Below are positions 1-64,000 of a stretch of 64,000 nt of DNA, one piece after another. The position numbers and the translations under genes are program-made. Source of the DNA: Methanobacteriota archaeon (GTDB taxonomy: Archaea > Thermoplasmatota > Thermoplasmata > UBA10834). Location: the NCBI GenBank assembly GCA_020348345.1, contig CP070748.1, positions 125,441-189,440 on the forward strand, in the 5' to 3' direction. Position 1 is the first letter of the stretch. Each line of letters starts with the position of its first letter. The notes beneath the pieces are model-generated. The model was not told where the DNA came from. It searched no databases and was given only the letters and a program-made list of their open reading frames with translations.

Positions 1-858
1 GAGGCGAACTTCATGGCCGCATGGCATCTTCTCGATAAGGACGACGAGATTGTCGTGATGGTTCCCGGCTACCTGCAGACATTGACTCTGGCCCGTTCAT
101 GGGGCTTGAAGGTCCATCCATTGCCTTTGAGCGAAGATCTTGGATGGCAGTTCGACCCGGAAGCTCTTAAGACAATCGTGAACAAGCGCACTAAAGCGAT
201 ACAGGTGTGCAATCCCAACAACCCGACCGGCTCAATCATGGCCGATGAGCAGCGAAAGACGCTTGTGGACTGCGCCGAGGACGCAGAGGCTTGGATACTC
301 TCGGACGAGGTATACATAGGCTCCGAGCTCGCGAGGGACCGGACGGAGTCTCTCTGGGGGGGCTACGATCGCACGCTGGTATCCAATGGCCTGTGCAAAT
401 CGTACGGATTGCCGGGTCTCAGAATCGGATGGCTCGTCGGCACTCAGGAGGCACTTCGGAATATCACCCCCCTTCACGATTTTCTGACGCTCACGCACGC
501 AGCACCGTGCGATTACTTCGCTCGACTCGCACTTGAGCCGGTCAGAAGAGAGAGTCTGCTCGCCCGAAATCAGGCAGTAATCCGTGAGAGTCATGAGATT
601 GTGAAAGACTGGATGTCGTCGAATGAACCCGCGTTCTCGTATGCTCAGCCCTCTGCAGGTCCGATGTGTTTCTTGCGGTACGACGCGAAGATATGCTCGT
701 GTGAGATCGCCGACCGATTGATTGCAGAGAAATCAGTCCTTGTCGTCCCCGGGAGTCAGATGGGCATGGATGGCTACTTGCGAATAGGCACTTGCGTGCC
801 GAAGGATCGCCTGGTATGTGGGCTCAGCCGTATAAACGCACTTCTTAGCTCTCTGTGA
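1..858 (+). CDS. PLP-dependent class I/II aminotransferase, 5' truncated
   Basis: The reading frame is open from the first base, so the N-terminus lies outside the window; 285 residues are visible. It shows fold-type I aminotransferase hallmarks: NPNNPTG at visible residues 71-77, SDEVY at 101-105 (the Asp that pairs with the pyridine nitrogen), the SxxKS Schiff-base lysine at 133, and RIGW just after it (the Arg that binds the substrate carboxylate). The first internal ATG at 13 is not a credible start because conserved fold precedes it. The substrate cannot be told from this fragment; aspartate, aromatic or capreomycidine-type enzymes are all possible. The next gene is on the opposite strand, so nothing about an operon can be read downstream. 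Confidence 0.9.
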   Translation, partial: EANFMAAWHLLDKDDEIVVMVPGYLQTLTLARSWGLKVHPLPLSEDLGWQFDPEALKTIVNKRTKAIQVCNPNNPTGSIMADEQRKTLVDCAEDAEAWILSDEVYIGSELARDRTESLWGGYDRTLVSNGLCKSYGLPGLRIGWLVGTQEALRNITPLHDFLTLTHAAPCDYFARLALEPVRRESLLARNQAVIRESHEIVKDWMSSNEPAFSYAQPSAGPMCFLRYDAKICSCEIADRLIAEKSVLVVPGSQMGMDGYLRIGTCVPKDRLVCGLSRINALLSSL

Positions 859-1025
859 TGGTGCGAAACCTGACACGATAGCATAAGGAACCGACGAAAG
901 GTGTCGAGTCCAATTGACCATGCACGCTCTGGTGCGGATTACCGCCAGTAGCCGCCGTTCTGGGAGGACGTTGATAGTACACTTTTCCGCACAAAGCCGG
1001 GTCCGACAGTGAATGTTGCATCCTT

Positions 1026-1463
1026 TTATCGCATTCGCCGCTTGGTCCTTATCATGATGATGTGAATTGTCACGCCTGCCGCAATGGCCAGAAGGACAAT
1101 TCTCAAGATGAGGCTCTCAATCACAAACAGAATGGAAGCTGCGATCGCAGCCCAAAGCATGCAAAGGGTCGCAGCTTTTGCCCTGAGAGGGATTCCCCTG
1201 CCTTCCATGTAATCCGTGAGATACCGGCCGAAGAGCTTGTTGTTGGTCAGCCACTCATACATTCTCCTTGAACCTTTCAGGTAGCATGCAGCCGCTAAGA
1301 GCAGAAAAGGCGTGGTCGGCAATACTGGGAGGGCAATGCCTATCAGTCCAAGGGCAAGAAAGACCGTTCCTCCAGCGGTCCAGATGATGCGCTTCAATCT
1401 GCTGCTGCCATCAGATGAAGCGACAGGCGTGGGTTCTGAGGCGCCGTCTTTCAGATCCGACAT
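1026..1463 (-). CDS. DUF454 (YbaN-like) small membrane protein
   Basis: The protein has 145 residues. A hydrophilic, Ser/Thr-rich N-terminus of about 25 residues is followed by a hydrophobic helix with GLIGIALPVLPTTPFLLLAA, the signature of the DUF454/YbaN inner-membrane family. The stretch YEWLTNNKLFGRY follows, also typical of the family, and two closely spaced hydrophobic segments at the C-terminus complete a three-to-four-helix protein. The cellular role of the family is not established. The gene stands alone: converging with the aminotransferase fragment on one side and 140 bp from the RIO kinase on the other. Length and motif match the family well. Confidence 0.8.
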   Translation of the reverse strand: MSDLKDGASEPTPVASSDGSSRLKRIIWTAGGTVFLALGLIGIALPVLPTTPFLLLAAACYLKGSRRMYEWLTNNKLFGRYLTDYMEGRGIPLRAKAATLCMLWAAIAASILFVIESLILRIVLLAIAAGVTIHIIMIRTKRRMR

Positions 1464-1606
1464 ACTGTTCTTGGCTCCGAGGGATGAATCCGCACATCCT
1501 CATAAGCATTTTATCGCTTCCTAGCTAGCATTTGAGAAGGCCTCTTCGGAAAAGGGTTGTCAAGCGCTTTCGCTCAGGCTGTCTCGAACATCCCTGGTGA
1601 AGAGAG

Positions 1607-2353
1607 CTAGGCTCGATTGAGCACATTGTGTCTATCGAGTGAACTCACGATGCGATTCACCAGCACGTCCTTTCCGACGTCCAGCTCGTATCTATCGAAG
1701 TATCCCTGCAGCGAGCTCAAACCGCGGTCGAGCGCGACCGAGGCTTCCTGTAGCCTTCGCCAAGGAGCTTCTCCAGTCCGGTCCACGCGAACTGCCTCCG
1801 CAAGGTCGATGAACCAGGGTTTGCCGTCATGCAAGAGGATGTTGAAGGCACTGAGGTCCGAGTGAACCACTCCAGCCTTGGCAAGCTGCTCTATCCCGGA
1901 AACGACCATGTTCAGCATGACCTCTGGATTGTCGGGGTCTACCTCGTTCAGTTTCGGCGCAGGCCCTTCATCCGTGCCTAAATACCGCATCGAGAACATG
2001 TTATCGACACGCCTCGCTGGTGCGGGCACAAGAGCACCGCCATTCCAAGCCTGCCGGGTCATCTCATATTCGCGAGCTGCGAGCCAGCCCAAAGCATCGA
2101 GCTTGATCGGCCTTCCTCCTCTATGACTGGTACGATACAAGCGGTACACTTTCACTGCCAAGGGAGCTCCTCGATATGACGTCAAGTACACATCTGCTTC
2201 TTTGCCCGAGCTAATCAGCCCGATTACTTCAGTCGCTAGACCAGATGATAGGATTGCCTCCTTGACTGAGCTGTAGCTCGATTCCTTGAAGTCCAGATTG
2301 CCGGACTTGATGCGCCAGACAACGCTGGCATCCAGATATGGATCGTTTGGCAT
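1607..2353 (-). CDS. rio1: RIO1-type serine/threonine protein kinase
   Basis: Atypical protein kinase or ATPase of the RIO family, expected in late small-subunit ribosome maturation. Visible motifs in the 248 residues: flexible P-loop SSGKEADVY (48-56), ATP-anchoring Lys in AVKVY (68), catalytic loop HSDLSAFN (164-171) with Asp and Asn, and metal-binding Asp in IDLAEA (182-187). The N-terminal winged helix of RIO2 is absent and the catalytic-loop spelling fits RIO1. An A/T-rich GAGTATTATG about 50 bp upstream of the start could be its TATA box, giving a leader of about 20 nt. It is transcribed alone. Confidence 0.9.
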   Translation of the reverse strand: MPNDPYLDASVVWRIKSGNLDFKESSYSSVKEAILSSGLATEVIGLISSGKEADVYLTSYRGAPLAVKVYRLYRTSHRGGRPIKLDALGWLAAREYEMTRQAWNGGALVPAPARRVDNMFSMRYLGTDEGPAPKLNEVDPDNPEVMLNMVVSGIEQLAKAGVVHSDLSAFNILLHDGKPWFIDLAEAVRVDRTGEAPWRRLQEASVALDRGLSSLQGYFDRYELDVGKDVLVNRIVSSLDRHNVLNRA

Positions 2354-2731
2354 GTTTCCACGCTTTCGACACTTATGTTGCGTTCACATTCAGGCTCATA
2401 ATACTCCGAACGCCGGGGTGCCGATTGCATGGGATCAAACGGTTCCCGGCGCGATAACTAGAACTCTCTCTGGCATCATATCCGGGAACCTCCTTGATCC
2501 ATAGATCAGTGCGTTCAATACGGTGGTCATACATAAACATTTCCGCAAGCTTCAGCGACGCGAACTGATATTTGCGGCTGTCTATAATCTCTGGAAGCTT
2601 TCCCAGCAATGCAACAGAAGCATCCTTGGCAACACCTTCCTAACCACGCCCTAGCAAGGGTCATGCGAAACACACTTATCCTGCTAGCAGATTAACGGGC
2701 CAAGTCCAGTGTTGTCAACTCGACGGGCGGG
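2354..2731. other. Intergenic region between divergent rio1 and the RND exporter
   Basis: This 378-bp stretch separates two divergent genes. It contains the presumed rio1 TATA element near 2397-2406 on the minus strand. A 78-codon open frame on the minus strand at 2373-2609 runs across that promoter, shows no recognisable domain and is probably chance. No RNA gene or repeat was seen. Confidence 0.5.
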
Positions 2732-5704
2732 ATGCCGATGATATTTGCCAAGCTAGCTGACATTGTTGTGAAGCACTACAAGAAGATACTTGCTCTTTGG
2801 CTCGTGATTCTTCTGCTCGCCATTCCTGCCATTGCGAGAGTGAATGACGTCCTGGCCTATCAGGAATCAGAGATGGTTGAGGGCGACATCGAATCGCTCT
2901 TGGCTCAGGAGATCGTGGAGGAACAGTTTCCGACCAACCTCGCCAACAGCACCCTTATGGTCGTGGTAGTGGGCCCCGACATGACGTCTTCGAACGCGAG
3001 AGATTTCGCCCTGGAGCTCGGAGACGCGGTCTTGGCTGCCGATGAGATCTCGTACCTCGAGGACTCCTCTTCCGTATACTCGCTTCACGAGGCAATGATA
3101 GCTGCCCTGGCTTTCGAGCTGGGACCGATGACTTACGAATTGGAGCAACAGGTCAATTCCACCGCTGGTATGCTGTACGGCATACCCGCGCTGTACATGA
3201 ATACCTGGATTGAGCTTCAGCTGGCCAATGCCTCGATGAGCGTTGCGGAGCTGGACAACGCGACATATCTGCTTGCGACCGACACTCTTGAGGATATGCT
3301 CCTATTGCAGGATGAGACGACATCCCAAGCCAGCTGGCAGTACTTCAATTCGTTCGCCTATGTTTGGAACACAACCTCTTCAAACTCGACACTTGTGGCC
3401 GATCCCTTCTTGCGGGCGAATTATTGCATATCAATAGCGGCGCCCGCGTTTGTGAACGAACTCGACCTCCCCTACGAGCAGAAGGCCATTATGGAGACCG
3501 TTCTATTGACCTTCGACCTTGAATCATATTCGAACGCGACGCTGGTGCACGCCTTTTCCGTGTCGACAGTGTCACAGATGGCCGAGATCGAGGACCTCGT
3601 CTTTCTTGAGGAGGTCTACGCCCTCGGGCCGGATTATACCTATGATGAGTGCGCAGTATTGGCAAGGCAGATAGTATCGTCCGGGCCACTATCCGAGTAT
3701 CCAGTGCTGCTACCGGATGAGTACATGGAGGGATTTCTCTCCCCTGACAACAGTGCTATGCTGATTGTGTTTAGCTTCTCGAAGGCTTCAAACTACATGG
3801 AGGACGGCGAGAAACCGATTGTCACCAATGTGGATGTTCTGCGTGAGCTCGTGGCCGATGCGAGGGACTCCCACTTGAATTCGGACTATGAGGTGTATGT
3901 TACCGGCGATGCGGCACTGACTGCCGACATGGAGAGTTCCATGGAGAACGAGATGATGCTGATCGAGCCAATCACTATCATCATGATCATAGTCCTCATG
4001 GGGTTCTTCTTCCGGTCAGTAGTCGCTCAGTTCGTTCCCTTGGGCAGCGTTATGGTGGCATTGGGAGTTAGCCAGGCAATGGTGTTCGTAATAGGCTCCT
4101 TCGTCGCTGATGTTCACTATTCCGTGACCATGATGCTATTCAGCATACTCATGGGCGTCGGCACGGACTACGCCATCTTCATAGTCGCTCGATATCGTGA
4201 GGAACGCATCAAAGGCCATGTTAGAGAGGAGGCCGTGAGGACGTCTGTTACCTGGGCGGGCGAGAGCATATCGACCAGCGGCGCCACGGTGATGATATCC
4301 TTCTTCGCCCTCGCAATCGCCGATTTCTCAATGATACGCACGATGGGATTGGTCATGGGTATGGCCATCGGAATAGCGTTGCTTGTGGCCCTTACGCTCG
4401 TGCCGTCCATCTTGATGCTGCTGGGAAACAGAGTCTTCTGGCCAAACAACAAGGCGAGGTGGTACCGGTACGCTGAGAAGTTCATGGCCAGGAGGGAAGC
4501 CGGACATCGGGGATACTTCCACAAGGCAGCGACCTTCTCCATAAGGCATGCCAAGGCGGTTATGGCTGCCGCCATAATCATATCGATTCCCACAACATAC
4601 GTGTTCGTAACGGCCGAAACGAGCTTCGATTTCATCGAGGGGATGTCCTCGGGCGTGGAGAGCAACGAGGGCATAACCGCCATGACCGAGGCCTTCGGCG
4701 CTGGCAGGATAATGCCCACTCAGATAGTCTTGGTGATGAGCACACCAGTCTACGAGAACGGGAATTTCAGCATTGAGCATCTTGATGCCGTGGATGCCAT
4801 CACATCGTCGATGTCTGACGTGGAGAACGTGAAGCAGGTCACTGGAACCACTAACCCGCAAGGTCCCGCGGTCGACTACAGGAACCTCAGCTACATGCCG
4901 TCTGAGCAGCGGGCGAGTCTGGAAGCCCTCATGCTAGAGAGCATCGGGACGGACAGAAGGACCGTGCTCATCACTGTGGTTCTGGAGGCTGGCCCTATGA
5001 CAGCTGAGTCTCTGGACACTGTCGAGGTCATAAGGAATCTCCTTGTCACGATTTCAGCTGATGATCCTGTCATATTCTCATCGGAGATCTATGTGGGCGG
5101 CGCAACCGCAGTCATATATGATCTGGCCAATGATCTGAACGAGCAGTTCGATGTTATGGAGATAGTTGTCGTCATCGGCATATTCCTGGTGCTGCTCATA
5201 GTGTTGGGAGCTGTCTTGCTATCGCTGTTCGCCATAATCTCTATTCTCCTCAGCATATCCTGGGCGTTCGCCGCGACTGTGGGCATTTTCGGATATGCGC
5301 TCGATCAGCCGATACTGTGGATAATCCCGCTGATCCTCTTCATTATGCTCATGGGCATCGGTATGGACTATAATGTGTTCATCCTCACCAGGATTCGGGA
5401 GGAGAAGCATAAGGGGAAGTCCAATGAGGCAGCAATCGTGGAATCCCTGGACTGGACTGGAGGTATCATAACAGCACTTGCGATAATCATGGGCTCCGCT
5501 TTCAGCATGATGATGATCTCTAGCACAATGATGCTGAGAGAAATGGGCTTCGCCCTTGCTTTCGCTATCATGCTCGACGCTATGGTCGTTAGGACTTACA
5601 TTGTGCCTGCGATGATGACCATCTTGGGCAAGTGGGCATGGTGGGCCCCCGGACGCCTCCAGAGAGAAGGACGCGACGAGAAGAGGCGGCATCGAGACAC
5701 TTGA
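2732..5704 (+). CDS. MMPL/RND-superfamily membrane exporter
   Basis: The protein has 990 residues and the duplicated RND layout: one N-terminal helix (LALWLVILLLAIPAIA, about 17-35), a large acidic extracytoplasmic loop, then five helices; a second single helix near 605-625, a second loop, and five closing helices. Each half carries the MMPL signature GxGxDYxxFIxxRxREE (GVGTDYAIFIVARYREE and GIGMDYNVFILTRIREE), containing the membrane Asp-Tyr pair used for proton coupling. Such proteins move lipids, hopanoid-like molecules or drugs out of the membrane; in archaea the substrate is generally unknown. No membrane-fusion partner or regulator lies beside it. The start GTC CGG-GCGGG-ATG has a modest G-rich ribosome site. 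Confidence 0.9.
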   Translation: MPMIFAKLADIVVKHYKKILALWLVILLLAIPAIARVNDVLAYQESEMVEGDIESLLAQEIVEEQFPTNLANSTLMVVVVGPDMTSSNARDFALELGDAVLAADEISYLEDSSSVYSLHEAMIAALAFELGPMTYELEQQVNSTAGMLYGIPALYMNTWIELQLANASMSVAELDNATYLLATDTLEDMLLLQDETTSQASWQYFNSFAYVWNTTSSNSTLVADPFLRANYCISIAAPAFVNELDLPYEQKAIMETVLLTFDLESYSNATLVHAFSVSTVSQMAEIEDLVFLEEVYALGPDYTYDECAVLARQIVSSGPLSEYPVLLPDEYMEGFLSPDNSAMLIVFSFSKASNYMEDGEKPIVTNVDVLRELVADARDSHLNSDYEVYVTGDAALTADMESSMENEMMLIEPITIIMIIVLMGFFFRSVVAQFVPLGSVMVALGVSQAMVFVIGSFVADVHYSVTMMLFSILMGVGTDYAIFIVARYREERIKGHVREEAVRTSVTWAGESISTSGATVMISFFALAIADFSMIRTMGLVMGMAIGIALLVALTLVPSILMLLGNRVFWPNNKARWYRYAEKFMARREAGHRGYFHKAATFSIRHAKAVMAAAIIISIPTTYVFVTAETSFDFIEGMSSGVESNEGITAMTEAFGAGRIMPTQIVLVMSTPVYENGNFSIEHLDAVDAITSSMSDVENVKQVTGTTNPQGPAVDYRNLSYMPSEQRASLEALMLESIGTDRRTVLITVVLEAGPMTAESLDTVEVIRNLLVTISADDPVIFSSEIYVGGATAVIYDLANDLNEQFDVMEIVVVIGIFLVLLIVLGAVLLSLFAIISILLSISWAFAATVGIFGYALDQPILWIIPLILFIMLMGIGMDYNVFILTRIREEKHKGKSNEAAIVESLDWTGGIITALAIIMGSAFSMMMISSTMMLREMGFALAFAIMLDAMVVRTYIVPAMMTILGKWAWWAPGRLQREGRDEKRRHRDT

Positions 5705-5821
5705 ATGACCTGGCCTGTCGCTGTGGCTGTGGAGGGCCAAGCTTATGTATGATGTAGATATAGCGAAGGCGACAGCGGCAAGTCGCCATGATGATTCGCA
5801 GAAAGGCTTGGAGGTGATTAT

Positions 5822-7246
5822 ATGGGCCGCGCTCAAATGAGGTTCTTGTCCCACGACGAAGAAGACATGATGCATGGACAATCGGTGAGATGTCTCGACG
5901 AACTTGGAGTACTGATCAGGTCCACTCAAGTGCTCAAGATGCTGGAGAATGCCGGTGCGCGTGTGGACTTCGACAGGTTGATTGCGCATATTCCGGAGGA
6001 CATGGTGAGCCAGGCGATCAAGAAGGCTCCCAGCGAATTCACCCTGTGTGCCCGAGATCCCAAACATGATATGAAAGTGCCGGTTGATGGAGTGCCGTAC
6101 GCGGGGACGACAGGCCTGGCCAATTACATGACCGATTTGGAGACTGGGGAGAGGAGAAACGCCTCCAAATCCGATCTTGGAGATTTCGCTCGACTAGCAG
6201 ATGCGATCGACGCTGTGGACTTCTTCTTCATGGCCGTCATTCCCATGGACGTTCCGGACAGATCGCATACCGTGCATCAGCTTTGGACTTCCCTCCAGCA
6301 TACGGGCAAGCACGTGCAACAGGTCGAAGTGATGAACGCCGAAGATGCCAATATCCAGATAGATTTGGCTGCGTTGATTGCAGGAGGGAGGGACGAATTG
6401 AGAAAGAGACCATTGTTCTCTGTTATTTGCTCCCCGGTCTCGCCGCTATCGTTCGAAAAGGGTGCCGCAGAGGCGCAAGTGGAGCTGTCGAGAGCAGGGA
6501 TACCCATCGTGAGCATGACGATGCCGCTTTCGGGACTCACCGCTCCAGTCACTGTTGCCGGCACCATGAACGTCGTGAATGCCGAGAATCTTGCCAGCCT
6601 CGTCATTTCACAGACAGCTGAAGAAGGAGCGCCGTTCGTCTACAGCTCCGCGGGAACGCCGGCTAATATGAGATCGGGTTCAGTTCCCTCAGGCCCGGCA
6701 GAATTGCCGTCAATAACAGCAGGACTTGGTCAGCTGGCGCGTCGTTATGGGCTCCCTTACATGGGCGGCGGATGGGGATTATGCAACGACGCGAAGCCCG
6801 GAGTCACAATGGCTCTGTCGGAGATACTCAGCTATGGTTCTGAGTTGTTCTCAGCTGTGGATTTAACCTGTGGATTCGGGTCTTTAGACGGAGCAAAGGG
6901 AGCGGCGCTCGAGCAGGTGGTCATCGACGCGTTTACCTGGAAGAACTTCAGACCGTCTCTTCGTAAGATGGAAGTCGATGAACAATCCATCGCATTCGAC
7001 GTCCTGAGGGATGTCGGCCAGGGCGGAACATTCCTCGCACATCCACACACGCTTCGCAATTTCAGAGAGTCCATTTACGATCGGGATTGCCACATACTCA
7101 AATGGGAGGCGACATTGTCCAGCGACATGGTTCCGGATGCTAGAACCGTAGCCAGGCAGCTCATCTCCGAGCACAGGGTGGCTGGGTTGGAGAAGACGGT
7201 GCTCGAAAAAGGCGATTCAATCATCCGCAGTTACGAGAAGGGTTGA
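5822..7246 (+). CDS. Trimethylamine methyltransferase (MttB) family protein, non-pyrrolysine
   Basis: The protein has 474 residues and belongs to the MttB superfamily of corrinoid-dependent methyltransferases, which move a methyl group from a quaternary or tertiary amine to a cognate corrinoid protein. The frame runs uninterrupted with no internal TAG, so pyrrolysine is not used and trimethylamine itself is unlikely to be the substrate; non-Pyl members known from bacteria act on glycine betaine, proline betaine or carnitine. Family-like stretches include ETGERRNASKSDL, PVSPLSFEKGA and GGGWGLCNDAKPG. The start is preceded by a full Shine-Dalgarno site, GGAGGTGAT, 3 nt before the ATG. No corrinoid protein (MttC-like) or reactivating ATPase is adjacent. 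The downstream radical SAM protein has its own promoter, so a functional link is only a possibility. Confidence 0.85.
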   Translation: MGRAQMRFLSHDEEDMMHGQSVRCLDELGVLIRSTQVLKMLENAGARVDFDRLIAHIPEDMVSQAIKKAPSEFTLCARDPKHDMKVPVDGVPYAGTTGLANYMTDLETGERRNASKSDLGDFARLADAIDAVDFFFMAVIPMDVPDRSHTVHQLWTSLQHTGKHVQQVEVMNAEDANIQIDLAALIAGGRDELRKRPLFSVICSPVSPLSFEKGAAEAQVELSRAGIPIVSMTMPLSGLTAPVTVAGTMNVVNAENLASLVISQTAEEGAPFVYSSAGTPANMRSGSVPSGPAELPSITAGLGQLARRYGLPYMGGGWGLCNDAKPGVTMALSEILSYGSELFSAVDLTCGFGSLDGAKGAALEQVVIDAFTWKNFRPSLRKMEVDEQSIAFDVLRDVGQGGTFLAHPHTLRNFRESIYDRDCHILKWEATLSSDMVPDARTVARQLISEHRVAGLEKTVLEKGDSIIRSYEKG

Positions 7247-7316
7247 AATTCAAGCGCATCGATTGACAGGCGCTCGTCCAGAGTAACATAAGCTCTCCAG
7301 CTCCATCGCAACGAGC

Positions 7317-7325
7317 CTTAAATAT
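7317..7325 (+). promoter_or_regulatory. Archaeal TATA box for the B12-radical SAM gene
   Basis: CTTAAATATC lies about 57 bp upstream of the ATG at 7378. A start site 26-27 bp downstream would give a leader of roughly 30 nt with a purine-rich GAGGATGAAG ribosome site in front of the start. Confidence 0.5.
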
Positions 7326-7377
7326 CTTGAGAAGCCTCCGAAGACGCAAGCTCCCTGCAGCTTGAGGATGAAGTGGC

Positions 7378-8790
7378 ATGAAGGTTGTATTGTCAACGCC
7401 ACCGGGTCAGACGACAGAGCGTTGGCCACCGCTGGGGCTGCTCTACTTGGCCTCGTCATGTATGCAGAAACGTTCGGACGAAGTGGGAGTTTTCGATGCC
7501 TTCTGCGAGAATCTCTCTGAGGAAGAGCTCGTCGAGAGGGTGGTCCGAGAGAAGCCCGACGTCTTCGGAATGAACTCTTCGACTCACAAATTCCTTGATA
7601 CGATAAGCACTATGAGGAGCGTTCACGAAGCTTCCCCCGAGACGAAACTCGTCTTGGGGGGAATTCATGCAACCTTCACTGCGGACAAGATACTACGGGA
7701 TTATCCGTTCGTCGATTACATCATCAAAGGCGAGGGAGAGGTATCATTTCCCAAGCTGCTAGATTGCATTGAGAAGGGCGAGGCTCCCTCTGGCGTCCCT
7801 GGGATAGGATTCGCGGAAAACGGCGCAGTGAACATCGAACCTGACATCCTCATAGAGGATCTAGACTCGCTGCCGTTCCCTGCAAGAGAGCTCCTGCCTG
7901 ATCTGGACTACGGATATATTCATGAGAATATCCGCCTCACATTCGGCAAGTTCACCACGATATCCAGCTCGCGCGGATGCCCATTCCGATGTTCCTACTG
8001 TTCGTGCGCGGCCTTCACCCGGAGGACTTGGAGGCCTCGAAGCCCTGAGAACGTTGTCGACGAGCTTGAGGACCTCTACAGGCAGGGTTACGAGTGCTGC
8101 GTCTTCGTCGACGACAACCTCACGCTCAATAGACGCAGGATCGAAAGAATGTGCGATCTGATAAGTAAACGTCGCATAAAGATGCAATTCTACTGCGAGG
8201 GAAGAGTTGACAGCTCCCCCTTCAGCCTTCTGACGAAGATGAGGGAGGCAGGCTTCGAAGTCATCTACTTTGGTATTGAGAGCGCCCAGAAACACGTCTT
8301 GAATTACTATCGAAAGATGATAGATATTGAGCAGGCTAGGAAGGCAGTCGAGGACGCGAAACACGCTGGTATGATCGTCGTCACCTCGTACATCATGGGA
8401 GCTCCGGTTGAGTCTCTAGGCGATGTGAATAGAACGATTGATTTCATTCGAGAGGCACGTGCGCATGGAGTGCAGATCAACATCCTCGATTGTCTTGTTG
8501 GAACGGACATATGGGACGATTTAGAGAGAGAGGGTGTGATCAGACCTGATGACTGGAAGACGAATCATCGCATTTACGAGTACAATAAGAGCAACATCAC
8601 AAGAGCTGATTTAGAATCCGCGGTAAATCGCGGCTACGCCGCTTATTTGGACGCTTGGAAGAGCAAGGAAGGCGCCAAAGAACTGCTGCGAACCATTATG
8701 AAGAACAGGACTGCCAGAACAGTGGTAATAAAGAACCTCATGAACCCGAATACCAGGAGGAAATTGAAGGATAGTCGCAGGTTCAAATGA
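7378..8790 (+). CDS. B12-binding-domain radical SAM protein
   Basis: The 470-residue protein has the BchE-like arrangement: an N-terminal cobalamin-binding Rossmann domain (about 1-150; PPLGLLYLAS near 17-26, GGIHAT 94-99, KGEGE 117-121) followed by a radical SAM barrel with the cluster motif C201-PFR-C205-SY-C208. The C-terminal 120 residues are the usual helical extension. Family members do methyl transfers, ring formation or other C-H activation; the substrate here cannot be read. It follows the MttB-family gene by 131 bp with its own TATA box, so the two are neighbours rather than a clear operon. ATG 7378 agrees with the conserved KVVLSTPPG strand at the N-terminus. Confidence 0.9.
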   Translation: MKVVLSTPPGQTTERWPPLGLLYLASSCMQKRSDEVGVFDAFCENLSEEELVERVVREKPDVFGMNSSTHKFLDTISTMRSVHEASPETKLVLGGIHATFTADKILRDYPFVDYIIKGEGEVSFPKLLDCIEKGEAPSGVPGIGFAENGAVNIEPDILIEDLDSLPFPARELLPDLDYGYIHENIRLTFGKFTTISSSRGCPFRCSYCSCAAFTRRTWRPRSPENVVDELEDLYRQGYECCVFVDDNLTLNRRRIERMCDLISKRRIKMQFYCEGRVDSSPFSLLTKMREAGFEVIYFGIESAQKHVLNYYRKMIDIEQARKAVEDAKHAGMIVVTSYIMGAPVESLGDVNRTIDFIREARAHGVQINILDCLVGTDIWDDLEREGVIRPDDWKTNHRIYEYNKSNITRADLESAVNRGYAAYLDAWKSKEGAKELLRTIMKNRTARTVVIKNLMNPNTRRKLKDSRRFK

Positions 8791-9086
8791 ATTGCCCTTC
8801 GCTTTGGAATCGAGGAGGCTGTTATGAGATACCTTCTCCTCCTGCGTTGAGACGATTGCGGCTCGTGGACTACAACCTTGAGAGCGGCTATCAAGCATAT
8901 CTTCATCATCTTCGGCGTCGCAACAAGAGCACAATAGTCTTCCCCGCAGCGACGATTGTTGTGTACGCGAATTCAGCCAAAGAGCGGGGGGAGCGATTCG
9001 GCGAAGCGTGTCGATTATCGTATGTAGAGGACGGAATAGGCTTATAGCATCAGCTCTTTATTCGAACTTCAGAATTGACCAGGGGG
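8791..9086. other. Intergenic region upstream of the ABC transporter genes
   Basis: The roughly 300 bp after the radical SAM gene hold no convincing gene. An 86-codon frame at 8787-9047 overlaps the upstream stop but has no recognisable domain or good ribosome site. Complementary stretches AGGAGG and CCTCCT, about 20 bp apart near 8812-8845, could form a weak hairpin past the stop codon. Confidence 0.4.
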
Positions 9087-9095
9087 GTTTATATA
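9087..9095 (+). promoter_or_regulatory. TATA box abutting the first ATG of the substrate-binding protein
   Basis: GGTTTATATAG is a strong TATA/BRE-like element. Transcription would begin near 9117, which is downstream of the ATG at 9097, so the true translation start of the next gene probably lies further in. Confidence 0.6.
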
Positions 9096-9096
9096 G

Positions 9097-11862
9097 ATGA
9101 TAGGGTCAAGTGGTGAGTTCTGCAACGTTAGTGGTCAAACGAAAACAGAAGCACGCGAAACTCGAGGATGGCGACGCTGTTGGATTGCCTCGTCGATTGT
9201 CATCATGTTCGTTTTCTCGGCCTTGCCAGCGTTTTCCGCTGAGGCAAATGTGGCTCAGGATGAAGATATCGAAATCGGAGTTGGAACTGTATTGAAGCCT
9301 GATGGTTTCAATCCCTTCACGATGACGACCGGGATCTCTTACACTGTACTCTGGATAACCTACGATTTTCTATACACCGCGGGACCGGACTTGGAACCCT
9401 ATCCGCAACTTGCCCACTCGCACAGCGTTAGTGAGGATGGCCTGGTTTGGACATATTACCTTGTGGAAGACGCTCTATGGCACGATGGAGAGCCTGTCAC
9501 TGCACATGACGCGAATTTCACCTTCAATATGATGCTCAGGAATGAGAAGGAATGCGCTCTGCTGGGAGGCTATCTCAGGAATGTGACCGATGTTCGAGCG
9601 CTTGACGACCACACCCTCCAGATTACGACCGATATTACGAAGTCAACAATGCTGTCGATAAATGTTCCCATCCTGCCAGAACACTATTGGAGCAAGGTAG
9701 AAGCAGATGGTATGATCAACAAAGTGGACATGTGGCAAGAGGAATATTTCCCGAACGGTCCGATTGGATCCGGCCCGCTCATCTTGGACGCATACTCGAT
9801 GTCTGGCGGCTTCATAAAACTGCTTAAGTTCGAGGACTATCACATGGGGCCTGTCAATGTTGATGTAGTGTGGTTCAAGATTTACAACACCGAGGACGGT
9901 CTTGTAACTGGATTAACGGAAGGCGATATCGATGTCTCGTTTAGCGTTCCGCCAACGCACTGGGAGGCGACTCTTGCCGAGGATGATATTGAGGGTCAGG
10001 AAATCAACGTGCTGAACATGATCGATTTCGGATTCAATTGTGCGTCACAGGAGTTGAGATTGTCGGAGACTGATGGAGCTCGCAACTATCCGAAGGCAAG
10101 CACAAATTACGATTCCTGCAACTTGTCGATAAGAAAGGCTGCGGCGATGGCAATCAACAAGACCTATATCATGAACCAGGCTGTTGACAACCATGCAGAC
10201 ATGGGGGATTCGATGGTGCCGACTGCGACATCGTTCTGGCATTATGACGTTCCTCCAGAGGAGGAGTATCAATTCGATATCGCAGCAGCAAACGCACTCC
10301 TTGACGCTTCCGGCTACAACCGTGACGACGACGGTGATGGCATCAGAGAGAATGAGACGAGCGGTGTGGAGCTGAACTTCGATTTCTACTACATACTGCA
10401 GACACTCGCTGATGAAGTCGCGGCTACTTCGATTGCGGAATGGCTCGAAGATATTGGCATAAACGCTCCGGCGCAGGGTGTTCCGGAGGGACTGCTTTAC
10501 AACATGTGGTTCGGTTTGGAGTACGACCTTTTCATATGGAACTGGCAGCCTGACCCAGACCCATCCTTCATTCTGTCAGTATTGACAACGGATGAGATAC
10601 CTGTTGATTGGCATGATATAACCGCTTGGTCGGATGTGTATTACTCAAATCCGGAGTACGACCAGCTTTACCTGGATCAGCTGAAGGAGACAGACCGTTC
10701 CAAGCGTCAGGAAATCGTGTACGAAATGCAGCAGATTGCCTACTTAGACGTCCCTTATGTCATACTCTACTATCCGCACGATCTCATTGCATACAGAACA
10801 GATCGCTTCATGGCAGAGTCCTACCCTGACATGAGCACATATCCTGGAAAGGCTCCTGATTGGATATGGTTCTACTTCGAAATCCTTCCTGTTGGCGCCA
10901 CGATCAATGTGCCTCCGAGCGAAGTCAACGCTGGCTCGAACAGGGATTGCGTCGTCAATCAGACACTCGCTTTCACGGGCTCGGCGACGGACGAGAATGA
11001 CCCCCTCGACACACTCACATGGGAATGGACGTTCGAGTACACAGGCGAGGAGTCCACTCGAATGGGGCAGTCTGTTGAATACAAGTTCGAGAACATAGGG
11101 CAGGTGAACGTGACGTTAACTGTGACCGACCCAGGTGGGTTATCTGGCTCTGATTCTCTGGTGGTGACCGTTACACCAATGGCAGAGAACTCTGGATGGC
11201 TCGTCGGCTACGTGAAGACAGGCGGTGGGACTCCTGTTGTTGGGGCGGTTGTACAAGCTGACTCGATTGAGCTGGACTCAGTATTACAGGAGACCAACCT
11301 TACAGGCTACTACGAAATGAATCTCGTGGCGGGGGATTGGACGGTGACTGCCGAGAAGACCGGCTACTCTAACGACACGGGCGAGATCAGCATGATCGCT
11401 GATGAGACCATGTGGCTGAACTTAACATTGAATGCTACGACTGGAAACATCAAGGGCACTGTGATTGACCTGGAGACCGATGAGCCGATTTCAGGTGCTA
11501 TGGTCAAAGTGACGGTCGGTGACAATACCAAGCAATTCACCTCAACCGACACGGGATACTTCGAGCTCATGAACCTGCCTGCAGGCATCTACTCGATCAG
11601 TGCGACAAAGAACGGGTATGTGGCAAACAGCACCAATGTGACAGTGGTGGCAGGCGAATCGGCATCCGCAGTCATCTACCTGGAACCTGTGGCCGAAGAG
11701 GAGTCAGCGGGGTTGTCTCCTGCAGCAATCGCGGCGATTGGGATAGTCCTGGCAATCCTTGCCGCGATTGTCGCTATGGTGCTCATGAAGCGTCGTAGGA
11801 AGGGCGCTTCTGCTTTGGATGAGCCTCCGCCACCTGATCAGGAATCTGGCCCTGGCGAATGA
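9097..11862 (+). CDS. ABC transporter substrate-binding protein (family 5) with PKD and carboxypeptidase-regulatory-like domains
   Basis: This is a membrane-tethered extracytoplasmic binding protein, 921 residues from the first ATG. Order: signal peptide (about 29-48), SBP_bac_5 peptide/nickel-type domain (about 70-590, opening IGVGTVLKPDGFNPFTM), PKD domain (about 605-695), two carboxypeptidase-regulatory-like beta-sandwich domains (about 698-780 and 785-865), then a C-terminal helix followed by MKRRRK. This anchors a long stalk outside the cell. It precedes dppBC-type permeases, so it is the likely substrate receptor for oligopeptides or similar solutes. The start is doubtful because the TATA box ends 2 bp before ATG 9097; a start between 9120 and 9205 would still leave a signal peptide, but the only standard codon there is ATG 9205, which would shorten it badly. 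Confidence 0.88.
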   Translation: MIGSSGEFCNVSGQTKTEARETRGWRRCWIASSIVIMFVFSALPAFSAEANVAQDEDIEIGVGTVLKPDGFNPFTMTTGISYTVLWITYDFLYTAGPDLEPYPQLAHSHSVSEDGLVWTYYLVEDALWHDGEPVTAHDANFTFNMMLRNEKECALLGGYLRNVTDVRALDDHTLQITTDITKSTMLSINVPILPEHYWSKVEADGMINKVDMWQEEYFPNGPIGSGPLILDAYSMSGGFIKLLKFEDYHMGPVNVDVVWFKIYNTEDGLVTGLTEGDIDVSFSVPPTHWEATLAEDDIEGQEINVLNMIDFGFNCASQELRLSETDGARNYPKASTNYDSCNLSIRKAAAMAINKTYIMNQAVDNHADMGDSMVPTATSFWHYDVPPEEEYQFDIAAANALLDASGYNRDDDGDGIRENETSGVELNFDFYYILQTLADEVAATSIAEWLEDIGINAPAQGVPEGLLYNMWFGLEYDLFIWNWQPDPDPSFILSVLTTDEIPVDWHDITAWSDVYYSNPEYDQLYLDQLKETDRSKRQEIVYEMQQIAYLDVPYVILYYPHDLIAYRTDRFMAESYPDMSTYPGKAPDWIWFYFEILPVGATINVPPSEVNAGSNRDCVVNQTLAFTGSATDENDPLDTLTWEWTFEYTGEESTRMGQSVEYKFENIGQVNVTLTVTDPGGLSGSDSLVVTVTPMAENSGWLVGYVKTGGGTPVVGAVVQADSIELDSVLQETNLTGYYEMNLVAGDWTVTAEKTGYSNDTGEISMIADETMWLNLTLNATTGNIKGTVIDLETDEPISGAMVKVTVGDNTKQFTSTDTGYFELMNLPAGIYSISATKNGYVANSTNVTVVAGESASAVIYLEPVAEEESAGLSPAAIAAIGIVLAILAAIVAMVLMKRRRKGASALDEPPPPDQESGPGE

Positions 11863-12319
11863 AGAATGAAACTCCTGCCAAACCCTTTTCCTCTTCATTG
11901 TTGTTGAACTCCAGGCTGAAAGATGCAACTTCATAGTGGGGAAGCCTCTGGCGCTTCATTGGACCTGGAATAGGTGCCTTGTGGCAGTTGAATATGGTCG
12001 CCGAGACAGGCTCTCTGTGCGTCAACAACTCCGATTGATTCAGGAACCCATCTCTGACTTCCAGCGTAACGAATACTGTTAAGTACCATGATAATCGGTA
12101 CGGATTCCTAAAGGGGGGCCAGGACAGGATGGACGCCAGGCGAGATTGCCAAGGGATTGCCCATGAAACGCAGCGGGAATGCGAGAGATTGCGGGTGATT
12201 ATGCAAGATCTCAGATTAAGGGCGGTTGATTGCCCTGAACGCTGCAAGCCATCATTGGGCGCCTGATGTGAACACACAGCTTTGGTGTCGGCTCATTACT
12301 TGAACATGGTGATGAACTG
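11863..12319. other. Intergenic region between substrate-binding protein and permeases
   Basis: The 457 bp hold no credible gene. A perfect inverted repeat GTACC-N9-GGTAC (12083-12101) sits next to an A/T-rich TGTTAAGTA and may be an operator or promoter element for the permease pair. The gap implies that the permeases can be transcribed separately from the binding protein. Confidence 0.4.
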
Positions 12320-13303
12320 ATGAAACGGGGAACGCGTGCCCTTGCCAGGAAGATCCTGAATTCGTTTATCACGCTCATGCTCGTCATTGTCATCAACTTC
12401 CTCCTCTTTCGCATGATGCCTGGAAACCCTGTCAACTTCGTGGTCCCTAATGATCCCAAAATACCTGAAGAATTCAAACTCGAACTGATAGAAAAGTATG
12501 GACTGGACGACCCGCTTCATGAGCAATTCGTGACGTACATCGTCGACGTATTCACTCTTGATTTCGGAGATTCATTCGTCTACAGAAACACTCCCGCGAT
12601 GGACCTAGTCCTCGAAAATATGAGATGGACGTTGGTCTTGACGGGCACTTCCTCGATATTGATGATTATAATCGGAATGACGATAGGCGTGTACGCAGCG
12701 TGGAAGCGAGGAGGTCTGTTTGACACAAGTTCATTGTCTTTCTCGCTCTTCTTCTACGCCATGCCAACCTTTTGGCTGGGCATGATGTTTATCGTTCTCT
12801 TCGCGAAGATGTGGGATCTTTTTCCCGCCGACAGCGCTTGGAACTTCAAGGAGCCTTTGGAATACAGCCTGAACTCACTATTCGATGTATTGCATCATTT
12901 AGTGCTCCCTGCGGCCACTTTGACTCTCGTGAGCATTGGAGCCTTCGTTCTGATCATGAGAGGTTCTCTTATGGACGTCATGACTGAAGAGTACATCACC
13001 ACAGCAAAAGCAAAGGGTTTGACCGACTCGCAAGTGCTGAGACATCATGCAGTGCCAAATGCAATGCTGCCCATGGTGGCTTTAATCGCCATCGACATCG
13101 CGTATATTGTTGGCGGCGCTTTCCAGGTCGAATACGTCTTCAGTTATCCAGGCATTGGCTGGGCAACGATAGAGGCGGTTTACATTAAAGACTACCCCAT
13201 CTTGCAGGCGGCGTTCTTCTTGATTGCGGTTGCTGTGATTATTGCCAACTTGGTTGCGGATATTCTCCTAGTCTATATGGACCCAAGGGTCAAGCTGGGG
13301 TGA
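12320..13303 (+). CDS. DppB-type ABC transporter permease
   Basis: Integral membrane subunit of a peptide/nickel-family importer, 327 residues, six predicted helices. The N-terminus shows the family pattern (RMMPGNP after helix 1), and the cytoplasmic EAA loop that docks the ATPase is present (EEYITTAKAKGLTDSQVLRHH, about 220-240). The ribosome site GGTGATGAACTG is placed correctly for ATG 12320. The stop overlaps the GTG of the next permease, indicating translational coupling. No ATP-binding subunit follows, so the pair must borrow ATPases encoded elsewhere. Confidence 0.92.
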   Translation: MKRGTRALARKILNSFITLMLVIVINFLLFRMMPGNPVNFVVPNDPKIPEEFKLELIEKYGLDDPLHEQFVTYIVDVFTLDFGDSFVYRNTPAMDLVLENMRWTLVLTGTSSILMIIIGMTIGVYAAWKRGGLFDTSSLSFSLFFYAMPTFWLGMMFIVLFAKMWDLFPADSAWNFKEPLEYSLNSLFDVLHHLVLPAATLTLVSIGAFVLIMRGSLMDVMTEEYITTAKAKGLTDSQVLRHHAVPNAMLPMVALIAIDIAYIVGGAFQVEYVFSYPGIGWATIEAVYIKDYPILQAAFFLIAVAVIIANLVADILLVYMDPRVKLG

Positions 13304-14295
13304 TTAGAATCGCTATAACAGTCGATAAGAAAGGACTGAAGAAACGCCGCTCAGCAGCAGTCCTATCTGAGCCCACTAGGGAGAAACTCAGGCTTTCCAA
13401 GGATAAGGTCAAGAAGACATGGAGGGTATTCAAGCAGAACAGATTGGGCATGGCTGGCCTGATAATTCTGATCGTGTTCTTTATGATGGCCGTTTTTGCG
13501 AGCCAGATTATGTGGATTCTCGCGTTCATTGCTGATTGGGAATACCCTTACGGCCCGTTTGACCAAGTCGACGAGGAATTTGGAGGGGGCGCGCCGTCGT
13601 CCGAACACTGGCTTGGCACTGATTTTCGAGGAAGCGACATACTCAGCAGGCTCATCTATGGTTCGAGAGTCTCTTTGATAGTTGGACTCGTCGCCACGGT
13701 GGTATCAATGGGCTTGGGTACGATCATCGGACTACTTAGCGGCTACTGGGGTGGACTGAAGGACGAGGTTCTGATGAGAATAACAGACGTCTTCCTTGTT
13801 CTGCCCTGGCTCGTCTTGATGATTGCGCTCGCAGCTGTACTGCCGGGCGGACCGACGGTCGGCAAGGTGGTTTTCGTCATTGGCATTACCGGCTGGTCTG
13901 CCACAACCCGTATGGTCCGCGCTCAAGTGCTGTCCATCAAGGAGCGGGCTTTTGTGGAAAGGGCTCGGGCAATCGGATCAAGCGACGCCCATATCGTGGC
14001 CAGACACGTGTTTCCGAATGTATTCCCGATAGTGTTTGCGAACGCCATTCTCACCATCGCTCTGTCAATCCTGTCTGAGAGCACACTGAGCTTCATTGGA
14101 CTTGGACCAGATCCCACAAAAGTCGTGACGTGGGGAAACATGCTGGAAGACGCCGTTAAAGGAGGCGCTATGTATAATGAACTCTACCTGTGGATATTCG
14201 CGCCGGGCTTGTGCATCGTGTTCGTCGTATTGGGATTCACCTTCGTTGGATACGCCCTAGACGAGATCTTCAACCCCAAACTGAGGAAGCGATGA
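13300..14295 (+). CDS. DppC-type ABC transporter permease
   Basis: Second permease of the peptide/nickel-type transporter, 331 residues. It has the long cytoplasmic N-terminus characteristic of DppC/OppC (about 45 residues, ending KQNRLGMAGLIIL), a family-typical segment SSEHWLGTDFRGSDILSRLIYGSR, and the EAA loop KERAFVERARAIGSSDAHIVARHVFPN near 205-230. It starts at GTG 13300, overlapping the dppB stop by 4 bp. The following gene is on the other strand, so the operon ends here with no dppD/dppF ATPases. Confidence 0.92.
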   Translation: MIRIAITVDKKGLKKRRSAAVLSEPTREKLRLSKDKVKKTWRVFKQNRLGMAGLIILIVFFMMAVFASQIMWILAFIADWEYPYGPFDQVDEEFGGGAPSSEHWLGTDFRGSDILSRLIYGSRVSLIVGLVATVVSMGLGTIIGLLSGYWGGLKDEVLMRITDVFLVLPWLVLMIALAAVLPGGPTVGKVVFVIGITGWSATTRMVRAQVLSIKERAFVERARAIGSSDAHIVARHVFPNVFPIVFANAILTIALSILSESTLSFIGLGPDPTKVVTWGNMLEDAVKGGAMYNELYLWIFAPGLCIVFVVLGFTFVGYALDEIFNPKLRKR

Positions 14296-14361
14296 TTGGA
14301 TCACCTCTCTGGAATATTGGCGTGCTTTCTTCCAAGCTGCCCTATTGGACATTGACATTGC

Positions 14362-15768
14362 TCATTTCTTCCGTGTCGCAATCGCCACCACAGCGACCAC
14401 CGCGACCGCAACGATGAGCACAAGGAGCACCAGACCGACAGGGTTGAAATCAGATTCATCGTCAATTCCGGGATCTTCGTCGTCGTCCACGTATGTGTAA
14501 GCCGTATACACTGGATCGTGAACCACTCTGTATCCTTCCCATTGAGGGAATGATACCGCATACCATAGAGGGTTGGCGTTGAAGCCGTCCGCGTTCGCCG
14601 GGACAAGGCTCCTCTGGCAGAGATCAAGCGGCCCATCATAGGCGGTCTGCACATAGTCGCTGAGAGCATATGCGAAGATGCTCATGGCCCCTGCTGCGAA
14701 GCCCAGCTGCCATGCGACCAGCAGCAAGTCTACAAGCTGCGCGCCAACGATGGCGTTCATAGCAGGTTCATCCTCCTTCACTACATAATCCGTGCTCTCG
14801 TTGACCAGGTCGAACGTGCCCCGGATGCCTATCTTCATCGCCCGTTCGCCATCGTCTCCAACTCTCAGAACGATGTCCTCATCAAGCGGCGCGTTGATGT
14901 TGGGGTTGATGGTATTGCCAGTCGAGTTGTCCGTCGCTCCCTGATATTTCGATGTGAAGACTGTCACGAAGTGTACGACGCTCAGACCCAGGGTTTCTGG
15001 CAGGTCGCCTACATCGAGTGGGATTGGAAATCCGGCTAAGAGCATCCATAGCTCCGATACTTGGCCTATGGTGTACCATGTCTCCGCTCTCACTTCTCCA
15101 GTTTCATTGTCCATGGTGATCTCGTAGCTGATCGTGAGTTCGCTGAACTTCGCTATCCATCCCGAGCTGAATACGATGCTTGCGAGGAGGTTGGGGGTAA
15201 CGAACGCGTAGAGGTTCCTGTACTGAATCCCGAATCTGTAATGCCCTTCACCGAGCTTCTCCACCTCCTGCACTTCGACCTCGGGTGGATAATCATCTCC
15301 TAACGCATTCCCGATACCGAACGGTATCACGTATGATATGTTCTCGTGACCGGGATCGGGCAGTCCGTTCGACCCAGGGCCCGTACCGTTGTACGTGTCA
15401 TCAAACACCATCAGGAATGCCAGTATCGCGCCTATGAAGACCTCCTGTCCCTCCGGGGTGAGGTAATGCATTCCGAATAGCTGAAACGGCACAGTGCCAG
15501 TTCCGTTTTCGTCCTCGACCTTGTTCAGAGCCAGCAAGAATGCCTGAACGTCGTCGTTGTTGACATACGAAGCAGAGAAAGTGACGTTCTTGCCTTCGGG
15601 GCTTGTTGCATTCATGGAGGAGTTCGTCCAATATTCTTCGTCAAACGTGTGTCCGAAGATCGCCATCTCATCCCCATCGTTCCACACGGTTGGCGGGAAG
15701 GCGCTGGCGTTTGCGATCAGCATAAGGCTAACAGCCATGCTAGCCACGGCAGCAAACATCCTCTTCAT
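14362..15768 (-). CDS. Secreted, C-terminally membrane-anchored protein of unknown function
   Basis: From ATG 15768 the protein has 468 residues: a signal peptide (MKRMFAAVASMAVSLMLIANASA), a long acidic extracytoplasmic region with several N-glycosylation-like NxS/T sites, and a C-terminal helix (GLVLLVLIVAVAVVAVVAIATRKK). This architecture resembles the S-layer-associated and binding proteins of the window. I do not recognise a domain. The longer frame could start at 15813, but the GGTGATG ribosome site directly before 15768 and the signal peptide favour the shorter form. It lies about 100 bp after trpA on the same strand and converges with the permease genes; no functional link is evident. 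Confidence 0.7.
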   Translation of the reverse strand: MKRMFAAVASMAVSLMLIANASAFPPTVWNDGDEMAIFGHTFDEEYWTNSSMNATSPEGKNVTFSASYVNNDDVQAFLLALNKVEDENGTGTVPFQLFGMHYLTPEGQEVFIGAILAFLMVFDDTYNGTGPGSNGLPDPGHENISYVIPFGIGNALGDDYPPEVEVQEVEKLGEGHYRFGIQYRNLYAFVTPNLLASIVFSSGWIAKFSELTISYEITMDNETGEVRAETWYTIGQVSELWMLLAGFPIPLDVGDLPETLGLSVVHFVTVFTSKYQGATDNSTGNTINPNINAPLDEDIVLRVGDDGERAMKIGIRGTFDLVNESTDYVVKEDEPAMNAIVGAQLVDLLLVAWQLGFAAGAMSIFAYALSDYVQTAYDGPLDLCQRSLVPANADGFNANPLWYAVSFPQWEGYRVVHDPVYTAYTYVDDDEDPGIDDESDFNPVGLVLLVLIVAVAVVAVVAIATRKK

Positions 15769-15869
15769 GTGCATCACCATCCTCGTCTCTGGCATTAGTG
15801 CCTGAGATTCCAATTACCAAGATGGCAGTTGACATGATTAAGCCTTTGCGTTGACTACCCAGGTTGCGG

Positions 15870-16679
15870 CTATTGCTTTGTGGCACTCTTGATTCGAGAG
15901 GAGTGTTCTCGAACTCGGTCGAGTAGAGTCTGTTCATCTCTCGACGATTCCGAGTAGATGTTTATCAGTGCCGAACCTTCAACCACCCCTGAGGCGCCTG
16001 CTGCGATCGCCTCCACAACCTGTTCCGGATTCGAGATGCCGAATCCCAGGGCAATCGGGACTGATCCATCCACACCGACCAGTCTGTTGAGAAGAGAGAT
16101 TGCAGTGGGCGGCAATCTGTCCTTCGCACCTGTCACGCCTGACACAGAGACCGCATACACGAAGCCGGTTGCAGTGCTCATTATCTCCTCTGCGCGAGCG
16201 TTATCAGTTGTTGGTGCCACCAGCCTTATCACATCAAGACCATTGTCCGCTGCAGCTTCGTCCAGCTCTCTGGACTCCTCAATCGGAAGGTCAACTGCGA
16301 GCACTGCATCGGCTCCAACGGTTGACAGTGTGGAACAGAACTCACTCACGCCAGTTCTCACAATCGGATTGTAGTAGGTCATGACAACGATGGGGGTGGT
16401 CACACCTTCGTTCCGAATCTTCGTTATGGTATCGAACAGTCTCCGGGTTCTGAATCCCGACGATAGCGCCCTTACCATGGCCGACTGTATTGTGGGGCCG
16501 TCAGCCAACGGATCGGAGAATGGAAGTCCCAACTCCAGGATGTCCGCTCCGGAATCAGTGAGCGTTCGCACTAGTTTCACGGTGAATTCCGTACCGAGGT
16601 CGCCGCAGCAAACATACGGTATGTATGCACCTTCTTTGGAACCTCCTAGATCTTCGAAGGCTTGCGCTATCCTGCTCAT
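15870..16679 (-). CDS. trpA: Tryptophan synthase alpha subunit
   Basis: Cleaves indole-3-glycerol phosphate to indole and glyceraldehyde 3-phosphate in the alpha-beta complex. The 269-residue TIM barrel contains the catalytic pair Glu49 ([10 protein letters not shown]) and Asp60 (ADGPTIQ) at the same numbers as in the enteric enzyme, and phosphate-binding glycines near the C-terminus ([10 protein letters not shown]). Last gene of the trp operon; its ATG overlaps the trpB stop by 4 bp (ATGA). Confidence 0.97.
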
Positions 16680-17854
16680 TGAATCCCCTCCAGCTTGGCT
16701 ACCTGGTCCACGTCCTTGTCGCCTCGACCAGAGAGGCAGACGACCAAGTTGCCCCTCGGTCCAAGCTCGCCGGCAACTTCCGCTGCAAGATGTATGGCAT
16801 GAGCGCTTTCAAGCGCCGGGATGATCCCTTCAGTCTCTGACAGCATATGGAACGCGGCAATGGCTTCGCGGTCAGTCACAGCCGTGTATCTAGCCCTCCC
16901 GATACCACTCAAATAAGCGTGCTCGGGGCCTACGGCAGGATAGTCCAAGCCCGCGGCGACCGATGCCGTCTCCGAAACCTGCCCGTCGCCATCCTGCAGT
17001 ATCAGGGTTCTCGCGCCGTGCAGGACCCCCTCTGTTCCGGCGACCACGCTGGCAGAGTGCTTTCCGCATGCAATTCCTTCTCCTGCCGCCTCCGCGCCGA
17101 ACATCTCCACCCCTGGATCATCAGCGAACGGATGGAAGAGCCCGATTGAGTTACAGCCGCCGCCGACGCATGCCACAAGAGCCTCTGGAAGTCTGCCGAC
17201 GATGGACATCATCTGCTCCTTAACCTCGTTGCCGATGACGGACTGAAAATCCCTGACCATGGTTGGATAAGGGTGGGGACCGACCACACTGCCAATGAGA
17301 TAATGGGTGTGGCCGCTTGTCGAGGCGTAATCCCTCATCGCCTCGTTTATGGAGTCCTTGAGTGTGCGAGACCCCGACCTCACGACATTGACCTTCGCTC
17401 CGAGAAGCTCCATCCTGTAGCAGTTCAGCCTCTGTCTTTCGACGTCCGTCTCGCCCATGTACACCTCGCATTCGAGTCCCAGCAGGGCACAGACTGTGGC
17501 GGTGGCCACGCCGTGTTGTCCAGCTCCTGTCTCAGCGATGACCCTCGACTTGCCCATCTTCTTGGCAAGGAGTGCTTGTCCAAGTGCGTTGTTGATCTTA
17601 TGGGATCCAGTATGCGCAAGATCCTCCCGTTTGAGATAGATCGCAGCTCCACCGATACGCTCGCTCAGCCGCTTGGCATGGTAGAGCGGTGTTGGCCGGC
17701 CCGCATAGGTAGACAGCAGGCTGTTTAGTTCCTCCTTGAATGTTGGATCCTGTGATAGTTCTGCATATCCTGCTTGCAGGTTCTTCAACGAAGACACGAG
17801 GACCTCTGGAACATAGAACCCTCCAAAACGGCCGAAGTAGCCCATCGACGTCAC
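16676..17854 (-). CDS. trpB: Tryptophan synthase beta subunit (TrpB1 type)
   Basis: PLP enzyme that condenses indole with serine. With GTG 17854 as start it has 392 residues. The PLP lysine is in [10 protein letters not shown] (Lys86), preceded by KRED, with the phosphate-binding loop VGGGCNSIG further on and the catalytic-region GAGQHG. Residues near the N-terminus ([10 protein letters not shown]) mark the canonical TrpB1 that pairs with TrpA, rather than the longer TrpB2 common in archaea. The GTG at 17854 overlaps the trpF stop (GTGA) and follows AAGGAGGTG by 6 nt, which decides the start; an in-frame GTG at 17863 lies inside that ribosome site. Confidence 0.97.
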
Positions 17855-18438
17855 ACTCTGCACCTCCTTATGAATTCGGAAACGAGAGAGATGTCCTTCC
17901 TACCCGATGCTGATTCGACCCCAGACGATACGTCGAGGGCGTAAGGTTTCATTCGCTTGGCCTGGTCAATATTGTCGATGTTGAGGCCGCCCGCGATGAT
18001 GGCTCTTGAACAGCACCCTATGGGTATGCGTGAGTAATCGTGGCTCATGCCAGTGCCGGGAGTGCCCTCCTCGAACAGCAACGCATCGGCGGCGTCGGCG
18101 AACCTCAGCGCCTCCGATCTCACGGCCCTCACGGCTCTGATCACCTTAACCCCGTGACTGCGTATCTCGTTCAACGAATCGCGATCGAGAGAGTACACCT
18201 GGATGGCGGTAACAGAGCAGCGTTCTACCATGTCCAACGCGTCCGAGGCTCCATGGGGAGAACACACAAGGACTCTCGTTACCATCGGCCCCATCGTTGA
18301 GCCAATCGAAGCTATCTGGTCAAGCTGCACGTTTCGCCTTCTGCCTGGAAAATGGACGAATCCCAATGCATCGGCACCAGCCTCCTCACACATATGCGCG
18401 TCCTCGGCGCTCGTTATGCCACATATCTTGACTTTCAT
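17851..18438 (-). CDS. trpF: Phosphoribosylanthranilate isomerase
   Basis: Catalyses the Amadori rearrangement of phosphoribosylanthranilate to CdRP. At 195 residues it is a compact single-domain TIM barrel with the catalytic Cys in KICGIT (Cys6), FxxxxxR (HFPGRRRNV) and the distal catalytic Asp in ALDVSSGVE. Start ATG overlaps the trpDC stop by 4 bp. It is a separate gene here, unlike the enteric trpC-trpF fusion. Confidence 0.95.
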
Positions 18439-20396
18439 CCGACCACTCCCCTAGCAACGGATACCGTCTCACTAACCGTGCGAGCGATCGCGTCAGATCT
18501 CATGAACATCGATCCTATGAGTGCCCCATCGAAATCCTTGAGCGATCGGAGATCGTTCGGCGAAGCGACGCCACTCTCCGCTATCACCAGCTTGTCATCG
18601 CTCACCCGCTTCCGTAAATCGATAGCGCGCTTGAGGCTGACGTCCAGCGTTCTGAGATCTCTTCCATTGACCCCAATCATCTCAACGAGGTTATACGAAT
18701 CGATTGAAGCGACCTTTTCAAGGTCAAGGCTATCATGCACCTCGACAAGTGGCTCAACCCCCTCTCTCACGCATTCGTCGACGAGTTCGTTCAAGGCGTC
18801 TTCACGCACGGCCTTTGCAACGAGAAGCACGGCATCCGCTCCGACGTTCCTTGCGGTTTGCACCTGTCTGTTGCTGGTCACGAAATCCTTGAAGAGCATA
18901 GGCTTTGAGATTGAGGAGCGTAGCTCCTTGAACAGTCCCACCCCTCCTGCGAAGTAGTCCTCTTCTGCCAACACTGATACGCCCGCGATTCCAGAGTTTG
19001 AATAGGCATCTGCTGCATCGGCTGGCTCTGGCGGCACGATCATATCGGGGGAAGCGGGCGAACGAGGTTTGTACTCACCTATGACGGCTATTCCAGGCTC
19101 CTCCCCTATCGCCGCTGATAGCCGTCGCTCGCTGGTCACATGCTCCCGACGCATCTCCGTCAGGTCGGACAATACCCTGCTGAGACGACTCAACGTCAGG
19201 ACTGTCAGTATCGTCGGGTTCCTCAGAACGTCGGGGTCGATACGATCGATGTGTTCCGGGCCATCCTCCGTTTGGGAGATGTGGCGAGCAAGATCCTCAG
19301 AAATCTCGGCGCATCTGGCTCTGAGCACATCAGGCTGGACGCGTCTTCCCCTCAGATGCGAAACGTCCACCTCGAGCTGCGCCATCGACTCAAGTCTCAC
19401 GCATGCATCGTGGAACTGCGCGAGCTTGGCGCGAGCGGCTCCTCCTCTGATGGTTGCCTGTGCAATCGACAGCCCATCATGTATGTCCCTCGCTTTCCCT
19501 GCGACATACAGGGCTGCAGCCGAGTTCAGGGCGACGATATCTGCCCTGAACGATGATTCTCCGCCCAGTATCTCGAGGATCGTGCGGGCGTTTCGCAGAG
19601 CTCCTCCTCCAGCGAGGTCTTTCGGCTCCGCCAAGTCAAGACCGAGTTCCTCAGGCGACAGGACGTATTGCTCGATTTTTCCTCCCCTCAACTCGGTGAC
19701 CTCAGTGGGGCCGAGATTAGTGATCTCGTCCGTGCCACTACCATGGACGATCATAGCGTGTTCTGTGCCTATCTCGTTCAGCACCTCTGCGACAGTAAGA
19801 GCTACTTTCGAATCGTAGACGCCAATCAGCTGCCGTTTCACCGAGGCCGGGTTCGCCATAGGTCCCAGGATGTTGAAGAAGGTGCGAAACCCCAGCTCAC
19901 GTCTGGTGGTCATCACGTTCTTCATCGATTGATGGAATCCAGGCGCGAACATGAATCCGATATTGGTGTCTCTCAAGCTTCTCTCGACCTCTTTGCTGTC
20001 CAACTCCACCGGAATGCCCATGGCCGACAGAACGTCGGCAGAGCCCGATTTGCTGGATACTGCCCTGTTGCCGTGTTTGGCAACTGGCACGCCCGCTGCT
20101 GCAACAACAAACGCCGCCGCCGTGCTTATGTTGAAGGTATTGAGGCCGTCTCCGCCCGTTCCGCACAGATCCACCGCGCCTTCAGGTGCCTGTACCTTCT
20201 TCGCCATGGAGCGCATGCATCTGAGGAATCCAAGCAACTCATCCTTCGTCTCGCCTTTCATCCGCATCGCCGTCAGGAACGATGCCATCTGGGTCGGGGA
20301 GGCTTCGCCCGACATCATCTCACGCATGGTTTCCTCTGCCAATTCCGAGGTGAGGTTTGTCCCTTCCACCGCAAGGCGCAAGGCTTCGCTGATCAT
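18435..20396 (-). CDS. trpDC: Fused anthranilate phosphoribosyltransferase / indole-3-glycerol phosphate synthase
   Basis: One uninterrupted frame of 653 residues encodes two trp enzymes. Residues 1 to about 340 are TrpD, with CGTGGDGLNTFNIST (PRPP binding), KHGNRAVSS and the GRTGTDE-like metal site GSGTDE. Residues from about 405 are TrpC: EYKPRSP (the Glu and Lys of the active site), FKDF (catalytic Lys), PLVEVHD (Glu), GVNGRDL (Asn) and IAESG (Glu-Ser), so both halves look active. About 65 residues of helical linker join them, part of which may be TrpC helix alpha-0. The ATG at 20396 overlaps the trpG stop (ATGA); the upstream in-frame GTG 20405 is less likely. The D-C order of fusion differs from the better-known G-D and C-F fusions. 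Confidence 0.95.
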   Translation of the reverse strand: MISEALRLAVEGTNLTSELAEETMREMMSGEASPTQMASFLTAMRMKGETKDELLGFLRCMRSMAKKVQAPEGAVDLCGTGGDGLNTFNISTAAAFVVAAAGVPVAKHGNRAVSSKSGSADVLSAMGIPVELDSKEVERSLRDTNIGFMFAPGFHQSMKNVMTTRRELGFRTFFNILGPMANPASVKRQLIGVYDSKVALTVAEVLNEIGTEHAMIVHGSGTDEITNLGPTEVTELRGGKIEQYVLSPEELGLDLAEPKDLAGGGALRNARTILEILGGESSFRADIVALNSAAALYVAGKARDIHDGLSIAQATIRGGAARAKLAQFHDACVRLESMAQLEVDVSHLRGRRVQPDVLRARCAEISEDLARHISQTEDGPEHIDRIDPDVLRNPTILTVLTLSRLSRVLSDLTEMRREHVTSERRLSAAIGEEPGIAVIGEYKPRSPASPDMIVPPEPADAADAYSNSGIAGVSVLAEEDYFAGGVGLFKELRSSISKPMLFKDFVTSNRQVQTARNVGADAVLLVAKAVREDALNELVDECVREGVEPLVEVHDSLDLEKVASIDSYNLVEMIGVNGRDLRTLDVSLKRAIDLRKRVSDDKLVIAESGVASPNDLRSLKDFDGALIGSMFMRSDAIARTVSETVSVARGVVG

Positions 20397-20968
20397 TGCT
20401 CGCACATCCTGAGAAAATTGGTCAATATGGTCCTCCCATGTGCGGTCATGACCGACTCGGGATGGAATTGAACTCCGAATATGTCTTGTTTCTTTGCTCT
20501 CAATGCCATGATCTCGCCATCGTCAGACTGGGCAAGCACCTTCAGCGAGTCGGGGAATCCTTTCTTGGAAACGATCAGTGAATGGTAGCGTGTCGCTTGG
20601 AACCGCTCGGGTACGTCATCGAAGAGCGGGTCCGATGAATGTGTGATCGGATACACCTTCCCGTGTACGACATGGTTCGCCCTCGAAATGGTCCCGCCGT
20701 ACGAATAGGCGATGGCCTGGTGGCCCAGGCAAACGCCCAGAACCGGTCTGTCAAAGCCGTTACTGGATATCACGTCGAGAGACCGGTTGGTGTTCCGCGG
20801 ATGCCCCGGCCCGGGGGAGACGATGTAACCGTCCACCCGTCCGAGATAGGAATCGAGGCCGGGCGAATCGTTTCTCTCGACGACCACCTCTGCTCCTTGT
20901 TCGCCAAGATACTGGGCGATGTTGTAGACGAATGAATCGTAGTTGTCAACAATCAGAATCCTCGTCAT
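20393..20968 (-). CDS. trpG: Anthranilate synthase component II (glutamine amidotransferase)
   Basis: Supplies ammonia from glutamine to TrpE. The 191-residue class I amidotransferase contains the nucleophile elbow GVCLGHQ (Cys80), the oxyanion segment SPGPGHP (51-57) and the His-Glu pair in FGVQFHPES. ATG overlaps the trpE stop by 4 bp. Monofunctional and adjacent to trpE, so it is assigned to tryptophan rather than p-aminobenzoate synthesis. Confidence 0.96.
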   Translation of the reverse strand: MTRILIVDNYDSFVYNIAQYLGEQGAEVVVERNDSPGLDSYLGRVDGYIVSPGPGHPRNTNRSLDVISSNGFDRPVLGVCLGHQAIAYSYGGTISRANHVVHGKVYPITHSSDPLFDDVPERFQATRYHSLIVSKKGFPDSLKVLAQSDDGEIMALRAKKQDIFGVQFHPESVMTAHGRTILTNFLRMCEQ

Positions 20969-22395
20969 TGCTTGCCTCCTTCCGAAGCCGAGGAGATAGC
21001 ATCTAGCATCGCTCCCATCTTGTGTGCGGTCTCCTGGTACTCCCGTTCCGGCACTGAGTCCGCAACGATGCCTGCACCTGCCTGTACGCTTGCTTTGTTC
21101 CCTGAGACAACGATCGATCTGATCGTGATGCCGAAGTCCATATTGCCCGTGAAATCGAAGTAACCGACTGCGCCCGCATAGGGCCCGCGAGGCGCCACCT
21201 CCAGCTCCGAGATGAGGTCCATTGCCCTGACCTTAGGGGCGCCTGAGACTGTGCCAGCAGGGAAACATGCTTTCAATGCGTCAAAGGCATCCTTGTCCTC
21301 TGCGATTCTGCTCTCCACGTTGCTTACTATGTGCTGAACATGCGAGTACTTCTCCGCCGACATGAGCTCATTCACCTTCACAGTGCCAAACTTGGAAACC
21401 CTGCCCATGTCGTTACGGTGGAGGTCCACCAACATCAGATGCTCCGCTCTCTCCTTCTCATCGAGCAGCATCTCCAATTTGAGCTTCTCATCCTCCTCCG
21501 GATCTTCTGCTCTCGGCCTGGTGCCCGCGAGTGGACGCGTGGTCAACCTCTGTCCTTCGAGCCTAACGAGCATTTCAGGGGACGATCCAAGGAGTTTCAC
21601 GTCGCCGAAATCGAGATGAAACAGGTACGGGGATGGGTTCAAGCGCCGCAAAGCCCTGTACATCTCCAGTGAGTCTCCGTCGAATTGGAAATCCGTCCTG
21701 CGGGAGATGACCGCTTGGAACACCTCACCGTCAAGGATTGCGTCCTTCGTTTTCGACACCATGCGGTGGAACTGCTCCGGGCTTGTGTTGGGGACGCCCT
21801 CGCCTATGGATATCTCGAGCGGCGGAGCATCTCTTACGTCGTCCAGGGCACGTTTCAGGTCGTCCATCTTGCCGTGTGTGATGAGCAGTGTTCGCGAGTT
21901 CAAATGGTCAATGCATACGAGGTGCCTGGGGAGCACGAAGTACATGTCCGGCAGCCCGTCATCATCGCCTGCGGGCTGCCGAATCTTCTCGAAGTATCGA
22001 ACCATCCCATACCCGACATATCCTACCAGGCCACCTGAGAACGGTGCGATGTCTGAGGCTCCGCAGCCTATGGATCCGAAGTACTGCTTCAATGCTCCGT
22101 AAGGGTCTTCCTGTCTCTTGCTCCATCCATCGATCTCGACCTGTTCTCCTTTCGCCTTGAACGACGAGATCGGATCTACGCCGATGAATGAGTACCGGGC
22201 GGTTCTGCGTGTTCCCTCGACTGATTCAAGAAGAAACGCCTCACCTGGGAACTTCTCTCTGAATGAATAGAAGATGGATGTCGGGTCGCTCTTCGTTCCT
22301 CTGCCGATTGAGACGCTGGTGGCCAAATTGGTCCCGTTGGGGCCGTTCCGGGACACGGCGTCGCTCGCCGGACCTCTGTCATATTCATTCATCAT
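20965..22395 (-). CDS. trpE: Anthranilate synthase component I
   Basis: Converts chorismate to anthranilate with TrpG; first gene of the trp operon, 476 residues. The N-terminal half has the LLES motif followed by the downstream Ser (FLLESVEGTRRTARYS), which forms the tryptophan feedback pocket, so allosteric inhibition is expected. The C-terminal chorismate-binding domain has TTRPLAGTRPR, the FPAGTVSGAPKVRAMDLI helix and GAGIVADS. A TATA box centred near 22423 places transcription start at about 22396, so the mRNA appears leaderless and there is no room for an attenuator. ATG 22395 or the adjacent ATG 22392 could serve. Confidence 0.96.
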   Translation of the reverse strand: MMNEYDRGPASDAVSRNGPNGTNLATSVSIGRGTKSDPTSIFYSFREKFPGEAFLLESVEGTRRTARYSFIGVDPISSFKAKGEQVEIDGWSKRQEDPYGALKQYFGSIGCGASDIAPFSGGLVGYVGYGMVRYFEKIRQPAGDDDGLPDMYFVLPRHLVCIDHLNSRTLLITHGKMDDLKRALDDVRDAPPLEISIGEGVPNTSPEQFHRMVSKTKDAILDGEVFQAVISRRTDFQFDGDSLEMYRALRRLNPSPYLFHLDFGDVKLLGSSPEMLVRLEGQRLTTRPLAGTRPRAEDPEEDEKLKLEMLLDEKERAEHLMLVDLHRNDMGRVSKFGTVKVNELMSAEKYSHVQHIVSNVESRIAEDKDAFDALKACFPAGTVSGAPKVRAMDLISELEVAPRGPYAGAVGYFDFTGNMDFGITIRSIVVSGNKASVQAGAGIVADSVPEREYQETAHKMGAMLDAISSASEGGKQ

Positions 22396-22416
22396 TGAAC
22401 ATACAAGAGCATTGAT

Positions 22417-22430
22417 GTATTATATATTGT
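22417..22430 (-). promoter_or_regulatory. TATA box of the trp operon
   Basis: AACAATATATAATA on the minus strand, centred about 28 bp before the trpE ATG, predicts a leaderless trp transcript. The next gene upstream (ferredoxin) is divergent and 170 bp away. Confidence 0.65.
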
Positions 22431-22564
22431 TTATTGAACTAAAATGCGCAGAAGCTACTCCTTGGCGTGTCGGCACCGATTCCGGCCACATCTTTATGGG
22501 CGGTCGCTATTTACCTGGCCTCATAGGGCATCCTTATCGTGGGCCTGAGAGGGAGTCTGAGCAT

Positions 22565-22882
22565 ATGGCTGAGAATGAGTACGGATCGATACCGCGGGAA
22601 AGGATCCAGTGGTTTCCCAAAATCGACCCCGAGCTCTGCACTGTATGCGGTACCTGTGTCGAATTCTGTCACCAAGGCGTGTTCATGATGGACGATACAG
22701 TCGACGTTGCGAACCCATATTCCTGCATAGTGGGGTGCAATGGCTGCAAGACTCAGTGTCCTTCTGGAGCGATTTCATTCCCATCTCTTATCGAGCTGAG
22801 GGAGATGCTCATGGAGCTCAGGCAGGAGTTCGCCCCTGAAGAGGCGCGATGTTCTGAAACATCTTCGAAGTTGAACCTCTGA
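22565..22882 (+). CDS. Ferredoxin-like 2[4Fe-4S] protein
   Basis: A 105-residue iron-sulfur protein. The first cluster motif is C-TV-C-GT-C-VEF-C-H (C-x2-C-x2-C-x3-C) and the second is C-IVG-C-NG-C-KTQ-C-P, an unusual C-x3-C-x2-C-x3-C. The C-terminal 35 residues form a charged helix. It probably shuttles electrons; the partner is unknown. ATG 22565 was chosen because everything upstream in the frame is unlike a ferredoxin and a purine-rich GAGAGGGAG precedes it. CTTTATGGG near 22492 may be its TATA box. It diverges from the trp operon. Confidence 0.8.
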   Translation: MAENEYGSIPRERIQWFPKIDPELCTVCGTCVEFCHQGVFMMDDTVDVANPYSCIVGCNGCKTQCPSGAISFPSLIELREMLMELRQEFAPEEARCSETSSKLNL

Positions 22883-23050
22883 TGCGATTTCCAATAGCGG
22901 AGAATGGCCTAAGGCTGATCTCATCTTCGGACCCATGTAATTCATTAGTATCGGCATCTCTGAAACATAAGTGAGTGGTAATCAATGCCAGCATATCTTC
23001 AAGCCAAACACCAATTAGCATTATCATAAGTTGGATTCCATGTAAGTATT
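22883..23050. other. Intergenic region before the winged-helix regulator
   Basis: A/T-rich region without a gene. It leads into the regulator promoter at 23051; no stable repeat beyond AGTGG/CCACT around that promoter was seen. Confidence 0.3.
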
Positions 23051-23061
23051 AGCATATATAA
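23051..23061 (+). promoter_or_regulatory. TATA box of the winged-helix regulator with a possible operator
   Basis: GCATATATAAG would start transcription near 23083, 26 nt before the ATG. Half-sites AGTGG (23061-23065) and CCACT (about 23088-23092) flank the start site as an inverted pair and could bind the regulator itself. Confidence 0.5.
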
Positions 23062-23108
23062 GTGGTCTTGGCAGAGAGCTTATATGTCCACTCACTGTTG
23101 ATGGGAGG

Positions 23109-23492
23109 ATGCCTATCACGGAAAGGGAGTCGGAGATCCTCGACAGGGTTAGAAATGGTATGAATTCCCCTACGACCCTGGCGAAAGACCTTGGAATAAC
23201 CCAATCTGGTGCCACCCAGGCTCTCCAGAAACTGGAGCAAAAAGGGATCCTTGTTAGAACGAAGATCGGCCGGAGCGTGCTCTATAGATTGACGGAAGAG
23301 GAATCATCTCCCAGAAGGTCTCGGGATCTGGAAGAGGATCTCGAGCTTATCAGGGAGTCATACAACTCGCTCTCGAAGGTCTGGTCGCACGTCCTCCGAC
23401 TAGACCTCTCTCAGGAAGAGCTGAAGAAGGTCAGGGAGGCCAGGAACCTCTTGGAGGAGATTCTAATCAGGCGAGGCAAGAGTCTGGATTGA
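23109..23492 (+). CDS. Winged-helix (MarR/ArsR-like) transcriptional regulator
   Basis: A 127-residue protein with an N-terminal winged helix (about 1-62): ESEILDRVRNG, the recognition region TTLAKDLGITQSGATQALQKLEQKG, and a wing ILVRTKIGRSVLYRLTEEE. The C-terminal half is a charged coiled helix likely used for dimerisation. No ligand domain is present. ATG 23109 follows GGGAGG closely. Promoter half-sites suggest autoregulation, but the target genes are unknown; the ferredoxin lies upstream on the same strand and an ACT-domain gene converges downstream. Confidence 0.8.
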   Translation: MPITERESEILDRVRNGMNSPTTLAKDLGITQSGATQALQKLEQKGILVRTKIGRSVLYRLTEEESSPRRSRDLEEDLELIRESYNSLSKVWSHVLRLDLSQEELKKVREARNLLEEILIRRGKSLD

Positions 23493-23528
23493 CCAGTTAT
23501 GAACCGTGGCAAACGCGTGCGCTGCCGT

Positions 23529-23906
23529 TCACTTCAGAGCGCCCTTCGCCTTCCGCATGTTGTCCACGGTGAGGGCCATCTCGGTGACTCCGTTCTCCTT
23601 GCTGATTATGTATATGGAGTTGACGTTCACCATCGCTTTCGCGAGCTTCCGAGCCATCTTGCCAAGCTCGCCAGGCCTGTCCGATAGGTTCACGACAAGC
23701 ACTTCCTGGAGTTCAAAAGGCGCGCCCATCCGCTTCAGTGACGATGTGGTCGTCGCCTCGTCGTCCGTGACGATGCGTATACGTGGTCTGCTATGGTGTC
23801 TCTCGCTGGCAATGGCTCTTATGTTCACGCCGTTGTTACCCAACGCCTCGCACACTCTTGCGAGTTCTCCCGGCTTGTCCTGCACAAAAACGTCGAACTC
23901 CTTCAG
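23529..23906 (-). CDS. Double ACT-domain protein, apparent CTG start
   Basis: A 125-residue protein made of two tandem ACT folds, the amino-acid-sensing module (first: DKPGELARVCEALGNNGVNIRAI; second: DRPGELGKMARKLAKAMVNVNSIYI). It is a stand-alone ACT protein and may be a ligand-responsive regulator. The first standard start codon in frame is GTG 23885, but that would remove the first beta strand KEFDVFV. Reading upstream gives CTG at 23906 followed by AAG GAG TTC, preceded by GGAGGGAGG at 23918-23910 and a TTTTTAC TATA-like element near 23945 that puts transcription start next to the ribosome site. I therefore place the start at the CTG. Confidence 0.75.
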   Translation of the reverse strand: MKEFDVFVQDKPGELARVCEALGNNGVNIRAIASERHHSRPRIRIVTDDEATTTSSLKRMGAPFELQEVLVVNLSDRPGELGKMARKLAKAMVNVNSIYIISKENGVTEMALTVDNMRKAKGALK

Positions 23907-24012
23907 ATGCCTCCCTCCGTTCCATCTATGTCGGGATAAGGTAAAAAGCGTTCCTATCGGCGGCTATTAGCGTGGAGCTTCGTAAAGCCACAGCGAATCG
24001 CTCCTGTGCCAT

Positions 24013-24021
24013 GTTTTAATA
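24013..24021 (+). promoter_or_regulatory. TATA box of thrS
   Basis: GTTTTAATA centred 34 bp before the thrS ATG predicts a leader of only about 7 nt, so there is no room for a T-box or leader peptide. Confidence 0.55.
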
Positions 24022-24051
24022 GTCCGCCATCTATTCTCACGGACGTTAAGA

Positions 24052-25890
24052 ATGAGAGCGCTTCTGATACACGCGGACAAGTTCGAGTACAAAGCGAGAT
24101 CGGCCACCAGAATGGCGGAGGAGCTCCCAGAGGAAGAGCCGAAGAAACATAAGTCGAAGGAGGTTCTCGTGGTTTTCTCCACCATCGAATCAAAGGATGT
24201 TGAGGTCGAATCCATTGCGGAGTCTGCGTCCTCTGATATCCTCGATGTGTTCCGGAAGGTGGAAGCGGAGAGGATTGTGCTGTATCCTTACGCTCATTTG
24301 AGCTCGGATCTTGCTGGCCCCGATCTCGCGGTCGACGTGCTGAAAGCGACTGAGAAGGCGATCAGCGATGCTGGCGTAGAGGTATATCGCGCCCCCTTCG
24401 GTTGGTATAAATCCTTCGAGATAAGCTGCAAGGGGCATCCTATGTCGGAGCTATCGCGGGACTATGTCTCTGAGAAGAAGACTACTCGCGAGGAGACCGT
24501 TGAGAAGATATCCAGGCGCTTGCTGATTGTCAATCCAGACGGCAGCGAGATCCCAATAGACCCCGAAGATCCAGAAAGCCTGTCATCGCTTGATGACGGA
24601 AGCGCGCTGAAGAAGTTCATCTTGTCGGAGGAGATCGGTCGGTCTGAGGGCGCCGAGCCCCCTTCCATCAAGGCAATGCAGCGGCTGGAACTGGTGGACT
24701 ACGAGGAGGCGAGCGATCGCGGGCATTTCAGGATGTATCCCAAAGGCCATCTCATCTTCAAGCTGTTGGAGAATTGGGCCGAACGTATTGCCGTCGACAG
24801 GATAGGCGCAATTCAGATCGACACCCCGATCATGTATGATTGGTCTCAGCCGGATATACGCAGCCAGGGAATGTCCTTCCATGAGAGGCACTACACACTG
24901 AAGACAGAGGACAAGAGGGAATTTGTCCTCAGGTTCGCCGGAGATTTCGGCTTGTTTAGAATGATGAAGGGCGCGACCCTCAGTTACAGGAACCTCCCTC
25001 TCCGAATCTACGAGTTCTCCAAGAGTTTCAGGTTTGAGCAGAGAGGTGAGCTGACGGGCCTGAAGCGACTCAGGGCGTTCCACATGCCCGACGTGCACTG
25101 CTTCGTGGAGGATCTGGACAGCGGATGGAGCGAGTACATGCACTTGTACAGACACTATTCCGACCTCGCAAATGCGACAGGGGTCGAATACGCCGTGGCA
25201 TTCAGGGTTGTTGAGGAGTACTACGAGAAGTACAAGCATAATATAGTCGAGCTGCTGAAATACTCGGACAGACCAGCCCTTATTGAGGTCCTCTCGGAGA
25301 TGAAACACTACTGGGCAGTCAAACACGAGTTCAACGGTATTGACGCTACTGGCGGAGCAGTCCAGCTCAGTACTGTACAGCTGGACGTCGCTGACGCAGA
25401 GAGATATGGCATACTGTATGTGGATGACTCCGGCGGCAAGAAGGGCTGCATCATATGTCACTCATCAATTGGCTCGATCGAGCGCTGGATGTACGTGCTC
25501 ATAGAGGAAGCGCTGAAGATGGAGAAACCCAGCTTCCCGTTCTGGCTCTCGCCCACTCAGGTACGACTCATACCCGTCGGCGCGGCATTCGTTGACGACT
25601 GCAAGATGTTGGCCGATTCCATGGACGCTAGGATTGACATAGATGACACCGACGACTCCGTCGGCAAGAAGATAAGGAACGCCGAGAGGGAATGGGTGAA
25701 CATGATCATCGTGATTGGCGACAAGGAGAAGGACTCCGGACAGCTCCCGGTGCGCCTGCGCACGGGCGAGGTGAAGATGATGACGAAGGAGCAGCTGGCA
25801 AGCGAAATCGAAACCCTATCCACTGGCTATCCGAAGGCAAGGCTGCCGCTGCCTGTTCTGCTGTCGAAGCGTCCTGTATTCAGAGGGTAG
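24052..25890 (+). CDS. thrS: Threonyl-tRNA synthetase, archaeal type
   Basis: Class II aminoacyl-tRNA synthetase that charges tRNA-Thr, 612 residues. The first 140 residues (MRALLIHADKFEY...) are the archaeal D-aminoacyl-tRNA-deacylase-like editing domain that removes mischarged serine. The catalytic core follows from about 230, with motif 2 region YEFSKSFRFEQRGELTGLKRLRAFHMPDVHCF and the motif 3 region CHSSIGSIERWM. The anticodon-binding domain closes the protein from about 500 (FPFWLSPTQVRLIPVG). Full length for the family; it converges with queE 4 bp after its stop. Confidence 0.96.
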   Translation: MRALLIHADKFEYKARSATRMAEELPEEEPKKHKSKEVLVVFSTIESKDVEVESIAESASSDILDVFRKVEAERIVLYPYAHLSSDLAGPDLAVDVLKATEKAISDAGVEVYRAPFGWYKSFEISCKGHPMSELSRDYVSEKKTTREETVEKISRRLLIVNPDGSEIPIDPEDPESLSSLDDGSALKKFILSEEIGRSEGAEPPSIKAMQRLELVDYEEASDRGHFRMYPKGHLIFKLLENWAERIAVDRIGAIQIDTPIMYDWSQPDIRSQGMSFHERHYTLKTEDKREFVLRFAGDFGLFRMMKGATLSYRNLPLRIYEFSKSFRFEQRGELTGLKRLRAFHMPDVHCFVEDLDSGWSEYMHLYRHYSDLANATGVEYAVAFRVVEEYYEKYKHNIVELLKYSDRPALIEVLSEMKHYWAVKHEFNGIDATGGAVQLSTVQLDVADAERYGILYVDDSGGKKGCIICHSSIGSIERWMYVLIEEALKMEKPSFPFWLSPTQVRLIPVGAAFVDDCKMLADSMDARIDIDDTDDSVGKKIRNAEREWVNMIIVIGDKEKDSGQLPVRLRTGEVKMMTKEQLASEIETLSTGYPKARLPLPVLLSKRPVFRG

Positions 25891-25894
25891 CTGA

Positions 25895-26524
25895 TCATCG
25901 ATTGTCCTCGTCGCCCCAGATGAATTTGTGCAGCTGCGGGAGTACTCTCACCTCGAGACCGTCCTCCAACACCCACTCTGCGAGGGCTTTCAGCTCCTTG
26001 CCGCCAACCGGGGTGAAGATCACCTCGCACTTCGGCTCGTTTTCATCGATGACCTTCTTGGCGAAATCGTAGTCCGATCTGTCAGCTATCACGAACTTCA
26101 GCTGATCGGTGGGTCCAAGCAGCTCTATGTTTTGGAATAGCATTCTGCCGGACTCCCCCGACGAAGGGCATTTTATGTCCATGCTGATAGACAGGTTCTC
26201 GTCGCAAGGCATCTCGTCCAGCGGTACGGCACCGCTGGTTTCGACCACGACGGCAATGTGATTGCCGAGCAGGCGTTCTATGAGCTTGAAAGCGTCCTTC
26301 TGCGCGAGCGGCTCTCCGCCCGTCAAGCATACGATTCTCGCCTTCATCCCGTCTACCTTGGCGATGATATCATCCAGGGACTTCTCCTCGCCCTCGTCGA
26401 AAGCCTTGGCAGTGTCGCAGTACGTGCACCTCAGAGGACAGCCAGAAGTTCGTATGAAGACTGTTGGCGCTCCGATAGTGACGCCCTCCCCCTGAATAGA
26501 TCTGAATATCGAATAGATCTTCAT
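25895..26524 (-). CDS. queE: 7-carboxy-7-deazaguanine synthase
   Basis: Radical SAM enzyme turning 6-carboxytetrahydropterin into CDG on the way to preQ0, which archaea use for archaeosine in tRNA. The 209 residues start MKIYSIFRSIQGEG, the family opening, followed by the cluster motif C-PLR-C-TY-C and SGGEP-like LTGGEPL. Its ATG overlaps the queC stop by 4 bp. Last gene of the queDCE set. Confidence 0.94.
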   Translation of the reverse strand: MKIYSIFRSIQGEGVTIGAPTVFIRTSGCPLRCTYCDTAKAFDEGEEKSLDDIIAKVDGMKARIVCLTGGEPLAQKDAFKLIERLLGNHIAVVVETSGAVPLDEMPCDENLSISMDIKCPSSGESGRMLFQNIELLGPTDQLKFVIADRSDYDFAKKVIDENEPKCEVIFTPVGGKELKALAEWVLEDGLEVRVLPQLHKFIWGDEDNR

Positions 26525-27213
26525 CCGTCGCCCCCTACTTCGTATTGAAGTGGATCCGTCTCTCCCGCGTCATCGAAGCCGCGGAGTCTCAGGCGACACG
26601 AATCGCACACCCCACACGCCTTGTCACCGCCGGCGTAGCAACTCCATGTGAGGTCCAGCGGAACGTTCAACCGGGTCGCCTCACGTACTACGTCCGCCTT
26701 GGTCATTCTCATCAACGGCGCCTCAACGCGCACGGCCCTCCCGGAAACGCCCCTCTTGGTGCCGACCTCAAGGGTTCCCTGGAACGCCTCAATGAACTCC
26801 GGTGTGCAATCAGGATAGCCACTGTAGTCGACGGCGTTTGCTGCAATGACGACGGCATCGGCCTCTATTCCTTCTGCGATTGCAGCGGCTACGCTCAGGA
26901 AGACGATGTTTCGCCCTGGAACATAGGTGCTAGGTATGTTCGAACCCCCATCTCTCGGACCGCCATCGATGGGAACTGCCAACGATTCGTCCGTGAGCGA
27001 GCTTCTGACATGTTCTCCTATATCCAAATCGATGACGACATGGCTTCTGACGCTGTAGTGTCTAGCTATTCTCTTGGCGCTCTCCAGCTCCCTTCTATGA
27101 CGCTGACCGTAGTCAAAGGTGAGCGCCACCGCTTCGTACCCCTTCTCAATCGTCGATGCGAGGGCGGTTGAAGAATCGAGCCCCCCTGAGAGAAGCACCA
27201 CTGCAAGAGCCAT
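26521..27213 (-). CDS. queC: 7-cyano-7-deazaguanine synthase
   Basis: ATP-dependent conversion of CDG to preQ0. About 230 residues, with the PP-loop LSGGLDSSTAL at the N-terminus and the zinc site C-YAGGDKA-C-GV-C-DS-C near the C-terminus. ATG 27213 (MALAVVLLSGG) matches the usual length; an in-frame GTG at 27231 would overlap the queD stop by 4 bp and add six residues, so either start is possible. Middle gene of the preQ0 operon. Confidence 0.94.
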   Translation of the reverse strand: MALAVVLLSGGLDSSTALASTIEKGYEAVALTFDYGQRHRRELESAKRIARHYSVRSHVVIDLDIGEHVRSSLTDESLAVPIDGGPRDGGSNIPSTYVPGRNIVFLSVAAAIAEGIEADAVVIAANAVDYSGYPDCTPEFIEAFQGTLEVGTKRGVSGRAVRVEAPLMRMTKADVVREATRLNVPLDLTWSCYAGGDKACGVCDSCRLRLRGFDDAGETDPLQYEVGGDG

Positions 27214-27227
27214 TTCGAGCACTACCT

Positions 27228-27701
27228 TCACGCCTTAAGGTCGATTCCTGTCCACGCGCCCTGGCCTTCGCCCTCATCGACCCCTATCTCCACCCTGCTG
27301 ACATTGTCCGGGAAGTGTACCTTCTCCTTCACCCTTCCGAGAACGAAGTCCGCCAATTCCTCAGCTGATGCGACTGCGACATCCAGAAGGGCGCAGTCCT
27401 CAAGCGGGAAGAGGTACTCCTTCCCTCTGAGTGAGTAGCGTATCGAATCCCCATCCTTCTTCACCCCTTCATCTCTTAGAGGAATGAGCACCTTATGGTC
27501 CAGCTCAGCAGCGATCTTGCGCAGGAACTCCTTCACGCTTATGAAGTCCATGATCACGCCGTCGGCGCCAATCGTGCCGAATATCGTCGCGTTTATCGCG
27601 TAATCATGCCCGTGCAACCTACCGCATTTGTAATGCCCTGGTATGATGTGCGTAGCCGAGAAGGTGATCTTCGAGCTCCAGCCGTTTATTTCCAGCCTCA
27701 T
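27228..27701 (-). CDS. queD: 6-carboxytetrahydropterin synthase
   Basis: First dedicated preQ0 enzyme acting on dihydroneopterin triphosphate. From ATG 27701 it has 157 residues: MRLEINGW, SATHIIPGHYKCGRLHGHDY with the zinc histidines (H, HGH) and catalytic Cys in one block, and a distal LDHKVL. GTG 27725 is also in frame, but the TATA box TTTATTAT at 27726-27735 would start transcription right at 27701, giving a leaderless message. Promoter-proximal gene of queDCE. Confidence 0.93.
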   Translation of the reverse strand: MRLEINGWSSKITFSATHIIPGHYKCGRLHGHDYAINATIFGTIGADGVIMDFISVKEFLRKIAAELDHKVLIPLRDEGVKKDGDSIRYSLRGKEYLFPLEDCALLDVAVASAEELADFVLGRVKEKVHFPDNVSRVEIGVDEGEGQGAWTGIDLKA

Positions 27702-27725
27702 CGCGTCATGGTAGTTCTGGCGCAC

Positions 27726-27735
27726 ATAATAAACC
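27726..27735 (-). promoter_or_regulatory. TATA box of queDCE
   Basis: GGTTTATTAT on the minus strand, immediately after the mtxX stop, is about 30 bp before ATG 27701. It separates the preQ0 operon from the dph2-mtxX operon despite the 12-bp gap. Confidence 0.6.
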
Positions 27736-27737
27736 TT

Positions 27738-28514
27738 TCAGGCCCGGTTCTTGACGCCGCATCCCAGCTCGGCCAGCCCGGCAGCGACCAACACAGACTC
27801 TGAGTAATCTGCCTTCGCTCTCGAGGTGTCGACGAACACGGATGGCAGATTGACCACTGGCGCACCGAGCGCTCTGCCAGAGCCAACGAAGTGAAGAGCT
27901 CTGAACATCAGATTGCCCGCAATGCCATCTGGCGCAACAACCAGGTCACTCTCTTCGACCGCTTCCTCTATCAGTATGTAGTGGTGTCTTGCCCGGAGAC
28001 CTTCATCGGATAATCTTGAGACCATGTCGCCTCCTTCCTCAACGCTTCTGCGGATATGCTCTCCTCTGCCCACATCATCCCAACGTCCGCATGATAACAC
28101 GCCTATGGTAGGGCGCCATCCAGTGGGCTCCAAGTACGCGACCGTTGCTCTGACGAGATCGAGGCGTTCGGCCATCGTTCTTCCTTCGTCCACTCCCACG
28201 GGCGTGAGCATGAACGGCTTGTCCGTTGAGGTAGCTAGGAACGCGGTCCTCATGATCGTCCCGACGCCGAAAAGCGATCTAACCGCTTCGAGCGTGTCCA
28301 ATGAGCTTAGAGCTCCTCTGACGCCTGCGCCCAGCCTGCCTCTTCTAAGATCCTCGCAAAGGCTCACAGGGTCGTCAAAACCCACTAGCTCCACGCGACA
28401 CCCTCTCCTGCCGAGTGCATCTGTGGTTTGAGAGAGGGCCTTGCCTTTGACGCCGATCCCGATTCTGGCTGTGCTCTCGCATCCTGTCGCCAGCAATCCA
28501 TCCAAATCGATCAT
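27738..28514 (-). CDS. mtxX: MtxX family protein (methanogenesis marker protein 4), phosphotransacetylase-like fold
   Basis: A 258-residue protein resembling MtxX, once annotated as a methyltransferase-related protein and listed as methanogenesis marker 4. Features consistent with the phosphate acetyl/butyryltransferase-like fold are IGIGVKGKA at the N-terminus, the central GVDEGRTMAERLDLVRAT, and the C-terminal DLVVAPDGIAGNLMFRALHFVGSG, which parallels the phosphate-binding region of that fold. No activity has been proven. It starts 19 bp after dph2 with GGAGGAG before the ATG, so the two form an operon. Assignment rests on recognition of these blocks, not on a search. Confidence 0.65.
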   Translation of the reverse strand: MIDLDGLLATGCESTARIGIGVKGKALSQTTDALGRRGCRVELVGFDDPVSLCEDLRRGRLGAGVRGALSSLDTLEAVRSLFGVGTIMRTAFLATSTDKPFMLTPVGVDEGRTMAERLDLVRATVAYLEPTGWRPTIGVLSCGRWDDVGRGEHIRRSVEEGGDMVSRLSDEGLRARHHYILIEEAVEESDLVVAPDGIAGNLMFRALHFVGSGRALGAPVVNLPSVFVDTSRAKADYSESVLVAAGLAELGCGVKNRA

Positions 28515-28533
28515 CCCGGGGCTCCTCCAAGGC

Positions 28534-29529
28534 TCAGAATTCCTCTTCGGTCATCTGGTCAAAGGTGTAGTCGTCCCATCTTCGCACTCCAAGGACGATC
28601 TCAAGCTCGTGCGGTGTCAGCAGCGGTCTATCATACATCGCGACGTCGTCGATGGCGATTCTGGGGCATGCGGTCGATACATAGGCGTCGAATCCAAGAG
28701 TCTTGAGCTTCTCCGGGTCGAACTTGTCCATGAGTATCAGGCTCGCGTCCTTGCGTTTCCATCTAATCAGCTTTCGCAGCTCTCTCGCCCGTCTGAGTCG
28801 CCTCTGGCCGACCTTCTCCCCGATGATGATTCCGAAGGATCGTGCCTTCTCCGCCCTCTCGATTGCGGCGTGTCGCTGCCGCAAGATCTTGGCCTTCTCC
28901 TGCTCGATCTCCCTGGGCTCTTCGAGGTTCGGATCGAGAACGACGACCTTCTTCCCTGTGGAGAGATGGACTCCCAGTCCGTGGAACGTGCCGCTGCCTA
29001 TGAGCAGATAGCTGTTGACATCTTCAGCGATGGAAGTCGCCGTCGTGTAGTTGCATCCCAGAATCTCACCCACATGGGATATTCGGCTGTCGCCTTCCCC
29101 GATCTTCACCTTCATTCCCATGCTCTCAAGCCCCTCGATCGCATCGTCGAGCTCCTCGAGGTGCTGCGAAGTCGCGAGCACGCCAACAGGCTCCACCAGC
29201 AATCCCACGGCCTTCTTCAGCTGCTCTGTGACCGGTATCCGAGATCTTGCCGGGACGAAAATGACAGGCTTGGTGAACCTCAGCGATGGTATCGGCGAGT
29301 GACCCACGTGGACGACGGCGTCCACCATGTCGAACAGCGACGACGGCACATCACACGCTCCGAAGCAAGGCTCAGCAACAAGCATCACCTCCGCGCTCGC
29401 GTTGTTCTCGATATCCTCAGCTATCTGGTATGCTCTCTTCTTCATCCCCTCGGGCACCTGGAGGGCCACGATGCGTGCCTTGAGTCGCTTGATTTCCGCG
29501 ACCGCGTTCGTCAGGTCTATGTCGTACAT
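28534..29529 (-). CDS. dph2: Diphthamide biosynthesis protein Dph2 (2-(3-amino-3-carboxypropyl)histidine synthase)
   Basis: Non-canonical radical SAM enzyme that attaches the aminocarboxypropyl group of SAM to the target histidine of elongation factor 2. From ATG 29529 it has 331 residues. The three spaced cluster cysteines characteristic of archaeal Dph2 are visible in EPCFGACD, ILGCNYTT and STACPRIAIDD. ALQVPEGMKK near the N-terminus is family-typical. The open frame extends upstream to 29598, but those residues are unlike Dph2. A TTTTTTACG element near 29612 could be its promoter. Confidence 0.93.
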   Translation of the reverse strand: MYDIDLTNAVAEIKRLKARIVALQVPEGMKKRAYQIAEDIENNASAEVMLVAEPCFGACDVPSSLFDMVDAVVHVGHSPIPSLRFTKPVIFVPARSRIPVTEQLKKAVGLLVEPVGVLATSQHLEELDDAIEGLESMGMKVKIGEGDSRISHVGEILGCNYTTATSIAEDVNSYLLIGSGTFHGLGVHLSTGKKVVVLDPNLEEPREIEQEKAKILRQRHAAIERAEKARSFGIIIGEKVGQRRLRRARELRKLIRWKRKDASLILMDKFDPEKLKTLGFDAYVSTACPRIAIDDVAMYDRPLLTPHELEIVLGVRRWDDYTFDQMTEEEF

Positions 29530-29659
29530 GATGATTCTGCCACACACGACCACTTTACGCTGAACCAGGCGTGCAGTGGTCCTTTTAACGGTACCCACGA
29601 CATTCGTAAAAAAGGTTGTGAGCGGTCTGATGAAGGTAAAGCAGAGATACAGGTGGTGC

Positions 29660-30175
29660 TCACTTGGCTGGACCGGATCCTTTCTCCACTATGATGTAGC
29701 ATGGAGATGGCAGCTTGACAGCAGCCCTCTTTAGAGCCTGCTTCGCTGTTCCGAAGTGATTCCGTGAAGTCTCCACGGCTATGACCTCCTGGTCTCTGGA
29801 GACCCTCGCGGCGGTTCCCACTGCCTTGCCGAAGGCGTGCCTCATCCCCTCGGATATTCGGTCCGCCCCGGCTCCAGTGGCAATCTTGTTCTCTCTGAGA
29901 ACGTGGTGAGGATACACCTTGATCTTGAGATGGTATCCTGATTGTCCGACCTTCTTCGCGAGGAATCTGTTCGCGGAGATACGAGCCGACTCGAGTGCGA
30001 TATGTCTGATCTGACATTGTTCGGCCACTCTGAGGCTGAGGCGTACAGGATACTCCGCCTTAGTGCCGTGTTCGAACTGGGTGATTCTGCTCGCCGGGAC
30101 TCCACCCATGTACTCCCTGCGACAGTACGCCGGACCTTTGATTTCCCGATACATGCTGTTCGGCTTGCGAGGCAT
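29660..30175 (-). CDS. rpl10e: 50S ribosomal protein L10e (uL16)
   Basis: Archaeal/eukaryotic homologue of bacterial L16, placed near the peptidyl-transferase centre of the large subunit. The 171 residues show the family start MPRKPNSMYREIKGPAYCRREYMGG, the central conserved block YPVRLSLRVAEQCQIRHIALESARISANR, and HHVLRENKIATGAGADRISEGMRHAFGK. Length is usual. A TATA box at 30229-30238 gives a leader of about 30 nt. Confidence 0.97.
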   Translation of the reverse strand: MPRKPNSMYREIKGPAYCRREYMGGVPASRITQFEHGTKAEYPVRLSLRVAEQCQIRHIALESARISANRFLAKKVGQSGYHLKIKVYPHHVLRENKIATGAGADRISEGMRHAFGKAVGTAARVSRDQEVIAVETSRNHFGTAKQALKRAAVKLPSPCYIIVEKGSGPAK

Positions 30176-30228
30176 TCCATCACCAGTGTCGAAACTCGCT
30201 TCAGGCTGCGCAATAATGCTTGCCGTAT

Positions 30229-30238
30229 TTAAAACTCA
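30229..30238 (-). promoter_or_regulatory. TATA box of the L10e gene
   Basis: GTTTTAAATAC on the minus strand, centred 58 bp before the L10e ATG. It diverges from the rnp4 promoter 65 bp away. Confidence 0.6.
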
Positions 30239-30296
30239 CTGAGCATCTCTAGCGCCCTAAGGCCACCGTAGGCTGAGCTGGCATTGTTCAAGAACG

Positions 30297-30305
30297 GTTT
30301 AATAT
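30297..30305 (+). promoter_or_regulatory. TATA box of the rnp4-CRM-serS operon
   Basis: GGTTTAATATC is centred 29 bp before the rnp4 ATG, predicting a start at or next to the ATG. An AGGAGCGAT also precedes the ATG, so the exact leader length is unclear. Confidence 0.55.
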
Positions 30306-30329
30306 CACGCGAGTGCTACAAGGAGCGAT

Positions 30330-30653
30330 ATGGCGCGGAGGCATCTCACGAAGAAGGAGGCGAGGGGGCTTGCTGCGCAGCAGGTCGACAGGCTCTTCGA
30401 GCTTGCGGGGCATGAAGCTCGCTCCGGACGGGACGAGAGAGCGACGAGATATGTCTCGCTCGCCCTTCGCGTGGGCGAGAGATACAAGGTTCCCGCGACA
30501 CATAAGAGGACGTACTGTCCTTCGTGTCACGCGTTCTTCGCTCCACCAAGGAACGTGAGAGTCCGCACGAGCAGGCGGAAGCTTTCCGTCAGCTGCCTTC
30601 GATGCGGCTTCGTGCAGCGAATCCCCATCGGAAAGGAAAGGAGGGGTCAGTGA
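30330..30653 (+). CDS. rnp4: RNase P protein component 4 (Rpp21)
   Basis: Protein subunit of archaeal RNase P, which trims tRNA 5' leaders. The 107-residue protein has the Rpp21 layout: a basic N-terminal helical pair (KKEARGLAAQQVDRLFELA), a region of paired arginines, and a zinc ribbon with C-PS-C and C-LR-C. It begins a three-gene operon with a CRM-domain RNA-binding protein and serS, all RNA-related. Confidence 0.9.
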   Translation: MARRHLTKKEARGLAAQQVDRLFELAGHEARSGRDERATRYVSLALRVGERYKVPATHKRTYCPSCHAFFAPPRNVRVRTSRRKLSVSCLRCGFVQRIPIGKERRGQ

Positions 30654-30657
30654 GATC

Positions 30658-30927
30658 ATGGCCAGCGCCAGGAGTCTCAAGGAGTTGAGGGCTGAGGCCC
30701 AGTCGATCCGACCCACCATCCAAGTGGGAAAGGAAGGGCTGACCACCGAGGTGGCGGAGGAGCTGAGACGACAGATCAAATCGAAGGGGCTGGTCAAGGT
30801 ACGTCTCAACGCCTCATATATCAATGACGTTGCGCATGCCGGATCCGAGCTCGCAGAGATGTCTTCTTCGGATGTCGTGGATGTGAGGGGCAGAACCGTG
30901 GTGCTGTGCAGGAGACGATTGCCTTGA
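30658..30927 (+). CDS. CRM-domain (YhbY-like) RNA-binding protein
   Basis: An 89-residue protein made of a single CRM domain: helix-strand start LKELRAEAQSIRPTIQVGKEGLT, containing the GKxG loop, then EVAEELRRQIKSKGLVKVRLN and VVDVRGRTVVLCRRR. YhbY relatives bind pre-ribosomal RNA. It starts 4 bp after rnp4, preceded by GTGAGATC, and is followed by serS after 60 bp. Confidence 0.88.
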   Translation: MASARSLKELRAEAQSIRPTIQVGKEGLTTEVAEELRRQIKSKGLVKVRLNASYINDVAHAGSELAEMSSSDVVDVRGRTVVLCRRRLP

Positions 30928-30986
30928 AAACGGCAGTCATGATAACGCAGATAGCGGAAGATGGTGAATAAAAGGAAGTGTGGCGA

Positions 30987-32249
30987 ATGCTGGACGCGAG
31001 GGTGATCCGCGACGATGAGCAGCAGATAAGGAACGCGTTGTCGAACAGGAACCTTGAACAGTCCGTCCTCGATAGATTTCTCGAAGTGGACGGAAGGTGG
31101 CGATCTCTCACCGACGAGGCCAACGGGCTGAGGAAGCAGAGGAACGTCGTCGCGGCTGTGATTCCGGAGCTGCCTGAATCGGAGAAGAAGGCCAAGATCG
31201 AGGAGATGAAGTCGATCACCAATAGGATCAAGGAGATAGATGTTGAGCTTGGAGAGCTGGATTCCACCAGAGACGACTGCCTCTTGAACCTGCCGAACGT
31301 CCCAGACCCCAGCGTTCCAGTGGGCAAGGGCGCCGAGGACAACGTCCTGGTCCGCAGCTGGGGCGAACCCAGACAGTTCGATTTCGCTCCTCAGACGCAC
31401 TGGGACATAGGCACTCGCCTCGACATAATCGACTTCGAGAGAGGAGCTAAGGTCGCTGGCACTGGATTCTACGTGCTCAAGGGCGATGGAGCCAGATTGG
31501 AGCGCGCCATGATCAACTACATGCTCGATATCCACAGGGAACAGGGTTACACAGAGGTGTTCCCGCCCGTCGTCGTGAACAGAAGAAGCTGCATCGGCAC
31601 GGCGTCGCTCCCCAAGATGCATGACGACATGTACTGGATCGAGAGGGACGACCTCTATCTTAACCCGACGGCCGAGGTGCCCGTTACGAACCTGTTCAAC
31701 GGCGAGATACTGGATGGGCACGAGCTGCCCATACTGTACACGGCCTATCTCCCCTCCTTCAGGCGCGAGGCAGGGAAGCATCTTGAGACGAAGGGTATCG
31801 CCAGAGTGCACCAGTTCAACAAGGTGGAGCTTGTAAAGTTCACCCTTCCCGAGACTTCCCAGAAAGAGCTGGAGCTCCTGCTGGTCGATGCGGAGGCGGT
31901 GCTGAGAGGGCTCGGGCTGTCGTACAGGGTGATGCTTCTCTGCACGGGCGACCTCACGTTCGCGTCCACGAAGACATACGACATCGAGGCGCACTCGCCT
32001 GGGATGGAGCAATGGCTGGAGGTGTCCTCGTGCAGCGATTTCAAGAGTTTCCAGGCGCGGAGGGCGATGATCAAGTTCAGGCGAGAGCCTCATCTCAAGA
32101 GCGAGTTCGTCCACACTCTGAACGGCTCGGGCATCGCGCTCGCGAGGACCTTCGCAGCCGTGCTCGAGAACTACCAGAACCGCGACGGATCCGTCACCAT
32201 CCCCGAAGTCTTGAGACCTTACATGAAAGGCCAAGAAGTGCTCCAATGA
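30987..32249 (+). CDS. serS: Seryl-tRNA synthetase, common (type 1) form
   Basis: Class II synthetase for tRNA-Ser. From ATG 30987 (MLDARVIRDDEQQIRNAL) it has 420 residues: an N-terminal antiparallel coiled coil (about 25-100) that recognises the long variable arm, and the catalytic core with VPVTNLF...YLPSFRREAG (motif 2), E-rich LEVSSCSDFKSFQARRAMIKFR and the motif 3 block HTLNGSGIALARTFAAVLENYQ. It is the bacterial/eukaryotic-like SerRS, not the rare zinc-dependent form of some methanogens. GTG 30978 is in frame but would only add three residues. Confidence 0.96.
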   Translation: MLDARVIRDDEQQIRNALSNRNLEQSVLDRFLEVDGRWRSLTDEANGLRKQRNVVAAVIPELPESEKKAKIEEMKSITNRIKEIDVELGELDSTRDDCLLNLPNVPDPSVPVGKGAEDNVLVRSWGEPRQFDFAPQTHWDIGTRLDIIDFERGAKVAGTGFYVLKGDGARLERAMINYMLDIHREQGYTEVFPPVVVNRRSCIGTASLPKMHDDMYWIERDDLYLNPTAEVPVTNLFNGEILDGHELPILYTAYLPSFRREAGKHLETKGIARVHQFNKVELVKFTLPETSQKELELLLVDAEAVLRGLGLSYRVMLLCTGDLTFASTKTYDIEAHSPGMEQWLEVSSCSDFKSFQARRAMIKFRREPHLKSEFVHTLNGSGIALARTFAAVLENYQNRDGSVTIPEVLRPYMKGQEVLQ

Positions 32250-32325
32250 ATGATTCTGTCACCCTTCTCTCCGAAATGCGACAAATATCGAAACTGTGAG
32301 AATCACAACTGATTGCCACCTCTGC

Positions 32326-32336
32326 TCCTTTTAATA
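32326..32336 (+). promoter_or_regulatory. TATA box before a small ORF
   Basis: CCTTTTAATACC is a good archaeal TATA element in the gap after serS, about 60 bp before the GTG of the 66-codon frame. It implies that something between serS and the antiporter is transcribed on this strand. Confidence 0.45.
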
Positions 32337-32390
32337 CCCTCGGCCTCGAATTGAATTAACAGAGACCAGAGGAAAGGAGTTGAACACAGA

Positions 32391-32591
32391 GTGACCGCAA
32401 ACAAGGATTTCGCGCTGCTAGTCGGCAAGGCTTTTCTCAGAGAACTCGAGGCTGGCAACACAGACGGCGCCATCGCCTTCGGCAGAGCGTTCCTGCTGGC
32501 TCTTGGTCATAAGGGTCCGGAAGGTTCGAGAAGCGACGCGGCCGTGAACGGTAAGGAGCGTTCTCAAGCGTTCGCACAGGCCGAGACCTAG
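32391..32591 (+). CDS. Small hypothetical protein, 66 residues
   Basis: A GTG-initiated frame with an AAGGAGTTGA ribosome site about 10 nt upstream and a TATA box 55-65 bp upstream. The sequence is two short amphipathic helices (KDFALLVGKAFLRELEAG and DGAIAFGRAFLLALGHKG), the second echoing the first (AFLREL/AFLLAL), and a hydrophilic tail. I recognise no family. The promoter and ribosome site make it more credible than a chance frame, and it is the only candidate gene in the 370-bp gap. Confidence 0.45.
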   Translation: MTANKDFALLVGKAFLRELEAGNTDGAIAFGRAFLLALGHKGPEGSRSDAAVNGKERSQAFAQAET

Positions 32592-32621
32592 GTGTTTGGA
32601 ACTAATCCGGGAACTAATCCG

Positions 32622-33863
32622 TCAAGGTGTGCTTTGTTCAAGGTTGTGGCCGCCTCTCCTGAGCGCGTGCTTCAGTACGGGCGCTGAAACCAAAGCCGTC
32701 ACGAGGCCCATGAACACCACGACCGAATACAGGTCGACTCCGATTATGCCTGTGGACAGGCCATAATACGCAATCACGAGCGCGACCTCCAGCCTCGGTG
32801 TCATTCCGACGCCTACTGCGATAGAGTCCCACTTGCCCATGCCGCTCAGCCACGCGGGCAGGCCGCATCCCACCACTTTGGTGGCGACGGCGACGATGGT
32901 GAGGCTCACGCCGAATATGATCGTATTCCATATCTCCCCCAGGTTCACCACGGTCCCGAGCGATACGAAGAACAGCGGGACGAACAACGCCTCAAGGTAT
33001 TGAGTACCTTTGCGGATGCCGTCCCTCAGAGCAGAACCGGCAAACACGGTCCCAGCCACGAACGCCCCGACGATACCGGATATCCCTATCAGCTCGCCGA
33101 TGAAGGCGTACAAGAATGCAATGGCAAGAGCCAGGGTGAAGCCGCTCAGAGGAAGCTTTCTCTTGTACCCTGATATCTGGACATTGAAGACGAGCTTCAC
33201 CAGGAAGCGGGTCCCGATCCATGCTCCCAAGACGACGAACACGACCGCCCCGATCACCAGCAGAGCCAGCTCGCCCGCGTCTACCCCTCCGAGCGACATG
33301 CCCTTGGATATCGACAGGACGATCATGCCGAGGATGTCGTCGACGACTGCCGCCCCGACGATGGCGTTCGATATGTGTCCTCCAATAAGCCCCAGATCCG
33401 ATATCACGCTGGCCGTCACGGCGACGCTCGTGGCTACCAGCGTCGCACCTATGAATACCGCCTCGATGTCGTAGCCTGCGGCGTATGCTACGAAGAACCC
33501 TCCTATCCAGGGGACGATCACGCCGCCCAAAGCGATGCTGATCGACTTCTTCGTGTAGATCTTGCGCAGGTCGCATTCGAGACCGACCATGAACAGGAGT
33601 ACGAGCGACCCAAGCTCGGCCAGCATCATGATAGCTTCCGGCAGGCCGGACACCGCCTCCTCACCACCAGGCTTGATGATGCCGAGCAGGCTCGGGCCGA
33701 TCACCACCCCTATCAGTATGTAGCCTATGACTTTGGGCTGCCCGAACCTCGCAAACAGGAACCCCGCGAACAGCGCCACCACTAGGAGGAAGGTGAGCTC
33801 GAACCACACCGACTCGAGCAGCGCGTTGAAGCTGTCAATGAGCGATTCCGAGATGACGTCCAT
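32622..33863 (-). CDS. CPA2-family Na+(K+)/H+ antiporter
   Basis: A 413-residue membrane protein of the cation:proton antiporter-2 family (KefB/NapA-like). It has about 12 hydrophobic helices, the family N-terminus (ARFGQPKVIGYILIGVVIGPSLLG) and the discontinuous-helix region TSVAVTASVISDLGL followed by VVDDILGM, whose Asp-Asp pair carries protons. There is no C-terminal TrkA-N domain. It converges with the small ORF and is 92 bp downstream of the large 1,479-residue gene on the same strand. Confidence 0.92.
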   Translation of the reverse strand: MDVISESLIDSFNALLESVWFELTFLLVVALFAGFLFARFGQPKVIGYILIGVVIGPSLLGIIKPGGEEAVSGLPEAIMMLAELGSLVLLFMVGLECDLRKIYTKKSISIALGGVIVPWIGGFFVAYAAGYDIEAVFIGATLVATSVAVTASVISDLGLIGGHISNAIVGAAVVDDILGMIVLSISKGMSLGGVDAGELALLVIGAVVFVVLGAWIGTRFLVKLVFNVQISGYKRKLPLSGFTLALAIAFLYAFIGELIGISGIVGAFVAGTVFAGSALRDGIRKGTQYLEALFVPLFFVSLGTVVNLGEIWNTIIFGVSLTIVAVATKVVGCGLPAWLSGMGKWDSIAVGVGMTPRLEVALVIAYYGLSTGIIGVDLYSVVVFMGLVTALVSAPVLKHALRRGGHNLEQSTP

Positions 33864-33955
33864 GGGGTCTCCAGACTCTGATGACGGGGCTCCATTTAGA
33901 TGTTTCGAAGGAGTGCCAATGGCCGCACTGGCCGATCATTCGGTGCCATCGTCCG

Positions 33956-36900
33956 TCAGATACCGTAGGCTCTCGCCCGCACGAGCCAGATGTCTATCAG
34001 GTCGCCGGATGCTTTGATGAGCGCTGTCCCGACGATTTCGCGGGGCACGCGCTCTATACGCAGGCCGAAGTCCACCGCCCATGCGCCCCAATCCATGCCC
34101 GCCAATCTGCCGATCGCCGGCAGGTTTGGACCTATGGACACGACAGCCGCGACCCTTCTGTCGAGGTCGACATTCGCTCCGAGAGCCGTGAGCATCCTCG
34201 GCATTCCCACGAAGAACAGCATCTCGAACCTGATGTGCAGATTAGCGAAGAACGCGGCGGGCGAAGACGGATACTCCACGGGATTGCCCACCCTCCCAAG
34301 GTTGACCAAGTAGGTCGCGATGCTCTTGATGATCCATTTAAGCAGTTCGGAGATCGCCTCGCCCTTGACGACGAACGAGACCCTGAAGCCCGCGCCCGCA
34401 GCGCCGGTCGCATCGCTCAGGGTGGCCTCTACGTAGAAGACGACCTCCTGGATTATCTCTTTAACTATGTCCAGGAGGTTGTCTATGAAGTGGCTGAGAA
34501 TCCTCTTTCCGATTACCCTCAGAAACTCCAGGGATGCCGACACCTCTGCGGTCTTCGTTTCCTCGAAGGCCTCCTTGAACGCTTCGAACAGCGCTTTGGC
34601 TATGTAATCGGCTGTTGCTATGAATGTGGGAACGCCGTTCGAATCCGCCTTCGTGCAATCCCTCAAGCTCCACTTAGGCCCCCCGTCCCAGTTGCGTTGA
34701 TGGCTCCTGGGGTCATTGGCCGTATCGCTCAGCATCGGTGTCAGGTCGACGATATCACCATTTGAATCCACGAGCGCGATAGCGTCGCCGTCGTTGAAAG
34801 GGTCTCCTGTCTGGCCGTTGTCGATGGATGTCTCCCGGAAGGTGAACACCGCATAGCCTCCGGGCGGCACCGAGCCGCTCAGGTCGATGGAACGCGTCGA
34901 TCCGTGGATAGTCTCCAACCTCCATCCGTCCAGCGCAACCTCGTCTGCCAGCGGATTGTACAGCTCGACCCATTCCTTCCCATTGTCATCTCCAGTGGGA
35001 TTCGCCTCGAACTCGTTCACGACGAGGTTGGTGGCGAACGGAGGCGAATACTTGACTCGCATGCCCAAATCGACCGATGCGCTCATGCCGAACATCGGCA
35101 GCGGGATGTTGGACATCATCGCTCCCAGGCCTGGCAGATCCGATGTTGACGCTTCGGCGAGCTCGTACGGCTCGACCTCTGGCACTGACAGGTCCAACGC
35201 CCATGACCTCGCCTTGACATGCAGCTCGGCGAAGCGCCTCTTGACCTGCATGAGCGGGTCGATCACTATCTCGGCCGAGAAGTCGTCCGTTGTCAAGGTG
35301 CCGTTGACGATGAGATCGTACCTCCCATCAGACAGCTGTGCAACACGTACTCCGAAGGTGATCCCGGGGCCGAGATGTCTGCTGTGAACCATGATCCGTA
35401 AAAGGTCTCTCGCGTCCCTGAACAGGAGGTCTGGAAGGTTCGTGCGAACGGTGATCGTGAAGCCGTAGAGCGATATCCTCACCTCGATCGTGCCGGTCAT
35501 GTCTATCAGCAGCTTCACCGCCTTGCCGAGAACCGAGTCGGCGAACGTCTGGATGTACTTCTGAATCGTTTCCACGAGCGTCTGAACACCGGTGGCGACG
35601 CACTTGACGAGCCTCGTGGCGAAGCTAGCAACGACGTCGAAGAAGTCCTGGAGGAACCAGACCACTCTGTCGAAACCATCCCTGATCCAGCTGACAACAG
35701 GCTCGAGCTGGTCCCACACGATGTTGCAGAACAGCCTCGCAGCCGCGATGGCGTCGGACAGCGCTGTGTTCGTGGGGTTGTATTCAACCCCGTTCAAAGG
35801 GGTGGAGGAATGGACCACTATCGGGAGGCAAAGATCGATGTCAATGACCCGCTCGGACTCTACTCGGCTGTCGCCGTAGAGAGAGTCGAGGGCCGAGCTG
35901 GACGACGACGCCACAATCCTGATGTATGCGCGGACGGAGACCTCCCATTGCGTCGCATACGGCGTTGCCGTCACATTCAGCAACGAGGTGAGGTGAGTGT
36001 TTGGATACTCCTCCTCGGATCGGTCGTAGTTCCAGGGCCTCTTGACCTGTACAAGCACCTCGTCGATCGGGATGAGCTGGCGGAGGCAGTCATACCCGCT
36101 GTCGGGGTCGAACGGCACGGCCGTCATGGGCTTCAGACCGTCGACCACATCGATCGAGAGAGTCTCGGAGAGCACCGCATCTCTCTCTGTCGCCGACGAG
36201 AGGTTTCCCTCCCAGAAATCGAACTGGGCGTCAAGGTCGAGGAACACCGACCTCTTGTGACATGCAAGGTTCCTCTGAGCGAGCACCGCTTTGGTGGCGC
36301 AGGAGAGCGCAGACTCGATGAGGCGTGCGAACCCCGGACAGCCGTCGACGCCCGACACGAGCGCAAGCGCAATCATGTCTACCAGCGGTCCGGAGAAGCC
36401 GTCGTCTGCCCTGGCCACTGAGGAGTTCAGCACATGCAGGAACCTGTCCAGATGCACCCTGCCGATGGCGAGCACAGCCTGCTCCATGCTCTGCATCACG
36501 CCCCATGCCGGATCGAAGGACACATCATTGGCGACGATGTCCTCGAGCTGCTGCTCCACCGGCACAACAAGATCCGGTATGTATTGATGCTGCGCCCTTT
36601 CGAGGAGAGTCTCGACAAGGTTGGACGCGGCGGCAGACATGAGTTCGTCACCGAAGAGTTCTGATATGTGTTCCGATGCGAACGCCGACAGCTCTGAAGC
36701 CGTGTTACACTGAGACGAGAACATCGGAAGAGTCCTTACCGAATCGCACAAAGCGGACGCATCCGCGAGGAGGGCAACGTCTCCCGAAGCGGCGGAAAGC
36801 GTGGTGAACAGATCCTCGTCATCAAAAGGATCGACGACGAACGCGTCCAGCTCACACAATGTCTGCGTGGCGATGTCGTGGGCAAGCCTCCTCAGGCAGT

Positions 36901-38395
36901 CGTACAGGACGCCCCTCAGCGACTGTTGGTTCTCCTTGAACTCGTCATAGAACTCCCTCCAGATGGGGGGTTCTAGCAGATCGTACTCTGGCAGATCCAC
37001 GACGACTGTGAAGTTGCCTATCCAGACAGGATGCAGATTGCCTTCAACATCCTCGACGAAGTAGACTCTTTCTGGAACATACACAAAACAGTCGGACTCA
37101 GCGGAGAATACCTCCGCGTAGACGATGGGGTCTGCGTCCACCAGGCGCATGGCATTCTCGAGCCAAGAGACGACCGCTTCATGCGCCTTGTCCTCGCCTG
37201 TTAGGTACGCCATCAGTGAGTCAAGCGAGTCAGCGACCTTGTCGATGAGGTCATCCGTGAAGTCGAGCACACCGAGCCATCCCATGTAGTCCATCAGCTT
37301 GACCGCCAGCTGGTCGATGATCCCCTCGACCGCTGAGGCCACCACGGATGTGGGGTCGACCCTCGGCTCTGTCCGTCCCAGGAACCAAAGGAACAGCTCG
37401 CCTGGGTCTGCGTATCTTCCGTTCGAGCCCGTGAGGGCTCTCAGCGCTAGATCGCCTCCTCCGCATTCTACCACCACCTGCTCAGCATAATCCAAATCGA
37501 CGCATCTGAAGAGTCGCGCCTGCTCGAGCAGCAGGCCTACTGCGATCGCTCTGTACACGTCCCGCTCGGTCAGGATGTCTCCCGTGACGAGAACGTCTGA
37601 GCGAAGCGGCGAGCCAGCGCCCTCGAGGACCCTCAGTTGTGCGAGAGTGGTGAGCATGCTCGCGACCGCCTTGCCAAGATCGGACATCGCTCCGAGAGAT
37701 GCTGACCTGAACGCTCTCAGCTTGGACTCTATGAAAGGAAGGGGTGACACGACCGGTCGCTGAAACGACGCGTTCTTGCTGAACGAGGCCGTTGCACTTG
37801 CGATTCTCACGCTGAATTCGCCGACTGCAACGTAGTAGGGAGTCACTGTTCTCTCCTGGAGGATCTCCTCGTTCCCAGAGGGCAGCTCGTTGTAGGTCAT
37901 GCTCTGTCCCTCCAATTCAACGGTCTCATTGGAGGTCTTGTCGGAGGCGACGAGGTCTATGGTGTTCATCTCTGAGAAGAGCAGCCCCCCGGTCCAGTTG
38001 GCGATCCCAATGCCGAAGCCGTGCTCCTCACGCGGGAACGCATGCTCGACGTACTCCTCCATCGAGTGCGAGAACGCCATCGATATCTCGGAGCCGTTCA
38101 CCGGGTACGAGCTCCAACGAGAGACGATATCCTGAGCTCGGGCGGCAGCTGCGAGCGACAGCTCAAGGGAGACGTCGTCCACAGCCGATACCATCGCCTC
38201 AAGCAGCCTCGCCCTGTCCCGAGCGGACGCTTCGTCCATCTCTCTCTTCGCCAGGTACGCTCCAGCTACAACAGTCGACAACAGGAGGACCGTCGCCACT
38301 AAGGAGAAAGACACCTGCCCCCAGTCGTCTGCTCGAAAGTCCAGGTCGTGCCTGTCGCGCCGATGCACGCAGCCTTCGTGTCTGATCTTCACCAT
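33956..38395 (-). CDS. Very large membrane-anchored protein with a lamin-tail domain
   Basis: From ATG 38395 the protein has 1,479 residues. After a basic N-terminus lies DDWGQVSFSLVATVLLLSTVVAGAYL, one hydrophobic helix whose charged-Gly-Gln start resembles a type IV pilin-like or class III signal segment. The bulk is predicted outside the cell: alpha/beta and amphipathic helical regions, with a lamin-tail (LTD) beta-sandwich near 1165-1290 (LVVNEFEANPTGDDNGKEWVELYNP, DGWRLE, PPGGYAVF). No transmembrane helix closes the protein. Proteins of this plan occur in Thermoplasmatota with no established role; a surface or adhesion function is a guess. It sits between two CPA2 antiporters. The frame extends to an ATG at 38431. 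Confidence 0.75.
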   Translation of the reverse strand: MVKIRHEGCVHRRDRHDLDFRADDWGQVSFSLVATVLLLSTVVAGAYLAKREMDEASARDRARLLEAMVSAVDDVSLELSLAAAARAQDIVSRWSSYPVNGSEISMAFSHSMEEYVEHAFPREEHGFGIGIANWTGGLLFSEMNTIDLVASDKTSNETVELEGQSMTYNELPSGNEEILQERTVTPYYVAVGEFSVRIASATASFSKNASFQRPVVSPLPFIESKLRAFRSASLGAMSDLGKAVASMLTTLAQLRVLEGAGSPLRSDVLVTGDILTERDVYRAIAVGLLLEQARLFRCVDLDYAEQVVVECGGGDLALRALTGSNGRYADPGELFLWFLGRTEPRVDPTSVVASAVEGIIDQLAVKLMDYMGWLGVLDFTDDLIDKVADSLDSLMAYLTGEDKAHEAVVSWLENAMRLVDADPIVYAEVFSAESDCFVYVPERVYFVEDVEGNLHPVWIGNFTVVVDLPEYDLLEPPIWREFYDEFKENQQSLRGVLYDCLRRLAHDIATQTLCELDAFVVDPFDDEDLFTTLSAASGDVALLADASALCDSVRTLPMFSSQCNTASELSAFASEHISELFGDELMSAAASNLVETLLERAQHQYIPDLVVPVEQQLEDIVANDVSFDPAWGVMQSMEQAVLAIGRVHLDRFLHVLNSSVARADDGFSGPLVDMIALALVSGVDGCPGFARLIESALSCATKAVLAQRNLACHKRSVFLDLDAQFDFWEGNLSSATERDAVLSETLSIDVVDGLKPMTAVPFDPDSGYDCLRQLIPIDEVLVQVKRPWNYDRSEEEYPNTHLTSLLNVTATPYATQWEVSVRAYIRIVASSSSSALDSLYGDSRVESERVIDIDLCLPIVVHSSTPLNGVEYNPTNTALSDAIAAARLFCNIVWDQLEPVVSWIRDGFDRVVWFLQDFFDVVASFATRLVKCVATGVQTLVETIQKYIQTFADSVLGKAVKLLIDMTGTIEVRISLYGFTITVRTNLPDLLFRDARDLLRIMVHSRHLGPGITFGVRVAQLSDGRYDLIVNGTLTTDDFSAEIVIDPLMQVKRRFAELHVKARSWALDLSVPEVEPYELAEASTSDLPGLGAMMSNIPLPMFGMSASVDLGMRVKYSPPFATNLVVNEFEANPTGDDNGKEWVELYNPLADEVALDGWRLETIHGSTRSIDLSGSVPPGGYAVFTFRETSIDNGQTGDPFNDGDAIALVDSNGDIVDLTPMLSDTANDPRSHQRNWDGGPKWSLRDCTKADSNGVPTFIATADYIAKALFEAFKEAFEETKTAEVSASLEFLRVIGKRILSHFIDNLLDIVKEIIQEVVFYVEATLSDATGAAGAGFRVSFVVKGEAISELLKWIIKSIATYLVNLGRVGNPVEYPSSPAAFFANLHIRFEMLFFVGMPRMLTALGANVDLDRRVAAVVSIGPNLPAIGRLAGMDWGAWAVDFGLRIERVPREIVGTALIKASGDLIDIWLVRARAYGI

Positions 38396-38488
38396 CCCGC
38401 ATCGTCGTTTTGCGCGCAGGCGGGTAAACATTTGCAGCTACATGCAGCGTACGCCATATGCCGTGCATGGAGATGCTTTCCGACTCAA

Positions 38489-38498
38489 GGTTAAATAT
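38489..38498 (+). promoter_or_regulatory. TATA box inside the 5' end of the second antiporter frame
   Basis: GGTTAAATATC is centred near 38494 and predicts a transcript start near 38521, 12 nt before the in-frame TTG at 38533. It argues against the upstream ATG at 38458. Confidence 0.5.
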
Positions 38499-38532
38499 CG
38501 ACTCCGTCATTCCCGTAGATGGATGGGATGCA

Positions 38533-39813
38533 TTGGGCACTGAGGAAACGCTTCTGCTGATATTCGTGGCGTTCTTCGCCGCGAAGGTCGGCGGCGAGAT
38601 AATGGAGAGGCTCAAACTCCCCGCCGTGACCGGAGAACTCATTGCGGGCGTCATTCTGGGCCCGTCCTTGCTCGGTCTGCTGACGGCGGAGCACTCATTT
38701 CTGGATGTGCTCGCCACTCTCGGAGCGACGTTCCTGCTCTTCTCGGTCGGCATGGAGACCAAGCTGTCGGAGCTGAAGAAGGTAGGGTTGATCGCCACTT
38801 CCGTTGCCGTCCTGGGCGTGCTCTCGCCGTTCATCGTCGGCTACTATGTGTCCATCCTGCTAAATTTCACCTCGGTCGAGGCGATGTTTATCGCGGCAGC
38901 GCTCGTCGCCACCAGCGTGGGCATCACCGCGAGAGTTCTCCAGGACATGGGCATGATCGCCTCCAACGAGGCGAAGATCATCCTCGGCGCTGCCGTCATC
39001 GATGACATTCTAGCTATGATAGTCCTCACGCTTGTGAGCGGCACGGCTGCGGGAGAGAGCCTGACGACTCTAGACGTGGTGATCGTCGTCGCAGAGGCAG
39101 CATGCTTCGTCGCCATAGTGACCATACTCGGCACAAGGATGGTGCGTTACGCCTCCGGAAAGAGGGAGATACGTCATGACCGTACGGTTGACGGGAGCTG
39201 GTCAATCCACTACAAGACCCGCGCGTTCAGACGAGACAGTTGGCTCGATAAGCTTGTCCAGAAGGAGGCTCCGTTCGTCATAATACTGATCGTTGTGTTC
39301 GGCCTGTCAGCGATGGCGTCGTACGTGGGTCTCGCTGCTATCAACGGTGCGTTCTTCGCCGGGCTCATCTTCTCGGACACCAAGGACACATACGAGCTCG
39401 AGCACAAGTTCGAGCCTCTGAACGTTCTCCTCGTCCCGTTCTTCTTTGTGGTCATGGGTGCGAGGGTGGACTTCACGGACTTCGCCAGCGTGGCACCGCT
39501 AGCGATAGCTCTCACCGTCATCGCAATCCTGACGAAGCTCGTCGGCTGTGCCGCCGGCGCGGCGACGCGAGGGGAGAAGACCGCCCTCATCGTCGGTGCG
39601 GGAATGGTTCCGAGAGGCGAGGTGGGCATCGTCGTCGCCATGATCGGTCTGAACATGGGCACCATCGGGAATGAGACGTATTCCGTCATAGTGCTCGTGT
39701 CGATAGCCACGACTCTGTACGCGCCGTTCCTGATACGCACTATCATAAACGCAGAGACTAAGAAGGAGCAGCGCTCGACGAATTGGCGTTTCAATCTGCG
39801 CTCTCGGACATGA
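38533..39813 (+). CDS. CPA2-family Na+/H+ antiporter
   Basis: Second antiporter of the window, 426 residues from TTG 38533. It has VGGEIMERLKLPAVTGELIAGVILGPSLLG at the N-terminus, VATSVGITARVLQDMG and VIDDILAM with the ion-coupling Asp pair, and MVPRGEVGIVVAMIG near the end. Only modest similarity to the other copy is visible outside the motifs. The frame is open from ATG 38458, but the TATA box lies within that extension and the extra 25 residues have no counterpart in the family. Its last 23 bp overlap the 3' end of the convergent TrmB gene. Confidence 0.9.
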   Translation: MGTEETLLLIFVAFFAAKVGGEIMERLKLPAVTGELIAGVILGPSLLGLLTAEHSFLDVLATLGATFLLFSVGMETKLSELKKVGLIATSVAVLGVLSPFIVGYYVSILLNFTSVEAMFIAAALVATSVGITARVLQDMGMIASNEAKIILGAAVIDDILAMIVLTLVSGTAAGESLTTLDVVIVVAEAACFVAIVTILGTRMVRYASGKREIRHDRTVDGSWSIHYKTRAFRRDSWLDKLVQKEAPFVIILIVVFGLSAMASYVGLAAINGAFFAGLIFSDTKDTYELEHKFEPLNVLLVPFFFVVMGARVDFTDFASVAPLAIALTVIAILTKLVGCAAGAATRGEKTALIVGAGMVPRGEVGIVVAMIGLNMGTIGNETYSVIVLVSIATTLYAPFLIRTIINAETKKEQRSTNWRFNLRSRT

Positions 39814-40537
39814 TCCGGAGGAACTCCTGCAGGTGCTGCGAGAGCGTCTCGTTGTCCGTGTAGCCGCATGCCGAGAGGTCGGGAGCGGCGAGGAGTGCGT
39901 TGCTCGCATCCGCGATGACATCCGTCGCAATCAGCCCCTTGCGGCGTATCACGGTGACGTTCTCGGGCACTTTGACGAACGGATTGGTGATGACGGTAAC
40001 CTTGACTCCCCTCGATATCGCGTCGGTGAACCTTCTGCCCATCCTGCGCCTGAACTCCGCTATCGACGGAGATGATATGATGAAGCTGTTCTCGGACCGA
40101 TCCAACATCTCCCCTATCTTGTCAAGGACGCGTTCCTTTCCAAGAATGGTGTAGACAAGCTGAGGGACACCTCGCTGCGACAGGATATCCTTCACGAGCG
40201 CTATCTTCGAATAGGCCTCTCGCACCTCGTTTGCATGCTTCTCGCCCAGCTCCACTGGGTCGGTCGGCGTGAACTTCCGGGGCCTGCCCTGCCTTGAGTG
40301 CGCGAAGCCCTTCCTCTCCAGCCCTTCAAGAGTTCTATATGCGGACGTGCGGGGAATTTGTGCGATGTCAGCTACAAAAGACGCCGATGATGTGCCCGAC
40401 GCCACAAGCGCGATGTACGCCTTCGCCTCGTACTCAGTGAGACCCATGCTCGAAAGCGTTCTGGATATCGTCGCGTACTCGTCCAGCAGATCGTCCGGGT
40501 TCACGCCGGCCTTGACGGCGATGGTTTTCAGGTCCAT
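39791..40537 (-). CDS. TrmB-family transcriptional regulator
   Basis: About 248 residues. The N-terminal winged helix (YATISRTLSSMGLTEYEAKAYIALVASGTSSASFVADIAQIPRTSAYRTLEGLERKGF) is typical of TrmB, followed by a short coiled coil and a PLD-like/ligand-type C-terminal domain (SFIISSPSIAEF, VKVTVITNPF). The longest frame begins at ATG 40549; a TATA box at 40561-40570 places transcription start near 40538, making ATG 40537 the leaderless start. It diverges from the lipid operon over 60 bp and an inverted repeat covers its own start, so it is likely to control itself and perhaps that operon. Confidence 0.85.
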   Translation of the reverse strand: MDLKTIAVKAGVNPDDLLDEYATISRTLSSMGLTEYEAKAYIALVASGTSSASFVADIAQIPRTSAYRTLEGLERKGFAHSRQGRPRKFTPTDPVELGEKHANEVREAYSKIALVKDILSQRGVPQLVYTILGKERVLDKIGEMLDRSENSFIISSPSIAEFRRRMGRRFTDAISRGVKVTVITNPFVKVPENVTVIRRKGLIATDVIADASNALLAAPDLSACGYTDNETLSQHLQEFLRIMSESAD

Positions 40538-40539
40538 TT

Positions 40540-40556
40540 GTAGCTGCATATGCTAC
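40540..40556. promoter_or_regulatory. Inverted repeat, candidate TrmB operator
   Basis: GTAGC-N7-GCTAC (17 bp) lies between the shared TATA box and the TrmB start site. A related sequence containing GCTGCAT occurs near 38438-38456, in front of the second antiporter. Confidence 0.45.
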
Positions 40557-40560
40557 ATAA

Positions 40561-40570
40561 CATTTAAATG
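40561..40570. promoter_or_regulatory. Palindromic TATA box shared by divergent genes
   Basis: CATTTAAATG is a perfect palindrome, so TBP can bind it in both orientations. It fits the TrmB gene (leaderless ATG 40537) on one side and the tes-like gene (start near 40592, ATG 40608) on the other. Confidence 0.55.
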
Positions 40571-40607
40571 AATCGCTATGAATAAACCTCCATCGAAGGG
40601 ATGTCCA

Positions 40608-42161
40608 ATGCTCACCAGAGACAGTGCCATACCTCGCGGTCTTCCCAAGACAACGGAAAGCCTATGTCCAGAATGCCTCTCGGTGATCGAAGCCACGATC
40701 AGGGAGAAGGATGGCAAGGTGGTGATGGAGAAGACCTGCCCCGAACACGGCGACTTCAACGACGTCGTCTGGTCCGACGTGGACATGTATCTTCGAGTAG
40801 AATCCTGGGCCAAGGATGGCGTCGGCATACTCAACCCAGCGATCAAGGACGCGAAGAAGTGTCCGTTCGATTGCGGCCTCTGCGACCTCCATCTGAGCCA
40901 TACCGGCTTGACGAATGTCGATCTCACAAACAGGTGCAATCTGAAGTGCCCAATATGCTTCGCAAACGCAAACGCGGCCGGATACGTTTTCGAACCGGAC
41001 TTCGACACGGTCATGCGGATGCTCGAGGTGGTGAGGAGTGAGAAGCCCGTGCCGTGTCCTGCAGTGCAGTTCTCCGGCGGAGAGCCGACCATACACCCAG
41101 AGTTCCTCGAGATCATAGCTGCAGCGAAGGACATGGGATTCGCGCAGGTACAGGCGGCGACGAACGGCATCAAGTTCGCGGAGAGCATCGAATTCTGCCG
41201 TAAGGCGAGCGACGCTGGCTTGAACACCCTGTACCTACAGTTCGACGGAATGAGACCGGAGATATACAAGCGCGCCCGCGGAAGGGATCTGTTGGACACG
41301 AAGAAGAAGGTCATCGAGAACTTCAGACAAGTCAAGGACCACTCCTCGATCGTATTCGTTCCCACCATCGTGAAAGGGGTGAACGACGACCAGGTGTGGC
41401 CCATACTTCGCTTCGCGCTGGAGAACATGGATGTCGTTAGGGGTGTGAACTATCAACCCGTCGCTTTCACAGGGAGGTGCACCAGCGAGGAGCTTGAGAA
41501 GGGCAGGTACACGCTTCCGGACCTCGCAAAGGACATGGAGCGGCAATCGGGTGGCAGGATCAAGACCACCGATTGGTATCCGGTCCCGACGGTATCTGCG
41601 ATCTCCGAGCTGTGGCAGGCGCTGTACGGGGACCACAAGGTGACGCTTACCACGCATGTTCACTGCGGCATAGCGACGTATATGTTCGTCAAGGATCCGG
41701 ACAACATCGTTCCCGTCACCAGGTTCGTCGATGTGGAGCCGCTGTTCCACGAGATGTACGAGCTGGCAAAGAAGACCGAGTCAAAACGCATCAAGTCATT
41801 CAGCAAGGTCAAGGCGTTCAGCCTGCTGAAGAAGCACCTGAAGAAGGATGAGCTCCCGGACGGCATGAGCTCCGTTCAGTTCCTGAAGTCCATGAGGGGG
41901 GTGCTGTCAGAGGAGACGAAGACAGAGCTGTCCAAGTTCAGCTGGCAGATGATGTACGTCGGCGCGATGCATTTCATGGACTCGTACAACTACGACATCG
42001 AGCGCGTCAAGAGATGCATGATACACTACACAACGCCCGATGGCATGATAATACCGTTCTGCGCATACAACTCGGGACCGATCTACAGGACCGAGGTCGA
42101 GAAGAAGCACTCCATCCCGATCGAGGAGTGGAGGCGCAGACACGGCGCTGAGTACACCTGA
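40608..42161 (+). CDS. tes: Radical SAM protein, tetraether lipid synthase (Tes)-like
   Basis: 517 residues from ATG 40608. It resembles the Tes/MJ0619 family, which joins archaeol chains through C-C bonds to make macrocyclic or tetraether (GDGT) lipids. Visible parts: N-terminal zinc-like C-PE-C...C-PEHGDF, then C-PFD-C-GL-C-DLH, the radical SAM motif C-NLK-C-PI-C in TNRCNLKCPICFANANAAGY, FSGGEPTIHPEF, and the Tes-like blocks YLQFDG, PTIVKGVNDDQ and VRGVNYQPVAFTGRC. The last 100 residues include further Cys. A neighbouring ferredoxin and geranylgeranyl reductase support a membrane-lipid role. The frame also offers ATG 40578; the TATA position and AAGGGATG favour 40608. Confidence 0.8.
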   Translation: MLTRDSAIPRGLPKTTESLCPECLSVIEATIREKDGKVVMEKTCPEHGDFNDVVWSDVDMYLRVESWAKDGVGILNPAIKDAKKCPFDCGLCDLHLSHTGLTNVDLTNRCNLKCPICFANANAAGYVFEPDFDTVMRMLEVVRSEKPVPCPAVQFSGGEPTIHPEFLEIIAAAKDMGFAQVQAATNGIKFAESIEFCRKASDAGLNTLYLQFDGMRPEIYKRARGRDLLDTKKKVIENFRQVKDHSSIVFVPTIVKGVNDDQVWPILRFALENMDVVRGVNYQPVAFTGRCTSEELEKGRYTLPDLAKDMERQSGGRIKTTDWYPVPTVSAISELWQALYGDHKVTLTTHVHCGIATYMFVKDPDNIVPVTRFVDVEPLFHEMYELAKKTESKRIKSFSKVKAFSLLKKHLKKDELPDGMSSVQFLKSMRGVLSEETKTELSKFSWQMMYVGAMHFMDSYNYDIERVKRCMIHYTTPDGMIIPFCAYNSGPIYRTEVEKKHSIPIEEWRRRHGAEYT

Positions 42162-42171
42162 GGTGATTCTT

Positions 42172-42378
42172 GTGGCGAAGGAGGAGAATGCCAGGCTCGA
42201 GGTCGAGATAGCCGGATGTCTGCATTGTGGAGCGTGCGTCGGTTCGTGCCCGTCGAACGCTATCTATCTCAACGAGGTTCTTCTGGAATTCGGAGAGGCT
42301 TGCACTCTCTGCAAGCGATGCACGAAGGTGTGCCCCGTAGGCGCGATCTCGCTCGGGGGAGGTGGCGGAGATGAATGA
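42172..42378 (+). CDS. 2[4Fe-4S] ferredoxin
   Basis: A 68-residue ferredoxin with two complete motifs, C-LH-C-GA-C-VGS-CP and C-TL-C-KR-C-TKV-CP. It starts at GTG 42172, 3-4 nt after AGGTGAT, and ends inside the ribosome site of the next gene, so it is co-expressed with the tes-like and geranylgeranyl reductase genes. The likely job is to deliver electrons to one or both: radical SAM reductive cleavage and double-bond reduction each need low-potential electrons. Confidence 0.9.
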   Translation: MAKEENARLEVEIAGCLHCGACVGSCPSNAIYLNEVLLEFGEACTLCKRCTKVCPVGAISLGGGGGDE

Positions 42379-43555
42379 TTACGACGTCGTTGTCGTCGGT
42401 GCAGGCCCTGCTGGCACAAGCACGGCGAGATGGGCCGCCAGAAACGGCGCGAGCGTTCTGGTCGTGGAGAAGCGGCAGGAGATAGGCTCTCCAGTTGGAT
42501 GTGGTGAGGGCATATCCCGCTCATGGCTGGACTCTGTCGATCTGAAGCTTGATTCAAGGAGCGTCGCATGCCAGGTGAAGGGAGCGAAGATAGTGTCTCC
42601 GAACGGCACGCCGTTCTACCTGTCCGAGCACATGGCAGGGAATGAGGTGGGCCTCGTGCTCGATCGTGTCTTCTTCGACAAGTCGCTCGCGAAGCTCGCG
42701 GCAATAGCGGGCGCAGACATAATGCTCAAAGCCTCCGCCCTCGAACTTCTCAGGGAGGGGGACGCAGTCGTCGGCGTCAAGATCAGATCGTTCGGCGAGA
42801 CGAGGGAGATACGATGCGGATGCGTCGTTGGGGCCGACGGCTTCGAATCCCAAGTGGGGCGCTGGGCGGGAATCAACACTTCACTCGCGCCAAAGGATAT
42901 CACCACATGCTTACAATACCGTCTAACGAACATCGAGCACGAGCACGAGTACTGCCAGTTCTACCTTGGCAGCGTCGCCCCTGGGGGCTATGTGTGGGTC
43001 TTCCCGAAGGACGAGGAGACCGCCAATGTAGGCATCGGCGTGGGCCTGCCCAGGCTGAAGGAGCCGGGCGAGGTCAAGGGATATCTTGACAGGTTCATCG
43101 AGAGCCAGCCGGGCCTGAGGAAGGGAGAGCCGTTAGATATCGTGAGCGGGGCGGTCTCTGTTTGCGCCCCCATAGATCGCACTGTCGCCGACGGCGTCCT
43201 GCTCGTCGGAGATTCGGCGAGGCAGATCGATCCCATCACGGGAGGAGGCATATCGAACAGCTGCCGTGCGGGCAGGGTCGCGGGCGAGGTGCTGGCTCAG
43301 GCCGCGGAGAAGGGAGATTTCAGCGCCGAATCGCTGAAGGCCTATGAGAACGGATGGCGGGACCTGCTCGAGGATCACCTTTACAGGAATTGGATAGCAA
43401 AGGAGAAGCTCGTGACTCTGTCGGATGAGACGTTCGACAAGGTGATCGAGACGCTCAACGACGTGGGAGTGGAGAGCGTCTCAACACTCGCGATACTCAA
43501 GGCCGTGGAGAAGAGACATCCAGACCTCGTGAAGGAGTTCCAGGAGTTTCTCTGA
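42371..43555 (+). CDS. Geranylgeranyl (digeranylgeranylglycerophospholipid) reductase
   Basis: Flavoprotein that saturates the isoprenoid chains of archaeal lipids, 394 residues. It has an N-terminal FAD-binding Rossmann motif (DVVVVGAGPAGTSTARWAARNG), the family signature PVGCGEGIS, the sheet motif GGYVWVFPKDEETANVGIGVG and the second FAD motif GVLLVGDSARQIDPITGGGISNSC. ATG 42371 lies after GGAGGTGGCGGAG and overlaps the ferredoxin gene by 8 bp. Third gene of the lipid operon. Confidence 0.92.
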   Translation: MNDYDVVVVGAGPAGTSTARWAARNGASVLVVEKRQEIGSPVGCGEGISRSWLDSVDLKLDSRSVACQVKGAKIVSPNGTPFYLSEHMAGNEVGLVLDRVFFDKSLAKLAAIAGADIMLKASALELLREGDAVVGVKIRSFGETREIRCGCVVGADGFESQVGRWAGINTSLAPKDITTCLQYRLTNIEHEHEYCQFYLGSVAPGGYVWVFPKDEETANVGIGVGLPRLKEPGEVKGYLDRFIESQPGLRKGEPLDIVSGAVSVCAPIDRTVADGVLLVGDSARQIDPITGGGISNSCRAGRVAGEVLAQAAEKGDFSAESLKAYENGWRDLLEDHLYRNWIAKEKLVTLSDETFDKVIETLNDVGVESVSTLAILKAVEKRHPDLVKEFQEFL

Positions 43556-43571
43556 GGGTCGGGCGCGGTAG

Positions 43572-43579
43572 TATAAAAC
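43572..43579 (+). promoter_or_regulatory. TATA box of the GT39-like gene
   Basis: AGTATAAAACC predicts a start near 43602, immediately before GGAGG at 43605-43609. Confidence 0.65.
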
Positions 43580-43619
43580 CCATCAACCCTAGTACCGGAG
43601 CACAGGAGGACGGGTCGGC

Positions 43620-45119
43620 ATTCCAGTATCGTGCGAGCTTCTCAGGAACCTGCGCGAACGCCATCTGCTCATCGCTGTTGCGATCATCCTCATTGCCGCA
43701 CTCGCGCTCAGGGTTGCTAACATCGGCTGGAGCTACTCCAACAACGGCGTCGACGAAGGCGTGATGATCGAGAGGGCGCTGATGGTCAGCCGAGGCTACT
43801 CGTTGTACTCCGAGCTCCCCTGCGATCAGGCGCCTGCAGCGTTCCTGATCGGCTCGCTGTTCTCAGGTGATGTGGTCTCGTTGAGGCTTCTGACAGCGAT
43901 CATCTCACTCGGGGCCATCGCCTGCTCGATGGCCGTGTCGCGATTCCTGGCCGGTCAATACGCGGCGATATTCACCGGGGCGTTGCTCGCAGTCGATTTC
44001 ACCTTCGTCAGAGAGTCAAGGCTCTTCTCGTTGGACGCTCTCTCCGCTGGTCTTCTGATATTCGCCGTTGCAGCGTTCATCCTTGGCCAGCGTCGGAAGC
44101 ACGCGCTCGCCCTGGTGTTTGCAGGATTGCTCATCGGACTGTCTGCTTCCGTGAAGCTGATTGGTGGGTTGGGCCTAGTGGCAGTACTTTTCTTCCTGGC
44201 GGTCGAAGCGAGGGCTGGGAGGGAGACTCTCAAGGCGTCACTGGTCAAAGGCGCGACTGTCGCGGCATCGTCGATGATACCGGTCGCGGCCTTCATGCTC
44301 GTTCTCGGCCCCTCCGATATGCTCCAGGGAGCCGTCCTGGACCAGGCCCACAGGGGCTTCGAGCCTTTCCTGAAACTATCGATACTGGCGTTCTTCGGGC
44401 TCAGCGTCGCCTACGCCCTTCCAATGGCCTATGCGAGAAGCTTGTGGAAGCTGGGAGCGAGCCAGCGGTTCATGCTGTGTGTCGTAGGCGTTATCCTCGC
44501 GTTCATGATCCTGCAGCCACTGACGTTTCTGCACCATATGGTCTTCTTGAGCCCCATTCTGGCGATTCTCGCAGGCATACTGATGTCGTCGGAGCTTGGC
44601 TTAGGAAAGGGCGCCATCTCGGAAAGAGCAGAGAGATTTGAACCGAATCGGGCACGACGTGGAAGGGCGTGCAAGGCCGCGTTTCTGGTCGCCATTGTCT
44701 TGTCGGGCGGCCTGTCCTGCTACGGCGTGATCGTTCAGGACGAGCCCGCGCAGGTCAAGTACGGCGAACTGCTGTCGCAACTCACCGCCGAAGGCGATTT
44801 CGTGATATGTGGCGATCCGATCATAGCGGCATACGCTGACCGGCGGACGCCACCGGAGGTCGTGAATGTCGCAGAGAGGCAGCATCCAGCCATCGACCTG
44901 GACACTCTCAGAAACGCTGTCGTCGAGTACAACGTCAAGGTCGTCGTCATATGCTACTTCCTGAACGATATCGCTGGCCTCGAGGAGATGCTGTCTGATG
45001 AGGGCTTTGCAGTGCTTGCCCTGCCATACGCCGTATCTGAGGCAGAGGCGGCCCTCGACCTGTTTCAGAAACCTATCGAGCCCGTGGCTTTCTACGGCAG
45101 GGATCTCTCGACGGTATGA
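43620..45119 (+). CDS. GT39/ArnT-like polyprenyl-phosphate glycosyltransferase (membrane), apparent non-ATG start
   Basis: Multi-helix membrane glycosyltransferase using a polyprenyl-phosphate sugar donor. The first standard start in frame is GTG 43761, but it would cut off TM helix 1 (HLLIAVAIILIAALALRVANIGW) and the DEG motif after it, whose acidic residue is the catalytic base region of this family. The frame stays open from 43593 with no ATG/GTG/TTG; ATT at 43620 follows GGAGG by 10 nt and a TATA box by 40. With that start it has 499 residues, about nine helices and a C-terminal Rossmann-like soluble tail from about 370 (VKYGELLSQLTAEGDFVICGDPIIAAYADRRTPPE). A base-call error is an alternative. 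Confidence 0.75.
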   Translation: MPVSCELLRNLRERHLLIAVAIILIAALALRVANIGWSYSNNGVDEGVMIERALMVSRGYSLYSELPCDQAPAAFLIGSLFSGDVVSLRLLTAIISLGAIACSMAVSRFLAGQYAAIFTGALLAVDFTFVRESRLFSLDALSAGLLIFAVAAFILGQRRKHALALVFAGLLIGLSASVKLIGGLGLVAVLFFLAVEARAGRETLKASLVKGATVAASSMIPVAAFMLVLGPSDMLQGAVLDQAHRGFEPFLKLSILAFFGLSVAYALPMAYARSLWKLGASQRFMLCVVGVILAFMILQPLTFLHHMVFLSPILAILAGILMSSELGLGKGAISERAERFEPNRARRGRACKAAFLVAIVLSGGLSCYGVIVQDEPAQVKYGELLSQLTAEGDFVICGDPIIAAYADRRTPPEVVNVAERQHPAIDLDTLRNAVVEYNVKVVVICYFLNDIAGLEEMLSDEGFAVLALPYAVSEAEAALDLFQKPIEPVAFYGRDLSTV

Positions 45120-45130
45120 CCTTCTCGGAA

Positions 45131-46249
45131 TCACTCCGGAGGCCGGCTGTCGCGACTGATATCCTTACCGAAGGTCCAGAACGAGTTGGCGATGAAGTTG
45201 AATATGCTCACGATGAAGATCGCGATTATCTGCGCGAAGACCAGGAACATGCTCGCCCGGTCCTCCTGGATTCCCAATGCAGGCATCAGGTCCTCAACGA
45301 TGGTCTTGAGGATTATCAGATTGAGCATCAGGCCGTCCACGCTGACGAGCAGAAACTGCGGGTATTGCAGGTGAACCTTGCCCTTCGACCGAAAGGTCCA
45401 CCATCTATTCCATATGAAGTTGTTGGTGTCGGCGATGACGAACGCGAGCACTGCCGCCCACAGATAGTGCACGAAGAAGATCTCGACCGACGTCCACAGC
45501 ACGGCGAGATTGATGAGCGTGCCTATGCCTCCGATGAATGCGAACTTGATGTATCTTGCCAGCCAAGGGCGGTTGTGCTCGTACAGCCTCGTGCAGTGGT
45601 CTATGTACTTGAGGTAGACCGACGCTCCCAGCTTGCTCTTCCCGGCCTTCCTGTCGGCGAAGGTTATGGGCACCTCCTCCACGCTCTCATACTTTCCCTT
45701 GACCAGTATCTCCAGGCCTATCTTGTATCCGACAGGGTTCAGCTCCACGCCGTCTATTACGGCTCGCTCCAACGCGAAGAATCCGGACATCGGATCCTTC
45801 ACCTTCGTCAATCCGCGCGCCAGCAATGTGGCGCCCTTCGATACGAGCCTTCGATAGAAGGGCCAGTTCTCGACGCTGCCGCCTTTGACATATCTGCTTC
45901 CCACGACGACCTGGGCGCTGCCCGAGCGGATCTTCTCCACCATGGCCGGTATCTTCTCAGGGGGGTGGCTGAGGTCGGCATCCATTACCACGAGGAGGTC
46001 GCCCGATGCCTTCTCGAAGCCCTCCATCACTGCGGTGGAGAGGCCCAGCTTGCCCGCCCTGTGGATGACCTTGACGTCGTACTCCCTGCCAAGCTCCTCT
46101 GCGAGGGCTCCTGTTCCGTCCGGGCTGTTGTCGTCGACGATGACGATCTCGACGTCGATACCGTGCGACCGACACGCCTCGTTGATCCTGGAGATCAGCT
46201 CTCTCAGGTTGGGCTTCTCGTTGTAAGTCGGGATCACGACCGAGACCGT
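45131..46249 (-). CDS. Polyprenyl-phosphate mannosyltransferase (GT2, DPM1-like) with GtrA domain
   Basis: The N-terminal GT2 domain starts VSVVIPTYNEKPNLREL, with the nucleotide-binding DDNSPDGT, the metal-binding DADLSHPPEKI and GSRYVKGG. After about 230 residues the C-terminal GtrA domain has four helices (IKFAFIGGIGTLINLAVLW, NRWWTFRSKGK). This layout, about 370 residues, is that of archaeal dolichol-phosphate mannose synthase. It would make the lipid-linked sugar used by GT39/GT-C enzymes such as its neighbour. The start is unclear: the frame is open to 46465 through the upstream gene, GTG 46237 cuts the first beta strand, and ACG 46249 sits 4 nt after GGGGGGAG. The 3' end converges with the GT39-like gene, 11 bp apart. 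Confidence 0.88.
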   Translation of the reverse strand, partial: TVSVVIPTYNEKPNLRELISRINEACRSHGIDVEIVIVDDNSPDGTGALAEELGREYDVKVIHRAGKLGLSTAVMEGFEKASGDLLVVMDADLSHPPEKIPAMVEKIRSGSAQVVVGSRYVKGGSVENWPFYRRLVSKGATLLARGLTKVKDPMSGFFALERAVIDGVELNPVGYKIGLEILVKGKYESVEEVPITFADRKAGKSKLGASVYLKYIDHCTRLYEHNRPWLARYIKFAFIGGIGTLINLAVLWTSVEIFFVHYLWAAVLAFVIADTNNFIWNRWWTFRSKGKVHLQYPQFLLVSVDGLMLNLIILKTIVEDLMPALGIQEDRASMFLVFAQIIAIFIVSIFNFIANSFWTFGKDISRDSRPPE

Positions 46250-46833
46250 TGTGCTCCCCCCTGGATGCCAACTCTCTTCCTGTAGATGAATGATACCACG
46301 ACACTTGCCAGCAACACGACGATGACGGCAATCAGCGCTATCCATGGAGCCAATTCCTGCCTGAGGTTGTCGTAGCTGAACCAGGCGAGGGCGATGATCA
46401 CGGTCGACTTCATCAGGGCTCCGACGAGCAGGTACATCACACATTTCCTGAGGTTCCATTTGCATACGGCCATGAATGCGCCCGTATAGGGGACCAGCGG
46501 CGCGATCCTGTTGAGCAGCAGCAGCCGCTCATCACTCACTATCAGGAAGTCCGTGTACTTCCTCATGACCTTCTGGATCCTCTTGGGCATGCCAATCAGT
46601 TTGACGATCGTGTACAGGATGAAGTTGCCGCCGAGGCTCGCGAAGCTGGCGACGAGTACGAGCATCACTGCCCATTCGACGGAGTCGAAGTGGACTCCGT
46701 ATATCCACACCATCCAGACTTCCGGCAGAGTCGGAAAGCCGGTGCCGTCAATGACGATTATCGAGACGAGGGCAATGATCATGCCGATGTCGCCCAGCGA
46801 AGCGAACGCGTCGATGATCGACTCGCCTATCAT
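46234..46833 (-). CDS. DedA/SNARE-associated family membrane protein
   Basis: 199 residues, five to six hydrophobic segments. The first segments contain IVIDGTGFPTLPEVW, the family GxPxP re-entrant motif, and the centre has GGNFILYTIVKLIG and NRIAPLVPYTGAFMAVCKW, with the usual R-xxP. DedA proteins include phospholipid and polyprenyl-phosphate flippases or recyclers, so a role in lipid-carrier recycling in this glycan cluster is plausible. ATG overlaps the GT4 stop by 4 bp and its own 3' end overlaps the GT2 gene. Confidence 0.85.
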   Translation of the reverse strand: MIGESIIDAFASLGDIGMIIALVSIIVIDGTGFPTLPEVWMVWIYGVHFDSVEWAVMLVLVASFASLGGNFILYTIVKLIGMPKRIQKVMRKYTDFLIVSDERLLLLNRIAPLVPYTGAFMAVCKWNLRKCVMYLLVGALMKSTVIIALAWFSYDNLRQELAPWIALIAVIVVLLASVVVSFIYRKRVGIQGGAQRSRS

Positions 46834-47870
46834 GCGACAGACCTCCCCTCGGCGAGCTCCACGTAGAGCTCCTTCAACATGGCCGCTGCCTTCTTGATGT
46901 CATGCTCCTCTGCGAGCTTCGCCGCCCCGTTCACCATCCTGGATCTGAGCGGTTCATCGTCCAACAGCAATTCCAGCTTCTCGACGAATTCGGCGTCGGT
47001 CCTCGCTTTCAGGCAGTGCGTCCCGTCCACAACCCAGTCCTCGTACACCGGTATGTCTCGGATGACGAGGGGGCACCCGCAACTCGCAGCCTCCAGCATC
47101 ACGTTGCCGTAGCTCTCGGCCCTCGTCGGGAACATGAACACATCCGCGGCTGAGTATACTCCAACGATGTCCGCGAACGGGACGTGCCCCGGAAAGAGGA
47201 CGTCGCCTGGGCGCGTCTCGTTCAATGCGTCCTCGAGGAGTGCCTCCGACCCTCCGACCCAGACGAACCTCACATCGCCTCTGCGGTATAGCTTCGAAGC
47301 GACGTTGACGAAGGTGTCCACGCCCTTTCGGGGGATCCTGAGTCCGACGGTGACCACGAGCTTGTCGTTCTGGCCCACGCCGATCCTCTTCCTGAAGGCG
47401 TGGCCGAGGCTGTCGTCGCGCTTGAACACCTCGCGGTTTATGCCGTTCGGAATCGTCCGGAACGGGCCTTTGACGCCATCTCTGGCAAGCGCTTTCGACA
47501 CATAGGGCGTCGCCCCGAGGACGATGTCTCCCATATTGTAGAAGATGACAGAGTAGCGCTTCACCAGAGGGTACATGAGGTTCCCGCCCACGAAGCCGCC
47601 CTTGACGAGCTCCGGCAGATGCCTTCCGTGCACAACGACCGGTCTATGTGCTAGCTTCCTTCTGAGGGTCCACAGAAACGAATTGGGGAGGGGGCTGTGT
47701 ACGTGCAGCACATCGTATTCGCCGCGTGGGTTGTTGAACAACACCTTGCAGCCAAGCCTCTCGAGTTCCTTGGCCACCATCGGCGCATTCGTGCCCATGC
47801 CGCCCGGGTTCTTGTACGGTATGAGCTTCCTGTAGCGGTCCAACTCGGTGAGCATGCATACAGAAACCAT
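46830..47870 (-). CDS. Family 4 glycosyltransferase
   Basis: 346 residues in a GT-B fold. The N-terminal domain shows GGMGTNAPMVAKELERLGCKV and HVHSPLP; the C-terminal donor-binding domain has VTVGLRIPRKGVDTFVNVA, FVWVGG and the E-x7-E loop FPTRAESYGNVMLEAASCGCPLVI. It likely adds a sugar to a lipid-linked or surface glycan. ATG 47870 follows GGGAAGGCAG; a TATA box at 47940-47952 implies a leader of about 50 nt. First gene of a GT4-DedA-GT2/GtrA operon. Confidence 0.92.
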   Translation of the reverse strand: MVSVCMLTELDRYRKLIPYKNPGGMGTNAPMVAKELERLGCKVLFNNPRGEYDVLHVHSPLPNSFLWTLRRKLAHRPVVVHGRHLPELVKGGFVGGNLMYPLVKRYSVIFYNMGDIVLGATPYVSKALARDGVKGPFRTIPNGINREVFKRDDSLGHAFRKRIGVGQNDKLVVTVGLRIPRKGVDTFVNVASKLYRRGDVRFVWVGGSEALLEDALNETRPGDVLFPGHVPFADIVGVYSAADVFMFPTRAESYGNVMLEAASCGCPLVIRDIPVYEDWVVDGTHCLKARTDAEFVEKLELLLDDEPLRSRMVNGAAKLAEEHDIKKAAAMLKELYVELAEGRSVA

Positions 47871-47939
47871 TCTACTGCCTTCCCGACGGCCGACGCACAC
47901 GAGCGCGTCCCAAACCTCGGTCGCGATGATAGCCTTTCA

Positions 47940-47952
47940 GCATATATAAATA
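47940..47952 (-). promoter_or_regulatory. TATA box of the GT4 operon
   Basis: TTATTTATATATGC on the minus strand predicts transcription from about 47918. Confidence 0.6.
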
Positions 47953-48072
47953 ACCCAACGGAAGGGCCCGCAGATGGTGTTCTGGCCCTGTTGATCAGTG
48001 TCTGAATCTGGCGCCCTCCCCTGCGGAGCCTGCAACTCCTGTTCGGGCGTATTCGACTATCGGCCTGCGATT

Positions 48073-49350
48073 CTAGAAGCATTCGGCGCGATAATCGCCT
48101 GCGGAGAACACAGCCTTCCCGCCCTTCAACACGAGCGAGCATAGGTTCGTGCCCATCTGATAGGGTATGTGCTCGTGTGACGGGACTTCCATGATTACGA
48201 TGTCCGCGGCCTTGCTCTGCTCGATGGACCCGATCGTCTTCTCCCGGCCGATCGCGGCGGCGGCGTTCATCGTCGCGGCGACGATAGCCTCCTCGGGTGA
48301 CATTCTCATGTTGTAGCACGCCATCGTAATGGTGAACTGCATGGACGGGTTCCAGCAGTTCGGGTTGAGGTCTGTCGCGAGGGCAATCGGAACGCCGAGC
48401 TCGATGAGTCTCCTCGCATCCGGGTAATCGGCGGTCATAGACGAGAACGGCGTGCACGGCAGAAGCACGCCTACGACCTGCTTCCTCGCCATTCCCATGA
48501 TGCCGTCGTCCGATGGACGTGCGAGATGATCCGCAGAGATCGCCCCTACCTCTGCGGCCAGCTCCGCCCCGCCCGAGTGTTCGAACTCGTCCGCGTGCAC
48601 CTTCAGGCCGAGTCCGAGTGCCTTTGCCGCGAGCAACATCTTACGTGACTGGCCGAAGTCAAACACGCCCTTCTCGCAAAAGACGTCGCAGAATCTGACG
48701 GGGTGCGTGGATGGCAGATCTATGAGCACCTCGTCGATGATGAACTGTATGTACTCGTCCGCCCTGCCAGAGAATTCCGGCGGAACCGCGTGCGCTCCCA
48801 TGAATGTCGGCACGATGTCTACGCTGAACTCCCTGTCCAGCCTCTTCATGGTCTCGATGATTCTGAACTCGGTTCTGCGGTCGAGGCCATATCCCGATTT
48901 GGCTTCGATCGTCGTGGACCCATGCTCCAGCATCCTGGCGAGGCGCTTTGCAGACTGGTTGAGCAACTCGTCCTGGGATGCTGCTCGCGTAGAGGCGACC
49001 GTTTGGAGTATACCTCCTCCTTCTGCCATGATTTCCTTGTAGGTCTTGCCCTTGATCTTGAGCTGAAGCTCAGACTCCCGCGACCCTGAGAACACCAGGT
49101 GAGTGTGTGGGTCCACCAGGCCGGGCATTACGACCTTGCCCGAAGCATCTATTCTCTCGACTCCGCGAGATCCGTGGCTCTTAAGAACGGCCGCCGTGTC
49201 GCCCACGGCTTCTATCATGCCATGGCGGATGTACACCGCGCCGTCCCTGATAATGCCCAGTTCTGACATCTCCTCGCGGGCCCTCGCCCTGCAGGGGCCT
49301 TGGATCGTCAGCAGCTCGGCGGCGTGCGTTACAAGCAGCTCATCCGTCAG
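48073..49350 (-). CDS. hutI: Imidazolonepropionase, apparent CTG start
   Basis: Amidohydrolase that opens 4-imidazolone-5-propanoate to formiminoglutamate in histidine breakdown. Zinc-site and substrate motifs: VMPGLVDPHTHLVF, ILQTVASTRAAS, EAKSGYGLD, the second metal HADEFEHSGGAEL and ATDLNPNC. ATG 49269 would lose the N-terminal beta-sandwich strands (DELLVTHAAELLTI); the frame is open upstream with no ATG/GTG/TTG. CTG 49350 lies 10 nt after AGGAGG and gives 425 residues, close to the usual 405-425. No hutH, hutU or other histidine-degradation gene is in the window, and the neighbours are glycan genes. Confidence 0.88.
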   Translation of the reverse strand: MTDELLVTHAAELLTIQGPCRARAREEMSELGIIRDGAVYIRHGMIEAVGDTAAVLKSHGSRGVERIDASGKVVMPGLVDPHTHLVFSGSRESELQLKIKGKTYKEIMAEGGGILQTVASTRAASQDELLNQSAKRLARMLEHGSTTIEAKSGYGLDRRTEFRIIETMKRLDREFSVDIVPTFMGAHAVPPEFSGRADEYIQFIIDEVLIDLPSTHPVRFCDVFCEKGVFDFGQSRKMLLAAKALGLGLKVHADEFEHSGGAELAAEVGAISADHLARPSDDGIMGMARKQVVGVLLPCTPFSSMTADYPDARRLIELGVPIALATDLNPNCWNPSMQFTITMACYNMRMSPEEAIVAATMNAAAAIGREKTIGSIEQSKAADIVIMEVPSHEHIPYQMGTNLCSLVLKGGKAVFSAGDYRAECF

Positions 49351-49396
49351 TTGTCGCCCCCCTCCTGCGGTCCTATCTGCGGTAATTCAGTTATTA

Positions 49397-49407
49397 CTCT
49401 ATAAAAC
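49397..49407 (-). promoter_or_regulatory. TATA box of hutI
   Basis: GTTTTATAGAG on the minus strand, between the flippase stop and hutI. It predicts a start near 49375, then AGGAGG at 49366-49361 and CTG at 49350. Confidence 0.65.
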
Positions 49408-49419
49408 GAATTGGCGTCG

Positions 49420-51015
49420 TCACTGCCCTCTCTTGCCTATGAGCTCCTTGACGACGTACTCGAAGGTGTTCTGGGGGTTCAACATGGTCTTGAAGTACTT
49501 GTAGTCGGAGAACTCCAGCTCTCCCAGGAAGTATGCTGAGATGGCGTATGCGAAGAGTCCCACTATTGCAAGCAATGCGAGGGCGATCCAGTCGATCGCA
49601 GGGATGAACGCCCAGTCCACGACGTACATGGTTCCCAGCATGACAACTGCGCTCAGCAGGTGTCTGAAGGAATGCGAATAGGGCAGGATCTTGCTGATCT
49701 TCCAAGCCATGTATCTGATTGCGAAGAAGTAATAGACAGAGCAGACGAGAAGGGCGCTCGCGGCGCCCTGTCTTCCCATGCCCAGCATCTCCACGCCCAT
49801 CAGCTCCGATGGTACGAGCACGAGCAACAGCCCCAACTGGAGCAGGACGCCGACCAGCCCCACCATGAACAGCGTTCCCGGCTTTCCCACGCCTGCTATC
49901 ACGGACCTCAGGGGTAGCACGAGAGCGACGATGGCACTGGCCATCACGAGGAGGTCCATCGACCTGGTCGCGGCGACGAATTCCTCAGTGAGAAACACTC
50001 GCAGGATGTCCGCGCCGTAGAATAGGTAGAACGCCGCCGTGGGTATCACTATGAGCGACACATACCTCTCCGCCTGGTTGGCGACGTCCCAGCTCGCGGT
50101 CACATCACGTCTGATGAAGTAGGTGGTGACAGAGGGAAGTATGAGCGTCGCGACGGAGAGAGAGAACACGCCCACGAATATGGCCATCCGCTGGACTCCG
50201 AAGTAGAGTCCGAGCTCATGCTCCCCCCAGAAGTATCCAACGATGGTCTTGTCGAGATAGAGGTCGATTATTATGATTACGGAGACCAGAAGTACTGGCG
50301 CGAGCGCTCTGATGTAGCTGACCATCGTCGCTCTGTCCGGCATTGTGACGTGGTATGATCTCATCAGTACGGCCGTGAGCAGCATCGACGATATCATCCC
50401 TGCGGCGTACGCCGACGCCAGAAGCGCAGGTCCGTTAGAGCCTCCTCCCATGGGCGATGTGGCGATGTAGATCACGAAAGACACTCGCACCACCAGCTCG
50501 AGTATCGCTGGTATGTGCACTTTGGCGTCCATCCTCAGCGCGTCGAATGTATGTGTTGCGATCTGGCTTATGCCCAGGAGCACGTAGTACACGAGAAAGA
50601 CGTACATCGTATCGGTCAAGGTCGGGATGATGTCGTCTCCCGTCGGCATCATCCCTCCAGCCGAGCCGTCCTTCCAGAACTCGATCATTATGAGCGTCAC
50701 GACGGAGAAGACTGCCAGGAAGGCCAATCTGATCACTGCGTACGCTCCGATGCATTTGTTCGTATCCGGCCGCGAGTTCATCTGCCTGATGTGAACTGAT
50801 CCCACTCCGAAGTCCGACAGGAAGCTGAGAATGCCTATGGTGGCTATGCCGAAGCCGAGGATGCCGAGCACATCAGCACCCATGTTCTTCGCGATGAAGA
50901 TCAGGGCAGTGGTTCCGAGCAGGGCGCTGACGACGTTGTTCGTGACGGAGAGCGCTGCCCGGGGGCTCATGAGCCGCCGGGCTTCGCTGCCCCCTCCGCC
51001 AGCCTCGTCAGGCAT
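49420..51015 (-). CDS. Wzx/MATE-like polysaccharide (oligosaccharide) flippase
   Basis: From ATG 51015 a 531-residue membrane protein with about 14 helices. The first helices fit the polysaccharide biosynthesis/MVF family (ALSVTNNVVSALLGTTALIFIAKNMGADVLGILGFGIATIGILSFLSDFGVGSVHIRQMN). It likely moves lipid-linked glycans across the membrane and partners the nearby glycosyltransferases. ATG 51039 is also in frame, but the TATA box overlaps it and points to a leaderless start at 51015. Confidence 0.88.
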   Translation of the reverse strand: MPDEAGGGGSEARRLMSPRAALSVTNNVVSALLGTTALIFIAKNMGADVLGILGFGIATIGILSFLSDFGVGSVHIRQMNSRPDTNKCIGAYAVIRLAFLAVFSVVTLIMIEFWKDGSAGGMMPTGDDIIPTLTDTMYVFLVYYVLLGISQIATHTFDALRMDAKVHIPAILELVVRVSFVIYIATSPMGGGSNGPALLASAYAAGMISSMLLTAVLMRSYHVTMPDRATMVSYIRALAPVLLVSVIIIIDLYLDKTIVGYFWGEHELGLYFGVQRMAIFVGVFSLSVATLILPSVTTYFIRRDVTASWDVANQAERYVSLIVIPTAAFYLFYGADILRVFLTEEFVAATRSMDLLVMASAIVALVLPLRSVIAGVGKPGTLFMVGLVGVLLQLGLLLVLVPSELMGVEMLGMGRQGAASALLVCSVYYFFAIRYMAWKISKILPYSHSFRHLLSAVVMLGTMYVVDWAFIPAIDWIALALLAIVGLFAYAISAYFLGELEFSDYKYFKTMLNPQNTFEYVVKELIGKRGQ

Positions 51016-51037
51016 GGTACCCAGAGAAATCGGCCGC

Positions 51038-51047
51038 AATATAAAAC
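51038..51047 (-). promoter_or_regulatory. TATA box of the flippase gene
   Basis: GTTTTATATTG on the minus strand, centred about 28 bp before ATG 51015. Confidence 0.6.
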
Positions 51048-51067
51048 CGATGGCCGCGCACGCTGGC

Positions 51068-52192
51068 TCAGAGCCTGTCAGCCACCTCGCGCACTATGTC
51101 CAGCGCCCTGGCGATGTTCTCCTGTGAGTTGGCGTACGAGAACCTCAGATGCCCCTCCCCAAGCGTTCCGAAGGTGGCACCCGGGGCGCATATGACTCCG
51201 GCCTTGAGAAGTGCGACGGCGAAGTCCTCGGAGCGCAGCTCCTGGGCGTACCTGGGAAACACGTAGAACGCTCCTTTGACCGGAGGTGTCGTGAACGAAG
51301 ATATCTTCGATAGCATCGAGAGCGCAAGGTCTCTCCTCTTCCTGAATTCAGACAGCATCTCCGCCCTGAACTTCTTTCTTATCTTCATACCTTCCAGGAT
51401 CGCGTATTGCGTGGCAGTCGGCGGGCATGCGAGCGTGTAGTACTGCACCTTAGCAAGGTGTTCGACGATCTCCTTGGACGTTGCGACATAACCTATCCTC
51501 CAGCCCGTCGCCGCGAGGGATTTCGAGAACGAGTTCACTATGATGGTGTCGTCGTGGTATCGCGCGAATGATGTATGCTCTCCCTCATACACGAAATTGT
51601 GGTAGACCTCGTCGGATAGGATGTATAGATCCCGGTCGGTCGCGATGTCGCATATGGCCTTGATCACGTCCTTCGAATAGACCGCTCCCGTCGGGTTGGA
51701 CGGGCTGTTGACTACTATCGCCTGCGTCTTTGGCGTGATGAGCGACTGGATCTCGTCGGGGTCGGGGGCGAAGTCGTTGTCCATCGTGAGGGAGTACTCG
51801 ACCGGCCTTCCGCCCGCGAGGGCCACATCCGGGCCGTAGATGATGAATCCAGGATTGGGCACGAGGGCCTCATCACCCTCGCCCATGATGGTCTCACAGG
51901 CTATCCGCATGCCCTCGGTTGCCCCCGCTGTGATGATGATATTCTCGGCAGCGACGTCTTTTCGGTAGCTCTTCAGGTTCTCCGCTATCGCCCCCCTGAG
52001 CTTCATGATGCCAGCGCTGGGACCGTACTTGTTCATGCCTCGGTCCAGGGCGTCCTTGAAGGCCTCTATCATCTCCCTCGGAGGCTGAATGTCCGGCTCT
52101 CCGAGACCAAGGTTGATTGCGTCTGCCGGCGCTGTCTCGAACAGCTCGCGGATGCCCGACGGCTGAAGCGACGCCACTCTCTTGGGAAACAT
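51068..52192 (-). CDS. PLP-dependent aminotransferase, aspartate/aromatic class I
   Basis: 374 residues from ATG 52192. Motifs: NLGLGEPDIQPP near 28-39, NSPSNPTG, LSDEVYHNF with the pyridine Asp, SFSKSLAATGWRIGY with the Schiff-base Lys and the carboxylate Arg, and a C-terminal LRFSYA with the second substrate Arg. It is of the Igamma type common in archaea; aspartate, alanine or aromatic substrates are possible. The frame begins at TTG 52210, but a TTAAT TATA-like box at about 52217-52224 predicts transcription at the ATG. It is a different enzyme from the fragment at the window start. Confidence 0.92.
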   Translation of the reverse strand: MFPKRVASLQPSGIRELFETAPADAINLGLGEPDIQPPREMIEAFKDALDRGMNKYGPSAGIMKLRGAIAENLKSYRKDVAAENIIITAGATEGMRIACETIMGEGDEALVPNPGFIIYGPDVALAGGRPVEYSLTMDNDFAPDPDEIQSLITPKTQAIVVNSPSNPTGAVYSKDVIKAICDIATDRDLYILSDEVYHNFVYEGEHTSFARYHDDTIIVNSFSKSLAATGWRIGYVATSKEIVEHLAKVQYYTLACPPTATQYAILEGMKIRKKFRAEMLSEFRKRRDLALSMLSKISSFTTPPVKGAFYVFPRYAQELRSEDFAVALLKAGVICAPGATFGTLGEGHLRFSYANSQENIARALDIVREVADRL

Positions 52193-52335
52193 CGTCTTCA
52201 GGACGTGCAATTCCGTACATTAATCGTTCGGGCGTACCCACTCATGCGGTTAACGTGCTAACATCTTTCACGATTCGCCGCTCGCGATTCCTGCCTGAAG
52301 CGCGACTCAAGATGGGCCACTCACCGCATCGTCCG

Positions 52336-54273
52336 CTAAGAAGCGTCGCCCGCCTTTCGCTTCAGACTTAGATACGCAATGACGGCGACGGCTGCGATCG
52401 CCAGGACCACTAATGTCAGTACCAGGCTCTCGTCCAACGATTCATCATCAGTAACCGGTTCGAGCGCGGAGATAAGGGGGTTCGCGCCCCAGATATTGGT
52501 GATGCTCGTTCCGGGTTCTTGCGAGCAGTCTCCCCATCCACTGAATGCGTCCGTCCTCCACGCAAACGCGTCGTGCACATAGGCTAGTGTCACATAGGCT
52601 GTGTCCTGGTACTGTATTCTCTGGCAGGCGTGCACATGGCCCCTACGCTCATCCTCGTCGAGTGCTGCAATCGACTTCGTGAAGTTGTCGTCATAGGCGG
52701 CGTTGGAGTAGTAGTTGTCGTTCCATCCTCCCGCGTTCTTAGAGTAATGGCGGAACAGATGATATGCAGGGTCGATATGCGAGGTCCATGACCACAGAGT
52801 CATCTCGTAATACTCCCATACTGGGCAGTACACGTGAACCCCCCAAAAGGGGTAGTACTGGGTGATCACATAGGGGTTGATCTCTACTCCTATGTCTTTG
52901 CCAGCGTCCGAAACGAGCCTGGCGATGAACACGTCCTCGGGCGCTGTCTTGAAGCATGTGAGGTCGAATTCGAGTGGAAAGCCCTCTGGGACGAGTTCCT
53001 GCTTGACCGCCCAGCTGTCCGCAGTGGCGACTCTAACGTCCTGCGAGGTCGGCGTGTATCTGTATCCGTTCGACTCCAGCAGATCGTTGGCCGCCTGGAT
53101 GTCGTAGTCCAGCAGTTCGTCCGCCGCGAGTTCGCAGTGCCACTTCGAGTTCACGGGTGGAATGATGGTGCTTCCCTCGTCGGCGAGGCCATCATAGACA
53201 TCGGGATCCGAGATCATCGCGGTCTTGTTCAACGCCATCACAATCGCCTGGCGCACTATTGGATCGAGCCTCGCGGGGTTGCCACCGATGCCGTTCCTCA
53301 TGTCGATGTCAAGCAGTTTGGTCTTCTGGGAGCAAGTCTGTCCGCTATAGTAGCAGATAGCGCCGGTGTCATTGGCATCGATCCTTTCCCTAATGCCTGT
53401 GAATCCATGAGGGTCGAAGCACGCCAGATCGAGCGTGCCGTTCTCGAGTTCCTGTATCATCTCTGTGTTGCTTTCGTAGAAGCGCAACTCCAGCATGTCA
53501 AAGGATACGAAAGGAGATCCGTCATCGCCGTTCTTGTGGTAGTTCGGGTTTCTGACCAGCGTGAGCTTCTCGCCATCCAGATACTTCTGATAGATATCAT
53601 CGGTAGCCATGAACATGCCCGTTCCGACCAATGGTGAATCAGAGTCTTCGAACACGCCTGTCCACATGAACGCAATCTCCGTCGCGCTCATGTCCCTGAG
53701 CATATGCTCCGGGAGGATGGGTATGCACATCATGTCGGCGTATGCAGCTGGCATCGGGGTGCCAGTCTCCCGGTCGAAGAAGTGGACTCTGACGGTGTCC
53801 TCATCGACCTTCTCTGCGTAGTTAAGGAAGTATGCGTAGGGCCGCGAAGGCCAAAGAACGGTGTAGTTCATCGCGTTCAGGTTGATCGTGAATATAACAT
53901 CGTCGACCGTGAACGGGCTACCGTCATGCCATTGGACGTCCTGAACTATGTCAATGACCCAGGCTGAGCCCAGAGGTTCGTACTCCTCGTCTACCTCCCA
54001 GGCTGCCGCGAGGTTGGGCACGGGCTCGAGGTTTCCATCGACAGCCTGGAGGCAATCGTACACGAGACCATGGAACACCTTTGCGCTTTCAGTGAGTCCG
54101 ATGAGTGGGTTCATGCTGTCCACTACATCGAGGAAACCGATTCTCAATGTCGCTGGCTCGTCATCGGGTTGTGATGCCGCGCCGCCTGCAAACAGCGGTG
54201 CAACCAGGGCGATGGCGACGGTCATTGCAAAAGCCGGCAGGATCCTTCTACCCTCTCTTCCGTAGATGACCAT
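52336..54273 (-). CDS. ABC transporter substrate-binding protein, family 5, membrane anchored
   Basis: 645 residues: signal peptide (ILPAFAMTVAIALVAPLFAGGAASQ), SBP_bac_5 domain (about 40-600; LRIGFLDVVDSMNPLIG, WHDGSPFTVDDVIFTINL), and a C-terminal helix with KRKAGDAS. It has no PKD or carboxypeptidase-like stalk, unlike the binding protein at 9-12 kb. No permease or ATPase is adjacent, so it is an orphan receptor. The ATG follows GTAGGGGGAG. An inverted repeat ATATC-GTT-GATAT at 54341-54353 lies upstream. Confidence 0.9.
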   Translation of the reverse strand: MVIYGREGRRILPAFAMTVAIALVAPLFAGGAASQPDDEPATLRIGFLDVVDSMNPLIGLTESAKVFHGLVYDCLQAVDGNLEPVPNLAAAWEVDEEYEPLGSAWVIDIVQDVQWHDGSPFTVDDVIFTINLNAMNYTVLWPSRPYAYFLNYAEKVDEDTVRVHFFDRETGTPMPAAYADMMCIPILPEHMLRDMSATEIAFMWTGVFEDSDSPLVGTGMFMATDDIYQKYLDGEKLTLVRNPNYHKNGDDGSPFVSFDMLELRFYESNTEMIQELENGTLDLACFDPHGFTGIRERIDANDTGAICYYSGQTCSQKTKLLDIDMRNGIGGNPARLDPIVRQAIVMALNKTAMISDPDVYDGLADEGSTIIPPVNSKWHCELAADELLDYDIQAANDLLESNGYRYTPTSQDVRVATADSWAVKQELVPEGFPLEFDLTCFKTAPEDVFIARLVSDAGKDIGVEINPYVITQYYPFWGVHVYCPVWEYYEMTLWSWTSHIDPAYHLFRHYSKNAGGWNDNYYSNAAYDDNFTKSIAALDEDERRGHVHACQRIQYQDTAYVTLAYVHDAFAWRTDAFSGWGDCSQEPGTSITNIWGANPLISALEPVTDDESLDESLVLTLVVLAIAAVAVIAYLSLKRKAGDAS

Positions 54274-54340
54274 CTCATACTCCCCCTACGTTCACTGAAC
54301 CCCCCGCTCGGTCATGCCGGCGTCACTATGAAATTGCCTC

Positions 54341-54353
54341 ATATCGTTGATAT
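54341..54353. repeat. Short perfect inverted repeat upstream of the orphan binding protein
   Basis: ATATC-N3-GATAT, 68 bp before the ATG of the substrate-binding protein, in a 260-bp region that otherwise holds no gene. It could be an operator. Confidence 0.3.
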
Positions 54354-54533
54354 CATTTTCTATTGGCCGCGCATTCGAGGAGCGCGGCGTTCGCGGCCTC
54401 CGCTTTCCGATTGAGACCCATCCCTTATCTCGCGTTTTACTATCGGCAACATTGAAATCTAATGCCTGGCCTTCACCGAAAGAGCTAAGTCTGGAGAGCC
54501 GCTAGGATTAATGGGGGTGAGGAAACGGCGAAG

Positions 54534-54992
54534 GTGAGAAAGCGCTCCGGCAAGGTCGAGGAATTCGACCGGCGCAAGCTCGAGGAATCGATCAGGCGCG
54601 CAGGGGCGTCCCCCGAGGTCGTGAAGAGGATCTCGAGTCGTGTACAACCGAAGGACGAGATGTCTTCTAAGGAGCTGAGGGAGAAGGTCGCTGAGGAGCT
54701 GAGGAAGGAGAGTGATGCCCTGTCGGCCGCCTACAGATCGACTAAGCTGCTCAGGATACGGACATCTTCCGAAGCCAGGATTGGCATTGCGCGTGTAAGC
54801 GAGCAGCTCCTGAGGGACTACGGTGCGAGGTCCGGCGGGCACGTGATGATTCGACACAAGGACCATGAGGCGAAGATGCAGGTCGAAGCCCGCTCCGAAT
54901 TGGATCCACAGGAGATCCAGGTGAACAAATCAGACCTCGACAAGCTGGGAGCGCAGGAAGGCGTTCGCTTGGATGTGAGATTCCCCAAGTGA
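54534..54992 (+). CDS. Stand-alone ATP-cone domain protein
   Basis: 152 residues. The first 85 match the ATP-cone pattern seen in ribonucleotide reductases and NrdR: VRKRSGKVEEFDRRKLEESIRRAGASPEVVKRISSRV, then KELREKVAEELRKES and YRSTKLLR. The remaining 65 residues (RSGGHVMIRHKDHEAKMQVEAR, EIQVNKSDLDKLGAQEGVRLDVRFP) look like small beta strands, possibly a double-psi or AbrB-like barrel. The NrdR zinc ribbon is missing, so it may be a nucleotide-sensing adaptor; the partner is unknown. GTG 54534 is the only usable start, with GGGGGTGAGG about 11 nt upstream. Confidence 0.65.
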   Translation: MRKRSGKVEEFDRRKLEESIRRAGASPEVVKRISSRVQPKDEMSSKELREKVAEELRKESDALSAAYRSTKLLRIRTSSEARIGIARVSEQLLRDYGARSGGHVMIRHKDHEAKMQVEARSELDPQEIQVNKSDLDKLGAQEGVRLDVRFPK

Positions 54993-55025
54993 ACGGGTGC
55001 GGGTCCTGGGTCAGAGCCGACCCGT

Positions 55026-55053
55026 GGGGCCAGCTTCTTTGGATGCTGGCTCC
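55026..55053. terminator. Hairpin between convergent genes
   Basis: GGGGCCAGC and GCTGGCTCC form a 9-bp stem (one G-T pair) with a 10-nt loop. Just upstream, ACGGGT (54993-54998) pairs with ACCCGT (55020-55025). Both sit in the 128-bp gap after the ATP-cone gene and may end or stabilise its mRNA. No T-tract follows closely. Confidence 0.4.
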
Positions 55054-55120
55054 TCAAATCCATTATAGCGAATGGTTATCCAGACGGCTCCGAGGTCATC
55101 GCCTGCTCGCTGCGCGAAGC

Positions 55121-56530
55121 CTAGTCCTTTGGATCCGATTCATCATCCGACGGCTCGATCGCGCCGGGCACCAGGATGTTCATGAACTTCTCGAAGTACT
55201 GCTTCTCCTGAATCAGTTGTTCCCTGTCGAGTTCGAGATCTGCGACGGCAGAGATTGATTTCGAGCCGAGGCCGTATGATTCGGTTCTCAACCTGTCCAG
55301 GTCCTTGGCAAGGAATCTCTCGTGCTCGGCGAGCCTCGTTCCTATCCGCTCCATCGCCATCCTTTTGAGCATATCCTCCAGGAATATGAGCTGCTCCTTC
55401 TTGCTCTTCTTCGACTTCAGCATCATCGCCGCCTCGTGCTTGAAGTCGATGCGTGCGTTCGCGTGCTCCTCATCAGTTGTCGCGATCCACACCAGCGGGT
55501 GCTCGGGCGAATTGAAAGTCACCTTCTCTGGAACCAGCGTCTCAGCCGATATCTCCGTCGCCGCGTCCCCTCCGGAGTGGTAGACGGCATAGAAGCTCAT
55601 CCTCTCCAGGAAGCTCACCTCTATGAAGTCCTTTCTATTCCTCTCGGTCACCGTCGGGCTGTCCTCCACGAGCTGCTCGAGCACGGCCATCGGCGTCGTG
55701 TCGGGCTTCCTATCGCCCAACAACTTGCTCACACCGGCTATGCATTTGAGAGGTTCGTAGGTTCTCGTAAGCCAGAACGACGGCGGGAAGTTGGTCCACG
55801 ACCGCTTCTTGCCGCCTTCATCCTTCTTCACCTTCAGCTTCGAGAAGGAGAATGTCGAGAACTGGTATCTGATCCTCCCGTCGACCTTCTCAAGCACTCC
55901 AGACGGCAGTCCCTCCTTGGCGACGATCCTGTCCGCCCAGAAACCCAGATCACCGCGGAGTTTGGGTCTTGTGACAGGGCCGTTCTCGCTGATATAGCTG
56001 AGAATTTGCCGCCTCGTCTTGGTGACAAGCCAGCTGAGCCAGATGACGAACGACTTGGGCGTCTCGATGTATGGCACCGGAAGTATCGTGTGGTCGGCTG
56101 CCGTGCCCCACGACGGCAGCACTGCCTCTCCAGGCGCGTGGGCAAAGGAACGGTCGGCATACACCTTCAACGACACTTCCTCTTCGTCCTCCGCGGACTC
56201 CCTAATAGGTGCAGGCTCGATCCTGAGGTCCGAATTGAGGAAGTAGTAGTTCTGTCTCTTCGACGTGAGCGGTACAAGCACGCCGCTGTCGACCCCTTTG
56301 GCGAGGAGCGTCCGCATCTGGATGTTGCTCTTGTCCTTGAGCTTCCGCGTCTGTGCGCTCAGTGACATGCGCCTCATCGAATCCGTCAGCGGGCTCTTCT
56401 CGATCTCTTTCCTGGTCAACGGCTGCTTGTGCATCAGGGCGAAAACGACCGCCCGTGAGACGTTGTTGGTAAGGAACTCTCCTATCTCCGTCGTCTTGTC
56501 CTTCGAAAGCTGCGCTACGTGCTGTGGCAT
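55121..56530 (-). CDS. Unrecognised 469-residue protein with winged-helix-like parts and a coiled-coil tail
   Basis: I do not recognise this family. The N-terminus (VSRAVVFALMHKQPLTRKEIEKSPLTDSMRRMSLSAQ) and a middle region (TRRQILSYISENGPVTRPKLRGDLGFWADRI) both look like winged-helix DNA-binding units. Between 240 and 370 is an alpha/beta region (VSFLERMSFYAVYHSGGDAATE, HPLVWIATTDEEHANAR), and the last 100 residues are charged coiled coil (KSKKSKKEQLIFLEDMLKRMAMERIG). There are no signal or membrane segments. ATG 56530 is preceded by GAGGTGG, and a TTATAAG TATA box near 56577-56586 gives a leader of about 25 nt. A DNA-binding or chromatin-related role is only a suggestion. Confidence 0.7.
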   Translation of the reverse strand: MPQHVAQLSKDKTTEIGEFLTNNVSRAVVFALMHKQPLTRKEIEKSPLTDSMRRMSLSAQTRKLKDKSNIQMRTLLAKGVDSGVLVPLTSKRQNYYFLNSDLRIEPAPIRESAEDEEEVSLKVYADRSFAHAPGEAVLPSWGTAADHTILPVPYIETPKSFVIWLSWLVTKTRRQILSYISENGPVTRPKLRGDLGFWADRIVAKEGLPSGVLEKVDGRIRYQFSTFSFSKLKVKKDEGGKKRSWTNFPPSFWLTRTYEPLKCIAGVSKLLGDRKPDTTPMAVLEQLVEDSPTVTERNRKDFIEVSFLERMSFYAVYHSGGDAATEISAETLVPEKVTFNSPEHPLVWIATTDEEHANARIDFKHEAAMMLKSKKSKKEQLIFLEDMLKRMAMERIGTRLAEHERFLAKDLDRLRTESYGLGSKSISAVADLELDREQLIQEKQYFEKFMNILVPGAIEPSDDESDPKD

Positions 56531-56576
56531 CCCATCCACCTCTGTGCTCTGTTTTGCTTCAAATCGGCTTGCGGCT

Positions 56577-56586
56577 ACTTATAACT
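56577..56586 (-). promoter_or_regulatory. TATA box of the 469-residue protein gene
   Basis: AGTTATAAGTAG on the minus strand; predicted start near 56555. The rest of the gap up to 56745 shows no gene. Confidence 0.5.
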
Positions 56587-56745
56587 ATGCGCAAAACACC
56601 TCCTCGACCTCTGTCAGCCGGGGTTCTCGTTCGCGGGCCACTTGAGCGAGCCTCTACCGGTCGGCGCTATGGCTAGCTGCTTCCAGCTTCACTGCAGCTC
56701 CGCAAGGTCAGCAAGCGTAGCTGACGAGATTGCCCTGAGCATCGG

Positions 56746-57927
56746 CTATCTGTAGTACTTCGACGAGACCTGCAGCTGCTCGTCGACCATTATCTTTCTC
56801 TTGCCGAGCTCCTTGAAGAATGGCTCGGGATCGATGCAGGCCTCAGGCGGCAGCACGCCTCTCTTGTCGATCTTGCCGTCTGCGAGCCAGTTCGCCGTTA
56901 TGGATGGCGGCACTGCCGTGTCCCTCGCCGACGACAGCCCAGTCTTGCGGTCGTTCCACGTCGACACGAAGAAAGTGCACCTGGCAGGAAGGCGATCCTT
57001 CTTGCCTGTCACATCGGTTCTCAGATAATCGTATTCATCCACGATCTCCTTGGAGTGTCTGGCGCTCGATACCGCATCGGTGTACATCGCGGTGATGTAG
57101 TCCTTGGGAGAGCATTTGCATCCCCCGACGTTGAGCTCCTTCTCGCTGCTGAAGCCGAGCTCAGCCAACGTCTTGAAGGTCGCGAGGTCCACGTCGGGAA
57201 AGCCTATTCTGAAGCTCACATGCTTCGTCCCTTTGCCGATGAAGTCCGCCATTGTGGCAGGTTCTGAGTGTTTGATGTAATGCGCAGTGACCTTGCCTGA
57301 GGGCTCGGGCATCACGACCGACGTCTCCCCTGACATGATCGGCACTCTGATCTTCCTGCCCTTGTCGACTATCCCGGGCTTCTGTGTCATCTCGTCGAGG
57401 ACGGTCCTTATCGAGTACGCTGGCATGCCGGCCTTTGTAGCCTTCTGCTTCGTCCCCCAGGTGCAGTAGATCGATATCGAATCGACCGAGTCGAGCTTGT
57501 TCGCTCCGGCGGCTCCGCATACGTTGGTGATTCCGGGGGTACTGCCTATTCCGAGCACACAGGTGACGCCGGCGTCCTCGGCCTTCTTGGTCAGCTTAAG
57601 CTGCTTCAACGTGCCGTCGTAGAATCCCCCCAGATCCGTGTAGTGCACGCCCGCCTTGATCGCGGCGTTCATGATGCTCATGTTGAGTTCGTACCAAGCC
57701 GAGTTCAGAACGACATCGACGCGCTTGAGCGCCTTGGCCATGGCTTTGCCGTCGGTCGCATCTAGCTTCACTGGTGTGACTCTGTTCGGGTTCGTCGCCT
57801 TCGCAACTTGCTTCACCTTGTCGAGATCGAGGTCTGCGGCAACGACATCCGCCTTGTAGCTGTCGACCAGGTCCTTGACTGTCATCGCACCTATCTGTCC
57901 CGACGCTCCAATAACCAGTGCTTTCAT
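56746..57927 (-). CDS. Saccharopine dehydrogenase-like NAD(P)-dependent oxidoreductase
   Basis: 393 residues from ATG 57927. N-terminal Rossmann domain (MKALVIGASGQIGAMTVKDLVD, VAADLDLDKV, DVVLNSAWYELNMSIMNAAIKAGVHYTDLGG) and the saccharopine-dehydrogenase catalytic domain that follows (VLGIGSTPGITNV). Relatives include lysine-pathway enzymes and carboxynorspermidine dehydrogenases; the substrate is not resolvable here. It starts 36 bp after the leuB stop, so it may be the last gene of the leu operon, yet no link to leucine is known. Confidence 0.82.
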   Translation of the reverse strand: MKALVIGASGQIGAMTVKDLVDSYKADVVAADLDLDKVKQVAKATNPNRVTPVKLDATDGKAMAKALKRVDVVLNSAWYELNMSIMNAAIKAGVHYTDLGGFYDGTLKQLKLTKKAEDAGVTCVLGIGSTPGITNVCGAAGANKLDSVDSISIYCTWGTKQKATKAGMPAYSIRTVLDEMTQKPGIVDKGRKIRVPIMSGETSVVMPEPSGKVTAHYIKHSEPATMADFIGKGTKHVSFRIGFPDVDLATFKTLAELGFSSEKELNVGGCKCSPKDYITAMYTDAVSSARHSKEIVDEYDYLRTDVTGKKDRLPARCTFFVSTWNDRKTGLSSARDTAVPPSITANWLADGKIDKRGVLPPEACIDPEPFFKELGKRKIMVDEQLQVSSKYYR

Positions 57928-57962
57928 ATTCAACACCACTCTCCCATCCTTTTCATCGTATA

Positions 57963-59090
57963 TCAACAGCTAGTCTTCCTGAGCCCGTCGACTATCGCAT
58001 CGCCCATCTTCGACGTCGACGTCGTTCCTCCGACGTCTGGGGTTCTGTGTCTGCCCTCTCTCAGCACTTCCTGAACCGCCTTCTCTATCCTGTCGGCGGC
58101 GCCACCGTGGCCCAGCGTATCGAGCATCAGTGCTGCTGAGAGGATCGCTCCCACGGGGTTGGCCAACCCGAGGCCGGCGATGTCTGGCGCCGAGCCGTGC
58201 ACGGGCTCGAACATGCTCACGCCATCGGGGTTGATGTTGCCAGAAGGCGCGAATCCAAGCCCTCCCTGAAGAGCAGCTCCAAGATCCGTAAGTATGTCGC
58301 CGAAGAGGTTGGGCGTGACCAGGATTTTGAATCTGCCTGGGTTCCTGATCATGTGTAGTGCAACGGCATCGACGTACTGGAATTCGCTTCGTATCCCGTG
58401 CCGCTCGGAAGCACTAGCCACCTCTTCCCTCCACAGGCCGTACATGTCCGTCAGCACGTTCGCTTTGTCGACGGACGTGACGAGGTCGAGCTCCTTTGAT
58501 TTGGCGAGCTGGAACGCGTAGTCCAACACGCGTCTCGCGCCCTGCCGCGTTATCACGCCGATCTGGTACGCGAGCTCCTCCTCGTTCGCAAGGTCAATTC
58601 CGATGTCGAACTTGGCTTCATAGGCTTTCCTCTTGAGGACCAGCTCGCTCCTGGACGCCCCCTTGCCAACCCTGGCGCCGAGCCCGACATAGAAATCCTC
58701 CGTGTTCTCTCTAACGAATCTCATGGCAATATCGCGGCCTTCGCCCGACAGTGCGGAGGGCACCCCCTCGTACAGCACAACCGGCCTGAGGTTGACATAC
58801 TGGTCGAAATGGAATCGCAGCCTGAGCAGGATGCCCTTCTCCAGCAAGCCCGGCTTTACGCGAGGGTCGCCCAGCGAGCCAAGCAACACTGCATCCTTCT
58901 CGTCCAGCACCTCCATCGTCTCGTCGGAGATGACCTCGCCCGTCTCAAGGTAGTTCGATGCCCCCAGAGGGAGCTCTTCGAAGTCCAGAGGTATTGAGTC
59001 CTGCTCCGACACAACATCGAGCACTCGTAGCGCTTCATTCGTTACCTCAGGTCCTATGCCGTCGCCTGGTATGACCGCTATTCTCGACAC
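57963..59090 (-). CDS. leuB: 3-isopropylmalate dehydrogenase
   Basis: Oxidative decarboxylation of 3-isopropylmalate. 375 residues from GTG 59090 (SRIAVIPGDGIGPEV). Substrate and metal motifs: LLRLRFHFDQYVNLRPV, RENTEDFYVG, KANVLTDMYGLW and NLFGDILTDLGAALQGGLGFAPSGNI, HGSAPDIAG. The GTG is 10 nt after GAGGGAG and overlaps the leuD 3' end. The open frame continues to 59549 but that is leuD in another frame. Isocitrate or homoisocitrate dehydrogenase is excluded mainly by the leuACD context. Confidence 0.92.
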   Translation of the reverse strand: MSRIAVIPGDGIGPEVTNEALRVLDVVSEQDSIPLDFEELPLGASNYLETGEVISDETMEVLDEKDAVLLGSLGDPRVKPGLLEKGILLRLRFHFDQYVNLRPVVLYEGVPSALSGEGRDIAMRFVRENTEDFYVGLGARVGKGASRSELVLKRKAYEAKFDIGIDLANEEELAYQIGVITRQGARRVLDYAFQLAKSKELDLVTSVDKANVLTDMYGLWREEVASASERHGIRSEFQYVDAVALHMIRNPGRFKILVTPNLFGDILTDLGAALQGGLGFAPSGNINPDGVSMFEPVHGSAPDIAGLGLANPVGAILSAALMLDTLGHGGAADRIEKAVQEVLREGRHRTPDVGGTTSTSKMGDAIVDGLRKTSC

Positions 59091-59575
59091 TGCAACATCT
59101 CCCTCGTGTAAGCCATTAGTCCGCCCTTCTCCACAAGCATCATCACAAACGGCGGGTAACTCTTGAACTCGAATTGCCTGCCGTTCGGCTCGACCGCTAT
59201 CGAGCCCGCCTCGAGGTCGATTGAGACCGTCTCGCCTTCTTCTGCATCGACCTCCGCTTCGATGACCGGCAATCCTATGTTGATCGCGTTTCGGAAGAAT
59301 ATGCGAGCGAAGGACTCGGCGATAACGCATGACACGCCTGCACCTACCAGAGCCCTCGGAGCGTGCTCCCTGCTGGAGCCACAGCCGAAATTCCGGCCTG
59401 CCACGATGACATCCCCGCGCTTCACCATTCCGACCAATTCGGGCCTCGCCTTGGAAAACAGGTGCTTCGCCAGCTCGGCGTTGTTCATCGTGGTGAGGAA
59501 CTCCGCCGGTATGATCTGATCCGTATCGACGTTGTCCCCGAATCTCCACGCTGTGCCGCTGAGACGAGTATTCAT
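59078..59575 (-). CDS. leuD: 3-isopropylmalate dehydratase small subunit
   Basis: Swivel subunit of isopropylmalate isomerase, 165 residues, with FGDNVDTDQIIPAEFL and the substrate-binding GRNFGCGSSREHAPRAL. ATG 59575 overlaps the leuC stop by 4 bp. An 59-residue upstream extension of the frame is inside leuC and not real. Confidence 0.95.
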   Translation of the reverse strand: MNTRLSGTAWRFGDNVDTDQIIPAEFLTTMNNAELAKHLFSKARPELVGMVKRGDVIVAGRNFGCGSSREHAPRALVGAGVSCVIAESFARIFFRNAINIGLPVIEAEVDAEEGETVSIDLEAGSIAVEPNGRQFEFKSYPPFVMMLVEKGGLMAYTREMLQCRE

Positions 59576-60825
59576 TCTACCACCTCCGAGGGATCGACGA
59601 TCCTTCCGGCGACCGCGCTCGCAGCGACGACCGCAGGACTCGCCAGATAGACCTCCGAATCCTTGTCTCCCATGCGGCCCACGAAATTCCTGTTCGTGCT
59701 GCTGACGCATCTCTCGCCGGGCGCAAGGACTCCCATATACCCGCCGAGACACGCTCCACAGGTAGGGCCGGACACGAAGGCACCCGCATCCATGAAGATC
59801 TTCACGAGCCCCTCGTGCAACGCCTGTTCCATCACCGCCTTCGTCGCCGGGACTACAATCATCCGGACGCCTTCGCGTATCCTGCGTCCCTTCATGATCG
59901 CAGCGGCAACTCGCAGGTCTTCAATCCTGCCGTTCGTGCATGAGCCAAGATATGCCTGGTCAATATCGACCCCGACCTCGCTCGCAGGGGAGACGTTGCT
60001 CGGAAGGTGCGGCTTCGCCACGACAGGAACCAACTCCGAGGCGTCATATTGCCTCGAATCCACATAGCTCGCGTCCTCGTCGGCAAGAACTGCGCTGTAT
60101 TCTCCTCGCGCCCTGCAGGACAGGTAGTTGTCGACCACCTTGTCGGCCGGCATAATGCATGTCTTGGCGCCAGCTTCGATGCCCATGTTGGCGATCGTTA
60201 TCCTGTCCGAAAGCGAAAGCGATGATATGGCATCACCCTCGACCTCCATCGACCTATAGAGCGCGCCATCGACGCCGATGTCGCCTATGATCGTCAGAAT
60301 GATGTCCTTGCCCATGACGTGCCTTCCGACGGAGCCGTTCACGGAGAATCTCATCGATTCTGGCGTTTTGAACCAGAGCACTCCTCTTGCGAACACCGTC
60401 GCTGCTTCCGTGCTGCCTATGCCTGTCGAGAACGCCCCGAGCGCGCCGTAGGAGCATGTGTGTGAGTCCGCTCCAACTATGAGCCTTCCCGGAGCGGTGA
60501 ACCCCTCCTCTATCATCACCTGGTGACAGACGCCGCCAGATCCTATCTCGAAGTAGTTGTCCACGTTGTGCTTCCTGGCGAAGTCGCGCATCTTCTTCGC
60601 CTGCTTCGCAGAGGCCACATCCTTGTTGGGGACGTAGTGGTCGGGTATCAGAACCACCTTGTCGCGCATTAGGGGGACACAGAGCGAATCGAATTCGTCG
60701 AACGCAGCAGGCCCCGTCACATCGTTCACCATCACGTAATCGACCCTGGCTTCCACTATGTCTCCAGCTGAGACGTCCTTGTCCGATTTATCCGACAATA
60801 TCTTCTCCGCTACCGTCTTGCCCAT
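59572..60825 (-). CDS. leuC: 3-isopropylmalate dehydratase large subunit
   Basis: Aconitase-family subunit carrying the [4Fe-4S] cluster, 417 residues, with the single cluster Cys in LGSCTNGR and the pair in CGACLGG, plus DSHTCSYGALGAFSTGIGSTE. The compact length is that of the archaeal LeuC2 type. ATG 60825 follows GAGGTGGGCTCAG; it starts 40 bp after leuA. Confidence 0.95.
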   Translation of the reverse strand: MGKTVAEKILSDKSDKDVSAGDIVEARVDYVMVNDVTGPAAFDEFDSLCVPLMRDKVVLIPDHYVPNKDVASAKQAKKMRDFARKHNVDNYFEIGSGGVCHQVMIEEGFTAPGRLIVGADSHTCSYGALGAFSTGIGSTEAATVFARGVLWFKTPESMRFSVNGSVGRHVMGKDIILTIIGDIGVDGALYRSMEVEGDAISSLSLSDRITIANMGIEAGAKTCIMPADKVVDNYLSCRARGEYSAVLADEDASYVDSRQYDASELVPVVAKPHLPSNVSPASEVGVDIDQAYLGSCTNGRIEDLRVAAAIMKGRRIREGVRMIVVPATKAVMEQALHEGLVKIFMDAGAFVSGPTCGACLGGYMGVLAPGERCVSSTNRNFVGRMGDKDSEVYLASPAVVAASAVAGRIVDPSEVVE

Positions 60826-60865
60826 CTGAGCCCACCTCGTATCCGAAGTCGTTACCGGAACGATT

Positions 60866-62506
60866 TCAGTAAGCCTTTCTGGCTTCCTTCTTGCCGTTCG
60901 CGCTTAGCTTGCAGACCCAAAGCCTGTTCAGGGCTTCAATAGTTGCGTCGACGCTCGTCGTCACGATATCCGAGCCCACGCTCTTGCCGAGGGACAACAG
61001 GCTCGGATTCTCGTTGTCTCCGAGCTTGATGGTCACCTCGCACAACGCATTCGAGCCGCCCGTGATTGCTTCGAGTCTGTACTGCTTGAGGACGATGGTC
61101 TTCGATACCGCGCTCCTCATGGCGCTGAGACTCGCGTCTATAGGCCCCACGCCAGTCTCAGACGCGCGGCGGACTTCCCCGTCGATGTTGAGCACCACAG
61201 TCGCGGTGGGCGTGAAGTTCAGGCCTGTGAACGCGGTGAACTCCTCGAGTCTGATGACTGGCTCCGTCTCCTGGCCGAGTATGTCATAGGCGACGGCGAA
61301 GAGTTCGGCATCATCGAGCTTCTTGCCCGATTCGGCGTATTTCTTCACCCTCTTCACGAGCTCCTTCATCTGGTCCTTGTCGAGCGTGAGGCCGTACTCT
61401 CTGAGCCTGCTCTCGACCGCGTGGTGGCCGGAGTGCTTGCCCATGACGATGCTCCTCTCCTTGCCGACAATTTCAGGGCGCATAGGCTCGTACGTGGAGC
61501 TCTCGCTCAATATGCCGTGAACGTGTATGCCCGCCTCGTGCGAGAACGCGTTCTCTCCCACAATGGCTTTGTTCGGCTGTACCGCGATTCCTGTAAGCTG
61601 CGACACGAGTCGCGATACGAACGCGAGCTTGCGCGTGTTTATGTTCGTCTTGATGCCGTAGAACGCCTGAAGCGCCATTACGACCTCTTCGAGAGCGGCG
61701 TTCCCGGCTCTCTCGCCGAGGCCGTTCATCGTCACATGCACCTCGTCGGCGCCTCCTCTCACTCCTCCGAGGGAGTTGGCGACGGAGAGTCCGAAGTCGT
61801 CATGGCAATGCACTGCGAGCGGGACCTTCGTTTTCGCTCGGATCTCAGTCACGAACTGCGTCATAGCCGGAGGTGTCATAACTCCGACCGTGTCGGGTAT
61901 GTCTATCCTGTCAACGCCGACATCCTCAATGCTCCTGTGGACCTCGTGAAGGAAATCGAGATCCGTCCTAGTAGCATCCTCGCAACTGAACTCCGCTGTG
62001 AGCCCATGGTCCTTGGAGTACTGCACCGCAGTCACGGCTTTATCGATCGCCTCCTCCTTGGAGATCTTCAGCTTCTTCTCGAGGTGGACCTTCGACGTTG
62101 CGAGGAATATGTGAACGGAATCGACCTCGCCACCTATCGCCGCGTCAATGTCAGTTTTGCTCGCCCTGCAAAGGGCGCACACTTCGCTTTTCAGACCTGC
62201 TGTAGCTATCCGCTTGACGGCTTCCGCCTCGCCCTCGGAGTTGATCGGGAAGCCAGCCTCGATGATGTCCACCCCGAGCTCGTCCAGCGCCTGCGCTATC
62301 TTCAGCTTGTCATCCGTCGAAAGCGCGACGTTCGGCGTCTGCTCGCCGTCCCGCAGGGTCGTGTCGAGTATCTTGACCCTCTCGGGCATGCGCGTCGCCT
62401 CGAAGATCTTCTTGTTGTATTCGCTCACGAAGACCCCCGTGTCGGGGATCTTGAAGCCACCTTCTCCTCCTTGTTCAGGACTCTCACTGGGGGATTGTGT
62501 CGACAT
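60866..62506 (-). CDS. leuA: 2-isopropylmalate synthase
   Basis: Condenses acetyl-CoA with 2-oxoisovalerate, the committed step of leucine synthesis. From ATG 62506 it has 546 residues: a TIM-barrel catalytic domain with ILDTTLRDGEQTPN, FLATSKVHLEKKL, HCHDDFGLSVANS and NGLGERAGN and the metal-site HVHG region, then a C-terminal LeuA dimer/regulatory domain (from about 425) for leucine feedback. The start is chosen because GGAGAG lies 7 nt upstream. The frame continues to 62662, but a TATA box at 62671-62681 predicts transcription start near 62650, and the extension has no family counterpart. CimA or homocitrate synthase roles are less likely in a leuACDB operon. Confidence 0.92.
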   Translation of the reverse strand: MSTQSPSESPEQGGEGGFKIPDTGVFVSEYNKKIFEATRMPERVKILDTTLRDGEQTPNVALSTDDKLKIAQALDELGVDIIEAGFPINSEGEAEAVKRIATAGLKSEVCALCRASKTDIDAAIGGEVDSVHIFLATSKVHLEKKLKISKEEAIDKAVTAVQYSKDHGLTAEFSCEDATRTDLDFLHEVHRSIEDVGVDRIDIPDTVGVMTPPAMTQFVTEIRAKTKVPLAVHCHDDFGLSVANSLGGVRGGADEVHVTMNGLGERAGNAALEEVVMALQAFYGIKTNINTRKLAFVSRLVSQLTGIAVQPNKAIVGENAFSHEAGIHVHGILSESSTYEPMRPEIVGKERSIVMGKHSGHHAVESRLREYGLTLDKDQMKELVKRVKKYAESGKKLDDAELFAVAYDILGQETEPVIRLEEFTAFTGLNFTPTATVVLNIDGEVRRASETGVGPIDASLSAMRSAVSKTIVLKQYRLEAITGGSNALCEVTIKLGDNENPSLLSLGKSVGSDIVTTSVDATIEALNRLWVCKLSANGKKEARKAY

Positions 62507-62541
62507 CGGAACACTCTCCAAAATTCTTCGATGCACAGCAC

Positions 62542-62604
62542 TCAGGCTAGAATGAGGAGCCCCAAGGGCAGCGTAAGCAGCAGGCCCGTCGACTCTTTCT
62601 TCAT
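62542..62604 (-). CDS. Leucine-rich leader peptide ORF upstream of leuA
   Basis: A 20-codon frame, MKKESTG-LLL-TLPLG-LLILA, ends 35 bp before the leuA ATG. Eight of 20 codons are leucine and use six spellings' worth of variety (CTG, CTT, TTG, CTC, CTA), with a run of three and a run of two. It has its own ribosome site, GGAGAA, 8 nt upstream at 62618-62613, and lies wholly in the leader predicted from the TATA box. It is not in frame with leuA. The layout is like bacterial leuL leader peptides that sense charged tRNA-Leu. It could instead be a tiny membrane peptide (KK then hydrophobic). Confidence 0.6.
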   Translation of the reverse strand: MKKESTGLLLTLPLGLLILA

Positions 62605-62670
62605 TTCCAGCGTTCTCCGTGCGGTGCGGTCTACCCTCGCGGGATTGACCGATTGTGTGCATGGCCTAAA

Positions 62671-62681
62671 ACAATATAAAT
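62671..62681. promoter_or_regulatory. Bidirectional TATA box between pheA and the leu operon
   Basis: ACAATATAAAT, read either way, fits TBP. On the plus strand it predicts start near 62700 (leaderless pheA); on the minus strand near 62650, giving leuA a leader of about 145 nt. Confidence 0.6.
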
Positions 62682-62699
62682 CTTTGTGGATAGATAATC

Positions 62700-63659
62700 A
62701 TGAGTTGGCTGGATCTGCTGGACAGTTGTGTACACTGTCCTTCCGTAAGCATGAAGGGCCAAAGCGGTTGGCAAGTGTCAAATACGATGGCGGGCGTACA
62801 GCGGGCGATTACGTTGAGCGATGAGCGATTAGTAGCATTCCAGGGGGAGAGAGGCGCGTACTCCGAAGACGCCTGCTTCAGCTACTTCGGCAACGGCTCG
62901 AAGACGAAGCCGTTTTCGGACTTTAAGTCGGTGTTCGAAGCGGTCGAACGGGACAACGTCACTCACGCCGTCGTGCCGGTCGAGAACTCGATTGAGGGCA
63001 GCGTCACACAGGTGAATGACCTTCTGCTGGACCATGACCTCACCATCACGGGCGAAGTCATCGTGCCAGTGAAGCACTGCCTCATGGCGCACCCTGATGC
63101 AGACATGAGCTCAATCGTGGAGGTGTCGAGCCATCCTCAGGCTCTCGGACAGTGCCGGAAATTCCTGCAGAGTTATCCGGATTGGCGGCAGATACCGGCG
63201 TATGACACCGCTGGAAGCGCACGGATGGTGGCCGAGTCCGGCAGGACTGACATTGCTGCAATCGCGAGCCGAAGGGCAGCCAGCGTCTACAAGCTCAAGA
63301 TACTCAAGGAGGACATTCAGAGCGAGATGGTGAACTACACTCGATTCTTCGTCCTCGAGAAGAACCCATTGCCGGTCAAGGATGCGAATAAGACATCGAT
63401 CGTCTTTGCCACCAAGAATGTGCCAGGAGCGCTGTATAACGCTATGGGTGAGCTGGCTTCCAGAGGCATAAACCTCTCCAAGCTGGAATCACGCCCTCGT
63501 AGGAATAAACCGTGGGTGTATGTCTTCTACGCGGACTTCGATGGCAGTATGGACGATCCGAACTGCCATGCAGCCGTCGGGGGCTTGCTGCGAACCGGTG
63601 CTTTCGTGAAGGTTCTGGGGTCGTATAGGCGGGCTGAAGGCTGGGTGAATAGCGGATAG
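62700..63659 (+). CDS. pheA: Prephenate dehydratase
   Basis: Makes phenylpyruvate for phenylalanine. 319 residues, without a fused chorismate mutase. The PDT domain begins at about 43 (RLVAFQGERGAYSEDA) and contains VVPVENSIEGSV, SHPQALGQC and the TRF catalytic motif NYTRFFVL. The C-terminal ACT domain (TSIVFATKNVPGALYNAMGELASRGINLSKLESRP) carries the ESRP phenylalanine-binding signature, so feedback control is expected. The TATA box makes ATG 62700 a leaderless start, leaving a 41-residue N-terminal extension that I cannot match; ATG 62787 is an alternative. GTGTACAC, a palindrome, lies at 62726-62733 inside the early codons. Confidence 0.93.
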   Translation: MSWLDLLDSCVHCPSVSMKGQSGWQVSNTMAGVQRAITLSDERLVAFQGERGAYSEDACFSYFGNGSKTKPFSDFKSVFEAVERDNVTHAVVPVENSIEGSVTQVNDLLLDHDLTITGEVIVPVKHCLMAHPDADMSSIVEVSSHPQALGQCRKFLQSYPDWRQIPAYDTAGSARMVAESGRTDIAAIASRRAASVYKLKILKEDIQSEMVNYTRFFVLEKNPLPVKDANKTSIVFATKNVPGALYNAMGELASRGINLSKLESRPRRNKPWVYVFYADFDGSMDDPNCHAAVGGLLRTGAFVKVLGSYRRAEGWVNSG

Positions 63660-63961
63660 GCTTCGTGGATTGATTATCGAGAGCTCGCATATTGACCCGG
63701 AACTCACGGATGTTCAGAGATTGGAGCTTGAAGATGCAATATGAGATTCTCTATCGGCAGGTTACAAATCTGTCTCTGGGATGGGACGTAAAGAGGTTTC
63801 TGTACACCACTTCCTATGTAGTATAAAAGCAAGGTGAAGGACGTAAGCCCCTTTGAAACCCTGCAGCCGTAAGCACATTGAGGACGAATCTGCAAAGGGG
63901 TTGATTCTGTCATCATTTGCGCGAATAAGCGCTGCATGAGCGCAGCTACTGAGTGACTCTT
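63660..63961 (+). other. Intergenic region with a TATA box and a possible structured leader RNA
   Basis: No complete gene is present. AGTATAAAAGC at 63820-63830 would start transcription near 63850. There CCCCTTTG (63848-63855) pairs perfectly with CAAAGGGG (63893-63900), and a small GCTGC/GCAGC hairpin follows near 63930-63947. ATG 63962 opens a frame that runs off the window, so this may be the leader of the next gene or a small RNA. Confidence 0.4.
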
Positions 63962-64000
63962 ATGATGCGATCCTCCCTCGGTTTTTCCAGGAATAGACCG

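Follow-up and report, generated by a model that had tools for sequence, protein, structure and literature searches.

The segment from 48073 to 49407 of the window (the whole 64,000-nucleotide stretch analysed, from the genome designated G000) begins upstream of hutI, a minus-strand gene for a predicted imidazolonepropionase, with the promoter and leader at 49407–49351 and the coding sequence, read from a CTG codon, at 49350–48073 (end of the stop codon at 48073). Read in this way the gene has 425 codons plus the stop, the length that the first-pass annotation had given. The protein matches TIGR01224, a curated equivalog model for imidazolonepropionase, with 453.7 bits (cut-off, 298.15; E = 4.3e-136) over essentially the full profile (positions 2–376 of 377), and aligns with the Bacillus subtilis HutI (PDB 2bb0) from residue 7 (E = 2.1e-100). 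Six residues that we take to be metal or active-site residues of the amidohydrolase fold (H82, H84, H187, H252, H275, and D327) are invariant in 25 aligned sequences. Full-length hutI orthologues are present in most of the related genomes searched; the orthologue in G015 (L011) contains one in-frame TAG. The partner gene in histidine degradation, hutH, is above cut-off at G000:C1:45133–46626 (L116), far from hutI, and the histidine-degradation genes are thus unclustered in G000.

The possible starts of hutI are bounded by an in-frame TGA (49389–49387, minus strand), after which the frame reads ATT ACC GCA GAT AGG ACC GCA GGA GGG GGG CGA CAA CTG ACG GAT GAG. When every codon between this TGA and the ATG at 49269–49267 (minus strand) was checked, twelve ahead of the CTG and 27 from the CTG onwards, none was an in-frame ATG, GTG, or TTG, as the first-pass annotation had stated. 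Its further description of a TATA box followed by AGGAGG and, 10 nt later, CTG also holds for the sequence, with a TATA-like promoter element TTTATA at 49405–49400, a Shine-Dalgarno AGGAGG at 49366–49361, and the CTG at 49350–49348, all on the minus strand. The GGAGG motifs of G000 mostly lie 5–10 nt before the first canonical starts, placing the 10-nt spacing of hutI at the long end of the range for this genome and within a functional distance. In the stretch that separates the upstream gene from hutI, all 14 aligned family members have a GATTA/GAATTA element, which varies slightly amongst them, and a conserved TTATA.

Amongst the orthologues the position of the start is constant and only the codon varies (CTG, TTG, or ATG in 15 species), the pattern of a non-AUG start. 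The aligned codon is CTG in G000, G004 (L006), and G005 (L115), three congeneric species from three assemblies; TTG in three further species of the genus (G002, G003, and G006) and in G015 from a sister genus; and ATG, exactly at that position, in eight species of the two sister genera. The earlier proposal that hutI appears to start with CTG is therefore supported by the very comparison it had suggested, whether relatives carry ATG at the aligned position. A base-calling error hiding a true ATG or TTG might be suspected in G000, a single metagenome-assembled genome, but is vanishingly unlikely, with the same hutI CTG in G004 and G005 and CTG recurring in other genes of many species (see below); its occurrence in three species was sufficient to reject an error at this codon. 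No canonical in-frame codon is able to substitute for the CTG in G000, with none upstream and the first downstream encoding a conserved methionine, Met28. In G004 and G005, a TTG four codons downstream of the CTG could serve as a start; it is absent from G000.

Other routes into the hutI frame would begin within the leader or just beyond the CTG. The in-frame stop is followed directly by the ATT at 49386, and G000 has an out-of-frame ATG (gacggATGagc) from which a frameshift could reach the hutI frame, but initiation by either route is highly improbable. The GAATTAC element is conserved yet out of register with the hutI frame between species, and the leader of G000 has an 11-nt insertion that shifts the upstream frame, which therefore differs from one species to the next. 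G004 and G005 lack the out-of-frame ATG, and the frameshift from it was rejected for this lack of conservation.

The most direct competitor to the CTG is the ATG at 49269, which would yield an enzyme of 398 residues. It is the first in-frame ATG, GTG, or TTG, an AGGAG directly abuts it, and the TIGR01224 match begins only at residue 35 of the longer protein. The methionine it encodes, however, is nearly invariant (90% or more) in the 25 aligned HutI proteins, including orthologues with an ATG of their own further upstream, which marks it as the internal Met28, and the Shine-Dalgarno-like run before it has no spacer. Judged by the substitutions amongst the six congeners, codons 2–27 are evolving as coding sequence (102, 51, and 222 differences at codon positions 1, 2, and 3, respectively, over all pairs). 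In the CTG reading the start methionine is followed by TDELLVTHAAELLTIQGPCR, and an AlphaFold2 model built with the window protein and the alignment of 25 HutI sequences (mean pLDDT, 86.6; pTM, 0.90) places the first beta-strand confidently at residues 4–14 (block 11–20 at 96), in support of the first-pass expectation that the upstream frame encodes an N-terminal strand of imidazolonepropionase. According to this model, a protein begun at Met28 would miss that strand. Conservation, coding signal, and fold together led to the rejection of Met28, a start that is very unlikely. The codons of the orthologues, the coding character of codons 2–27, the conservation of Met28, and the beta-strand thus make both a base error and a start at ATG 49269 unlikely, and hutI is very probably translated from the CTG at 49350, with the initiation event, the tRNA, and the role of the Shine-Dalgarno motif inferred from the sequences compared.

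Beyond hutI, several core genes, amongst them a ribosomal protein gene and genes for purine- and lipid-synthesis enzymes, appear to start with CTG. The gene for the ribosomal protein uL13 (L136:4697–5107, plus strand; NCBIfam L13 equivalog) was found by a separate comparison, which looked for the codon that aligns, in one species, with the ATG start of another. Its start codon is CTG in G000, G004, and G005 (the following residues being AVIDAQEQVLGR), GTG in G001–G003, and, at the same position, ATG in G006, G007, and G010 and TTG in G009, G011, and G013. The start of purF (L135:7547–8953, minus strand; TIGR01134) occupies one position in twelve species and is CTG in G000, G004, G005, G006, and G012, ACG in G003, G007, G009, and G011, and ATG in G001, G008, and G010; in G003 an in-frame stop lies two codons upstream of the start and the next 28 codons include no canonical start. 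An archaetidylinositol-phosphate-synthase-like gene (best model NF040950, below cut-off at 151.9 vs 180) has CTG in ten species of three genera, TTG in G001 and G019, and ATG in G022–G025, as well as in G021 at a near-equivalent position. In an Fe-S protein the codon is CTG in eight species, GTG in G007 and G009, and TTG in G010, G019, and G020.

The start of aroA (L131:2551–3819, plus strand; TIGR01356) appears to be ACG, a codon well conserved in twelve species of two families, with GCG in G002 and G007. This is a weaker case because the gene overlaps the upstream gene and translational coupling or frameshifting is possible. Each of the synthase-like, Fe-S, and aroA genes overlaps or adjoins the end of the gene before it, an arrangement that may limit the choice of start codon; no such contact is apparent for hutI and purF. 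The three orthologue-backed codons, CTG, ACG, and GCG, have a further property in common, in that C-to-U editing of the mRNA would convert them to UUG, AUG, and GUG, and ribosomes would then meet only canonical starts. We know of no C-to-U editing of archaeal mRNA, CUG and ACG also act as strong near-cognate starts in eukaryotes, where no editing is involved, and the two genomes with GCG in aroA each have a GTG or ATG of their own a few codons downstream; editing of these sequences would be a very improbable source of the pattern.

Several further candidates were noted. Within the window, an ACT-domain-like protein of 125 aa (LKEFDVFVQDKPGELAR...; 23532–23906, minus strand) may start with the CTG at 23906–23904, just upstream of which lies GGAGGGAGG; its homologues in G006 have an ATG one codon further upstream. 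Candidate ACG starts were found for a P-loop ATPase (TTFTAAVAGKGGVGKTT; L134:7099–7860, plus strand), preceded by a GGTGA motif and with a stop two codons upstream, and for an ABC-permease-like protein (L119:12176–13153, minus strand) also preceded by GGTGA. For an endonuclease-like CTG candidate on L136, the orthologue in G005 has a nearby ATG in a different register. A regulator on L133 is a further tentative candidate. A CTG candidate for PAN in G006 was dropped, the codon at that position in G000 being CTT. Taken over the genes compared, the CTG start of hutI is, on sequence grounds, part of a lineage-wide pattern that lay beyond the reach of the first-pass annotation.

The frequency of such starts was explored in 864 kb of the 1.70 Mb G000 genome, sampled in stretches (about half), with a filter for codons in a coding frame upstream of the first canonical start that had a Shine-Dalgarno-like motif before them and a positive coding score after them. 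Matches to the filter were more frequent for CTG (8/145) than for codons that are not near-cognate (55/7512; Fisher p = 2.2e-5), and more frequent likewise when G000 was pooled with 400 kb each of G005 and G006 (14/317 vs 113/15,103; p = 3.5e-7), p-values that are somewhat optimistic as hutI and some of the other cases were already known when the filter was chosen. The control genome, G032, had no CTG matches amongst only 12 such codons, making it a weak control, and because this single control is poor in CTG codons it does not establish lineage specificity. It is conceivable, though doubtful, that start-codon choice is genuinely relaxed in this lineage and that about 1–2% of genes, essential ones included, routinely start at CUG or ACG by way of altered initiation machinery or C-to-U editing, a rate that is rough given that about half of the genome was sampled and that the filter picks up mostly genes led by a Shine-Dalgarno motif.

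The best reading of these sequences is that near-cognate CUG (and ACG) codons are used as starts by the initiator tRNA-Met, mostly with the help of a Shine-Dalgarno motif, as a recurrent minority in this uncultured Thermoplasmata lineage. On the short hutI mRNA leader, AGGAGG would pair with the 3' end of the 16S rRNA and bring the CUG into the P site; there it would be read, with a first-position mismatch, by the usual initiator Met-tRNA, such that the protein would begin with methionine. One copy of tRNA-Met(CAT) was found in the sampled half of G000; a tRNA-SeC (anticodon TCA) was also predicted in this genome by ARAGORN (L134:3905–4001, minus strand). The 16S rRNA in the G000 assembly is only a fragment (model positions 57–295; G000:C1:958647–958881, L117), and a search of G000 for the anti-Shine-Dalgarno pattern returned no match; the anti-Shine-Dalgarno sequence is assumed. 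G000 encodes the initiation factor aIF1 (SUI1 family), which in archaea screens out non-canonical starts; therefore no missing fidelity factor explains the tolerance of CTG, and loss of aIF1 was rejected as its cause.

Within the family, the hutI start codon would apparently have passed from ATG to TTG to CTG at one position. The motif before hutI is of the GGGAGGG type in G002–G005 and AGGAGG in G000, and no Shine-Dalgarno motif is evident before hutI in G006 or in the ATG-bearing sister genera, where leaders are short. The motif would have arisen in the genus to which all CTG starts and most TTG starts belong, which fits a weak start offset by a better ribosome-binding site, as far as one gene can suggest it. 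Start-codon switches elsewhere are reported to be coupled to changes in the Shine-Dalgarno sequence (PMC5622118). In other core genes of the same archaea, CTG, and in some genes ACG, would likewise serve as a minority start.

Within close relatives, one start position appears to drift amongst ATG, GTG, TTG, CTG, and ACG, as in uL13 and purF, providing a natural series for testing the limits of start-codon choice in archaea in which aIF1 is present. Prokaryotic gene finders normally permit only ATG, GTG, and TTG. Genes with CTG or ACG starts would thereby be shortened or shifted, and annotation-based surveys would be blind to them.

The closest known parallel is initiation at GUG and UUG in bacteria and archaea, where too a non-AUG codon at a constant position is read by the initiator Met-tRNA, and where close relatives differ by start-codon switches that are coupled to changes in the Shine-Dalgarno sequence (PMC5622118); CUG and ACG differ in lying outside the standard start codons. 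Switches to CUG were reported for two of 61,358 ancestral AUG starts and one of 2,468 UUG starts, in a survey using existing annotation, which seldom allows CTG (PMC5622118). A literature search, covering only a minority of subscription papers, found no earlier description of CTG or ACG starts conserved in core genes of archaea. In Methanosarcina mazei, also an archaeon, CTG is the start codon of about 5% of the unannotated small ORFs detected by Ribo-seq (PMC11456600); those are small and unannotated ORFs, whereas the CTG starts here belong to conserved enzymes and a ribosomal protein, are conserved between species, and are seen in genomic sequence. Near-cognate initiation in eukaryotes likewise uses CUG and ACG with a single mismatch to the initiator anticodon, but it depends on scanning and start context, whereas the archaeal cases described here mostly lie behind a Shine-Dalgarno motif.
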